Assembly (NCBI GenBank): GCA_016647705.1
Contig: CM028325.1
Coordinates: 29,368,474-29,432,473 of the forward strand
Source of the DNA: Eucommia ulmoides
Taxonomy: Eukaryota > Streptophyta > Magnoliopsida > Garryales > Eucommiaceae
Length of the DNA: 64,000 nt
Direction of reading: 5' to 3'
This document shows, piece after piece, positions 1 through 64,000 of the stretch; position 1 is the stretch's first letter; every line of letters begins with the position of its first letter. The position numbers were made by a program, and so were the translations under genes. The notes beneath the pieces are model-generated. The model was not told the origin of the DNA. It worked only from the letters and a program-made list of their open reading frames with translations, and did no database searches.

Positions 1-1463
1 TATAACTGGATTAATATCCCAAGTCTAGTGATAAAAAAGTGTAAGATTGAAAATCTGATTTTAAACAAAATATGGGGAGTAAATAATTGAGCACGCAATC
101 AGATTCAAGAAATTATTTTTAAAATAATTTCTTAAATAAAAATTAGAAACAATTTTTAAAGATCAATTTCTAACAATTAAACAAGTAATGTACAAATAGA
201 AAGTAATTGGAAAGATCTCACCCGGAATCCACAGAAAAAATAAATAGAGCGATGATACTTTAGATCCGGTAGAAACAATGATTACTAGCAATGATTCTCA
301 AGATCGTCTCTTAGAATAACTCTCACAAAACCTCATAAAGATAACTCTTAGAACAACACAATATGATCTTATATCTTTTATGCTCACTTATCTTGATTCT
401 ATGTTTCACTGCTTAATGATATATGAAAAAAACAGGTATATATATATGGGATATAAATCAGCTCTCTAACAGTTAGTTCTCATGTATCATGACACTTAAA
501 TGCTCTCTTAAACCCCGTATATCATTATGACTTCATTTGGTTCAATTCACTTAATAAATGGCTTTTAAATCTTTCAATTAAGCCCCCTAAATATTTCTCA
601 ATCTCAATTAAATAGAATAGAATCAATTTTATGTAAAAATTTAATAAACCAACTTAATAGGATTTAAATAATAGATGAATATATCTTAAATATCATAAGA
701 TCCCTCAAATTTCTCACAAATCCTAACCAAAAATAGCTACTTTTAGATAAGAATTCAGAATCCTCATTATCCTGAAATAGTGCCCTCAATCACTCGATCA
801 GTCGACTGCTAGATTCAAGATGTAGCCAAGCCAAAGCTGCTGTGTTCATTGGTTGACCTATCTGTCAACTTGAAGATTCAAAGAGTTCGATTTACCTTCA
901 CCGGTCGACCTACCTGTCGACTTAGAGATAGAGAGAGTTCATCTTCTCTTCACCAGTCGACTTACCTGTCGACTTAGAGATATAGAGAGTTTTACTTGTT
1001 TGGTCTGGTCGACTTATCAGTCGACTTATGCATACTGGATCTCTTTTCTGAATTCATTTTTAACTCATTCTTATTTATGTTTTCGCCCCTTTAACCATTT
1101 TCTTTTCTAAATAAACTCCACTAACTTCTTAAATTCCATTTAAGTCAATCATAAATATTTTTTTTCAAATACACATAGGAGCAAATAATTTCATCTTATC
1201 AAAACATACATAAACAATAAAAACTTTTGTTCCGTGTGTGTTCCTAGTTGGGATATTAATAGTTGAAATTCACCTCAGTTATTTTTCCTAATTTTTTCAA
1301 ACTCTTAATTTGTCACCATCTTTGTCATCATCATTTAACATTCATTCATAATTTTTCATCGCATTTTCATCACTGGAACTAATAAACTGAAACACTTGAA
1401 CAAACCGTTAGTTCCACCAAAAACATCAACATTTAATTGTTTATCAAAATCTTAGGATCAACA
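1..1463 (-). mobile_element. Partial LTR, same family as the LTRs at 48,357 and 52,977, reverse orientation
   Basis: Reverse-complementing this stretch gives the first ~1.45 kb of the 2,099-bp LTRs found at 48,357-50,455 and 52,977-55,075. It ends at 1463 with the complement of the LTR start TGTTGATCC. The GTCGAC-rich block at about 795-1,030 and the AT-rich stretch at 60-200 match the LTR in order. The DNA to its right is not a polypurine tract, so this edge is the outer edge of a 5' LTR or of a solo LTR; the other edge is outside the window. It cuts into Tat-lineage pol sequence that resumes at 1464. Confidence 0.85.
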
Positions 1464-1599
1464 CAAGGGAATCAATAAACTGCCTGGGCCTGTGCGAGGT
1501 GGGAAATGGAGAAGAAATAGTAATTATAGCTAGTGCCCGAGCTCGTGGACCCTTTCCAGTCCCCTCCCGAGCTCGTGGACCAGGCCGGGAACGCCATGC

Positions 1600-2444
1600 C
1601 CGTGCTAATCGATGATCCTTGAGATGAAGAGCCTAGCCCCCAGCCTCATGAAGATTTGGTTGAAGTACCCATTCACCCTATCATCGTCGAAAGGACGGTG
1701 AGAATAGGAGCTCGGCTTGGCGCTGAGCAATTAACCAAACTCGCCGAGCTATTGAGGAAAAACTAAGATGTTTTTAACTGGTCGAATACTGAACTTCCTG
1801 GGATTGATCCCAGTGTGGCCATGCACCGGCTCCACGACGACGTGCACCACCTACCTATTTGCCTAAAAATAAGGATATTTCATCTAGACCGGCAGAAAAT
1901 AATAGCAAAAGAAATGGATAAGCTCATCAGGTCGGATGTTGTGGAAGAAGTCGATTTCCCGGATTGGCTTACGAACGTTGTCGTGGATTCTAAGGCCAAC
2001 AACAAATAACAGCATTGAGTGGACTTCAAGGATCTTAATAAGGCTTGCCCGAAGAATTTCTTTCCCCATCCCAGGATCGACCTAGTGATCGACGCAACGA
2101 CAATGCACGAGCGACTCAACTTCTTCGATGCTTACACCGGCTATAATTTGATCCCGATATATCCTCTAGACAAGACTAAAACCTCGTTCATTATAGACAA
2201 AGGCACCTACTACTATAAGGTTATACCATTTGGCCTTCGCAATACAGGGGCGACCTATTAGAGACTTGTCAATAAGATGTTCAAAGAGAAGATTGGGGAG
2301 ACAATAGAGGTGTACATTGATGATATGATCGTAAAGAGCGTCTGAGCTCAAGACCACCTTGGTCATCTCCAGGAATGCTTCGATAAACTCCGAGTTCATT
2401 GTATGAAGCAGAATTTGACCAAGTGCATCTTCGGGGGTGTCCGT
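1600..2444 (+). pseudogene. Ty3/Gypsy Tat-lineage pol, start of reverse transcriptase (broken)
   Basis: Conceptual translation with several in-frame stops reads as the start of a Tat-type reverse transcriptase. Visible motifs are a VDFKDLNKACPK-like block near 2,010-2,050, FFDAYTGYN near 2,120, the PFGLRNTGATY block near 2,225-2,260, and the catalytic YIDDMIVKS near 2,313-2,340. Stops interrupt it near 1,765, 2,007, 2,259 and 2,343. The frame stops at 2,444 where another element is inserted, and continues at 7,838. The known function is RNA-templated DNA synthesis of the element; this copy is dead. The lineage call rests on motif wording and on the extra RNase H downstream. Confidence 0.85.
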
Positions 2445-3768
2445 TGATAGGTCAAAAATACCTATCTATTTCTAAGCCAAATTTAGTAGTTTTCAGTGTT
2501 TTAATAATATTATTAAGTGTTTATGTTTGTTTTTATGTAAATCAGGTACAGGAACGTAAACGGTTGATAATCAAGCAAATCGGTAGGAAATCGGTAGAAA
2601 ACACGATGATAAAGATCAAAGAAAGAACCAACAGCTTCACCGCTGCAGCGGTGAAAGATCAGAAACTTCAAAAACTTCCTGCCTGTCCACCACTGTAGTG
2701 GTGGCTCTCACCGCGGCAGCAATGAAATGGCAGAACGCCTACTGGACACCCACCGCTGCAGCGGTCAATCAGCCAGTTGGAAAATATCTTTTGTGATATT
2801 TTTAGATATTTTGATCCTTGTTTTATATGCCTTTTTCCTACCAAACTTAAGAACATTTTTACACTTGTTCTTGAGAGCTCTCAACCAACCAAAGAGGAGG
2901 AACACAATTGGAGAAAAGGAAACAAGATCAAAACGGTTTTTACGGACACCACCTTCAGATAACGGCTATTCTTCCTTATTTCTCTCTTTATTCTTAACTC
3001 ATTTTTGGTTGTTTAATCATGTATATATGGATTATTGTTGAATATATGGTTATGGTCAAGATCTAAACATTGATTATTTATGGGATTGATGTAGTTTACT
3101 AATATAAGTTGTTTGTTTGAATTCGTGTTTCGTTAACGGTTGTTCCTGCCTATTCGATTGTGTTTACCATTCTTTCACTTTATTTATATGATTGTTAATA
3201 TATATTGAGAAATCAAGGTTTGACACTCGGGAGAGATAACCCCGGATTCGGACTAGGATTTAAACACAACGCGACTATCTAATGACTCGGGAGAGTATTA
3301 GAAAGTGTGCAATCCTTGAGGTTGGGATGAGACTCACGTGATCAGTATTGTTTAGACACTATATAGGGACATCGGCGTTGATAGGAAGTCGCATATTCAT
3401 TCACTTTACACTCGAGAGAGGTAGTGAGTGAGTTTTCGATACCAAGATTGTCGGATAGTTTGAATACCGTTAATGTAAACTAGATTGGATCAAACACATA
3501 TAAGTAAAAGAAGTTAATCATTAGATAATCTATTCCCATATAATATACTTAGTATTGTAATTTAATTCGTTATTAATATAATTTAATATATACTAAAAAC
3601 AAAAACCCTAATTTGAGTCGCCTCGATAAAATTCAGTTATGACAATCGCAGTACTTAACGACAATTTAATCCAATCCCTATGGATACGACAACCCTTACT
3701 CTTTCCTATTCTATAAAACTTGACCCGTATACTTGTGGTTAAAGTAGCGATATAATATTCCGCTACCA
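2445..3768 (+). repeat. 5' LTR of the 2,445-7,832 element
   Basis: This 1,324-bp LTR begins TGATAGGTC and ends CGCTACCA. It is about 130 bp longer than its partner at 6,637-7,832, mainly because the partner lacks a stretch matching about 2,780-2,905. Its first 350 bp carry several near-perfect palindromes (2,638-2,765). Confidence 0.85.
2638..2767. repeat. Cluster of short palindromes in the LTR
   Basis: Within 130 bp there are CACCGCTGCAGCGGTG, CCACCACTGTAGTGGTGG and CACCGCTGCAGCGGT, each an inverted repeat of 15-18 bp, plus a weaker CACCGCGGCAGCAATG. Degenerate versions occur at the same place in the second LTR (about 6,820-6,955), and one occurs in the related LTR fragment near 63,140. 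Confidence 0.7.
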
Positions 3769-3774
3769 AGTTTT

Positions 3775-3792
3775 TGGTGCCGTTGCCAGGGA
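3775..3792 (+). other. Primer binding site, tRNA-Asp type
   Basis: TGGTGCCGTTGCCAGGGA lies 6 bp after the 5' LTR. It matches the complement of the 3' end of plant tRNA-Asp (TGGCGCCGTTGCCGGGGA) with two differences. This primer type is typical of Athila-like Ty3/Gypsy elements. Confidence 0.75.
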
Positions 3793-5034
3793 TTGGTTTT
3801 TGAATTGTTGTTGATATTATGATATCTTTTTGCTAGTTGTGTTAGTTTAAGTTAAATTGTTTACATACATGTTTGTATAAGTAAAATGTGATGTTGTGAA
3901 TACTTAGTGCAATATATGCATATGTGTTTAGTTTTAGTATAGTTGTGTTTATGTATGAAGTAGTAATTCTGTGTTGAGTTTTTAAGTTTTTCTGGGCCAT
4001 TACTTGATGATGAAATTATCCCCTAGTTGTATATCGAGGTCAGGGATAATGCCCATTCTTGTGTGTTTTGTGTGCTGACATGTTGATTAGGTAAAAGTCA
4101 TTTCGGATCCTGATTTGCACGATCACGTAGACTCATTGTATGACTATTCAATCGATTTGACGCCGATTATTCAGTAGCAAGTTCATGACAATTTTAAGGA
4201 ATCTAGAACTTGATTGGGGGAAACTTGAGGCAAAATCCTAGGCGAAGTAGTTCATGAGACATGATTTAGGCATTCATTTTTATCGCTTGAGCCTTTGAAG
4301 CTTACCTTGTAGAATGTTTACCCCTTGTTACCCTGTCGAAGCCTATAGCCGTTTCAATTCTGAACACGTAACAAATGCCATGGCCAATAAAACTTTTTTT
4401 AAACATGAGTCGCTAAACCAAAGGCACAATGTGAGTCAAAATCAAGTTAGCATTTGTTTATGCTACCTGAAGTGAGCGGTTGGATTTTGGGCAAACGTTT
4501 GATTGGTGAAAAAAATGGCTTTTCAAAATTCCAGTTTCGTGAACCCAAAAAAAAATCGTCCAATTTGTCGATTTCAAATCCTAGAAATGTCACAATACGA
4601 GGCCGATAATAATATTTGTTTTCAATTTATCGATTTAATCCTTACAATAGTATAATAAATTTGACTATTACAAATTAAATGCAAATTAAAATTCTTGGCG
4701 CCATTAATATTACAACCGAATGTCCCAAAAATTACATTTCATAGAAATTTAATAAAAACTTGACAGCAGCAGCGACAATTAAATTTGTCGACTTATCGAG
4801 TCAATTTTTCAGCGGTAAATAATTAGTGCAATTATTGCAAAATCAATTACAAATATAATTCTAGATGCCGTTTCATTCTCACCGGCTCTATAATCAACAT
4901 TGTGGGGTTGTGAGCCAACATTCAGTAAAATTTCAACCCCACTAATACATGTATCTAACCAAATCACAAATAGACACATAAACGTCTGTATCACATAAAT
5001 TTCTCATAACACGTACTCGCAAATATTTCATGAA

Positions 5035-5110
<76 letters not shown>
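5035..5110. repeat. (AAT)n microsatellite
   Basis: About 25 uninterrupted AAT units inside the interior of the non-autonomous element. A TA run also lies at about 5,350-5,390. Confidence 0.95.
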
Positions 5111-5111
<1 letters not shown>

Positions 5112-5349
5112 AGACCACATAACATGGATTAAATACATATATCGGAGGAGTAAAAATTTTACTTGAAATCCGAAATTGGTGATAATCCGCAAAATGAACT
5201 ATTTTTTTTTTTTTTTTCCATTCTTCTTTATTTTTATTTTTCTCTTTTCCTTTTCTCTTTTTATTTTTCCTTGCGACCTCACTGTTATCGCTCCCTTTTC
5301 TCCTCTTTCTCTCTATTTATATACCTTTATCTATCTATCTATCTATTTA

Positions 5350-5392
<43 letters not shown>

Positions 5393-5740
5393 GCACACGT
5401 GTAACAACTCAAAGTTGCATCCCTTTTTTTTCCCTTAAATTTCGGCCACATATTAAGTGGCTTCCCAAGCAAGCCACTCAATATTATACTTAACACCCCC
5501 TAATTTTTCGATAATCCATATTAAACCCAATAATTATACTTATTCCCTCCACAATTATTAAATATATATATATATATTTCTACCATATTTTTTTTTTTGT
5601 AATATACAAAATGACCTAGAAATATTAAACTTACGTAAAATAGTATTTTCAAAAATATGAATTTAACATGTAACTCTAAAAATTGTCAAGTATATATTTG
5701 TACCACAAATTTACGAAACCGTCTCCAAAAATATTTATAT

Positions 5741-5875
5741 AAAATAACATTTTCACAAAATATGAATTTACAGGTATTACAATTTAAAATAACATTTTCA
5801 CAAAATATGAATTTATGTGTATTACAATTTAAAATAACATTTTCACAAAATATGAAGTTACGGTTATTACAATTT
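5741..5875 (+). repeat. Three tandem copies of a 45-bp unit
   Basis: The unit begins AAAATAACATTTTCACAAAA and recurs at 5,741, 5,786 and 5,831. Because 45 is a multiple of three, the array stays open in both directions and yields short repetitive ORFs. No protein family is recognised, so these are treated as non-coding. Confidence 0.85.
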
Positions 5876-6636
5876 GATTGGTTCGGTATTAGAGTACTCA
5901 CTTGTCATTTTTCTATCATATTCTCACACTCCTTTAATTGTTCAAATCAAATAAGTTTGGGGGTGTGGTTTGATTATTAAAAAAAAAAAATATGTAAATA
6001 TAGTTCTATTTTCGTTTCTTTTGACAAGTGAGTACAATGTTCTTAAATGTTTGTTCAGGGTTGTGTTTCTTAAATGTTTGGGGTTACGCGTGAGATTGAG
6101 TGCCAAGCGTTATGCCCCGAGTATCGTTGAATTATAACAGTTACCTATTTTTTATTCCTGACATTCCTTTGGTCATTTTTAGAAAACCTAACCAAGCCCT
6201 ATTGATCGTTTTGAGCTTCCAAGCCTATATTAGTGGAGAGTCAAACCTAGTCAAGCATATGGATTTCCTAATCCTCTATGGTTAAAGTTATGAGCTTGGT
6301 TAGTGAATAATCCAATCCGGTGTTTGGATAGTTATATATTTGAGTTTTCACACATACTTTGAATGGATCTAGAATGACCTTTACTGATATTGAGTATTGA
6401 AATTCTAGAACACCACGTGGTGTGTTTTATTCCTGAACTTGATTTGATTAGGGGTCGTTGAGAGAAAAATATTTTGGTTTATTAGGCGAATTCGGAACTC
6501 GCATGTCGTTACTTCTAGTTCGTTTATGTTTTTTTTTCGTGTTTAGTATTAAAGTTAGTTAATTAGTAGTGTTAGTTTATTTTAGTGTTAGGGTGTTTTG
6601 CTCGAGGTCTAGCAAAATTTCAAATTTAGGGGTATT

Positions 6637-7832
6637 TGATAGGTTGAAAATACCTCTTTATTTCCAAACTGAATTTAGTAGTTTTCGAGTGTTTTAGTAA
6701 TATTTTAAAGTATTTATGTTCGTTTTTATGTAAATCAGGTGTGGGGATGTAAACGATTGATAATCAAACAAATCGGTGAAAAAAAACGATGAAGATTATC
6801 AAAGACAGAACCACCAGCTTCACCGCTATAGCGGTGAAAGATTAGAAACTTTCTGTCTGTTCACCATTGTAGTGGTGGATCTCATCGTTGTAGCGGTGGA
6901 TCTCACCATTATAGCGGTGAAAGGGCAGAACGCCTATTGGATTCCCACCACTACAGTAATCAATCAACTAGTTGGAGAAAAGGAAACAAGATCAGAGTGG
7001 TTTTTACGGACGCCACCTTCAGATAACGGCTATTCTCCCTTGTTTCCCTCTTTATTTTTAACTCATTTTTGGTTGTTTGATCATGTATATATAGATTATT
7101 GTTGAATATATGGTTATGGCCAAGAGCTCAACATTGATTATCTATGGGATCGATGTAGTTCACTAATATACGTTGTTTGTTTGAATCCGCATTTCGTTAA
7201 TGGTTGCTCTTGCCTATTCAATTGTGTTTATTGTTCTTTCACTTCATTTATATTCTTGTTAAAATATATTGAGAAATTAGGGTTTGACACTCGGGAGAGG
7301 TAATCTCGGATTTGGACTAGGATTTAAATATAATGCGACGATCTAATGACACGGGAGAGTATTAGAAAGTGTGCAATCCGTGAGGTTGGGGCAAGACTCA
7401 TGTGATCAGTGTCATTTAGATGCTAGATGGAGACATCGGCATTGACGTGAAGTCTTATATTCATTCACTTTACACTTGGGAGAAGTAGTAAGTGAGTTTT
7501 CGATACCTAGATTGTCGGATAGTTTGAATATAATTAATGTAAACTAGATTGGATTAAACACGTATAAGTAAACGAAGTTAATCCTTAGATAATCTATTCC
7601 CATATAATATACTTAGTATTGTAATTTAATTAGTTATTAATTTAATTTAGTATATACTAAAAACAAAAACCCTAATTTGAGTCGCCTAGATAAAATTCAG
7701 TTATGATAATTGTTGTACTTAATGATAATTTAATTAAATCCCTATGGATACGACAACCCTTACTCTTTCCTATTCTATAAAACTTTACACGCACACTTGC
7801 GATTAAAGTAGCAACGTAAGATTCCGTTACCA
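6637..7832 (+). repeat. 3' LTR of the 2,445-7,832 element
   Basis: This 1,196-bp copy starts TGATAGGTTG right after a G-rich tract and ends at CGTTACCA next to the target duplicate TCCGC. Compared with the 5' LTR it has many point differences and an internal deletion of about 130 bp, so the insertion is not recent. Confidence 0.85.
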
Positions 7833-7837
7833 TCCGC

Positions 7838-9170
7838 AGGCAAGTTTCTGGGCTTTATGGTCTCACAGCACGGTATTGATGCTAACCCTGATCGGATCAG
7901 TGCGATGCTCGGTATGGCTTCCCCGCGAAACAAGAAGGAGGTTCAGATGCTGATGGGCCAGATAGTTGCCCGGAATCGGTTCATCTTCTGGTCCTCCGAA
8001 AAGTGCCTTCCGTTTTTCAAGGTCCTTAGAGGGAACAAGGCATTCGAATGGACTAGGGAGTGCAACAACACTTTCCAAAGGTTAAAAAAATACCTATCCT
8101 CAACTCCAGTGCTCAGCATGCCTAAGAAAGGGGAGGAACTGATCCTGTACATCGCTATCTTTGCCACAACGATGAGCGTCGCCCTCATTAGAGAAGATGC
8201 TGACATCCAGAGTCCGTTCTACTACTCGAGAAGGGTCCTCTACAAGATATACGAAGTTTAAAAAATGGCCTACACTATTCTAATCACTTCAAGAAAACTC
8301 AAGCAGTATTTTCAGGCGTATATCATCGTGGTGTTGACCGACCAACCGTTAAGACAAATCCTCTACTCCCCAGATGTCTCTGGGCAATTGATGAAATACA
8401 GCCTCGAACTGGGTTAATTTTACATCGAGTATCATCCCAGGATAGCAATAAATGGATAGATCCTGGCTGATTTTATAGCCGAGCTGACCTTCCCGGATAA
8501 GAAGCCCGTCGTCGAGCAACGAGCTGCTGAGAAGACTTTCCCGTCAATAGGCCAGGTCGAAGGCCTACCCGGTCCAACTAGGATGTACTCCAACCTGGGT
8601 CCCGATTCATGGCATCTCTTTACTGATGGGTCCTTAAACCAGAATGGCTCGGGTACGGGGATGGTCCTTATCGCCCCAGATAAGGAGAAGATTGAATACT
8701 CTCTCAGACTCGAATTTTGGGCAACAAACAACGAGGCTGAGTACAAAGCCCTTTTGGTCGGGCTGAGATTAGCTCGAGAATTCAACATGAAAAGTCTCCA
8801 GGTCCTATACGACTCCCAACTCGTGGTCAACCAAGTCAACGGTGAATATCTCGCTAAAGATCCAAGCATGGTCACCTACCTAGAAAGGGTAAACACCCTG
8901 GTAAAAAACTTCAAAAAGTTGTAATTCAAGCAAATACCCCAAGAAGAGAACAAGCATACCGATGTATTGGCTAACCTGGCCTCGGCGGTGGAGTATACTC
9001 TCCAAAGAACGATCCTCGTGGAGTATTTACCCGAGCTGCGCATTTTATCCTCAGACAAGGTCGCTACAATCTATGCCCTCAGTTTCGAGCCGACACGGAT
9101 AGATCTAATCGTGAGTTATCTTACCAATGGAATGCTTGTGAATGACCAAGCTCATTCTCGGACAATATGA
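7838..9170 (+). pseudogene. Ty3/Gypsy Tat-lineage pol, end of reverse transcriptase and RNase H domains
   Basis: The frame resumes after the insertion with GKFLGFMVS, the RT connection typical of Gypsy elements. A first RNase H (about 8,060-8,420: ECNNTFQRLK and SPFYYSRRVL blocks) is followed by a second, archaeal-type RNase H at about 8,600-8,925 with DGSLNQNGSG and EAEYKALLVGL motifs. A doubled RNase H is a known mark of Tat-lineage pol. Stops lie at about 8,260, 8,415, 8,456 and 8,922. The stretch 8,583-8,924 is still open for 113 codons but is not an independent gene. Confidence 0.88.
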
Positions 9171-10345
9171 TACCAAGCAGTACGGTATGTTCTCATTGAC
9201 GGTGTTATGTACCGCAAGTCATTCCCAGGTCCATACTCCAGGTGCCTACAACCTGAGGAGGCCGACTACGTGATGAGGGAGGTTCACGATGGCATTTATG
9301 AAAACTATTCGGGGGGTAGTTTGTTAGCTCGGAAGCTACTCTTACACGATTACTATTGGCTCAAGATGCTTGAAGATATGGGGGAATTTGTTAAGAAATG
9401 TGACAAAAGCCAATGGTTCACTACGCACCCTCACGCCTTGCCAACCAAGCTGATGCCAATGACCAGCCCATGGCCCTTCGCCCAGTGGGGTATCGACCTT
9501 CTCAGCCCATTCCCTCAGGGTGTTGGGTATAGAAAATTCCTAGTCATAAACATCGATTACTTCACAAAATGGGTCGAGGCTGAGCCCCTAGCCCGAATAA
9601 CCAAGGAGAAAATCCGAGACTTTATTTGGAAGAACGTGATTTGTCGATTTGGCATCCCAAAAGCCATTGTATCGGACAATTGGAGGTAGTTTGACAATAA
9701 TTTATTTGCCGAGCTCTGCTCCGGGCTGAGGATCAACACTCAATGTTTCTCCCCGGATCATCCCTAACCTAACGGTTAGGTTGAAGTCACCAATCGGACC
9801 ATTTTACAAAATCTGAAGACTAGGTTGGATAAATCTAAGTGGTTATGGGTGGAGGACCTATACCCCATGTTGTGGGCTTATCATACGACAACTCGAACCC
9901 CTAGCGGTGAGATGCCCTTCACCATGACCTTTAGCTCAAAGGCCGTCATCCCGGTCGAGATGGGCCAGCCCTATCCCTGGACTGCAGCTGCCTTCAACTG
10001 AGCCGAGAACAAAGCAGCTCTGGTGCTCAATCTTGATCTACTAGAAGAGATGAGGGAAAGAGCTCAGGTCCGTTAGGCTGCCTACCAGCAAAGAACAACC
10101 CGATACTATAATCAACGGGTTCGACCTCGATTATTTGACATAGGCGACTTGGTCTTGAGAAAGGTCACGTTAACCACCATAGACTAAAGTGTTGGAAAAC
10201 TATGGGAAGGGCCTTGTTGAGTCGCTCGAATAGCCCGGCCTGGTACCTACAACTTAGAAACAGAGGAAGGGGTACCCTTAAGACACCCTTGGAATGCCGA
10301 ACACCTGAAGCGTTACTATGAGATAGAAGAGCCAACTCCTTATAT
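9171..10345 (+). pseudogene. Ty3/Gypsy Tat-lineage integrase (broken)
   Basis: Reads as the HHCC zinc region (about 9,280-9,420), the DDE core with IDYFTKWVEAEPL near 9,553-9,590 and IVSDNWR near 9,667-9,690, and a C-terminal tail ending HPWNAEHLKRYYE near 10,290-10,325, a signature of Tat integrases. The conserved G after SDN is W here and a stop follows at 9,687. More stops lie near 9,764, 9,776, 9,999 and 10,074. The element's 3' part continues until the Tekay-like element enters at 10,610, and again after 20,962. Confidence 0.88.
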
Positions 10346-10609
10346 TTGTAAAAAAAAAAAAAAATTGTTTTTGATCTTAGAAGCTTGTAATCGAAACTTT
10401 GAAATCAATGAAAAGGGTGTTTGGTTCAAATTCTACCAAATCTCCAAATTCTACGCTAGAGCGAAGGCAGAGGTGAGTAACCCCCCCATGCCAAGAGGCC
10501 GGAGCGAGCCGCCCTCTAGCCATTTTGCCGACGAAAGACTAGCTGTCACGTCAAATCTCCAACACATCCCGGCAAAAGACTAGTTGCCGCACTGAGAAAA
10601 GAGATCAGT
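10346..10609 (+). other. Tat element sequence after pol, no gene
   Basis: A 14-bp A run is followed by unstructured sequence with GC-rich patches. No coding match was seen. The last five bases, TCAGT, are the left target duplicate of the Tekay-like insertion. Confidence 0.5.
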
Positions 10610-10899
10610 TGTAAGACCTCAATCATAGTATGTACGTCATTTTAGTTGCATTTTAGAGTAACTGGGAAAATTTGGGGTGAAATTGGGTCAATAAAAATTC
10701 AAATTAAAAATCTAGGGGTCAATTCACAAATTTAGAAACATTAAATCTAAACTTTGGGGGAGGGTAAATTGACATTTAACTTTTAATTGAAACTTAAAGG
10801 GGTGAAATTGCAAATCTTAGAAACTTTTAAAAGTTGGAATTGATTAAAATTAAGATTTAAAGGAAGTTGGGAGAGGAAAGAGTAATTAATTAAAAAATT

Positions 10900-10955
<56 letters not shown>

Positions 10956-13675
10956 GATCGGACGAGCAAATCGTCGGCAGGAAATGGAGAGAGCAGCGAT
11001 GTGGCACGCTTGGATGAATTGAACCCACTAAGTACATGCAATATATATATCTTCATGCATGTGTACTGATAAAAAAATCTCATCAGATCTGAAATTAAAA
11101 AAAAAAATCAGGAAATAGAAAGAGAGAGGGTTCGACGGTGGTGAGTTTTGGATCGCAGCCGTTGCTCCGGCGGAGGTGCGGTGTGTGTGTTGTTCGATCG
11201 CCGTTGTTGTGTCGTTAGTGGGCGTCGTTGTTGGTCCGATGGGGGTGTCATCCCCGTCTCTCCGGTTGGGTAAGTGGAGTGTGTGTGTGTTGGCTGTAAA
11301 CCAAGAACAAGAAATAGAGGAGGGAGAGAGAGAAGTTGGCAGTGGGCTCTGGTTGTGCGTATGTGTGTCCGTTCGTCCAGCCGGTGGTGTGTGTGTGTCA
11401 CTGGCGAAGTGAGCGCTGTTCAGACGACCGTCGTTCGAAGAGTGGGTGTATAGCTGTGTGCATGTGTGTGTTGGGTTGTGGGTGCTCTATTTTTTCGGCA
11501 GTATATGTGGGTATATGTGTTTCGGCGTGTGTGGGCGTGTGGTTCAGACGTGTGTGTGTACGTCGACTTCGTGTATGTACGGGTGGTCGGCCGGGGGTCA
11601 TGGGCCGACTGAGGGTGTGTCCGTGTGTGTGTGTGCGGTGTTTGTGCGTGGGCTGTCGTTCTCCAGCTGGGATAGTGTGGGTATGTGTGTTACTGTGTGC
11701 AGGTGTGTGTGTGTATTTGATCCAACGGTGTGATTGTGGTTATTGATGGTCGTCGGTCGCCGTGGCGGGGTGTGTCCGGTCGTCGATTTTTGGTGGATGG
11801 GTATGCCATTCGGTTTTCAGGTTGGTGTATGTGTGTGTCGATTTTGTTCGGTCGGCGGGTGTGTGGGTCTCCGTTCTGGTCCGACGAAGCTGGTTCTGGG
11901 TGTGTGACGGTGGTTTCCGATGGGTGGTGCGTGGCCAGCTGGTGGAAACCAAAACAGAACAGAAACGAGAAAAAAAAAAGAAATAAGAAAGAAGAAGGGA
12001 AAAAGAAAAAAAGAAAAGAGAATTACACAAACCACCCCACTGAAAATTAAAAACTCATCTTGTGGTCGCCAAACAATTCAAAAATAGGTGAAATTTCAAT
12101 CGATTAATAATTTTCGTTAAATTAAATTTTATTTAGCGTTACAAATCTCAAAATCGTAATAATTTCCTAACGATTAGTTAATTTTAATTACGTGCTACAT
12201 AAAATAGTAACGATTTGTAATATAGGGTCTGCATTGCATGATTCAGATATTTTAGATAAGATATTAATTTAGGCTCTGTTACTATTAGGCTCGCAGGCAC
12301 CGGTATCCCGATAGGGTGTGGTCAGTGAAGGTTTTGGAGAACGGTTAACGAGGTGAGTGTACTGTCTTCTTACCAAACTATTTTCTATATATATATGATG
12401 ACATATATGCTTACTTACACTGTACGATTTCATAAATGATATGAATCAAGCAGGTTTTTGGGATGAGTTGGTAAAATGAATTTCCGGGGAATTGTGTTGG
12501 TTTCTAAAAGAAAGGATACAAAAAAATAATTTTCATTGGATATGGCCGGTTTTGGAAAGAGAGTGGAAAATATATAGTTTTCTAAAAATGCTTGATTTTC
12601 TAAAAACAAAGGTGAAAAAATAGTTTTTAATGAAATCGGTGGTACAAAGGTGGAAAACTGGTTCTTTTACTGAAATTGGTGGTACTTTTAAAAAGGAGGG
12701 GGAAAAATGCAATTTTAGAAATTCTCCCCGAAAAGGGGTGTGGTTTATATTCTCCCCATAAGGGGTGTGGAATTTTGACGATGTAGTGTGGAAATGTATT
12801 TCTTCCCGTAAGGGATGTGAATTTTTAACTATATTGATGATTTTGACGATGCCATAGTTGTTCTCCCTGAAAAGGGTGTGGTTTTTCCCCAAAAGGGGTG
12901 TGGATTATATTTCTCCCCGTAAAGGGTGTGGATTTTTCCCATGGGATATGGATGTTTCTCCCCGTAAGGGGTGTGGATTATATTTCTCCCCAAAAAGGGG
13001 TGTGGATATTTCGTAGGAAGGCATTCCTACGAATGTTACGGTACCATTGCAACTCCCGATCGTGAGGTTAAAACGATTACTATGGCTAGCCAGTGTGTGT
13101 TGTGGTGGAGTGGTGGTTTGAGATGTGTGTTTGAGATGTGATGTTTTACTTATATTGGGTGATTTATTATTTATTATGGTGATTGGTATTATTTTACTAT
13201 ATGGGTTGGAATGGAACTTATATTTATTGCTTTATTTTCACTGCTTATATTATGGAAAATTTTACTAGTTACGTGTTGGTTTTATACTCAACGCTTGATC
13301 CATTTAGATGTTATAGAATGATTTATTATTACAAAAGATTTTTACTAAGAAGACAGTACACTCGCAGGTAAAATAGCTAGGAGTCGGTCGGTCCCCTACT
13401 GGCGCTAGATAGAGTTATGCAGGTCACGCAAAGGAGTCATTTGAAGAAAATTTTAGAGACGAGATATCAGAAATGAAATCTAAGTGAGGTTTAGGAGATT
13501 TGTTTGATTGTATTTATGTTCGGGACGGTGTATTCCTATCAGATGGGACTATTATATGTGTTGTATAGATATACATTTTTGTTATTGACGTATTGAGGTT
13601 GGCTAGTTAGTTGGGTGGTGTCATGTCTACGTCACGCCGGCCCCATATGACGGGTGTCCGAGGTGGGGTGTGACA
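10610..13675 (+). repeat. 5' LTR of the Tekay-like element
   Basis: This 3,066-bp LTR contains, in order, an AT-rich start, a TA/TG microsatellite at about 10,905-10,957, a G+T-rich 0.9-kb stretch (about 11,150-11,960), and a tandem array of small hairpins (12,723-13,006). It ends in GGGGTGTGACA. ORFs in the G+T-rich stretch are composition artefacts rich in Cys and Val. Confidence 0.92.
12723..13033 (+). repeat. Array of nine hairpin-forming units plus a 10-bp-stem hairpin in the LTR
   Basis: Units of the form CTCCCC-(4 to 5 bases)-GGGGTGTGG recur about nine times with variable spacers, for example CTCCCCGTAAGGGGTGTGG. Each is a short inverted repeat. The array is followed by a perfect hairpin at 13,010-13,033 (TTCGTAGGAA, loop GGCA, TTCCTACGAA). 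The 3' LTR carries the same array at 19,985-20,297 with a one-base change in the last hairpin. Confidence 0.85.
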
Positions 13676-13679
13676 ATTT

Positions 13680-13691
13680 TGGTATCAGAGC
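13680..13691 (+). other. Primer binding site, initiator tRNA-Met type
   Basis: TGGTATCAGAGC starts 5 bp after the 5' LTR end and is the usual complement of the 3' end of plant initiator tRNA-Met. Confidence 0.85.
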
Positions 13692-14459
13692 CTAGGTTAT
13701 AAGTTCTGTAGACTTGCCAGTAGTTGTGTCAATAGAGGATCATGAGATAGGAAGACGTGTCAGTTGTCTAGTCAGTAAGGGACTTTGAGATAGGGTGTCA
13801 TTTGATAGTGTCGAGCTAGTAGTGGACCGTGAGATAGGGTGTCAATAGGTGGGTTCGGCACGCGAGTGATAGTTATTGCATTGCATTAGATGATATATTG
13901 GCATCGTGCATGATTAGTTATGTTGTTGGCAATTAGTGGGTGCGACGAAGTGAGATACTGCTTGTTGGTGGTTTTGGTGGTGGTTGGTAGTGGTAATGGA
14001 TAGATTGCGATTATGGGGGTGCTAGTGGTTGGGAATATTAAATTATAACTGATAAGTAATTCTATTCATAGTATTTGACATTGGGATTTCCCTATCGGTA
14101 GTACGTAATATTTTTATTTCTGATCCAACAGTATGGTAGAGCGTACTTATTTTGTCCAATGTTAAGTTATTCATTGAATTGACTGGGTAGACAACACTTT
14201 ATTTATACAGTTACACGACACACTACGCTACTATTTAAGATATGCAAATTTTATCATAAATGTGTGGGTGTGCTCGTGATTTTATTAAAGAAGGAGGTTC
14301 ATATGGTTAAAGTAGAAAAAGACAACCATTCGGCGGTACGAAATAAAAATCTGAAATAAAACGGAAGAGATAAGATGTAGACTAATCTAGAAAGGATTTA
14401 CTTTGGAAATACGTTTTAGGTTGACGGGCAGGCAGATTTAAAAGTTATACAAGATGGGC
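13692..14459 (+). other. Interior of the Tekay-like element where gag should lie; no frame seen
   Basis: A Tekay-type element would carry gag here, but the stretch is short and full of stops. Most of gag seems deleted or decayed beyond recognition. Confidence 0.5.
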
Positions 14460-17400
14460 AAATGCAGCGTGAATTAATAGAGAATGATGTGTAGGAAATA
14501 GCCGAGAACTATGAGTCTGTGTTAATAGTTAGTGCATATAAATATAGTTCACTTCGTATTGATGGTAGGAAATTGTCGGTAGATCTATTACCCTTGAATA
14601 TTTACGATCTTGATGTAATACTGGATATGGAATTGCGGTTCGACTGTCATGCCACGGTGGATTGTTTTAAGAAGGAAGTGACCTTTCAAATCTCAGGCGA
14701 GCCGAAATTTGTATTCTCGGGAGACATAATTATCACTCATGTCGGTTTGATTTCAGCCTTACAAGCCAGGAGATTATTGAAGAAAGGATGTCAGAGGTAT
14801 CTCGCGCATGTAATTGACACCAGTCAAAAAGAAGTTCAGACGACGGATATTTCAGTGGTCAGAGATTTTCCGGACGTATTTTTCAAAAGAATGGACAGGG
14901 TTGCCAGTAGATAGCGAGATGGAAGTCATTATTGAGTTGTTTCCATGAACGACTCCTCTATCGATTCTCCCTTATCGTATGGGGCCTACCAAGCTGAAAG
15001 AATTGAAGGTGCAGTTGTACGATTTTGTTGCAAGATTTATTAGATCGTAGATTTATCAAATCTAACGTTTCCCCATGGGTAGCTGCAGTTTGTTCATGAA
15101 GAAGAAGAATGGCACATTGAGAATGTGTATTGACTATCGGCAGCTGAATAGGGTGACCGTCCGTAATAAAAATCCGTTACTTAGGATTGATGACTTGTTT
15201 GACCATCTCTAGAAGGCTAAAGTGTTTTCCAAGATAGATCTTCGATCAGGGTATCACCAATTGAAAGTCAGAGACAGTGATGTGGCGAAAATGGCGTTCC
15301 GTACGAGATATAAACACTATGAATTCTTGGTTATGCCCTTCAGATTGACAAATGCTCCTACTGCCTTCATGGACTTGATGAATCGGGTCTTCCAACTTTA
15401 TCTGGATCAATTTATTATCGTATTCATTGACGATACATTGATCTATTTCCAAAGCAGAGACGAGCATGCAGAATATCTTCGAATCGTGTTACAAACGTGA
15501 CGGGAGAAGAGGCTATATGCGAAGTACAGTAAATGCGAATTTTGGTTAGATTATGTGATATTTTTTGGAGTATATTATTTTAGGAAACAGTATTCAGGTG
15601 AACCCAAAGAAAGTTGAAGCTGTTGTTCAGTGAGAAAGACCGAAAAAAATGTGACTGAAATTCAAAACTTTTTAGGATTGGCGGGTTAATCTCAACGGTT
15701 TGTGCAGGAATTTTCTGTTATAATTGCCCCGTTAACTCGTTCGACCGCAAGGAATCCAAATCTGAGTGGAATAACAAATGAGAATAGAGTTTTCAGGAGT
15801 TGAAGAGTAGATTGATATCGGCACCAATACTATCTCTCCCGACGGAAGAAGTAGTTTTGTATTTTATAGTGATGCGTCCCACCAAAGGCTAGGATGTGTT
15901 CTGATACAGCAGGGTCATGTAATCACATACGCATCTCGACAACTGAAGAATCATGAGCAAAATTACCTGACACACGATCTGGAACTGGCAGCGATTATAT
16001 TTTCCTTAAAGATTTGGAGACACTACTTGTATGGCGAGACGTGTGAAATCTACACCGACCACCAAAGTTTGAAATATTTGTTTACTCAGAAGGAATTAAA
16101 TTTGAGGCAAAGACATTGGATAAAGCTGATTAAAGACTATGATTGCACTATCCACTATCACCCAGAGAAAAGCTAATGTTGTAGCGGATGCATTGAGTCA
16201 GGAATCGGTGGGTTCGATCGCGCACATAAGAGCCATTTATACTAATCTGTATGACGATTTAGGATCGTTGTGAGTTCAGTTAGCAGTTGGTCAGACGGTT
16301 GCATTGCTTGCGACTTTGACTTTGAGGCTAACGTTGAATGATCGTATTATCGAAGCTCAGAAGTCAGACGTTTAATTAGAAATGATTCAAGATGAAATGA
16401 GAAGTGGTCACAGAGCAAATTTTCATGTCAGGGAAAGCGATGAGGTGTGGATGATGGGAAATAGGTTGTGTGTGCCTGGTGACGTCAATTTGAGAAGGAA
16501 TGTCTAGGAGGAAGCGCATAACTCAGCGTATGCAATACATCCAGGCAATACCAAATGTATCGCGATTTGCAAAAACATTATTGGTGGATCAGAATGAAAT
16601 GGAAAATCGCAGAATTTGTTACCAGGTGTCTTGTTTGTCCGTAAGTTAAGATTAAGCACCAAAGTCCAGGTGGGTTATTGTAGCCTTTACTTATTTTAGA
16701 GTGGAAATGGGAGCATATCACGACGGATTTCATTTCAGGATTACCCATACTCAACAAGGGGTATCATTCCATTTGGGATGATCGTTGATAGGCCTACCGA
16801 GTTTGCTCATTTTTTTGCCAAAAGGGCGACGTACTCTCTCGATAAGTATGCCCAACTATATATTGATGAGATTGTTAGATTGCATGGCGCACCGAGTTCC
16901 ATAGTATCGGTTAGAGATTCGAGATTTACTTCGAGGTTCTGGCTGAGTCTCCAGACTGCTTTGGGTACTAAGCAGAAGTTTAGCACTGCTTTCCATCCTC
17001 AGATGAACGAACAATCAGAGCATACAATTCAAATATTAGAAGATATGTTGAGGGGATGTGTTCTAAAATTTCCTGGTAGCTGGGATGATTATCTGACGTT
17101 AATGGAATTTGCCTAAAATATCAGTTACCATTTGACAATCGAGATGGCCCCGTATGGAGTGTTGTATGGTAGGAGATGACCCCAGTCTGTTGGACTGAGG
17201 TAGGAGAAAAGAAATTGCTGATGCCGGATATCGCCCAAATGACAGTAGACAAAATCAAGGTGATTCGATATAAATTAATATTTGCTCGAAATCGACAAAA
17301 GAGTTATGCAGACAAGCGCCGATGGGAGTTGGAGTTGGAGATGAGAGATCATGTGTTTTGCATATTTCTCTATGGTAAGGCATAATGAGGTTCGGGAAGA

Positions 17401-17764
17401 AAGGGAAGTTAAGTCCAAGGGTACATCGGACCATATGAAATTTTAGATTGGGTTGGCACGACAGCGTATAGACTTGCGTTACCGCCAGAGTTATCTCTAC
17501 TACACGACGTTTTCTATGTATTGATGCTCTGAAAATATGTGCCAGACCCTTCTCATGTGTTGACTTCGTAGCCGATCGAGTTGGAAACAGATTTGACCTA
17601 CGTTGAGGAGTCAGTCCAAATCCTAAGCCGTAAAGACCAGATGTTGCGAACGAAAATGATTCATTTAGTCAAGGTGTGATGGCACAGTCATGCAGTGGAA
17701 GATGTGACATGAGAGCAAAAAGACGGGATGAGGAACAAATACTCGCATTTATTCGACTAAGGTA
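14460..17764 (+). pseudogene. Tekay-like pol: protease, RT, RNase H, integrase, chromodomain remnant
   Basis: Order by translation: aspartic protease tail (14,519-14,914, with YDLDVILDMELRFDCHA and a YLAHVID block); RT (about 14,930-15,530, with [25 protein letters not shown] and FIDDTLIYF); RNase H (about 15,640-16,200); integrase (about 16,330-17,120). In the integrase the usual SDRD motif reads SVRD near 16,905-16,916, so the second catalytic aspartate is lost; SE in the HPQ..QSE block is kept. A chromodomain-like tail lies at about 17,600-17,760 (VQILSRKDQ to NKYSHLFD). Stops and shifts are frequent, for example at 14,912, 15,498, 17,114 and 17,383. Confidence 0.9.
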
Positions 17765-17791
17765 ATAAAATTTCAGGACGAAATTTCTTTT

Positions 17792-17804
17792 AGGAGGAAA
17801 GAGT
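17792..17804 (+). other. Polypurine tract
   Basis: AGGAGGAAAGAG-rich run directly before the 3' LTR, where second-strand synthesis would be primed. Confidence 0.7.
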
Positions 17805-20961
<3,157 letters not shown>

Positions 20962-20966
20962 TCGGT

Positions 20967-23935
20967 TATCAATTAAGGTGGCGTTACACCGATCGCGACC
21001 AAGGGCCTATCATCTTGCGCCCGCCCTCACAACTGAGTTGGTCTCAGACTACCTAAAGGGACAATGCTCCTATGGGAAAGCCGACCACAAAAGCTCATCT
21101 CATCTCAGGTCGGACTTCCTCTTCTAAAACAACCACAAAAACTCAGTACAACGAAATCCTGTGGTCGCCTGGGGGCAGGACGGCCAGCCCTGGCTAACGA
21201 TGGAAAAGTCGCAAGGAAAGGCCTCGTATGACTGAGACGTAGTGTGAATTCCTACAGGTTGGTCAACTCTTGTTGCCAAGATGGGTTCTGATTTTTCCCT
21301 TAGTGATGCCATTGCAGAGGAGAAAGAGAGAAGATCGACGGTAGAGATGCTGTGATATGGCGGCACAAAGAATCGGGAAATGTTTTGGGTTAAAAAACAC
21401 GGCCGTTGTGTGTCTCAATCATGTTAATTGCGTTGCATGGGAAATCGGAAGAGTTAGCGTGTAATTAGATGGCTAACGATGCCTCCCCTGCCCGAGCAAC
21501 AAGTTTCTAAAATTTGTTTGTCGAAGGAAAATGCAAGAAGCCAAAAATAGCCTGTCTGAAAGGAGACACTAGGTCCGCAATTAACCAGGTCGGTATAGTT
21601 GCTCTTCTACAATAGCCGGGCTGTTGAAGGTCGTCTCGGTTATTAATCTGGACGATCGCCTGAGCTGATTGAAGGGTTTACTGTTCAAATTATTTGGGGT
21701 TGGTTACTTTCTTCAAGTTGCAATAATCATCAAATCAGCATCGGATCACATTTGTGAGTAGTGTGCAATGGTAACTGGCCAGGAGTTGTGAAGCAAGCAG
21801 ACCAGAAGAATGAAGCATACAAAGCACAATTGGCAAAAAAAAAAGAGTTTTATTCATTGGTAAAAAATTTGTGGTTACAAAAGAAAAATGGGGCTCCTAC
21901 TCGCGGTTACAAGCTCATTCCTTGAAGGGCTAAAAAAAACAGGCAAAAGCGAAAAAGAAGTTGCAAGTTTTGTTGGTTGATTGGGTCATTGGAAGCCTAT
22001 TGCTAGAAGGGATCTGGACCGGTCTAGCCTTCATTGCCCCCTGTGGCACCACCCCAACCCCTAGAAGTTCTACTATGTTCGCCCCAACTTTTGGAAGATT
22101 TGCTCGGCCCGGCATCCTAGGGTTCAAGAACAAGCATATATCATTCTAAGTACCAAAATGAGATAGGTACAAGATATGGCATTCAGATCATGATTTAGAG
22201 TAAAGACGAACTACGGTGCCCACTAGTATTGTTTGACAACCGAGATAAGATGTGCAACCCTAGTACATTGAGTGGTCCACAGGATGTTGTTATCTCAGAA
22301 CTTGGTATACCACAACAACTTGATGTCTCTGGTGCATGACTAAACCCTATCGCTGAGAATTTTTTTTTTTTTTTTTTTTAATTCAGTGTGAAAGGCAATG
22401 TTTGATGGATAAATCGTTGGTACCACAAGATCTATAGCTACAACCAATGGGACAAGGATAGTGAAAAGATAAAAAATTTACAATGGCCAACACTAATAGC
22501 AAAGAAAAACCTATACAAGACAAGGTATCACATGTACCATCTCAAGATTTCAAAATTACGCTCTCTCAATTTTTTTTTTTAAAAACGAACCAGATAGCAT
22601 CAAGAAAAATTGTCATGCATTGGAAAAAAAAAAAAAAACCCAAATTCATTTCAACAAAAAATTCACAAGATTTAGAAAAGCAACACTTTCAATACAAACG
22701 AGTAGATGGCAAAGTATTTTACCCATTCACGATACAAAGATGACCCAATACTGTTTGATTACGAGGTTAGAGCTATTTAATATGAATAATTTGTTAAGAT
22801 TATTTAGTTAGTTAGAAAAATTTAGTATATGATTTTGTAATATCGTTTGTTTATTGCTTTCTTTGATTTTTCTAATTACTTGAATTGTTATTCCATTCAA
22901 TTTTAATATTCATTTTTCCTTAAATTTTGTTATTGTAATTTTTTTAATCTCCGTACCAATTCAATTGAAATTAACATTTCAAAAATATTTAAGGTCAATT
23001 AGGAAAATAATAAAAAAATTTAAAATACAAAATTAACTCAATGACACACTTCAAAATTCATTATTACTTTTTTACAGATACAAAATTGGAAAAATAAATT
23101 ATACATAATTTTAATAAAAAAAAGTGTATTATCTTATAGATATTATCAAAATATCAGAACACTATTTTGGATAACAAAAAACGTTATCCCTACCTGTTAA
23201 AGGATTTTAAACACTTGGCCAATTGACTAAAAAAACTATGCCAATTGACTAAAAAAAACTATCTAAATAGCTTCCATAGATAAAGATGAAATGTAAAATT
23301 AAATTTTGATGATGGTAAATTTGATCGCTCTTAAACCACTTACTGAAGATATACATGAGGATTACTATTTTGACCAAGTTCGACTGAATGACTGAGCTTA
23401 GACCTTCAGACCGAGCTGAGCTCCGACCTTACTCCCAGGTTGAGTTTTGGCCTCGAGACATGCCGACCAGAGGATGGCCGAGCTCAATTCGCCAGACAGA
23501 CCCCTCTAACCCCTCTAAGGCAGATGGGCTCTTCTGATAGGCCAAAAAGCTCTAACTTATCACTGTGCAGTCTTTATTTCTATAAATACCGGAGCATTTC
23601 AATGCCCAGTGAGACCGGAAGTAATGCTTAATCTTTAATTTCAAGCATACTAATTCTTTCTCCCGAACTCTTACTCTTACGCTGGAGAAGACACGTCAGG
23701 CACACCCCGGCTCTTCCTGTGTGTAGGTACAACCCGGAAGATCAGGCCGGATAGCATGTCTCAACTTGAAGATCAGGTCGGACAACGTAACCCCAGCTCA
23801 GATATAATCAGGATTGAGGTCCTGAAGGCCTGAAGAATTCAACTCTGCTGAGGACACTCTCCAAATCTCTATTAACTCTCCACGCAAGTGACTAAACCAT
23901 ATTACTGGTGAGTACAATTTTCGACACCACCAACA
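20967..23935 (+). mobile_element. 3' part of the Tat-lineage element with its 3' LTR end
   Basis: After the Tekay-like insertion the Tat 3' untranslated sequence continues, GC-richer than its surroundings to about 22,140. The stretch from about 22,140 to 23,340 is AT-rich with no recognisable gene. From about 23,370 the sequence looks like an LTR end: a TATA box TATAAATA at 23,581, then a GC-richer R/U5-like stretch ending near 23,935 before AT-rich flanking DNA. The LTR start could not be fixed and the 5' partner is outside the window. Confidence 0.55.
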
Positions 23936-24350
23936 AATTTTAATTCAAAAATATTATCATAAATCCGGTAGTTACAAAAATAAATCTCGAAGTCCCTTAA
24001 AATTTCACTCCAAATTATAACGAAAATTCGACCACCCTTAAAATTCAACCACCCTTAAAATACGACATTTAACGTCATCAAACGGGCCTTAAGCTTTATT
24101 GACAACTGATTGTCATACTACAAACCGACCATATATACACCCATTTAGGAGCATGTGGCCGTATGTGGAGAACGAAAAACAGCATACATAACATCAGAAA
24201 CTATATATATTCTTCAGTTCTTCAAGTACATACACGCAGCTTAGCTCATGGGAAGGAGCATAAGCTTATTTGAAAGGGCAAAAAAAAAAAGTACACGCTC
24301 ACACTCAAGAAACATCACCCTTACACTAGTTAATTCACTTGTCACAACTA

Positions 24351-24410
24351 GTTAACAGGTGAAACCTGTTGTGACAACTAATTAACAGGTGAAACCTGTT
24401 GTGACAACTA
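24351..24410. repeat. Two 30-bp direct repeats, each with an inner palindrome
   Basis: Two copies of TTAACAGGTGAAACCTGTTG plus GTGACAACTA-type sequence, directly downstream of the first dehydrin stop (likely in its 3' UTR). AACAGGTGAAACCTGTT is an inverted repeat. The right-hand block has only one decayed unit. Confidence 0.85.
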
Positions 24411-24452
24411 ATGCACCAACATATATATGTAATAATAATATTATATATATGT

Positions 24453-25301
24453 TCATTTGCCATGGCCAGGAATCTTCTCCTTGATCTTCTCCATCATTCC
24501 CTTCTTCTCCTGCTGCTCTCCTTCATATCCATATCCACCGGTAGTTCCGTACTGTCCCTGTCCTTGTCCTTGTCCCATGCTCTCATCCCTCTGCCCACCT
24601 GGAAGTTTCTCCTTGATGTTCCCCATCATTCCCTTCTTCTCATGCTGCTCTCCTCCTCCATATCCATATCCACCCGTGGCTGGGGTAGTTCCGTACTGTC
24701 CCTGTCCTTGTCCCATGTTTTCATCCTTGTGCCCACCTGGAAGTTTCTCCTTGATCTTCTCCTTTATCCCCTTCTTCCTCCTTCCACCCTGCCCATCGTC
24801 CTCCGACTGCAAAAACCCCCCAAAAAAGTTACATTTAGACATCGAAGTCTAGAATTATAAGCAGACTAGATTCCACCAAAAAGACATTTAAGAAAAACTC
24901 ACCGAGCTAGAGCCTGAGCTGCCGGAGCGCTGCAGCACGCCACCGCGACGCTCACCTGTGCCTGTGCCTGTTCCATATTGACCTCCAAAACCGCCGGTTC
25001 CAGCTTCAGTACCGTACGCCCCGGTGCCACCGGTTGCTCGGCCTTGGGTACCGTACGCACCGGTAGTTCCCTTGGTTTCGTGCTGTCCCTTGGTTCCGCC
25101 AGTCTGGCGAGCTGGGTTTCCGTACTCGTCGATCTGGCGACCCTCCCGGCCGTGTTGCTCTCCAGTCTGGTGAACTGGGTTTCCGTACTCGTCGGTCTGG
25201 CGACCCTCCCGGCCGAGTTGCTCTCCGGTCTGGCGAACTGGGTTTCCGTACTCGTCGGTCTGGCGACCCTCGCGGCCATATTGCTCTCCGTACTGTGCCA
25301 T
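24453..25301 (-). CDS. Dehydrin, Y3SK3 type, two exons
   Basis: Exon 1 is 25,301-24,903 and exon 2 is 24,806-24,453, with a 96-bp GT-AG intron of phase 0 inside the S-segment, a usual intron place for YnSKn dehydrins. The product is 250 residues: three Y-segments (DEYGNP at residues 16-21, 37-42 and 58-63, spaced 21 apart), a Gly/Thr-rich middle, the S-segment SGSSSSEDD around 127-137, a basic RRKK at 142-145, and three K-segments ([42 protein letters not shown]). There is no signal peptide or membrane segment. Dehydrins (LEA group 2) are disordered proteins that bind membranes and proteins through K-segments and protect cells during drying, cold and seed maturation. The start is the only Met before the first Y-segment and fits the MAQYG start of the family. 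Confidence 0.95.
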
Positions 25302-25409
25302 GTTTCAGAAAACTTCTAAACGCGAAATGATAAGCCAAATTCGAACTTCTGATTGCAATAAACGATGATTGAGAAGTTGTGGATGAAAGGATGGATTGAA
25401 GTTCAGGGA

Positions 25410-25539
25410 TTATATAGGGAAAAGAAAAAGGGCCTGTACGAGGAGAACTTCAAATCTTGAACGTGTATGGCAGGAGAGAAGAGCAGGTGCCACGTGGAGG
25501 CCGTACTGACACGTAAGTGTCAGAGATCCCATAACGTGG
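25410..25539 (-). promoter_or_regulatory. Dehydrin promoter: TATA box and ACGT-core (ABRE/G-box) cluster
   Basis: On the minus strand a TATATAA box lies at 25,410-25,416, about 110 bp before the ATG. Upstream are ACGTGT (25,461), the palindromic G-box core CACGTG (25,491-25,496), ACACGT (25,509) and AACGTGG-type sequence (25,533). Clusters of ACGT cores are bound by bZIP factors of the ABF/AREB group, consistent with control by ABA or dehydration. Confidence 0.75.
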
Positions 25540-26775
25540 CTGCTTCAGGAGGCAGATGGATAAATGTGTGGTTGGATCGCCGGCCGACAGGGGGGAGGGG
25601 ATAAGGTTAAGGGGGCAGGTGGAGCCGTTGCTCCTCGTAGTCCGTTTCGAAAAGTGACCGACGTTTTTGCCGCGTATACTATACGTTATTTTATGGACCT
25701 TGTGGATGACGATTGATGTAGACAAAATCCAAAATATCTCATTACAGATAAGCATGGGTTTTCAGTTAAATTGTGGGGCCCGTGAAGGAAATGCATATGA
25801 CTCCGTGACTTGATTGGGCTGAAGCTCAATCCTCTTGGGCTATTTAAGAAGGCCTGCTTGTAAAGATATGCTCAAATTGTTGGGCTCCTTTGTTTCAATA
25901 GTTTTATTCATTGATAGAATTGGAAATGTCTATGGCCTCATTTTGGGGTTGAGGTTTAGCACTTTTCTCTATACTTTATTTCTTTAACTCCAAAAATCTA
26001 CTCACTATCTGAAGAGAATTTACCTATATTCCAAAATTGAAGACAAATTTTGAGAAGGTTGAGGCTATGGGAAAAAAATGACCCTTAGAATCTTGACAAT
26101 TGCCTAATGTAAATGTCTATTTAAGTTGGAGTAAAAACATGTTTCTAAATAGGTAAATTACTATTTCTGGAGGCATTTGATCAATTTGTCCAATTCAAAT
26201 GCCTATTGCGATTGGAGTTACTCTTACTTGGTTAAATAATTACATTTTGGCTACACATTAACAAATTAAAAAAAAAAACTCATAATCTGTAATATATCAT
26301 AAAATTGGAGTTTTGAAATCGAAAATTAATACATATAAAAATCTAGAAAAATCCATTCAATTTGTAATTATAATTTCAATGTTTTGATTTTGTACTACTA
26401 AACACTATGGGGATGAGGTTTCTTTGTTATTATTATACAGTAATAAAGTATGCCCGGTCCAACTTAACTAATTATCTCCCCCCGGATGATCTTAATGGCA
26501 CACTCCCCCATATCACTCTGGTGCATTCAAGATTAAATTCAAAGTTAAATTCATGCAGTGCTCTCCAAAAGAGTCAAACCTTAGTTGAGAAAGAAAAGAG
26601 AAAACTGTTATTTCTTATCTATTATTTGGGAGCTATAATTACTGCTTGCCAACAAATAAAAGAGTGATTCTCAATTTACTGTCGTGTCTAAAGGCAAAAC
26701 AATTATAAGAGAAAAATCATGAGGCAAATTACCCTACAGCAATAAATAATGCAACTGCACAAAAATGAAGACTGT

Positions 26776-26871
26776 ATTTTTTTAACTCACACACCCATTC
26801 ATGGGTCTAGTGAGAATTGATCCCCAGACCTCTGGCCTGGAAAGATAAGACCTTACCACTAGCCCACTATC
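26776..26871 (-). mobile_element. SINE-like tRNA-derived element (left block)
   Basis: On the minus strand it begins TAGTGGGCTAGTGGTAAGG, which resembles a pol III A box, then has a B-box-like GGTCTGGGGATCAATTCTCAC, and ends with an A-rich tail. The same element lies at 37,099-37,200 in the other block. No target duplicate was resolved. Confidence 0.45.
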
Positions 26872-27299
26872 GACGAAATGATGCAGCTAGAGGACGTGGA
26901 GAGTGAAGGAAGAGATGGGCCTAGCATGAAGCATAAGAGTCTGTCTAGCTAGCCGAAGACGATTGCCTGCTAACTAAACCAAAACCAAGGGGGACAGAAA
27001 AAGAACCCTCAATTTGGTTGGAGCAGGCAAGTCATCCTTGGCTACCAAACCAAAGACTCTTGACCCCATGTAAGGCCTCTCCTCCTTTGAACTATCAACT
27101 ATATACCAATGTTAGGCTATGATTTGGTTGAAGCCTACCAGTCTCTATTTATAGGCTTATACCCAATTAGCAACTAGATATCATTCAGAATCAATTATGG
27201 CATCTCTTAATCCAACAATCAAATTACCATCCCCCATCTCTCTCAAATAGAAATCCCCCTTTACGGCTACCATATGTATTTGCATCACCTCTCATACGG

Positions 27300-27835
27300 A
27301 GGGTAATAGTTCGGTTTCACTATAAATCAAAACACCAAAATTAAAACCAAAATCAAAACAATTACACATATACCAAACCCAAAACCAAAACCGTCAGTTT
27401 TTTAGAAAACGGTTTTAAAACCGAACTATTTAATTTTATGCAAAACCAAAACTGTGAAACTATTAAGTTTTTTTAATTTTATATGAAACCAAAACTACAG
27501 TGAAATCATGAACCATTATTTTTATTAATAAACAACAACATAACTAAAATATCAGAAGAAATTATAAAAACCCTAAAATTAGATCAATTAACCTATAACA
27601 TATATAATAAAATAAATAAATAAAATGAAGGTAATATATATCTAATAAAAATATATCTAAAAAGTCAATTACGCAGTTCGGTTTTACGGTTGCTATCTCA
27701 AAACTAAAATCAAAACCAAAACAGCTTTTGTATTCAGTTTCAAAACCAAAACCATTTAATCAGTTTCAAAACCGTACCATTCAGTTTGGTTTAATTCGAT
27801 TACCGTTCGGGTTAAATTGTTAACCCTACTCTCTC
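27300..27835. repeat. AAAACC/GGTTTT-rich repeat tract (left block)
   Basis: Many CCAAAACCAAAACC-type runs, ending in GGTTTGGTTTAATTCGGTT-like sequence. No frame or RNA gene was seen. The right-hand block has the same tract at about 37,640-38,150. Confidence 0.6.
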
Positions 27836-28487
27836 ATTTCCAATAGAGGAATATGTTCCCCTGTTTCCATTTTGAGCACCTCCAAATGCACGCACCTTTA
27901 TGGTCTTATTTCAGCAAATATACTCTCAGGAGACAGACAGAATTTCAACGCAGGAGAAAATTTCTTTTGAATAAGCAACTTGCACTGAATCATATTCTTA
28001 TTTGACATTTACCTCCTTCAAAAGGGAGCCTGAAAATTGTATGGAAGCTGTGGGCAGCCAAAACTTTGCCTCCCTTCTCTTTCTCCACCAGTTGATGTGC
28101 ATGTATATCACCATAAGAATATGTAAAGTCGCATGCATTCTCGGTCGGCATTATGACTAAAGATCAAGTGGGACATCGAATTTGCACCAAATGTCAAGTG
28201 TGATATCAGAACACAATTTGTTGTTCATCTGATTTGATCTTTCACTCAAATGTAGAAAAACAGATGGTATGATTCTTCCCTGAAAAAAAGAAAAAACATG
28301 GTTATCTTCTTCTAGTCAGCCATGGATTCAATCACAAACTCTGTTTTTCATTCAAGTAACAATTCTACTAGCAATTCAACACACTTCCTGCACTCATTTG
28401 AATCATCACGTGATTGCAAGAGTGACGAAATTGAAATGTGGTTAGTGGTGGTGTAGTTGGTTTGACCATATCCTCTACATCGGTTTT

Positions 28488-28930
28488 TGTTGAATCCCAC
28501 ATCGCTTGTGTTACCTAATCCTGAGCTATACATAAAGCCTCGAACAATCCTCATCTTACTTACAAGGTGTCTTTTGAGAGTGAGTTGAGCCCATTGGATT
28601 TCTACATGATATCAAAGCTAGGATTCTTGTTTGATGTTGGGTGTGTTGAATCCGACATCGATGTTGGACCCCCCGATTTCCGTTCATAGTGGTAAGTCAA
28701 AAAGTCCACCTTACATGTGAGAGAACGTGTTGAATCTCACATCAATGTTGGGCCCTTCTCCTGATATATGTTTGCAATGATTTGTCAAAAAATTCACTCT
28801 ACACCTGAGATGGCCTTTTGAATCCCACATCGCTTGTGTTACCTCATCATCAGCTATATGTAAAACCTAGGGCAATCCACTTCTTACAAGGCGTCTTTCG
28901 AGAGTGAGTAAGGCCCCTTGGATTTCTACA
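28488..28930 (+). mobile_element. TRIM (miniature LTR retrotransposon), intact ends
   Basis: A 443-bp element with ~117-bp direct LTRs (28,488-28,606 and 28,816-28,930) starting TGTTGAATCC / TTTTGAATCC and ending CTACA. TGATATCAAAGC, a decayed initiator-Met primer site, directly follows the first LTR; the other block keeps TGGTATCAGAGC. A perfect GTTTT target duplicate flanks it (28,483-28,487 and 28,931-28,935). It has no coding capacity, as expected for a TRIM. Confidence 0.85.
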
Positions 28931-29373
28931 GTTTTAAATGTTTAATACTTTGAAATTGAAAATGTTTGAACTTACATAAATATGACAACTGGGCGCATGC
29001 ATTGTGGGGGAGATCGAGTTCCGAATGCTCATCCACAAACTTCTTCAACGATGTGCCATGCCAATCTCAAAGAGCAGTTAAAATATATTGCTGTGTACAG
29101 AAGTAAGCCATACGCAAATCATGGAGAAAACATATAGAACTCTTGCAAGGTCCGAAAAATGTAATTGCAATTCATATGAATGATCATCCCAACAGCATAA
29201 ACACTCTAGATTTAAATTATTTCCACACATTAATTGAGGGAATGCTATTGCCTACCACATAATATGACTGGACAGATGAAATCCCCTTCTCTTCATTAGG
29301 TGTTGTAACAATTCTCTTGTGTCCTTCGAATTCTCTAATGCAAATATCTTTAATTTTGGAACACAGTTAACCA

Positions 29374-29533
29374 TTACCTCCTCAAGGATGATAGAGAGAA
29401 ACCAGGTATGAATTCATTCGAAGGCAGACAACCCATGTTTGCAGACTCCAAGGTTTTAATCACCTCTTTTGTTTGGGATTCTAGCATGTAAACTTCATCG
29501 ACTTGATTCTTTTTTACCCATTCTTCTACATTC
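29374..29533 (-). pseudogene. Orphan last exon of a UBE3D-like gene (left block)
   Basis: This is a 160-bp copy of the terminal exon at 39,678-39,837. It keeps the AG acceptor, the reading frame and the TAA stop, and encodes the same start NVEEWVKKNQ and end GFSLSSLRR. The changes seen against the working copy include a silent CAG/CAA. No upstream exons exist in this block, which ends at 30,114 inside the former intron. It can therefore not make the protein unless spliced into another transcript. Confidence 0.85.
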
Positions 29534-30114
29534 CTACATAAAACTCAATTTTCATGCACTTGGCATAACAGAAAAGAGAGAAAAGTGTACTAACTAAAAT
29601 TCATAAAAATTTGAAAATTCATTAAAACCTAAACACAAGTTTCTTAATTGATTTAAAAAAGAAAAGGATATTAATGATCATCATGAACATGTTTTCTTTG
29701 AAAGTTGAGAATTGTATATCTTTAGTCAAAACAAATCTGTGGTCGATAATAATTCGAATTGACAATATAAATCACATTTCTAGCTAGCATTTTCTTGAAA
29801 TCCAGCAATCACATTGTTAAAGATTGTAAACTAGAGAAACAGCATACAGTAGTTTAAGGTCAAGACAAGAACAAATAGTAATATTACTAATAGGTATTTT
29901 GTGGGCCATCTAATGACCAATATGCCCTTTATTTCATTTTGATTGTGTCATACAACTCTCTGACAAAGTTTGGCAACCTTTTAATTGACCTAATGAGCAA
30001 AGTTTGGCAACACTGCGTTTACCTTTAGAACACAGGATTCGGCACGAGATTAGAATGGATTCGGCACGGGATTAGAATGGTCATGGGAATGATCAATCTA
30101 TTCCTATGGTTGGT

Positions 30115-30446
30115 ATTATTACAAGAGGGAATGTGGTGAGAGCTGCCCTTCAGATTAAAAAGGCATGCGAAACTAATAATAATGCCTAGCTGATGACATC
30201 TTCATCTTGAGGTGCTGAAACTGAAAAGGTAAGGCTACTACTTACAGAAGAAGAAGAAGAAGAAGACTCTCTTTCACAATATATATCATCCATTCATATT
30301 CATATGTTGTAGAAATATTTATTATAAGCATACGAGACTAAACATTGCTGTTTGGCTCCGCGATTAGGCGGTTTTTCCTTTTTCCGGGATGATCAAATTT
30401 ATGGGTTTCTTCGGTTCGCAATGTGATAATAGTTTTATTGAAACCG

Positions 30447-30479
<33 letters not shown>

Positions 30480-30529
30480 AAAAACGGAAAGAGGATTTTA
30501 CTATTGCAAACTAAACATAACATACTTTG
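30115..30529. other. Unique spacer right of the left duplication block
   Basis: Holds a short GAA run (about 30,247-30,268), a 30-base A run (about 30,449-30,478) and the left target duplicate CTTTG (30,525-30,529) of the solo LTR. No gene was seen. Confidence 0.5.
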
Positions 30530-31813
30530 TGTCACACCTCACCCCGGACACCTTTCACCGTGGGACCGGCGTGACGTCGACATGACCCCAACTTACCCTC
30601 AAACCCACTAGTAAATGACAAGGCGCATACAAAAATATACCACCGCAAATTCAGACCATATACAACATCTCTAACTGGGGACACACCTGTCCCTGAATTA
30701 AAATAACAAGAAAGGTATAACAACAATGAAGCTCTCCCAGGTTTGCCTCAAATGTCGTTTCTCCCAAAATAATCTCATACTACACCATCGCCGGACTCTA
30801 CCTAGTGCCAGTAGGAGACCGACTCCTAGCAGTTGTACCTGCGAGTGTACTGCCTTCTTAGTAAAACATTTTTAAAATATTAATACGTTCTAAATATTCT
30901 CACAATTAAGTATGGATCAAGTATAAGTATATAAGTAATGAAAATAAAGCGATATAGATAAATACTAGGGCATCGTCAAATCAAATACAGTATCATCGAA
31001 TCATAACTCAATAAATATCGTCTACTCAACATCGTCAAATCACCACGTCTATCTCTTTTCCTCAAAACCAACTTTTAAGTCCAAAAGTATATTTCACATT
31101 TTCTTTTTAAAGAAAACGTCTGATTCTTTCAAAACTACTTTTTCACCCTTTATTTTTCTTTTGAAAACCAGACATTTTTAGGAAAATAGATGTTTTCTAT
31201 TTTCTTTTAAAAACACCGTCCGATTTTACCAAATTCAACAAAAAATCATTTTCAGTTTCATTTTGGAAACCATCGAAATCTTCCAACAACCCAGTTTACC
31301 AACTCACTCAAATTCTGATTGATTCATATCATTTATAAATTCATACAATTTAAGTAAGCACATATTTCATCATATATATACATAAAAAAATAGTTTGGTA
31401 AGAATACAGTACACTCACCTGATTATCCGTTTTCGAAGACTTTAACCACATATTCTCTACCGGTACTCCGATACCTGCGAACCTAATAGTGACATGGCCT
31501 AAATTAATATTTTATGTAAAAAAAAATACCTAACCATGAAATGCAGGCCCTAATTCCCATGATCTTTTATTCCCCGTATTTTATTATGAAATATTACTAT
31601 TCAACTAATGTTATTCCATTACAATTTATTATATCAAATTTATTCATGTGAATGGTGTTACTATTTCCTATCGCCATTCCAATTTAAACAATTTAATGCA
31701 TATTTTAAAGAAGTTCGAAATTCTACATTTCCCGGATTTTCCAATGGCCGCGAGATTGAGTTTTTATTTCTATTGGGTGGTTTGTGCAAATTTTTCCTTT
31801 TCCTCTTCTCTCT

Positions 31814-31849
<36 letters not shown>

Positions 31850-32771
31850 CCTTCTGTTTTTGCTGTCTCGCCGCCACCGCCGAGATCCTGTCGCCGACCA
31901 TACTCACCGATCACACGCCCACACCACCCATGAAGACAGGTCACCCACGACGCCTGAACGGAACACACCGCCGACCTTCACCGCCGGCGACCAACCTCTC
32001 TCTCCTTCCTCTGTTTCTGCTTCTGTTTCGTCTCAGCCAACAAACGACGGCACAACACCCCTGCTCCTCACATCCTTCTTACCGGTGGCGACACAAAACA
32101 ACACCCACACACCTCTGATCACGTACCCACAACTAAATACTCATACGCAACCGAGATACACACACACGCAAGCACCGGAGCAGAACACACACACACAATG
32201 TCTGAAACACACACACACACACACTAGTTTGGACAAAACTGCACCTCCGACCGAATCAAACTAACGAACCCCTCCCAACGTTGACGATCACCGTCAAACG
32301 ATCAGAAAACGCACACACCCATGCCGGAACAGCCCATCACCACCGGCCAACCTTTCTTTCTCTCTCTCTTTCTAGAATTTGGTGTTTTCGGTTTCCCTCA
32401 CTTTTTGAGGTTTTTTCTTTGTTCAGATCTTAATTTGGATGCATATATATGCATGAATTGGGTGGATCTATTTAATCCCGGCTCGCCACGTTGATCGGCT
32501 CTCGATCCTCTCTTCTTTTTTTTTTTTCTTTTTTCGTTTGATTGCAGGATATGGTGTATATATATAATTCTTTTCTCTAATTACATTATCTTCCCCCAGA
32601 TTTCCTTTACATTAAGAATTAAATCCCAATTTAAATTTTGCTCTATATATATATTTTAAATTACGAATTGACCCCTTTAAAATTTTAAATCAAATAATAA
32701 ATTACACCATCCACCCCGTTATTTTCGAAATATTATGAAATATGACTTAAATCAAGAATCAGGGTCTTACA
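30530..32771 (-). mobile_element. Solo LTR of the Tekay-like family
   Basis: Reads on the minus strand from TGTAAGACC at 32,771 to GGTGTGACA at 30,530. It shares the TAGTGCCAGTAGGAG region, the G+T-rich stretch (here C+A-rich) and the ends with the LTRs at 10,610 and 17,805. Both sides carry the perfect target duplicate CTTTG (30,525-30,529 and 32,772-32,776), so it is a full solo LTR left by recombination. At 2,242 bp it is shorter than the 3.1-kb LTRs and clearly diverged. A T run lies at about 31,818-31,849. Confidence 0.92.
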
Positions 32772-32806
32772 CTTTGGTCCCGTGGTCCCTTTTGTTTTGG
32801 GGGGAT

Positions 32807-32831
32807 ACTTCTCCTTTCGAAAAGGAGAAGT
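32807..32831. repeat. Perfect 11-bp-stem hairpin
   Basis: ACTTCTCCTTT, a CGA loop, then AAAGGAGAAGT. It lies just right of the solo LTR in otherwise unannotated DNA. It is not followed by a T run, so it is not a terminator of the usual kind. Confidence 0.8.
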
Positions 32832-33081
32832 CCATGTAACCGTATTTGGTAATCAATTTTTTATTTTTTTTTCAAAAACGCAACCGGTGGATTTTTCTTG
32901 TTTTTGCATGCTTTTAAAAGTTTGGAGAAAGATGCTTTTAAAAGTGGAAAAAATAGATTTTTAATTGATGAAATTTTTTTATGGCATATTTATTTTTATT
33001 TTTGTTTTATTATTAAGAAATGATATTTAATTTTTTTATTTAATAATAATTTAATTTTTTTATTTTCAAGATGTAAGATAT

Positions 33082-33267
33082 TTATTGACAATTCATCGTC
33101 AGCTTGACTCTTATCCCAAATCTCCCGACGGCCGGCGATTCCTCTAGTACGTGACCGGTGTAGTCCTTTACGACGTCGTACGCTGTCGCCGGAGTCTTCA
33201 CCTTGAAGGTTTCGCCGTCGATTTTCATCACTTTCGCCATCTTCCTTCCTCTTATGTTGTTTCCCAT
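33082..33267 (-). pseudogene. Truncated PADRE (DUF4228) protein gene
   Basis: A 61-codon frame from MGNNIRGRKMAKVMK closely fits the N-terminus of plant PADRE/DUF4228 proteins, small nuclear or cytosolic proteins induced by pathogens and abiotic stress. It has the family's KVMKIDGETFKVKTP and DVVKDYTGHVLEESPAVGRFGIR blocks. The frame then ends with an unrelated LTMNCQ and a stop, while the family usually runs to about 120-200 residues. Either the 3' part was lost, or an unrecognised second exon lies below 33,082, which is AT-rich and has no obvious coding match. A Met 34 codons further upstream (33,369) adds an unlike extension and was not chosen. Confidence 0.65.
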
Positions 33268-33469
33268 CTGTGTGTGTGTGTGAAAAGGGAAAATTTTATG
33301 TTTTGGAGGAAAGAAAAGCGGGGTCATGTATATGATTATGTATAGATATAGAGAATAAGTAATGTGCACCCTGCAATTTGTGTGACAGTCGAAGATATTT
33401 TATCTTGATTTTGACTATTTACGTTTTGCACCCTGCAATTTGTAGTTTATTTGTGACAAAATCAATAGT

Positions 33470-33990
33470 ATTTTCATTGTTTGTGACAAAAATAGCTTAT
33501 GTGTGACAGTTGATGTTACATTCAACATCCACAAGTGTTGAATATAACATCATATGATTTTTAACCGTCGATATATAAAATAAGAGAACAATTGATGTTA
33601 TATTCAATATTTACAGATGTTGAATGTAACATCCACGCATAATACGATCCATAAAAAAACCTGAGAAGAACTGATAGTGTTGAATGTAAAAAAAAAAAAA
33701 AAAAATTAAAATTGATACTACATTTAACATTCACATTATAAATATTTTGGTCAGAAAAAAATATATAAAAAAACAAAACAAAACAAAAACCACAATTAAT
33801 ATTACATTCAACACTCACATGTGTTAAATTTACATTCAACATTCACATGAAGGGTATTTTGTTAAAAACAAAAAAAAACATTCAACATCCACATGAGAAG
33901 TATTTTGGTAAAAAAAAAGATTAAAAAAAAAAAAAACAATTGAGATTATATTCAACATCTACATGAGAGATATTTTTGTCAAAAAATGAC
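33470..33990. repeat. Array of GTTACATTCAACA-type motifs
   Basis: Direct and inverted copies of TGTTACATTCAACATCCACA-like sequence recur across 500 bp. The same core recurs around the MULE at 46,960-47,150 and at 57,960-59,110. No gene was seen between 33,370 and 34,360; the rest is AT-rich. Confidence 0.7.
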
Positions 33991-34609
33991 AAAATGACCT
34001 ATTGGTGCAAAATAAAAGTGATGGGAAACAAAAAAAGATGAGAGCAATCGGTGATTTATTTTTTTTTTCATTTTGGGAGTAAATGATGCATGCCCCAATA
34101 ATGATAATTATTTAAACTTTTAATGAAGTGCAATTATTTATTTTTGATTTATTATCACCTTTGATATCAACTATTAATTTTTTTTAATATAAATAATTAT
34201 AGATAAAAATTAAATGTAATATTTAAAAAAAAATTATAATTATTTAGAGTGAAAAAAAATTGTATAATATTTTTAAAATTTTTAAAAAAAATATTCTTAA
34301 AAAATAAACGCAATAAATTCACCCCTTCAAATTTTAATATTTTGAAATTCAAAAACAGGACCGTAGATTTATTGACAACTGATTGTTAGAGACTACTACA
34401 AGCGGGCTATACATATATAACATCTGGAACTATATATTCTTCAGTTCTTCAAGTAGAAACACATTGCTTAAGCTCGTGGGATCAAGCATAAGCTTATTTA
34501 ATTTAAAAAAAAAATACACACAAACACAACAAAAACACCACCCTTGTTAAGTGAAACCTTTTTGTGACAAGTAGTGCACCAACATATATGTGTAATAATA
34601 TATATATAT

Positions 34610-35761
34610 TCAGTAGTTGTGGCCAGAAAGCTTCTCCTTGATCTTCTCCATCATTCCCTTCTTCTCATACTGCTCTCCTCCTCCATATCCATATCCATAT
34701 CCATCGGTGGCTGGGGTAGTTCCGTACTGTCCCTGTCCATAGCCAGTCTGGCTAACTGGGTTTCCATACTCGTCGGTCTGGCCGCCGGTCCGGCGAACTG
34801 GATTTCCATACTCGTCGGTCTGGCCGCCGGTCCGTCGAACTGGATTTCCATACTCGTCGGTCTGGCGACCCTCGCGGCCGTATTGCTCTCCGGTCTGGCG
34901 AGCTGGATTTCCGTACTCGTCGGTCTTGCCGCCGATCCGGCTAACTGGGTTTCCGTAATCGTCGGTCTGGCGAGCTGCATTTCCGTACTCGTCAGTCTTG
35001 CCGCCGATCCGGCTAACTGGGTTTCCGTAATCGTCGGTCCGGCGATTTCCGTACTCGTCGGTCTTGCCGCCGATCCGGCTAACTGGGTTTCCATAATCGC
35101 CGATCCGGCTAACTTGATTTCCATAATCGCCGGTCTGGCGAGCTGGATTTCCGTACTCGTCGGTCTGGCGAGCTGGATTTCCATAATCGTCGGTCTGGCC
35201 GCCGATCCGGCTAACTGGGTTTCCATAATCGTCGGTCTGGCGGCGAGCTGGATTTCCGTACTCGTCGGTCTGGCGAGCTGGATTTCCATAATCGTCGGTC
35301 TGGCGGCGTGCTGGATTTCCGTACTCGTCGGTCTGGCGAGCTGGATTTCCATAATCGTCGGTCTGGCGGCGTGCTGGATTTCCGTACTCGTCGGTCTGGC
35401 GAGTTGGATTTCCATAATCGTCGGTCTGGCGGCGTGCTGGATTTCCGTACTCGTCGGTCTGGCCGCCGATCCGGCTAACTGGGTTTCCATAATCGTCGGT
35501 CTGGCGGCGAGCTGGATTTCCGTACTCGTCGGTCTTGCCGCCGATCCGGCTAACTGCGTTTCCATAATCGTCGGTCTGGCGAGCTGGATTTCCGTACTCG
35601 TCGGTCTTGCCGCCGATCCGGCTAACTGCGTTTCCATAATCGTCGGTCTGGCGAGCTGGATTTCCGTACTCGTCGGTCTGGCCGCCGATCCGGCTAACTG
35701 GGTTTCCATAATCGTCGGTCTGGCGACCCTCACGGCCATATTGCTCTCCGTACTGTGCCAT
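34610..35761 (-). CDS. Repeat-expanded dehydrin, about 27 Y-segments and one K-segment, intronless
   Basis: A 383-residue continuous frame. It starts [21 protein letters not shown], as in the sister gene. Then it carries about 27 Y-like segments (TDEYGNP, TDDYGNP and variants) joined by alternating linkers such as VSRIGGK and ARRQ. Residues 365-383 are one K-segment, [15 protein letters not shown], plus HNY. The usual KLPG is KLSG here. Twelve segments are exact TDEYGNP. There is no S-segment, RRKK, intron or Gly-rich middle: after the last Y-segment the sequence joins [12 protein letters not shown], which in the sister gene lies in exon 2 between K-segments. A deletion thus fused the Y region to the C-terminal K region, and unequal exchange then expanded the Y array. 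Family knowledge points to a hydrophilic, disordered stress protein; what so many Y-segments do is unknown. No stop or shift interrupts the array, which argues for a working gene. Confidence 0.9.
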   Translation of the reverse strand: MAQYGEQYGREGRQTDDYGNPVSRIGGQTDEYGNPARQTDDYGNAVSRIGGKTDEYGNPARQTDDYGNAVSRIGGKTDEYGNPARRQTDDYGNPVSRIGGQTDEYGNPARRQTDDYGNPTRQTDEYGNPARRQTDDYGNPARQTDEYGNPARRQTDDYGNPARQTDEYGNPARRQTDDYGNPVSRIGGQTDDYGNPARQTDEYGNPARQTGDYGNQVSRIGDYGNPVSRIGGKTDEYGNRRTDDYGNPVSRIGGKTDEYGNAARQTDDYGNPVSRIGGKTDEYGNPARQTGEQYGREGRQTDEYGNPVRRTGGQTDEYGNPVRRTGGQTDEYGNPVSQTGYGQGQYGTTPATDGYGYGYGGGEQYEKKGMMEKIKEKLSGHNY

Positions 35762-35872
35762 GTTTCAGAAAAAAATAAATAAACGTGAAATGAAAAGCCA
35801 AATTCGAACTTCTGATTGCAAAAAACGATGATTGAGAAGTTGTGGATGAGAGAATGGATTGAGGTTCACGGT

Positions 35873-35965
35873 TTATATAGGGAAAATTAAAAAAAGGGTT
35901 TGTAGTACGAGGAGAACTTCAAATATTCAACGTGTATGGCGGGAGTGAGTGCAGGTGCCACGTGG
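35873..35965 (-). promoter_or_regulatory. Promoter of the Y-rich dehydrin: TATA box, ACGTGT and G-box
   Basis: TATATAA at 35,873-35,879 is about 112 bp before the ATG. ACGTGT (35,930) and CACGTG (35,959-35,964) are kept. The sites matching ACACGT and AACGTGG of the sister promoter have changed (GACACAT) or are missing, so this promoter has two of the four ACGT elements. Confidence 0.7.
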
Positions 35966-37098
35966 AGACCTGTACCGACACATAGGTGTGAGAGATCACA
36001 TAGATGGATAAATGTGTGGTTGGATTGCCGGCCGACATGGGGGAGGATAAGGTTATGGGGGCGGGTGGAGCCCTTGACCGACGTTTTTGCCGCGTATACT
36101 ATACGATATTTTATGGATCTTCTCGGTGACGATGCATGTGGACAAAATCCAAAATCTCATTATGGATAAGCCTGGGTTTTCAGTTAAATTATGGGGCCCG
36201 TGAAGGATATGTATATGACTATTGACTACATGGCTTGATTGGGCTGGAGCTCAATCCTTTTGGGTTATTTAAGAAGGCCTGCTTTTAAAGATATACTCAA
36301 ATTGTTGGGCTCCTGTTTCAATATTTTTATTGATTGATAGAATTGGAAATGTCCATGGCTTCATTTTGTGTTTGAGGTTTGACCCTTAGAATCTTGACAA
36401 TTGGTCACCAACAACAAAATATTTGAAGGCTTTGAGAGAATTGCCTAGTGTAAACGTCTATTTGAGTTGGAGTAGAAACATATTTCTAAATAGGTAAATT
36501 ACTATTTCTTGAGGCATTTGATCAATTTATCTAATTCCAATGCCAGTTGGAGTTGCTTTTACCAGGTTAAATAATTACATTTTAGCTACACATTAACAAA
36601 TTGAAAAAAAAATAAAAATCTTAATCTATAATATATCATAAAATTGGAGTTTTGAAATCGAAAATTAATACACATAAAAATCTAGAAAAATCCACTCATT
36701 TGTAATTCTAATTTGAATGTTTTGATTTTGTAATACTAAACACTATGGGGATAAGATTTCTTTGTTATTATTATACGGTAAGATGTGTCTAGCCCAACTT
36801 AACTAATTATCTCTCTGAACGATCTTATGAGCACACTACCCCCACATCGCTCTGATGCATTTAAGATCAAATTCATGTAGTGATCTCCAAAAGAGTCAAA
36901 TCTTGGTTGGAAAAAAAAAAGCGAAAACGCTTATTTATTATCTATTATTTAGGAGCTATAATTACTGCTTGCCAACAAATAAAAGAGTGATTCTCAATTT
37001 ACTGTCGTGTCTAAAGGCAAAACAACTATAAGAGAAAAATCATGAGGCAAATTACCCTGCAACAATAAATAATGCAATTGCACAAAAATGAAGACATT

Positions 37099-37200
37099 TT
37101 TTTATTTTTTTTTAACTCACACACCCACTCACGCACCCGGTGAGAATCAATCCACATACCTCTGGCCTGGGAAGATAAGGCCTCACCATTAGCCCACCAT
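37099..37200 (-). mobile_element. SINE-like element (right block)
   Basis: Counterpart of 26,776-26,871, with the same A-box-like start and a longer A/T-rich tail next to a T run. Its presence in both blocks shows it was there before the duplication. Confidence 0.45.
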
Positions 37201-38815
37201 CGACCAAATGATGCAGGTAGAGGAGGTGGAGAGCGAAGGAAGAGAAGGGCCTAGCATGAAGCATAAGAGTCTGTCTAGCTAGCCAAAGACGACTGCCTGC
37301 TAACTAAACCAAAACCAAGGGGGACAGAAAAAGAACCCTCAATTTGGTTGGAGCAGGCAAGTCATCCTTGGCTACCAAACCAAAGACTCTTGACCCCATG
37401 TAAGGCCTCTCCTCCTTTGAACTATCAACTATATACCAATGTTAGGCTATGATTTGGTTGAAGCCTACCAGTCTCTATTTATAGGTTTATACCCAATTAG
37501 CAACTAGATATAATTCAGAATCAATTATGGCATCTCTTAATCCAACAGTCAAATATAGCATCCCCCATCTCTATCAATTATAAATCCCCCTTTACGGCCA
37601 GCGTATGTATTTGCATCACCCTCTCATACGGAGGGTAATAGTTCGATTTCACTAGAAACCAAAACCAAAACAAAAACAAAAACAATTACACATATACCAA
37701 ACCCAAAACCAAAACCGTGAATTTTTAAGAAAATAGTTTTAAAATCGAACCGTTTAATTTTATGCAAAACAAAAACCATAAAACAATTAAGTTTTTTTAA
37801 TTTTATATGAAACCAAAACTACAGTGAAACCGAACCATTATTTTTATTGATAAACAACAACATAACTAAAATATCAGAAGAAATTATAAAAACCCCTAAA
37901 ATTAGCCCAATTAACCTATAACATATATAATAAAATAAATAAATAAAACAAAGGTAATATATATAATAAAAATATATCTAAAATGTCAGTTACGCAATTC
38001 GATTTTACGGTTGCTATCTCAAAACTAAAACCAAAACCAAAACAACCTTTGTTTTCAATTTCAAAACCAAAATTATTTAATTAGTTTCAAAACCGAACTA
38101 TTCAGTTTGGTTTAATTCGGTTACCACGTCGGTTCGGGTTAAATTGTTAACCCTATCCTCTCATTTCCAATAGAGGAATATGTTCCCTTGTTTCCATTTT
38201 GAGCACCTGCAAATGCACACACCTTTATGGTCTTCTTTCAGCAAATATACTCAGGAGACAGACAGAATTTCAACGCAGGAGAAAATTTCTTTTGAGTAAG
38301 CAACTTGCACTGAATCATATTCTTATTTGACCTTTACCTCCTTCAAAAGGGTGCCTGAAAATTGTATGGAAGCTGTGGGCAGCCGCAACTTTGCCTCCCT
38401 TCTCTTTCTCCACCAGTTGATGTGCATGTATATCACCATAACATGTAAAGTCGCATGCATTCTCGGTCGGCATTATGACTAAAGATCAAGTGGGACATCG
38501 AATTTGCACCAAATGTCAAGTGTGATATCAGAACACAATTTGTTGTTCATCTGATTTGATCTTTCACTCAAATGTAGAAAAATAGATGGTATGATTCTTC
38601 CCTGAAAAAAAGAAAAAACATGGTTATCTTCTTCTAGTCAGCCATGGATTCAATCACAAACTCTGTTTTTCATTCAAGTAACAATTCTACTAGCAATTCA
38701 ACGCACTTCCTGCACTCATTTGAATCATCAAGTGATTGGAAGAGTGACGAAATTGAAATGTGGTTAATTGTGGTGTAGTTGGTTGGACCATATCCTCTAC
38801 AACGGTTTGTCGCTT

Positions 38816-39235
38816 GTGTTACCTAATCCTAAGCTATACATAAAGCCTCAGACAATCCTCATCTTACAAAGTGTCTTTTGAGAGTGAGTTGGGCCTATTG
38901 GATTTCTATATGGTATCAGAGCTAGAATTCTTGTTTGATGTTGGGTGTGTTGAATCCGACATCGATGTTGGGCCCCCCGATATCCATTCGTAGTGATTTG
39001 TCAAAAAGTCCACCTTGCATGTGAGAGAGCGTGTTGAATCTCACATCAATGTTGGGCCCTTCTCCTGATATCTGTTTGCAATGATTTGTCAAAAAATTCA
39101 CCCTACACGTGAGAGGGCATGTTGAATCCCACATTGCTTGTGTTACCTCATCCTCAGCTATACGTAAAACCTCGGGCAATCCTCATCTTACAAGGCGTCT
39201 TTTGAAAGTGAGCAAAGCTCCTTTGGATTTTTACA
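38816..39235 (+). mobile_element. TRIM (right block), 5' LTR start deleted
   Basis: Same TRIM as at 28,488, but the first ~13 bp of the 5' LTR and part of the left target duplicate are missing. The primer site TGGTATCAGAGC is intact here (about 38,910-38,922). The 3' LTR is 39,120-39,235, followed by the target duplicate GTTTT. Confidence 0.85.
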
Positions 39236-39677
39236 GTTTTAAATGTTTAATACTTTGAAATTGAAAATGTTTGAACTTACATAAATATGACAACTGGGCG
39301 CATGCATTGTGGGGGAGATTGAGTTCCGAATGCTCATCCATAAACTTCTCAACGATGTGCCATGCCAATCTCAAAGAGCAGTTAAAATATATTGCTGTGT
39401 ACAGAAGTAATCCATACGCAAATCATGGAGAAAACATATAGAACTCTTGCAAGGTCCGAAAAATATAATTGCAATTCATATGAATGATCCTCCCAACAGC
39501 ATAAACACTCTAGATTCAAATTATTTCCACACATTAATTGAGGGAATACTATTGCCTACCACATAATATGACTGGACAGATGAAATCTCCTTCTCTTCGT
39601 TAGGCTTTGTAACAATTCTCTTGTGTCCTTCGAATTCTCTCATGCAAATATCTTTAATTTTGGAACACAGTTAACCA

Positions 39678-39952
39678 TTACCTCCTCAAGGATGATAGAG
39701 AGAAACCAGGTATGAATTCATTCGAAGGCAGACAACCCATGTTTGCAGACTCCAAGGTTTTAATCACCTCTTTTGTTTGGGATTCTAGCATGTAAACTTC
39801 ATCGACCTGATTCTTTTTTACCCATTCTTCTACATTCCTGCATAAAACTCAATTTTCACACTTGACATAACAGAAAAAAGAGAAAAATGTACTAACTGAA
39901 ATTCATAAAAATTTGAAAATTCATTAAATCCTAAACACAAGTTTCTTAATTG

Positions 39953-39986
<34 letters not shown>

Positions 39987-42900
39987 AGATATTAATGATC
40001 ATCATGAACATGTTTTCTTTGAAAGTTGAGAATTGTATATCTTTAGTCAAAACAAATCTGTGGTCGATAATAATTCGAATTGACAATATAAGTCACGTTT
40101 CTTAGCTAGCATTTTCCTGAAATCCAGCAATCACATTGTTAAAGATTGTAAACTAGAGAAACAACATACAATAGTTCAAGATCAAGACAAGAACAAATAG
40201 TAATATTAATAATAGGTATTTTGTGGGCCATCTAATGACCAATATGCCCTTTATTTCATTTTGACTGTCACACAACTCTCTGACAAAGTTTGGCAACCTT
40301 TTAATTGACCTAATGAGCAAAGTTTGGCAACACTACGTTTACATTTAGAACACAGGATTCGGCATGGGATTAGAATGACCATGGGAATGATTAATCTATT
40401 CCTATGTTTGGTACATGAGATTAAATTACATACCCATTATCAATAATTTCCTAATCCCACAAAACATGGGATTAACCACTACCAAGATAAACTTTGTAGT
40501 AGTTAATCATAATTACATGAGATTAGGTTTTAATCATTTATCGGCCAAAAAATGCGACCAAACACTAACCAAATATTGGAATTAGAATGAAATTTAATTA
40601 AATTACTATTTACTCTTTGAATTTCTAACAAATATATCCCTTAATTTATTTATTTTTAAATTTTTACACTTCCCTCCCCCGTCCTTCCTCCCTACACGAT
40701 CTTCTCTCTCATATTCTAATTAACCCCCCAAGTCCCCACCGGTACCATCACCTCGACCCTCGGTAACACCACTGCCCACGCTCCGTCGGCCCCCACCCCC
40801 AATCCACCGCCTCCCTCTTCTTCTTCTTCTTCTTCTTCTTCTTCTTCCTCCTCCTCTTCTTCTTTTCTCTCTCTTCTTGACATACACAGACGTGCGCGCA
40901 CGCACACACACATATATATCTTATTTGAAACTTTATTTGGTTTATGTTCAAATATTTTTTATTTTAAAAAATTATATGTTTTTCAAGGGGAGACTTTATT
41001 GTACAAATGCATTCCATTCCTGATTTATTCTCAACATTAATCAAACATTGGAATGGAAATGGTCATTTCAATACCACATTTAATTCCTTTTGTCACTAAA
41101 CATAGGAATGGTAATAACCATTCCATTCCATTATCATACTAACTCCAATCTTATTATCATTTCATTCCATTACCATACAATCTTCAATCCTATTATCATT
41201 CCATTCTATTTTAGGGTACCAAAGGCAGCGTTAGTGTTTTGTTGCACATAATTGAAGCTTTGGAATCGAAATTGAATTTGTAAATGAACGCATGAAAAAG
41301 TCCAAAACTTTACATGCATTCATTTCAACTTCCAATTCTTCGCTTTCAGTTGCGTGCTTCCAAACCGCACGCTCCATGATTGTAAAACCAGTAAAACAAT
41401 TTTAACAAGCTTTTCCATGCCTTTTTATACACAAGGAACAAAGATAAATGATCGCGCAGAAGGTCAGACTTGAGCAACTAACCTCAACTGAAATTCAGTA
41501 CTCTTACTGCTGTCAGAAAATAGCACCTTGATGATAGGATACATATCTATTCTGCCAACTGGATCCTTGGTGCACAAACAATAACCAGAACAGCACCAAG
41601 AATTCGGGTTTAAGAGGACAATTTGCATCATAGGAGATTTAGTTTGCAAGTCCCTAACAACAGTACGAAATGATAATTCGTCTTTTGCACTTTCAAGCAG
41701 CTGACTTGTGAACATCCTCTCCAAAGTGTAATTCCTGTCAAAGATGATCATGTATGTTGGTGATGAATTTCATGTACAAATGTAAGACTATCTCATATAA
41801 TTTAAAAGATGAAGATTTTGTTAACAAAAGGATGGGGTAATCAACATAAAATACAATAAAATAGGATGAGGAGAAAAGAAGGAAAGAAGAAGAAAATTTT
41901 AAAAAATAAAATAAAAAATCCATAGCTAAAAAAACTTCCAAGTTCGCTTAGCATGAAAAAGAAAAAGAACTTGTATCTTTACTTTCCCTTATTTTCCGGA
42001 TTTTTCAATACCAAAGATTTATAAGAGAAAATTAACCAGGCATTGCTTTCAAAAGGAGAATGCAGAAGCTCATAACCATCCACTGTTCCAATGTCGATAT
42101 CAGACAAACATAGACCTACTCAATCGGACCAATCCCAGGGGGCGTACACTTCCATATTAAGAGAAATTGATAACACAAAAATACAGTTTTATAATTCAAA
42201 ATAAACACCTCCAGACCAAGATTGCGCAAGAATATTGCCATCATTATCACATTAAAATTTCTTCTAAAGTCATACTTTCCTACTCCTAAAAATATGGGCC
42301 ATAGACAGCAGCGTTTACATATATATTGTATATACATAATCCAACAATCAAGTTCAGAATATTTGGCCCTCCTTGATATATTATTATATCTTTGCTGAAT
42401 TAAAAGCCAATGCATCTAAGTCGACACCTGCAACCCCAACAGTTTATCAAAAGCTTAAACAACTTGCCCAGGAAAAAAAAATATGATTAGAAAAAGAAAA
42501 AAGAAAAAAAAAGAAACTGCAGGTCAAAGCACAATATTTTGTGGTAATGTTGCTTGCCTGAAAAAATCACTTGATCCGCCAACTGGCAAACTTGTTGAAA
42601 TGTAACATTTAAACAATCTAACTCCATTGTCAAATGGTGAACGACCATTAATGCAAGGGTATGCTCCAAGAAGACATGAGCATTGAGGGCATAAAAATTC
42701 AATCCACTGAACATCTTTAGAGAGATTGGACGATCTCTCCATGAAGGCGTTTCCAAGAAAGCCATTTAGGAAACTTTTCTTACATGCTTGGAGCTCAATT
42801 TCTGTTCCAGGCTTTCTCTCTCCGATAGAAGTTTCAGATGAACTATGAGTGCAGCATTCAGGATCGTGGTGTTGAATATGGTATCTTGTATTTGTGCCAA

Positions 42901-45271
42901 ATCCGGTTAACGTCGGTAGACTTTTGGTGATCTCCATTGCTGAAAACATATCAGATATATTACAATCATTATCTACGGTTTCAACAACTTCATCCTCTAG
43001 TTTGGAATCAGGTTTATCTTCCTTGGGAAAAGAGCAGCTCGCTTTTCCATTTGCATCCTGCATCTTTTGACTTTGATTGGCGGAGGAGTCATTTGCTACA
43101 AGTTTAGTATCAACTTCAGTCACATAATGGCCACTATCATGATTCACTTCAGGCAAACAGTTTCGGTTAGCATCCCAGTCAGGAAATATACATCCCAAAA
43201 GGTCATCCTTGCAGATAACAACAGTTGTCGTACTAAATAGGCATACACCTGATGCACACGTATATGCATTTGCATAACTGGTCACCAGCTTTTCGCTAAT
43301 ACCTCCAAATGAGCAACAACAAGATCCAAACCAGTTGTCAGCTACCTCTCGCCAGTTGACTGATGGCATTTCCTCAAAAAATCTGCAGTTTTTTAGGCAA
43401 CAAAAAGAATGAAGAAATGTTCAAAGTCTACTCAAGAAAAAGAAAAAAGAAAAAAAAAAAAAAAAAGAACTCTGATTTCATGGCCAGGGCATTTACCCAA
43501 TCATTAGATCAAACAACCATCATATGATGTCATAACCATAACCGTAACCGAATAAGAAAGCTTAGGGACCAATGGAAAAGTAAAGAAACATATATGAGGA
43601 AGTAAATAAAAATAGGTACATATAAAATTATCAAAATTCTAATACGAATATCATTGATTGAGCGACCCCCAGCAGCAATAAAGCATGACAAGAAATACGG
43701 CAAGAAGTAACAAGCAAGAAAATGCATCTACCTTAAGGATCTCGTCAACTTAGTTAAGCAGTTCCTGCAGTAGAAGTGCACCCCGTAGCTGGAAGAAAGA
43801 TTTTTAAGATCTGAAAAAGAAAATAAAAACAGGTAAGAAACTAAACGCATCACTTTCCGAGTTAATTCAAATTTGAAAAATTGATCAGTAACAAGTGAGG
43901 AAAAAACATGTATATGAGGTACATTGAAGTATAAAATCGGAGAGTAGAATGCAATTCAGATATTCAATTCTTAGTTCCAAAAAAAAAAAAAAAAAAATCA
44001 ATTCTGACATTTGGGATCTCATTGATAAATTGGTTCCTAAATATCAAACGGATTAGAAGTATTTAAGAAAGTAAGAGAAATTTTTTGTGATGGCCCTTCA
44101 CTATAAGTCATGGGTCATGGGTTGTAATGCACAAGCTCCCATAAAATAGAAATCGAAGTAAGAGAACAGGCAACAACCCTTCTTAACTCTGTAATCTGAC
44201 GCCAACAAAGTCTAGCATACAAGAAACTTGATCATATCAAACATTTCATGTCAGATGCGAAAGCAAAGGAATTCCGGCAGCAGTAAAGGAATAATGTCCA
44301 CTAAAAGGTTTCACTAAAGTGAGGAGATTTCTTAACATTTATAGATTCAAGCTCATGCATCCATTTAAACCAGTTGAGTTAAAAGAAAAAAATGAATCAC
44401 TTAACGAATTAAAATCTGTTGATAATCGAATAATACAGAACTCAAGATCCAACTATAGAAAATCATTCATGACATGCCATATCATGGTATGGCATGGCAT
44501 GTCAGAGAAAGGAGTAATCACTTGTAACACTAGTGAATTCCTAGAGAAAAATAAAGAGAAGTTCACTAGAACTCGTGCCCAGAAATGCGAAGCTTACCGG
44601 ATTACCGTTTTCGAATGGTAAAGATTTTCGATAGATAAGTGAAAATGTCGAGAGTAGAAAGTATGGTTAATATTAACTTTTTCATTGCTAGCCATTTTCG
44701 TAAGATATAAACCTCTAGATATGTAACAACAAAAGGTTCGAGAATGAGAAAGCAATATCAGAATACATCCAGAGAGCTACAGAAACAACAATATCTGCTC
44801 ACCAGAATCCTCAGAACGCGGATCAAATTCATCCATGAACGCCTTCTGCGCAGAATTCCCATCTTCTTCAGATAAATTTAGTACGGCGTCGAAATTGGAA
44901 ACGAGAGGGTGATCAACAGATAGAAGGAGAACCATCTTAACCTCAATGTGATCATCCAATGCTCTAACATTAACCGAGGACTCGGCGTCTATCAAAACCC
45001 TAGGAATCGGAACCTTAAGCGAAATATCGACGTCGCCCTCGGAAAAGCTCACCATCAGTAGCGATTGTGCCATTACCAAGTCGACTTTGATGCCGGTACA
45101 CTGAGTCGAAGGATTGACATCGGGATTGAAAAGGAATAACCGGAGGTTTGGGATCTGAGATTGGGTTTCCCATGTGAATCGCCAGTACCTGGGGTTTCCG
45201 GCGGCACGAAGTTCAGACGGCGACATAATTTCGATTTTGATTTTTCCTGAATTTGTGCTTTCGGTTTGCAT
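39678..45271 (-). CDS. UBE3D-like E3 ubiquitin ligase (E2-binding protein, HECT_2 family), five exons
   Basis: Exons on the minus strand: 45,271-44,803; 43,810-43,732; 43,382-42,558; 41,734-41,483; 39,837-39,678. Together they give 1,785 bp, 594 residues and a stop, with every junction in phase. Introns 1, 2 and 4 are GT-AG; intron 3 (42,557-41,735) is GC-AG, with donor CAG|GCAAGC. Landmarks are RYWRFTWETQSQIPNLRLFLFNP (45-nt downstream start region), FYCRNC in exon 2, WFGSCCCSFGG and LCPQCSCLLGAY in exon 3, RNYTLERMFTSQLLE and SWCCSGYC in exon 4, and EEWVKKNQVDEVYML and SLSSLRR in exon 5. The human relative UBE3D binds the E2 UBE2C and acts as a HECT-like E3; the plant role is inferred. The start may instead be the second Met (45,226, MSPSEL, 579 residues), which is nearer the family start. 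Exon 5 lies inside the duplicated block. Confidence 0.88.
40370..41225. repeat. Repetitive DNA inside UBE3D-like intron 4
   Basis: The edges carry ATTAGAATGACCATGGGAATG-like and CATTCCATTC-rich sequence in mirrored form (GGAATGG near 41,050 and 41,108, CCATTCC near 41,131-41,205). This is typical of a decayed DNA transposon. It includes a (CTT)n run at about 40,815-40,865. No gene was seen. Confidence 0.5.
41256..41375. mobile_element. MITE-like imperfect inverted repeat
   Basis: Starts TTTGGAATCGAAATTGAATT and ends with the near reverse complement, ...CGTGCTTCCAAA. The two arms pair imperfectly over about 45 bp each. It sits in intron 4 of the UBE3D-like gene. Confidence 0.5.
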
Positions 45272-45483
45272 TTGGCGGTAATATCTGAAGCGTTATTGGG
45301 CTCCGTAGAATTTGAAGTCCACCTTCAGTTTGGGCTAGCATTACGGCCAGGCCCCATCACTTTATCCGGCTATGCAACGCGACGTTGGTTCAACCGCCAA
45401 AGCCCGAGTCCACCTTATGTTATTGGGAAAATTTCCCAAAAGTCTCGGTAATGAGATGAATCTACTAGATCACCCAATAAGTT

Positions 45484-45528
<45 letters not shown>

Positions 45529-46914
45529 GCACAATATAATCTTCCATTTAGCATTATAAGTTACCAAAAAATCCTAATTTCAAATTTGAAATTTCTCTGG
45601 ACAATTTTACCTTTCCACATTTACAGCTAAACAAAAATTCAATCGCCCCTGCACAGCCGCTCCTCGACGTCTCCCCGCCGCTGCATAGCTGCTCCTCGTC
45701 ATCCCTACACAGTCGCTTGTCGTCGCCCCCACCTTCCCGATCTAAAAAATCAGATCTAAAAAACAATATGTTGATTTCTACTGTAGATGCAAGTCTCTTT
45801 TTCAGAACACGAACAATTCGAGAGAAGAATTTTCGCAGCAAATCGAAGAGATCGATGATCGCTCTAATCGTTAGTCCCCAAATTGTTGATCTTTATTATA
45901 ACTGAGTCGATTTTTCCGACGTTCTAAAACCCTAGAGCAAGGACCGACGAGCCAAAAATTCGGGTTCAAGTTCGACAACAATCACTAATTTCTCTCCATG
46001 ATCGCTTTCCGTTGGGGCTAGCACCATTGATCAGAAGTTCGTAACCGTCGTTTAGTTGGGTAATGGCATAACTTACGACGTGAGCATGCAAGGAAAACTA
46101 TGGATGGTTTCAATTAGAGATAGAAAGGGTAGAGAGAGTATAAATTTTGGTTGCTGATATTTGAACTTAATAGATTTCTTAATAATTATAGTTTGAACTC
46201 TTGAATTGAACACAACAAATGAATTTTTTGTTAAATATAACACGAACATAATTTTTGTGTTGGATGGAGTCATACCTACAATTGGAAGCAATAGCAGCAA
46301 GGCCATCGATAGTAAAAAAAATTGGGAGTAATTTAGGACTAATTCCAACGATTTCATAATAAACCAAAAAATCTCAGAACACATTTCCCATGCACCGAGC
46401 AGTCCCCAAATTCATAGCCACAGAATTTCCATTGATAAATTTACCCTTACTAGATTTGCGGCAGTGAAGATTCCATAATTAATCAGTACTCATTTACGAA
46501 ACACATTCCATAAATAACAAATCATGCTAACTTTCCATTTTGCATTTGATTTCAAAAATTCAAATTCAAAGAAAAACGTTGTATGCTAGCTGATAGGGGG
46601 ATTCTTTTTCGAGCCTTTTTCGAGCCTTTAACAAAGAAAAACATGAGCAATGAACACACAATTAATGAATCATTCGGAGTTGAACAACATCAGGTAACAA
46701 TTATGTCGAATGATTTGCAGTAATTGTAACGTTCATCATCAGTTTCGATTTCATAGTTAGGATTTATACATTGTCAAGAAGATGAATAGCCTTAACGTAT
46801 ATAGAAAAAAGTGTTTTGTGATGACTCAAACTTTATCGAATTGTAGATGTACACACAAAATAATACGCATGCAAACAGAACACATCATGTTTAGCAATAT
46901 ATATGAGCAGTATC
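45272..46914. other. Intergenic, no gene supported
   Basis: Contains a ~39-base T run (about 45,488-45,526), a CT-rich stretch (45,620-45,750) whose ORFs look compositional, and AT-rich DNA. It lies between the UBE3D-like gene start and the MULE. Confidence 0.5.
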
Positions 46915-47165
46915 AACGATGCATATATACGATATAGTTGTTTGTTTGAAGATTTATCATGTTACATTCAACACGCCATTCATATATGATGTGTGTACGT
47001 TATAGTTGTTGTATGAAAATATATCATGTTACATTCAACACATTATTCATACATTTAACACGACATTTAAACATTAACAGTAAATCATTAGGTCATATTA
47101 CATTCAACATCTATACATTACGTTGATGTTACATTCAACATTCATTTTTTAGTTGAAATAATGTG
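46915..47165. repeat. Array of TTACATTCAACA motifs left of the MULE
   Basis: At least six copies of GTTACATTCAACA or close variants lie in 250 bp. A matching array flanks the far side at 57,960-59,110. This suggests the arrays are subterminal repeats of one large DNA transposon. Confidence 0.6.
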
Positions 47166-47213
47166 AAAATACATTGACGTACACACGATTGTTGTTTTCA
47201 TACATTCGGTAGG

Positions 47214-48351
47214 ATGCAGTTTTCTATTGCATTGCTATGCAAACATGAGGAGGTGACAACCATGTTGAGGGTGAGAAATGACAACAATATTAGTGAGCTA
47301 TCTAAGAAAATTGTCAACAAACAACCAGAGCTATCTAAATACAAGTTTGATTGTCATATGTGTTGCATGGACACCGCAATTGCATGTTTGAGGATCAAAA
47401 CGATTTTGAAGGAATGTTGTTCCTAACTGAGTATATGAAGATTGAGTTTTGTAGATATGCATTCAAAAAAGATCGAATGATTCAAGTGGATCGAATGGTG
47501 CTTCGACAAGTGCAGTTGTTCTTGTTAACAGTATTGGTAGCGACAACAACGAGAATGAATTGGATTATATAGGTTGTTATGACAATATAGTGCAATGAAA
47601 TAATGACATATTACTATTGTCTGCTCAGCAAGCTAACAATATTCAAGAAGAGGGATAAAAATTAAGGAGCAGAATAAGTGAGTTTTGCAACGTGTTGAAG
47701 AAATTTGCAATTGAGGTGGGCTTCAACTTTTGTTATTTGAAAAATGACAAAGTGTGCATAACAACTGCATGTGTATTAAGGGAGGAAAAGAATTGTCCAT
47801 GGTTCATGCACGGACTCGTGGGGAGTGAAAATAGTTTATTCTACATTCAGAATTTAGTAAATGAACACACGTGTGGGGGCTACTTTTCGCATAAATAAGA
47901 ACAAACGAAAGAGTTCTGAGATCATATCGAGCTGTTTGGTCAATGATGTGCGCGCAAACCTGAAAACGCTCCCTGTAGATGTTGTCGATAACTTCAGAAG
48001 ATAATATGAACTAGAAATATCGTATCGCAATGCGTGGCTTGCTGTTGAAAAGGCTCTGAATGATGTATTTGGGGATTATTCATCATCGTACAACCAACTA
48101 CGATGTGATATTGATAAGTATAGACAAACAAACCTTGGGAGCCATGTTGTATTGGATTACGACGATGAAATGAGACATTTTAGGTGAATATTTGTTGCAT
48201 TTTAGGCATGCATTCACAGGTTTCGATTTTGCCGACTAATGGTGTTCCCAGATAAAACATTTCTTAATGGTCGATAAAAATGAAAATCTAGTAGTTGCAA
48301 CGATGAAGGACAACAACCAAGGTATTTGTGATTTTATACAATAAGTAAATA
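47214..48351 (+). pseudogene. Mutator-like (MULE) transposase, N-terminal half (broken)
   Basis: The clearest part is 47,692-47,898: an FAIEVGFNFCYLKNDK to CPWFMHG to VNEHTCGGYF block. This is the MuDR-type N-terminal DNA-binding domain (PF03108 style, with its Cys/His pattern). Further on, about 47,940-48,290 translates, with stops and shifts, to the linker before the DDE core (CIHRFRFCRLMVFPDKTFLNGR). The frame is cut at 48,351 by the LTR element and resumes at 55,081. MULE transposases cut and paste DNA; this copy is dead. Confidence 0.75.
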
Positions 48352-48356
48352 GATGT

Positions 48357-50455
48357 TGTTGATCCTAAGATTTTGATGAATAATTAAGTATTGATGTTTT
48401 GGTGGAACTAATGTTTAATTGAGTGTTTCAGAGATTTAAAGTTCCAGTGATGAAGACGTCAAATTGAATAGATGCTAAATGAAGATATCAAGATGATGAA
48501 GAGTAATTAAGAGTTTGAAGAAATTAGGGAAAACAACCCAGGTAAATCTTAAATCTTAATATTCCATTTAGGAACACACATACGACACAAAATGAATTTT
48601 ATCTTTTATGTGTATTTTGGGTAAGTCAAATTATTCGCTCCTATGTGAATTGAAAAGAAATAATCTTGAAAGACTAAAATGAAATATAAGAATATTAGTG
48701 GAGTTTATTTAAGAGAGAAAATTGATAAATGGGTAAAATCGTAAAAGAAAGTGAGTAAAAAACGAGATCAGAGAAAAGATCCAGAAGGGAGCAGTTGACT
48801 GAGAAGTTGACCGGCCAATGGTGGCTGAACTTTCTAAATTAAAGAGTCGACCGACAGGTTAACCGGTGAAAACAACTGAACTCTCTGAATCGAAGAGTCG
48901 ACCGAGCGGTCGACTGATGAACTGCATAGGCTACTCCTTGAATCGTCCAGTAGACTGGGCAGTCGATTGAGTGCTCTGCTTCAGGATATTGTTTGATCCA
49001 AAATTATATCTAAAAATAGCTATTTTTTGTTAGGATTTGAGAGAGATTTAAGAGATTTGGTGATATTTAAGATATGGTTCATCTATTGTTTAATTCCTAT
49101 AGTTTGGTACTTGGAATTAAAGTGTTTTTCAAAATGGTCCTTTTAATACTTCCTATCTTTTGGAATTAAGTTTAAAAATTCTTTTGAGGGACTATATTGA
49201 ATATTTTGAAAGTTATTATTAAGTGAATTATACCTTAAATGAAAGGTATCAATATATGGGATCTATTGGTGATTTTAAAAGATATATCTTGTGGAAACTA
49301 ACCGTTATAGGGCTTATTTCATATACTTATAAAAAGACCTGCAGATTTCATAATGAAGCAACACTACATTAAGAATTATTCAGTTCACAAGCTTTTATAA
49401 GAGTCATCATTCTGATATTTATTTTGGGGGATCAAATTGTGATATCAATTGTTGAGGTGTTCTTGAGTTAAATCACTAGTTGAGTAAGCGTCACTAATTT
49501 GAGCTGTCCAACGTTTCAATCTATTATTCTACGGTGTTATTTGGGTGAGATCTTTCCATTTATATTCTTTCATTGCATTATTTGATTATTGTTTGGAAAT
49601 TGATCTTAAAAATTATTTTTGATTTTTGAAGAAAATATTTTTACAAATAATTTCTTGAATCTGATTACGTGCTCTAATTTGCTACCCATATATTGTTAAA
49701 ATCATATTTTTGTATCTCATGTTTTTTTATTACTAGTTGGGATATTAATTGAGTAATTGTTTATCTGGGGTGATAGAAGCTCCGAGTGAGATTTACTACT
49801 TATCAATTTGTGTATTGGTGAGTTGTGACGGGTTAAATATCATTGAGGGATATTTAATTAAGGGTAGCTAGGTTTCAGTCTCCTTCTGTAAAGAGATTGA
49901 GGTATTAATTCTTGCTGAATAGAATTAGTGTGAGTGATTTGTAAATATTCTATCCTTACTTGAAAAAATGATAGTTGGAGTGTTTTGTGAGGTTTTGATT
50001 ATTGAGCCATAGTAATAAAAAGAATTAGGTTAATCTTTAACCTATAAAAAGATAGGTTATTCTTGAACCTGTAAAAAGTAGAAGTTCTTCCTTAGCCCGT
50101 GAAAATGATATTGTAAGATTGATTTTGAGCCTGTAAAAGAATCGGTGTGTGAGTTTGGTTCCTACCTTTAAAGGAATCTTGAGAATTAGTAGATGCGAAT
50201 CTCTGTGGGGCCTCGGAGGACTAGACTAGCCAAGAGTAGCTTGGTGAACCAGGATATATCTTAGTGTGCTGCATAATTAATTTGTTTGTTTTTATTGTTT
50301 GGGTGTGCACTTGATTGATAATATTATTCCGCTGTTTTATAAAGATAATAATTAATTTAGGCTTAAAATTAATTATTTGATTTATCAAGTTTTATTCTGA
50401 TATATTTTTTAATTACCCAATTCTCCCCCCTCCTGGGTATTCTATTGGTCCAACA
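48357..50455 (+). repeat. 5' LTR of the gag-only element
   Basis: 2,099 bp. It carries a block at about 48,795-48,985 with paired GTCGAC-like motifs, and short repeats of the form 'ggttatTCTTGAGCCTGTAAAAA' at 50,030-50,150. Confidence 0.92.
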
Positions 50456-50456
50456 A

Positions 50457-50468
50457 TTGGTATCAGAG
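50457..50468 (+). other. Primer binding site, initiator tRNA-Met type
   Basis: TTGGTATCAGAG lies directly after the 5' LTR and matches the initiator-Met complement over 11 bases. Confidence 0.8.
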
Positions 50469-50524
50469 ATGATTTTAGCTCTTTAGGCTTAACATCGTAG
50501 CTAAACTGGTCATGTGCACACACC

Positions 50525-51664
50525 ATGGATGATGTGTTTTGTGTATCTTCTTTTGATAGTGGTAAATGCGTAAATGATAATGTGGTTTATGATTCTTATA
50601 ATTTTAGTGGTAGTGATGGAGATGATGATAATGAAAATGTCCATATTATTATGGAAAAATTATTTTCTTTCACATTACTTTTTGCTAAAGAGAGCTTGAG
50701 TTTAAAAAGAAAAATCGATTCTTTTGAAAATGGTGGAAAAAGTGTTCAAAAATCTAAAATACATTTGGATGATTATTGTGGTTCAAAAAAGTATTCGGAA
50801 GTTGTTTTTGAAATTAATAATTTGTTCTCTAAAGTAGATTCTCTTGAAAATGAAAATAGAGTTTTAAAAAATAAATTTGATATGATTTCCAGGAAAATGT
50901 CAGATTTTGTTTCTAAAATCGATTTACTTAAGAAAAATTTTGAAAAATAAAAATCCGACCTTAAGTCTATTTCGAAAGATTCTGAAAATAATTTTTCTAA
51001 ACAAAGTGGATATACTTCATCGTCTCATCTTTCATCTCAGGCCAGTGATAGTTATGTTTCTATTGTTAGAAATTATTTATGTTTTATATCTTGTGCTTTC
51101 GATGATAAATCAGATTTGAGATGTTATTATTGTAATAGGGTTGGACATTTTAAAGTATCATGTTCGTTTCAGAACCTTAAGGTTATGTCTAATAAGGACG
51201 GATCCAAAATGAAATGGATACCGAAGAAAATTGTTAAAATGTCTTGTGCAGAATTACAAAATGTTGGAAGTAGACCTGAAGGAATAATTAAAGAGTTTAT
51301 ATCAAAACCAAATCCACAAGCAACATGTGCAAAGCGAAAAGGTGCACCAAAGATACGAGGTGAAGTTGTAAAGAAACCACAAGAGATATGTGTTAAGAGA
51401 AAAACTGTACTAAAGCCAAGATGGGATAGCATAAGAAAACCACAAGCAATCCGTGCAAAGGGAATCTTCAATAAATCAAATGGAAAAGATCAAAGGAAGA
51501 AAGAATACGAACAATCCAAGAAGAATTGCGCACCCAAATCAATTATGAGCTCAAATGAGGTAAAAAGTAAAGTCACCTCAAAAGATAGAAAATGTACTCC
51601 TAACCTCCCGTATTTTAAATTTATTAAATTTGTTAAAGAGGGAGAGTCCCGACTTACCAAATAG
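50525..51664 (+). pseudogene. Gag-like frame with CCHC zinc knuckle and one in-frame stop
   Basis: One frame runs 380 codons including its final stop and is broken only by TAA at 50,948-50,950. The part before the stop is acidic and then rich in Lys/Glu with a coiled-coil look (about residues 70-141). The part after it carries the zinc knuckle CYYCNRVGHFKVSC (C-X2-C-X4-H-X4-C, about 51,122-51,163), then a basic tail with repeated PQAxCxKRK-type units, and ends VKEGESRLTK. CCHC knuckles bind RNA for packaging. The downstream half has no ATG at its start, so readthrough or decay has to be assumed. Confidence 0.75.
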
Positions 51665-52976
51665 GTAAGTTGTAATGGTTTCTAAGATCTATTTTCAATG
51701 ATGTGTTTATTTATTGTCTTAGAAATATTATTTGGTGATTATGAGAATCACATTTAATTAAGGAATGTTAACATGTCCTTATATGTTTATATTGAATAGT
51801 GATTATATGTTTATTTTTAAAGCATGTTTTGTGATTTTAAAGATTAATCGAGTGTTTGTGATCTCACTAAATAATGCTAATTATTTGTTGCATATGCAAT
51901 TTAGTAAGATTATTTGTATAACGTGCTCTTATTCATGAATACATCTTTTATACAAATAAGTTGGATTGAGTTAAGTCTTTATGCTTCTTAATGCATGATA
52001 ATATATTCTTATGTTGCATGTCTATTGATTTATAAACGATTATTATTATTTTAAAAGAGAAATGAGATTTTATGAGAGAAATATGCACTTATCCGTAATT
52101 ATACATGCACTAGATTTATGATTGATGAAATGCTTGAGAAATGCTTCCTATTTAGTGTGTTAAAGAATATATGTTTTGTTTATATAAAGGGAATACATTG
52201 TTTTGGTATTGTGAGTAGGGCATGTGGACTTAACTGATAATTATATGATTGCATGCTATATTGTTGAAAGATTTTGATTGCCTCAAATTTATTCTCCTAA
52301 GCATGAATTGAATTGTTTACAATTATATATGGGGAGAAGTGTTTATAAGAGGGATAATATTATGTCATGCTTATATTGTAAGACAAGTTTTGTTGAAAAT
52401 CGAAAGAGTTAATATGCTTATAAAAAATTAATATCATGCTATATTGCTGAAATATTATGCTTATTCATCTATGCATGAATATTATTCATTTACAATTTGA
52501 TTGAGAAAGATTGCATGCTCAGAAAGATGATTTTGGTGTGGATCTTGTTGGATTGAGTAGACTTGATATTTATCTATAAAAATGATCCACATAGTGTTGA
52601 TGTTTTGTGCTCAAAAGTTGAATTTATGAGTTGATCCAATATACTTCTATTATATGAGTGCCTAGAGTGAATTATCTATATGTTCCCCCCTCCCTAAATT
52701 TTATTTTTGAAGATGACAAAGGGGGAGAATTTGTTGATGTTTTATTAAGGGAGAGTTTTAGATAATGTGTTATTAATGGGGAGAAATTGGTTAATGTGTG
52801 ATTAAGGAGGAGTTTGATTATGAGTTTATTGTGCTTTATTGATTATGTTTTATAATATCTTCATTATGATGCTTTAACGAGTTAAAGAACCTGTCCTCAG
52901 ATTCAAGGGGAGTATGGTTATATTTTATTTTGAAGAAACCATCAAAGTTAATTGTCATCATAAAAAAGGAGGAGAT
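51665..52976 (+). other. Non-coding interior with polypurine tract
   Basis: AT-rich with no frame. There is an internal GACAAAGGGGGAGAA run at about 52,714, and the real polypurine tract AAAAAAGGAGGAGA at about 52,963-52,975, directly before the 3' LTR. Confidence 0.75.
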
Positions 52977-55075
52977 TGTTGATCCTGAGATTTTGATGAA
53001 CAATTAAGTATTGATGTTTTGGTAGAACTAATGTTTAATTGAGTGTTTCAGAGATTTAAAATTTCAGTGATGAAGACGTTAAATTGAATAGATGTTAAAT
53101 GAAGATATCAAGATGATGAAGAAGAATTAAGAGTTTGAAGAAATTAGGAAAAACAATCTAGGTAAATTTTAACTCTTAATATCCCATTTAGGAACACACA
53201 CGGCACAAAATGAATTTTATCTTTTATGTGTGTTTTAGGTAAGTAAAATTATTTGCTCATATGTGAATTGAAAAGAATAATCTTCAAAGACTAAAATGAA
53301 ATATAAGAATATTAGTGGAGTTTATTTAAGAGAGAAAATTGATAAAGGGGCGAAATTATAAAACAAAGTGAGTAAAAAATGAGATTAGAGAAAAGATCCA
53401 GAAGGGAGCAGTCGACTGAGAAGTCGACCGGCCAATGGTGGCTGAACTCTCTAAATCAAAGAGTCGACCGACAAGTCAACCGATGAAAACAACTGAATTC
53501 TCCGAATCGAAGAGTCGACTGAGCGGTTGACCGATGAACTGCATAGGCTACTCCCTAAATCGTCCAGTCAATTAGGCAGTCGACTGAGTGCTCTGTTTCA
53601 GGATATTGTTTGATCCGAAATTATATCTAAAAGTAGCAATTTTTTGTTAGCATTTGAGAAAGATTTAAGGGATTTGGTGATATTTAAGAAATGGTTCATC
53701 TATTGTTTAATTCCTATAGATTTGGTACTTGGAATTAAAGTGTTTTTCAAATTGGTCATTTTAACACTTCCTATCTTTTGGAATTAAGTTTGAAAATTCT
53801 TTTGAGGGACTATATTGAATATTTTGAAAGCTATTATTAAGTGAATTATACCTTAAATGAAAGGTATCAATATATGGGGTCTATTGGTAATTTTAAAAGA
53901 CATATTTTGTAGAAATTAGCCGTTATAGGGCTTGTTTCATATACCTATAAAAAGACCTGCGGATTTTATAATGAAGCAACACCATATCAAGAATTATTTA
54001 ATTCATAAGCTTTTATAAGAGTCATCATTTTGATATTTATTTTGGGGGATCAAATTGTGATATCAATTATTGAGGTGTTTTTGAGTTAAATCGTTGGTTG
54101 AGGAAACATCACCGATTTGAGTTGTTCAACGTTTCAATCTATTATTCTTCGGTGTTATCCGAGTGAAATCTTTCCATTTATATTATTTCATTGTATTATT
54201 TGATTATTGTTTGGGAATTGATCTTAAAAATTGTTTCTGATTTTTGAAGAATTTTTTTTTATAAATAATTTCTTGAATCCGATTACGTGCTCCAATTTGC
54301 TACCCATATCTTGTTAAAATTAGATTTTTGTATCTCACTTTTTTCTATCACTAGTTAGGATATTAATTGAGTTATTATTTATCTGGGGTGGTAAAAGCTC
54401 CGAGTGAGATTTACTACTTATCAATTTGTGTATTGGTGAGTTGTGACGGGTTAAATATCATTGGGGATATTTAACCAATGGTAGCTGGGTTTCAATCTCC
54501 TCCTGTAAAGAGATTGGAGTATTAATTCTTCCTAAATATAATTAGTGTGAGTGATTTGTAAAGGTTCCATCCTTACTTGGAAAAAGGATAGTTGGAGTAT
54601 TTTGTGAGATTTTGATTCTTGAGCCCTAGGGATAAAAAGAATTAGGTTAATCTTTAGCCTGTAAAAATATAGGTTATTCTTGAGCCTATAAAAAATAAAG
54701 TTTCTTCCTTAGCCTGTGAAAAAGATATTGTAAAGGTTGATTATGAGCCTGTAAAAGAATCGGTGTGTGGGTTTGGTTCTTACCTTTAAAGGAATCTTGA
54801 GAATTAGTAGGTGCGAATCTCCGTGGGGCTCGGAGGACTGGACTAGCCAAGAGTAGCTTGGTGAACCAGGATATATCTTGGTGTGCTGCATTATTAATTT
54901 ATTTTATTTTTGTTATTTGGGTGTGCACTTAGATTGATAATATTATTCCACTATGTTATAAAGATAATAATTAATTTAAGCTTAAAATTAACTATTTGAT
55001 TTATCAAGTTTTATTCTGATATATTTTTTAATTACCCAATTCACCCCTTCTTTTGGGTATTCTACTGGGCCAATA
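52977..55075 (+). repeat. 3' LTR of the gag-only element
   Basis: 2,099 bp, the same length as the 5' LTR, with scattered base changes and a final CCAATA in place of CCAACA. Confidence 0.92.
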
Positions 55076-55080
55076 GATGT

Positions 55081-56110
55081 TATGTGTAACAATTTGTTGC
55101 ATTCAAAATGTGATGACATATGATTGTTGTGTTGGGTTTTTTTTGTAGGAATGTTCTCAATTGCTTTTGCAATTATTGATACAAAGAATGATGAAAACTG
55201 AGATTGATTTTTATTAGTGTTCAGAAGTATCGTTGAACCAAAGCTTGTGATCATTTTTATATTTGATTGCTACAACGGAATTTTGAAGGGGGTGCGGTGT
55301 GTGTTTTCACATTGCCACCATGCATATTTCCTTCTGCATTTAAAAATGAATTTAAGGGATGTAATGGTTGAAGAAACATGACATTCAAGGAATCGATGAT
55401 TCAAAAATTGAATGAATTGGCTTATGCGCAAACACAAGAAGTGTACAAAATGCTTTACGATCAATTAATGTATAAAGGTGGCGAAAAAGTTCAAAGATTC
55501 ATGCACGATTTATTACCAATGAAGTTCAACAATGCATTTAATGTTATAGTGAAATGTCATCAAATTTGGCGTAATGCTTCAACTTGTGGGTAAGGAAATA
55601 TCGACATTTACCCGCAATATTGTTGATTGACAAAATTAGAGTACACTAGATGGTTTTGATGATCAAGAAGAGAGATGAATAAAAGAAAATAGATGATGAG
55701 ATCACTCATTTTTAGGAAAATAAGTTGTGTGAAATGATAAACGAAAAATGAACATGGAACATTAATGCATCTAGCAATGGGATATATGAGGTTCATTCGT
55801 TCCCGTTTGTACTAGTTGGCACGGTGGGAAGCACATATTCATGCTGGCAAAGAGCGAACTGTTGGCATATGACTATATAGAGGAATGCTTTCATGTCCAT
55901 TTCTATCGGCAGACATATTAAAGAGGTACATATGTTATCCCAACAATGGAACAACCTATGTGGGTCAAGAATGAAGCACTTATACTACCAGCTTTGTCAA
56001 AAAAGCAACTTGGTCAACCTTTTACATTTCTTACAAGTGAGGTGGGGCTTTTTGTTTGGGTTTGCGATCAAGTAACCCGTTTTGTTATTGTTACTTTTGG
56101 CAGTGGCACC
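55081..56110 (+). pseudogene. MULE transposase, catalytic and C-terminal half (broken)
   Basis: After TTTTTTTGTAG at about 55,149, an apparent intron acceptor, the translation gives a MULE DDE-region look-alike (MFSIAFAIIDTKND, then FPHCHHAYFLLHLKMNLRD at about 55,302-55,360). It then runs into a helical stretch (55,378-55,590), a Cys/His segment that may be the SWIM finger (about 55,830-55,870), and a tail ALILPALSKKQLGQP that fits the usual end of these transposases. Stops lie near 55,199 and at several later points. Confidence 0.65.
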
Positions 56111-56220
56111 GGATCTAAATCATCAAGGCGCGATATCTCATGTGCCTATTGTACAGTAACACTATCCCTTTGTTCCAATTTCATTTGATACTATTATAAC
56201 ATTCATTCAACATACTCAGA

Positions 56221-57907
56221 ATGTTTCTATTTATCCTCGACCTCTTGCATAACCGAATGAACCACTGCGTCTATAAGTTGGTCCACGAGATTTTCTTTCA
56301 CCGATATATGTTTCTCTTATTGGGTAACAGCATGGACCTCAGACTCAACAAGTGCTTCGCTCAACTGTCGCTTCTCAATCTTCAGATCTATTATCTTATT
56401 TTTCAACTTCTTTATTTTTTCTTTCAATTTTCTCTTCATTTTTTTCTCGATTGGTTTAATTCCTCACATTATGCAACGAGTTGGCAGTTGCGCTCAACAA
56501 GCTCCATCAAATTTTACCCCCCCACCAAAACTGAACAACTTCCTCATTGAATTGTTGCGATATGTTGAGATCCAAGGTTAGGAAGTTAGCAGGGAGAGAC
56601 ACTTTCTTTTTTTCCCTTACGCGATCTTCGAACATTACGCAAATTGTCTTCAGTGTCACTTTACACTAGAAGCATGACGCCCAACTTAATTTCAGCAACT
56701 TATTCCCGAAGGTCATCTTCTACAACTTGAAGTTTTATATTCAACTCGAAAACAATTAACATTGTTACATTCAACACATACACATAAGAAGTTACATGCA
56801 ACATGGTATTATAGAAAAGTGGATGTAGTTTACCACAAACCAAAAAAAGTAATTACACTAAAATATGTATACTTGAGATTCAAACAGAGTGGATAACTGT
56901 AGCCCTGATATTTCACTCATGAGTGTAATCATATTCCATTTTGTCTAACGTGGGGACAAAAATGACTCCATCAGGTGTGGGTTCTATCAATCGTATGTGT
57001 TCGCATAGCCAAAACTGAAAGAAAAATTCCGTTATCACAAGCTGAATGAAAAATGTAAATAAACTATTTAAATAAGAGGATGATTTATAACCTGTAATGC
57101 AATAACACACCCAATAACTGCTGAGGGTATTTGGTAGCCGGCCTCTATAGATAACATCAGATTTGAATAGATGCGTTATGGCCAATTGTGTGATGACATA
57201 GTATCCAAATCCTCCACAAGTATAATGTCAGATACTCTAATAGCCTACCCCTTATTCGCAAAGAATCAGGTTGATATGAAATGTAAACACAAAAGTCAGA
57301 AAACATCCTTAACATCATCGTTATCGTCACTATCAATTGCAGACCATATTTAGTTCTTGATTTCAATAACGCTAAGCCTATTTGTATTGAGTCACCGATG
57401 GGTTAGGAATGTATAATAGCCCTTTTCTGCATAACAACCTGCTATTTGTATATGGTCGGGGGTCAGTCCAAAAATAAGTTGTATGTCATTACTGGTGAAT
57501 CTAACAAATTTGGGACCAACACCAAACGCCTTTCTATGTAGTTGGTACGAAATGATGATATTTGTGAACAAATTATTTATTTGGATGAATAAGTTAGCTC
57601 CCAACCCATCGGGGAGCAAGGCCGATACAATATTTCAAAACGGTGTCCTTCTAAGTAATTGAAAGTGCCTCACACGTAGAGGGAGATTGGAGACGAGTGA
57701 ACAGAATTGGGATAGGTTGGAACGATATTTAACATGGAGATTGCCTGCCATGTGGATATCGTGGGGATATGTGATGGCTGTGTATTTACAAAATACAATA
57801 GTAAACACGTAAGCATAAAAAGGACACGAACGATACAACTGATATGCATGTTTATATATTGTCATCAGTACAATAGATTTACCATTGTTGCCATCATAGG
57901 TGCTCAT
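56221..57907 (-). pseudogene. Minus-strand remnants next to the MULE, possibly a captured host gene
   Basis: Read from 57,907 downwards, a broken minus-strand translation gives KFVRFTSNDIQLIFGLTP (57,392-57,619), then EDLDTMSSHNWP (about 57,180-57,220) and a WLCEHIRLIEPTPDG block (56,913-57,185). A Lys/Glu-rich coiled-coil stretch follows (about 56,340-56,550). The first blocks resemble the N-terminal DUF1985-like region of plant proteins carried by MULEs together with an Ulp1 protease. No Ulp1 catalytic domain is seen. It is convergent to the transposase remnant. This identity is an inference. Confidence 0.4.
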
Positions 57908-57959
57908 CTATGACTCATCTTGTGTGTCATGAAAAGGGGAAAAGTCATCTAGACAAAAT

Positions 57960-59115
57960 TATAAGATGTTAAATTCAACATGCTAAGCCATTTTTCAAAA
58001 GTATTATCAGTAACGTGGTTACATTCGACACACATGAAAATTCACAAATATCAACTGATGTAATGTTTCAGTACATGATGACAATGTTACATTCAACAAC
58101 AATGTAACAATTAATAACCTCAACAATTACAAAACAAGATGGACACAACAATATGGACACAACAATATGACAATGTTATATTCAACATGCATTACAAAGA
58201 TAGATGAAGTCCTTCAACATAATAAGTGAATATATGTTACATGTAACACACGATATCAATTGAGAAAATGTTTCGATACATGACGATGATGTTACATTCA
58301 ACAATAATGTAACAATTAACAATCCCAGTGATTACAGAAAGAGATGGACATAACAACATGACGATATTATATTCAACACGCATTACAACGATAGATGATG
58401 TTGATGTTGTTCAACATAATAACTAGATATATGTTACATATAACACTTGATATGTCCAAAAGAACACAAAGGAATCCATTTTTGTGTCATTCTTGATGAA
58501 ACATGTTAGGTTTTGCATTTGAAATTCTTAGGTTTTACTTTTGAAGAAGATGGGAAATACATTATGAGTTTGACGATGGAAATTGAACATATTACCTGAG
58601 TCCGATGGATTGACAGGATAGTTTACAGTGTTGGGGGTTCTTTGTCTTCATATTTTGACAAGTGGTAACCATCGCTATTGATTTATGATCGGAAAAAAGA
58701 GAGAATATATGCAAAGAACACAGAGCAGAGGATCAGAGGTAGGATTGTAAGGAATAGAGAAAAATAAGGAAAGTATAGTAAGCAGAGGTAGGGTTTTTTA
58801 TCAGAAGCAAAGTTGGAAAGTTTTCAAAATAGTGGGAATGATTATAGTGCATGGTTTCCTAAAACGGTCACTTCATCTCCACAATCACTTTGACACATTT
58901 AAAAACGACGATTTGGATGGGTGGTAATCAAGTGTTATGCACACACGAGTGTTAGGGTACAAATAGGGGTAATAAACTAGTGGGCTATTAAGATATTACA
59001 TTTAACACGTTGTTAAGATGATACATTCAACATACTATTATTTAAAGAGAGATGATCATTAAGTCCATGTTATATGTGACATAATCCAAATAATAAATGT
59101 TATAAGTAACATCCA
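57960..59115. repeat. Array of TGTTACATTCAACA motifs right of the MULE
   Basis: More than ten copies of (A/G)TGTTACATTCAACA-type motifs or close variants, many in near-duplicate segments (compare 58,020-58,140 with 58,250-58,330). It mirrors the array at 46,915-47,165. No gene was seen here, and none in 59,116-59,889. Confidence 0.65.
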
Positions 59116-59889
59116 TACTGATTACTGTAAACAACTCCAAAAAATTTGATTGATATTTTATTTTAAAGGAAAGTTCGTACATAATTCCTATGTAAAATTA
59201 TTGTTGATCCATGTTCAGATTAAGACAAAAACAAGCATTTTTTGTTCCATCTGTTATGATCACAAGTTATTCTAATTCGGTTCCGCATTAGTAGGATTTG
59301 ATTACAAGCTATAAATTATTACATCCACATTTAGAAATAAGTGCCGCATTAAATAGGGGTATTTTAGTCACGAAAATGACATAAAATAATAAATCGGCCA
59401 TAATAAAGACGCCTATTGTCTACTTTTGATTCAACCACGTCACCAACTTTCTTGACCATATTCGGCACCAGATCACCAGCTAAGGCCCCTAAATGATTGA
59501 TCAGTGATCAGTTCGGATTGTAGGCTGCAACTCACATCCGGATCAAAGAAAAACTCATGGGCTTAATCAGTAGATTAGATACCTAATTGTGATTTCTTGG
59601 TAAGTGCTAAAAAAATATTGATTCATATTCACTCCCACAAAACTATTCTCACTATTATCCCTTTGGCCACCACAATCACCCAAACCACCATATATTTAAA
59701 GAAAAAGAAAAAAGAACAATGTTGCAGCCAAATGTGTTTCTTGTTTATGCTATCATAATGAAAAGAAACAATTTCAAACAATGGTCGTCACCAGACATGT
59801 TTCCATTTCTGGAATACACCAGAGCGAAAATAGAATTCTCATCTAATTTCTTCCTAATTTATTAGAAGTAGAAATAGATATACAGAATC

Positions 59890-60680
59890 GTGGCAAGTAT
59901 ACAGTTAACAGCCGGATGCCGTGGTAATGACAGTTGTGGGGGAATTTTATGCCGAATGCCAAGAACACCTCAGACTTCTCAACAATGGTTCGCAGGAAAA
60001 TTGTTAAATTTGATAGTGCAACTATTAATCGGCACTACAAAATTCCCATTCCTGATGTGGACCAACTCACTTAGATTGTTGAAAGCATTAATCTTGACGA
60101 AGTCACAACATCGATTTGCGGGAGGATAGTCCATTGGTCGATTGTGCGGGGGGTTCGTTCCACTTTCATGACAAAGGAATTAATGACATCGCTGAAGGTT
60201 TGACATCACTTTATCTGTGCCAAGTTGTCGTCTACCTCACATTTGACAGAGGTAACCAAAGAGCGTACATTAATGCTTTACAGCATCCAGAATGTTTTAA
60301 CAATCAATGTCGGGACATAGACTAGTAACGCCATTCGGCATGCCGCTAATAATCAGGCGGTTGGTCTTCATTTCACAACTCTTATAACAGAGCTGATTAT
60401 GGAGGTCGGTGTCTGCACAGAGGGTCAGGAGGTTCTCTAGCCTAAAAAGTGATCTCTGATAATACGATCAATTGAATTCTGAAAAATGAGGCCGAGATTC
60501 ATAACGAAGAGGGTCCATCTCGACCTCCTCAACAACGAACCCCTCATCGTTCTTCCACGATTGATATGTAGGATTTGTTATAGCATCACAGCTCACAGAT
60601 CGACACCCTTCACATTCTCCAATCCAATTTTGATCAATACGCGTTTGGTCGATAAGACCACTTCGAAACATTTATGACAT
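59890..60680 (+). pseudogene. Athila-associated 'putative plant transposon protein' (Transposase_32-like) remnant
   Basis: Joining short frames gives a protein with HWSIVRGVRSTFMTKELMTSL, then an HHFICAKLSSTSHLTEVTKERTLMLYSIQ stretch in two pieces, and LHFTTLITELIMEVGV. These match the general look of the plant transposon-protein domain found next to Athila-type gag. Several stops and shifts interrupt it. It lies upstream of a polypurine-like tract and an LTR at 61,545, so it is probably the body of that element. Confidence 0.5.
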
Positions 60681-61097
60681 CACGTGTGGAACAAGAGCAC
60701 AACTAAAATCTCCAAAGAGAAGAGTACAATGCTTCATGTTATCAAACAATTGGCTAATTATATTAGATGTTAGTCCAAATGTTTTCTTATCTTAGAGTCC
60801 AATCGGATCAATGGATGCCGAACTTCCCCCAAATGTTATCATTCCCTGATGATCTTCAGCAACCGCTCCCACAATTTTAGCCATATCAGCTGTATCAACC
60901 GTACCCACTACCACTACTGTCACCTAGAAGGCGAGACATTGGCTCTTGCCTCCCAGGTACGTCCTCTAGTTCTCATTGTACTTTAATTTTGCTATTTTTA
61001 TCATTGAGGACAATGAATGGTTCTGTTCTGGAGATGGCATGAGAATGTTTAAATGTTTATGTGTGCTTTATTTTTGTGTTTTGTTTTTGAAAAAAAA

Positions 61098-61400
61098 TGT
61101 CATACCCCTCTCCGGGTCCCCCCATCGCCCGAGGTCGGATGTGACACCGACTTGACGTTACTTAACTGATCAACAAATATACATATATATATAGACACGC
61201 ACTACGATAATTTTTTTTCCCAAAAATATATTTACTCACTTCAAAATTTGGGAATACATCTATCCCAAATATTCACAACAAAAGCACAAAAAAAGAAAAC
61301 TGAACCTTCCACGGTTCACACCTGTCCAGCCAACCTTTCAAAATGACACCACCTCCTAACTCCACCTAGTGCCAGTAATGGACCCACTCCTGCGGCACCT
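61098..61400 (-). mobile_element. LTR fragment related to the solo LTR at 30,530
   Basis: Starts TGTCATACCCCTCTCCGGG, like the TGTCACACCTCACCCCGG end of the solo LTR, and ends in a CTCCACCTAGTGCCAGTA block that the solo LTR also has (near 30,797). It is strongly shortened and diverged. Confidence 0.55.
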
Positions 61401-61544
61401 AAAACCAATTGTTTGAGATTTTCTTTTATTTTGTTTTTCTTTTCTTCTATTTTATTTTGTTGTTTCGCTTACTTTTTTTAATGCAGTTTATTTTCGTATT
61501 TTGATTTTGCTCGGGACTAGCAAAGGCTTAAGTTTGGGGGTATT

Positions 61545-62914
61545 TGATAAGTTGATTTCTAATCACTATATTCCCATAATTAAGTGTTAGTTTTGAGTGA
61601 TTTTTAGTATTTTTGGATGTAGTTCCTCATTTTATTCGATTTTATTGTGTAGGCCTAGGAAAACAGAGAAAACGGATCGAAACGGTGCAATTAAGAAGAA
61701 GAAATCCAGTAGTAGATGGACTGCAGCGCCAAATAGAATGGCGCCGCAAAGAATAATCCCTTCCACCTTTTGGCATTACAGCGCCAAAAGTAATGGCGCT
61801 GCAACTCCATTATTGCTGCCCTAATTTTCTTTAGGGTGACGTTGCAGCGAGAATCCTGGGCTGCAACGCCAACCCTCTGGTCTAGCTGGTTGAAAAATAA
61901 ATTTTCTCGAATTTTGAGAGGGGTGGACATGATAGGACTTAGAGAGAAATTAGAAGATAAACTTTGGAGAACGGATTGGATGAATTTGGCAGAGAGATTT
62001 CACAAGATTGGAATCAAGAAGATCAAAATTGAGATTGAAGACCTAAACCTCTTCGCCAAATCTATTTTTTTTCTTCTTCTCTCATTTTGTTACTTTTTGT
62101 ATATGCTAAATCTGAGATTTGTGATTGTCTTTCTAGTACGATACATGAGTTCTTGTTTGAATAATACTACATTTATTTTGATGAACAATATGATCGCGCT
62201 CGGCTAAATCACCCATTTTTAAGGGGTGTTGAATGAATTGTTGAATCATGTTATAAAATCCTAAGATGTTGTTAATTGAATTTCTATTTACATCATTTGT
62301 ATTTCTTATGATTATTGGCTAATTTATATGAAAAATAAATTGGATATCCTAGATGTATAAAATTATGCATTCGAGATGTGATAATTTTATGTATTGAAAT
62401 AGAAGATACAACCCTGATTATATCAAGTGTAAGAGGCTAATATAAACTGGGTAGTCATTGGATAGGAAAAACAAAATGATCGGATAATTAGTTGAGTTGA
62501 ATAGAAATATTGACTCAAATAATTATACAAATTATCTCATTTCTTATTCGAGAGGTGGAAATGAGGTTAATTCAATCACCCACGGCTAATGATTGAACAT
62601 GAAATCAATTAACAACTGTAAGGATCAGTATAGTTCAACAAATAAATTCAACATCCCTGTAGAATCTTAATTCCATTGAAGTCTATTTTTATTTTATTTT
62701 TTTGATAAATTTGTTAACATTTGATATTTAATAGTTAATCAAAATTCTCTTGAAATCATCATTAATAGCTTAAATAAAATTAGGTCATTTTAATTGCGGT
62801 ACTTAGCTAATTTCTCATTATAAATCCCTGTGAAGACGATACTCACTAACTCACTTTATTACTTGTTCCACCTCGTACACTTACGGATAATCAATAGCAA
62901 TAGAATTCGTAACA
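61545..62914 (+). repeat. LTR of an Athila-like element
   Basis: 1,370 bp, starting TGATAAGTTG after the tract AAGTTTGGGGGTATT and ending CGTAACA. It is therefore preceded by a polypurine tract and followed by a primer site (62,922-62,939), which suggests tandem or recombined elements. It has GCGCC/GGCGC-rich inverted repeats at about 61,723-61,880, in the place where the LTR at 2,445 has its palindromes. Confidence 0.7.
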
Positions 62915-62921
62915 AGTTTTT

Positions 62922-62939
62922 TGGCGCCGTTACCGGGGA
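62922..62939 (+). other. Primer binding site, tRNA-Asp type
   Basis: TGGCGCCGTTACCGGGGA matches the tRNA-Asp complement with one change. Confidence 0.8.
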
Positions 62940-62944
62940 TTGAG

Positions 62945-63165
62945 TGATAGGTTGAAAATACCTATCTATTTTTCTAAGTTGAATTGAGTAGTTTTTGAGT
63001 ATTTTAGTAATATTTGATTGTGTTTATATTCGTTTTGAGTAAATCAGGTGTAGGGACGTAATTGATTGATAATCAAGTAAAACAGTGGGAAAACGGTAGA
63101 AAAACGATGAAGAGGATCAAAAGTTCAATGCAACAGTTTCACCGCTGCAGCGGTAAAACAATAGA
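62945..63165 (+). mobile_element. Start of an LTR of the 2,445-7,832 family
   Basis: TGATAGGTTGAAAATACC and the next ~215 bp match the LTRs at 2,445 and 6,637, including the CACCGCTGCAGCGGT palindrome at about 63,140. The match then fades into different sequence, so this is a truncated or recombined LTR. Confidence 0.65.
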
Positions 63166-63304
63166 GAGTGGCCAAACTTTCTGGTCGGTCACAAGCCGCA
63201 ACCATAACGTGGGTTGAAAGAGGAAATGGTACCACCTCTTTCGACCAACTAACCGCGAATAAAGCCTATTGGTTGTTGGAAGACATGGCTGAATTTGATT
63301 TTCA

Positions 63305-63754
63305 GTGTTGGAATTATTCAATAAGCTACAAAAGCTTGGGGATAGTTTCACCATCATAGGACCATGGATTGACACTCCCGCTCAAGATATGGAGTCTTCC
63401 CCCCTGGAGAAAATGTTAGCTGAATTTATGGGGGAGACTCAGGCATTTTGGAGGGAACCAAATGACAGGATCAATACACACGAGGATCGTCTCGAAAATA
63501 TTGAGACTGTCTACACCAAAATCAATGCGACCGTAATGTCTCTTCAGACGCAAATCAGTCATCTTATCTACTTAATTGTGGTCGAGTCAGACGTGGTGGC
63601 ACTGAGAGACACAAATGCCACATGCATTAAAAGCGACCATGAGGAACCGAAAACGAGCGGATGGAGTTTAGGAGAGTTCAACTTTGATTATTCAAATGAG
63701 ACAGGAACCCAAGTATGGATCGACGATTGTGATTCATCACTATTGGAGATCTAA
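63305..63754 (+). pseudogene. Athila-like gag fragment
   Basis: A 149-codon frame with LEKMLAEFMGETQAFWREPNDR, then a helical stretch around ETVYTKINATVMSLQTQISHL. This resembles the part of Athila/Ogre-type gag just before the zinc region (LE..MAEFM..T..., Q..QIGQL). No zinc knuckle follows, and 63,755-64,000 shows no further match. Confidence 0.5.
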
Positions 63755-64000
63755 ATTATGATGCCACCATCGATCCCAAACGATCACATCTACGAGGATT
63801 CGATGTGGCTCACTTATTTTTCGCGTCCATTAGCAACGTTCTTTCATGCCCACCAAGTATATGAGCCGGTAGGGAGTCGAGTTGAAAGCTCGGGCCAGTC
63901 AGAGTCAAATCTCGCAGTCTTGAGGGTATTATGAATCAAGACCCATATGTGGTATTGTACGACACTTATTATGGGCGGAAGACGCTCTTTGACGAGCACT

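Follow-up and report, generated by a model that had tools for sequence, protein, structure and literature searches.

A Eucommia ulmoides dehydrin gene with 27 Y-segment units and one K-segment beside a Y3SK3 paralogue

Introduction

The dehydrins of Cornus sericea were described by Sarnighausen in 2004, in a paper whose title reportedly names cold-acclimated xylem cDNAs. Dehydrins are said to carry up to 36 Y-segments, with 26, 28 and 36 copies in three Cornus sericea proteins (AAL83426-8), and in one of these, Y36SK2, 15 of the 36 are described as weakly conserved (PMC11763121); elsewhere the range of Y repeats is given as 1–35 (PMC7076708). A Juglans protein of the formula (Y3K)8Y4(Y3)2 (XP_041020672) is listed with 34 Y- and eight K-segments (PMC11763121), the Physcomitrella dehydrin PpDHNA is described as Y11K with 11 amphipathic D-segments (PMC8100072), and the Y3K1 dehydrins of Brassicaceae are reported to have lost the S-segment and one K-segment after a duplication ascribed to a whole-genome event (PMC6364937). 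The role of the Y-segment has been described as undetermined (PMC8961592), and poly-Y supersegments have been called a fit subject for functional study (PMC11763121).

Here, we describe a dehydrin gene with a Y-segment array (the array gene) in a window of 64,000 nucleotides of Eucommia ulmoides DNA, this being the whole stretch analysed. The initial annotation had stated that most dehydrins have few Y-segments, which agrees with the literature as a general rule, although proteins with Y26, Y28, Y36, Y34 and Y11 have been published. Like the array gene, the Cornus sericea dehydrins reach their 26–36 Y-segments through internal repeats, the sets being compared by description; Y36SK2 differs in having an S-segment, two K-segments and a regularly repeated Y3 unit. 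The Juglans protein shares the YnKn type, the internal repeats and a comparable number of Y-segments, but interleaves its eight K-segments where the array protein has a single terminal one. PpDHNA likewise combines many Y-segments with one terminal K-segment, although no D-segment is visible in the array protein, and the Brassicaceae Y3K1 dehydrins show a similar loss of S- and K-segments but have only three Y-segments.

Because dehydrins of other plants have about as many motifs, the array dehydrin is best regarded as an uncommon form of an established type of protein and not as something entirely new. As far as could be seen, what is new is the combination of a very long Y array, one K-segment, no S-segment and no intron with a less-modified neighbour adjoining it, and a literature search, mostly of titles, returned no description of a Y27K1 protein. 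Its Y:K ratio of 27:1 is the highest among the few published multi-Y formulas compared (18:1 in Cornus Y36SK2 and 11:1 in the moss protein), a ranking that leaves out Cornus Y26 and Y28, whose K number is not given in the source.

Architecture of the array dehydrin

An uninterrupted frame of 383 residues with about 27 Y-segments, no S-segment and a single K-segment with KLSG had been annotated at this locus, and our analysis bears out each of these points. The coordinates and the length are exact (Table 1), 27 YGN-centred units were counted, no run of at least four serines, by which the S-segment of the YnSKn type is recognised, occurs anywhere in the 383 aa, and a scan with a K-segment pattern gave one match, at the C-terminus and of the KLSG variant. 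The PF00257 profile matched the protein at 8e-16 with 59.3 bits (cut-off 30.6), and the protein has both the K-segment that defines a dehydrin and, N-terminal to it, the Y-segments that define the YnKn type. On the evidence of its sequence, this is a real YnKn dehydrin gene.

Table 1. Positions of the dehydrin genes, promoter motifs, duplicated block and MIR169 precursor.
Feature	Position	Strand	Remarks
Y27K1 dehydrin CDS, single exon	34610..35761	-	383 aa, 42.2 kDa, pI 4.83
Array, 27 YGN units	34757..35719	-	26 spacings of 24, 30, 33, 42 or 63 nt
Sole K-segment of array gene	34622..34666	-	Preceding sequence matches the neighbour's pre-K2 linker; 3' side nearer neighbour K3
TATA-like TATATAA, array gene	35873..35879	-	At -118
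G-box / ABRE CCACGTGG, array gene	35958..35965	-	At -202; present in both copies
Likely former ABRE, array copy, ATGTGTC for ACGTGTC	35977..35983	-	Neighbour intact at 25508-25514
Neighbour Y3SK3 dehydrin (paralogue), 250 aa	24453..25301	-	Exon model inferred from sequence
Neighbour exon 1	25301-24903	-	
Neighbour intron	24902-24807	-	96 nt, GT..AG
Neighbour exon 2	24806-24453	-	
Duplicated block, copy B	34412..40413		Copy A 24183-30115; BLAST
MIR169 precursor, copy B	37261..37395	-	Twin 26931-27065 in copy A; above Rfam gathering score
Third cluster dehydrin, YSK2-type	C1 near 29,308,740-29,309,760	-	~94 kb from array gene

Twelve units read TDEYGNP and nine TDDYGNP, so that 21 of the 27 fit TD[DE]YGNP exactly, and the six altered units comprise two TDDYGNA and one each of TDEYGNA, TDEYGNR, TGDYGNQ and IGDYGNP. 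At the nucleotide level there are 16 distinct units. Lengths of mainly 10–11 residues and of 14 residues (TDDYGNPVSRIGGK/Q) frequently alternate along the array, and a leader peptide occurs twice, one copy preceding unit 1 and the other having three units after it. The protein contains 37 Tyr, 38 Arg and 10 Lys, with no Cys or Trp, and its GRAVY is -1.65; its mean hydropathy (0.316, against a boundary of 0.425) places it among proteins predicted to be hydrophilic and disordered. The AlphaFold2 (AF2) model has a mean pLDDT of 51.5 and a pTM of 0.20, with a non-helical K-segment.

We discounted a folded solenoid. Regular single-residue bridges span most of the first 205 residues of the AF2 model (block pLDDT 50–65; 37 of 383 residues at 70–90), but a wrong-frame control from the gene strand gave a much stronger strand pattern (25 strands of at least three residues, pTM 0.44, mean pLDDT 50.3, 20 of 362 residues at 70–90), and the bridges are thus read as the program's response to repeats, in a comparison with unequal inputs (for the array protein an alignment of 7 rows that consisted mainly of gaps in the repeat region, for the control no alignment). 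A Mucin-like PF16058 match (2.3e-10, above the cut-off) and six Cereibacter plasmid matches (32.6–33.9% identity) were taken as low-complexity resemblance, and a sequence search of the PDB gave no match at E up to 1.

Homologues were collected with three queries, namely the array (6 matches; 7996 candidates scored), the C-terminal region (2 matches) and the neighbouring dehydrin (best 120 of 393 matches), which together gave 124 stored proteins; since neither the Cornus sericea dehydrins nor the Juglans protein known from publications appear by name among the matches listed, this set is not a census. Proline is missing at the KLPG position in 10 of its 235 K-like matches, and the KLSG of the array K-segment is a mild variant. 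The best protein match among the matches listed (E 1.5e-22), a 223-aa DHN1-like protein of Cornus florida, resembles the array protein in having one K-segment and no S tract alongside several Y-segments; it has about one third as many of these and aligns at 39% identity over 38% of the array query. The Y-segment counts in relatives that had been called for were obtained in part, with eight YGN in this protein and the counting confined to the 124 proteins. The Cornus florida K-segment reads KLCG and, like KLSG, is non-Pro at position 14, giving two cases of an S-less, one-K, multi-Y dehydrin without this proline; it is also missing from nine further K-like matches, which belong to ordinary dehydrins.

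Duplication and origin of the array gene

The array gene lies in one copy of a ~6 kb block, containing a dehydrin and a MIR169 precursor, that is repeated directly ~10.3 kb apart. The dehydrin of the other copy shares its promoter, N-terminus and tail with the array gene and is the parent-like copy, although it differs in its length of 250 aa, its pI of 8.51, and its possession of an S-segment spanning the intron and of three K-like segments, two of which were matched by the K pattern used, the middle one being missed. Each of its three Y-segments is preceded by a leader, EQ[YLH]GREGRQ. The upstream flanks of the two copies differ at 7.0% of 4578 ungapped sites (K2P 0.074). Plant DNA accumulates substitutions at ~6e-9 per site per year, a rate at which the block duplication would be, as a rough figure, ~6 million years old.

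The tail of the array gene aligns to the neighbour's pre-K2 linker with K2 (88% over 116) and to its K3 (90% over 78), K3 being the better fit for the array K-segment, and the Y end of the array gene abuts the pre-K2-type linker directly. With alignment offsets subtracted, the two tail junctions omit 387 nt and 132 nt, each divisible by 3, and the 387-nt gap covers the remainder of neighbour exon 1, the S-segment, the intron and K1. Compared with the neighbour, the array gene is missing three parts, namely S-segment, intron and first K-segment; the K-segment that it does have looks like a fusion of K2 and K3. The third dehydrin of the cluster has an S-segment, an inferred intron, two K-segments (K1 among them) and one clear and one decayed Y-segment; because it possesses all three of the missing features, their loss from the array gene is the simpler reading. 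This third gene also carries a long Gly/Thr/His-rich linker. With two leaders in the array and one before each Y-segment of the neighbour, growth of the array appears to have taken place between the former first and later Y-segments.

Taken at the level of sequence, the duplication, the missing parts and the unit structure are direct results; the order of the steps is one that we infer. A Y3SK3-like dehydrin would have been duplicated in tandem, in-frame deletions would have removed the S-segment, intron and K1 and fused K2 with K3, and the Y region would have grown in frame by unequal exchange or slippage between units of 10–14 residues. We consider it reasonably probable that the array gene is such a tandem duplicate, altered by in-frame losses and Y growth, and that its product serves as a disordered hydrophilic shield.

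Promoters

The motif names ABRE, G-box, DRE and RY are used here in their customary sense. The promoter had been annotated as keeping its TATA box and G-box, and both TATATAA and CCACGTGGC are retained, but the picture of a preserved promoter holds only for this core: the neighbour has three ABRE-like matches (ACGTGTC at -213, GCCACGT at -239 and ACGTGGC at -194), and the array gene keeps the last alone. GCCACGT falls within a 21-nt gap of the array promoter alignment, and ACGTGTC was likely lost on the array copy, since the third dehydrin also has ACGTGTC, immediately upstream of its G-box. Relative to the neighbour, the array promoter has one extra DRE-like and one extra RY-like match. The remaining G-box would mediate transcription of the array gene in response to ABA or dehydration, and its motif content suggests that the array promoter responds less to ABA than that of the neighbour.

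Constraint on the array

Unit spacing and substitution pattern are stronger evidence of constraint than the open frame itself. Each of the 26 spacings between units is divisible by three, against 10 of the 41 indels found in the flank upstream. When all unit pairs were pooled over codons 1–7 of each unit, pN/pS was 0.25 in the dehydrin frame versus 2.77 and 0.91 in the other gene-strand frames. Neutral duplication was simulated with 1500 runs per setting, runs with a stop or zero change being dropped, and the observed value was reached in 9.7%, 4.1% and 1.0% of kept runs with 12, 20 and 30 mutations (1018, 800 and 591 kept, respectively); the observed unit diversity falls between the 12- and 20-mutation settings. 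Because a neutral process attains the observed pN/pS in 1–10% of kept runs, constraint on the coding of the units is likely but not proven, and the support for it modest. The array gene and its neighbour share only ~55 comparable codons, with four synonymous and four non-synonymous differences, too few to judge.

These data also bear on the possibility that the array gene is a decaying duplicate, weakly expressed and under relaxed constraint, with an array produced by neutral slippage and no job of its own. Such a fate would fit the absence of the S-segment, intron, K1 and two of three ABRE-like matches and a unit pN/pS consistent with neutrality at the 1–10% level, and the Brassicaceae Y3K1 dehydrins, which also lost S- and K-segments after duplication, are described as possibly pseudogenising, judged from low expression (PMC6364937). 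Against it, 1152 nt have stayed without a stop or frameshift while the upstream flank diverged by 7%, and Y, G and N are invariant in 27 of 27 units (selected by YGN itself, with a spacing that leaves no unit skipped), with Y and N codons varying synonymously. On balance we regard decay as unlikely, though to be taken seriously. With the promoter core kept and the units apparently constrained in the right frame, it is plausible, as the initial annotation had supposed, that the array protein is made, although part of the ABRE-like set has gone.

Function of the array protein

Of the functions initially named, nucleotide binding is made less likely by NMR work in which Vitis riparia YSK2 reportedly did not bind ATP (PMC8961592). 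Enzyme protection by dehydrins is reported to be size-dependent (PMC10816898; PMC8100072), so that a chain as long as the Y array should provide shielding. For the moss protein, lactate dehydrogenase (LDH) protection is given as 77% for the mutant Y11D11 (K-less by name), 48% for Y6D6 and 13% for a six-Y mutant with shuffled D-segments, and the authors credit the interleaved D-segments with much of the protection (PMC8100072), while the same work has elsewhere been taken to hint that multiple Y-segments have a role (PMC11763121). The weakness of the moss Y-segments without D-segments is evidence against strong Y-only activity, and an array with no visible D-segment and one K-segment would help to choose between the two readings. 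We envisage that the array protein, a long and disordered chain of acidic and hydrophilic character, would act as a shield in the cytosol or nucleus; any K-dependent binding to membranes would be weak at most, and the protein would not have the phosphorylation switch of an S-segment. By analogy with other dehydrins, it probably keeps the general size-dependent protection rather than having acquired a new biochemical activity. Consisting almost entirely of Y-segments, with one K-segment and no S-segment, this natural protein forms with the neighbouring Y3SK3 relative a matched pair for testing the Y-segment.

A more specific proposal, that the array protein is a sticker-and-spacer polymer which condenses on water loss through multivalent Tyr–Arg contacts, the number of Y-segments setting the threshold, seems to us rather improbable. 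Tyr accounts for 9.7% and Arg for 9.9% of the array protein, in sum 19.6%, compared with 11.6% in the neighbour and a mean of 6.9% (sd 2.2, maximum 14.3) in the 124 homologues, and over the first 340 residues their spacing is more even than in 2000 of 2000 shuffles, an evenness that any tandem array must give. Composition and spacing thus fit those of sticker–spacer proteins, and Tyr–Arg cation-pi contacts are reported to contribute to FUS condensation (PMC5927716); a literature search over titles and the starts of abstracts returned no description of Y-segment-driven condensation of any dehydrin. If true, this proposal would assign the Y-segment a biochemical role.

Assembly integrity, genome copies and alternative frames

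Tandem arrays are prone to misassembly, and the closest pair of 150-mers at in-frame offsets differs by one base, so that the true length or architecture of the array might be unlike the assembled one. We consider this very improbable: the longest exact internal repeat is 102 bp and no 125-mer is repeated, 250-mers at in-frame offsets differ at a minimum of 46 positions, and the locus lies within a 43.0 Mb contig of a 391-contig assembly. The 64-kb window contains no N, and signs of gross misassembly were not found in the assembled sequence.

Searching the assembly with the array protein (107 of 291 candidates scored) gave nine matches, of which one, the array locus, was full length, five fell on the two neighbouring dehydrins and three were weak, with internal stops. 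A whole-assembly search with PF00257 (20 candidates scored) found six places, the array locus not being among them; they include the two ordinary cluster dehydrins, two places on C7 and one on C10. One of the two C7 places, near 47,265,000, is a Y3SK2-like dehydrin gene: its three Y-segments are of the DEHGNP type, and it also encodes a Ser tract and two K-like segments.

The intactness of the frame, offered initially as evidence for the gene, stands as an observation but is weaker evidence than claimed, because a second gene-strand frame and one opposite-strand frame are open as well. That one of these, the 362-aa +1 frame on the gene strand or the 402-aa frame on the opposite strand, encodes the true product is scarcely credible, for although the former matches Keratin_B2 barely above the cut-off (30.6 bits against 28.7), this match and a below-cut-off DUF440 match are read as low-complexity resemblance, the 362-aa frame is the one with the pN/pS of 2.77 (in a test that covered the gene strand), and the start and K-segment common to the neighbour sit in the dehydrin frame.

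Other loci in the window

Rfam MIR169 families matched on both strands, and both copies of the duplicated block carry an identical 18-nt core, AGCCAAGGATGACTTGCC, on the minus strand, which is exact at 37356-37373 in copy B. The linkage of a miR169 pair with a pair of stress genes may merit attention. Elsewhere in the window, a retroelement-like ORF at 9207-9689 has integrase core and H2C2 zinc-binding matches below the Pfam cut-offs, and another at 51116-51664 has a CCHC knuckle match, also below its Pfam cut-off. A minus-strand ORF at 42524-43369, perhaps a host-gene exon, gave a sub-threshold HECT_2 (E2-binding) match.
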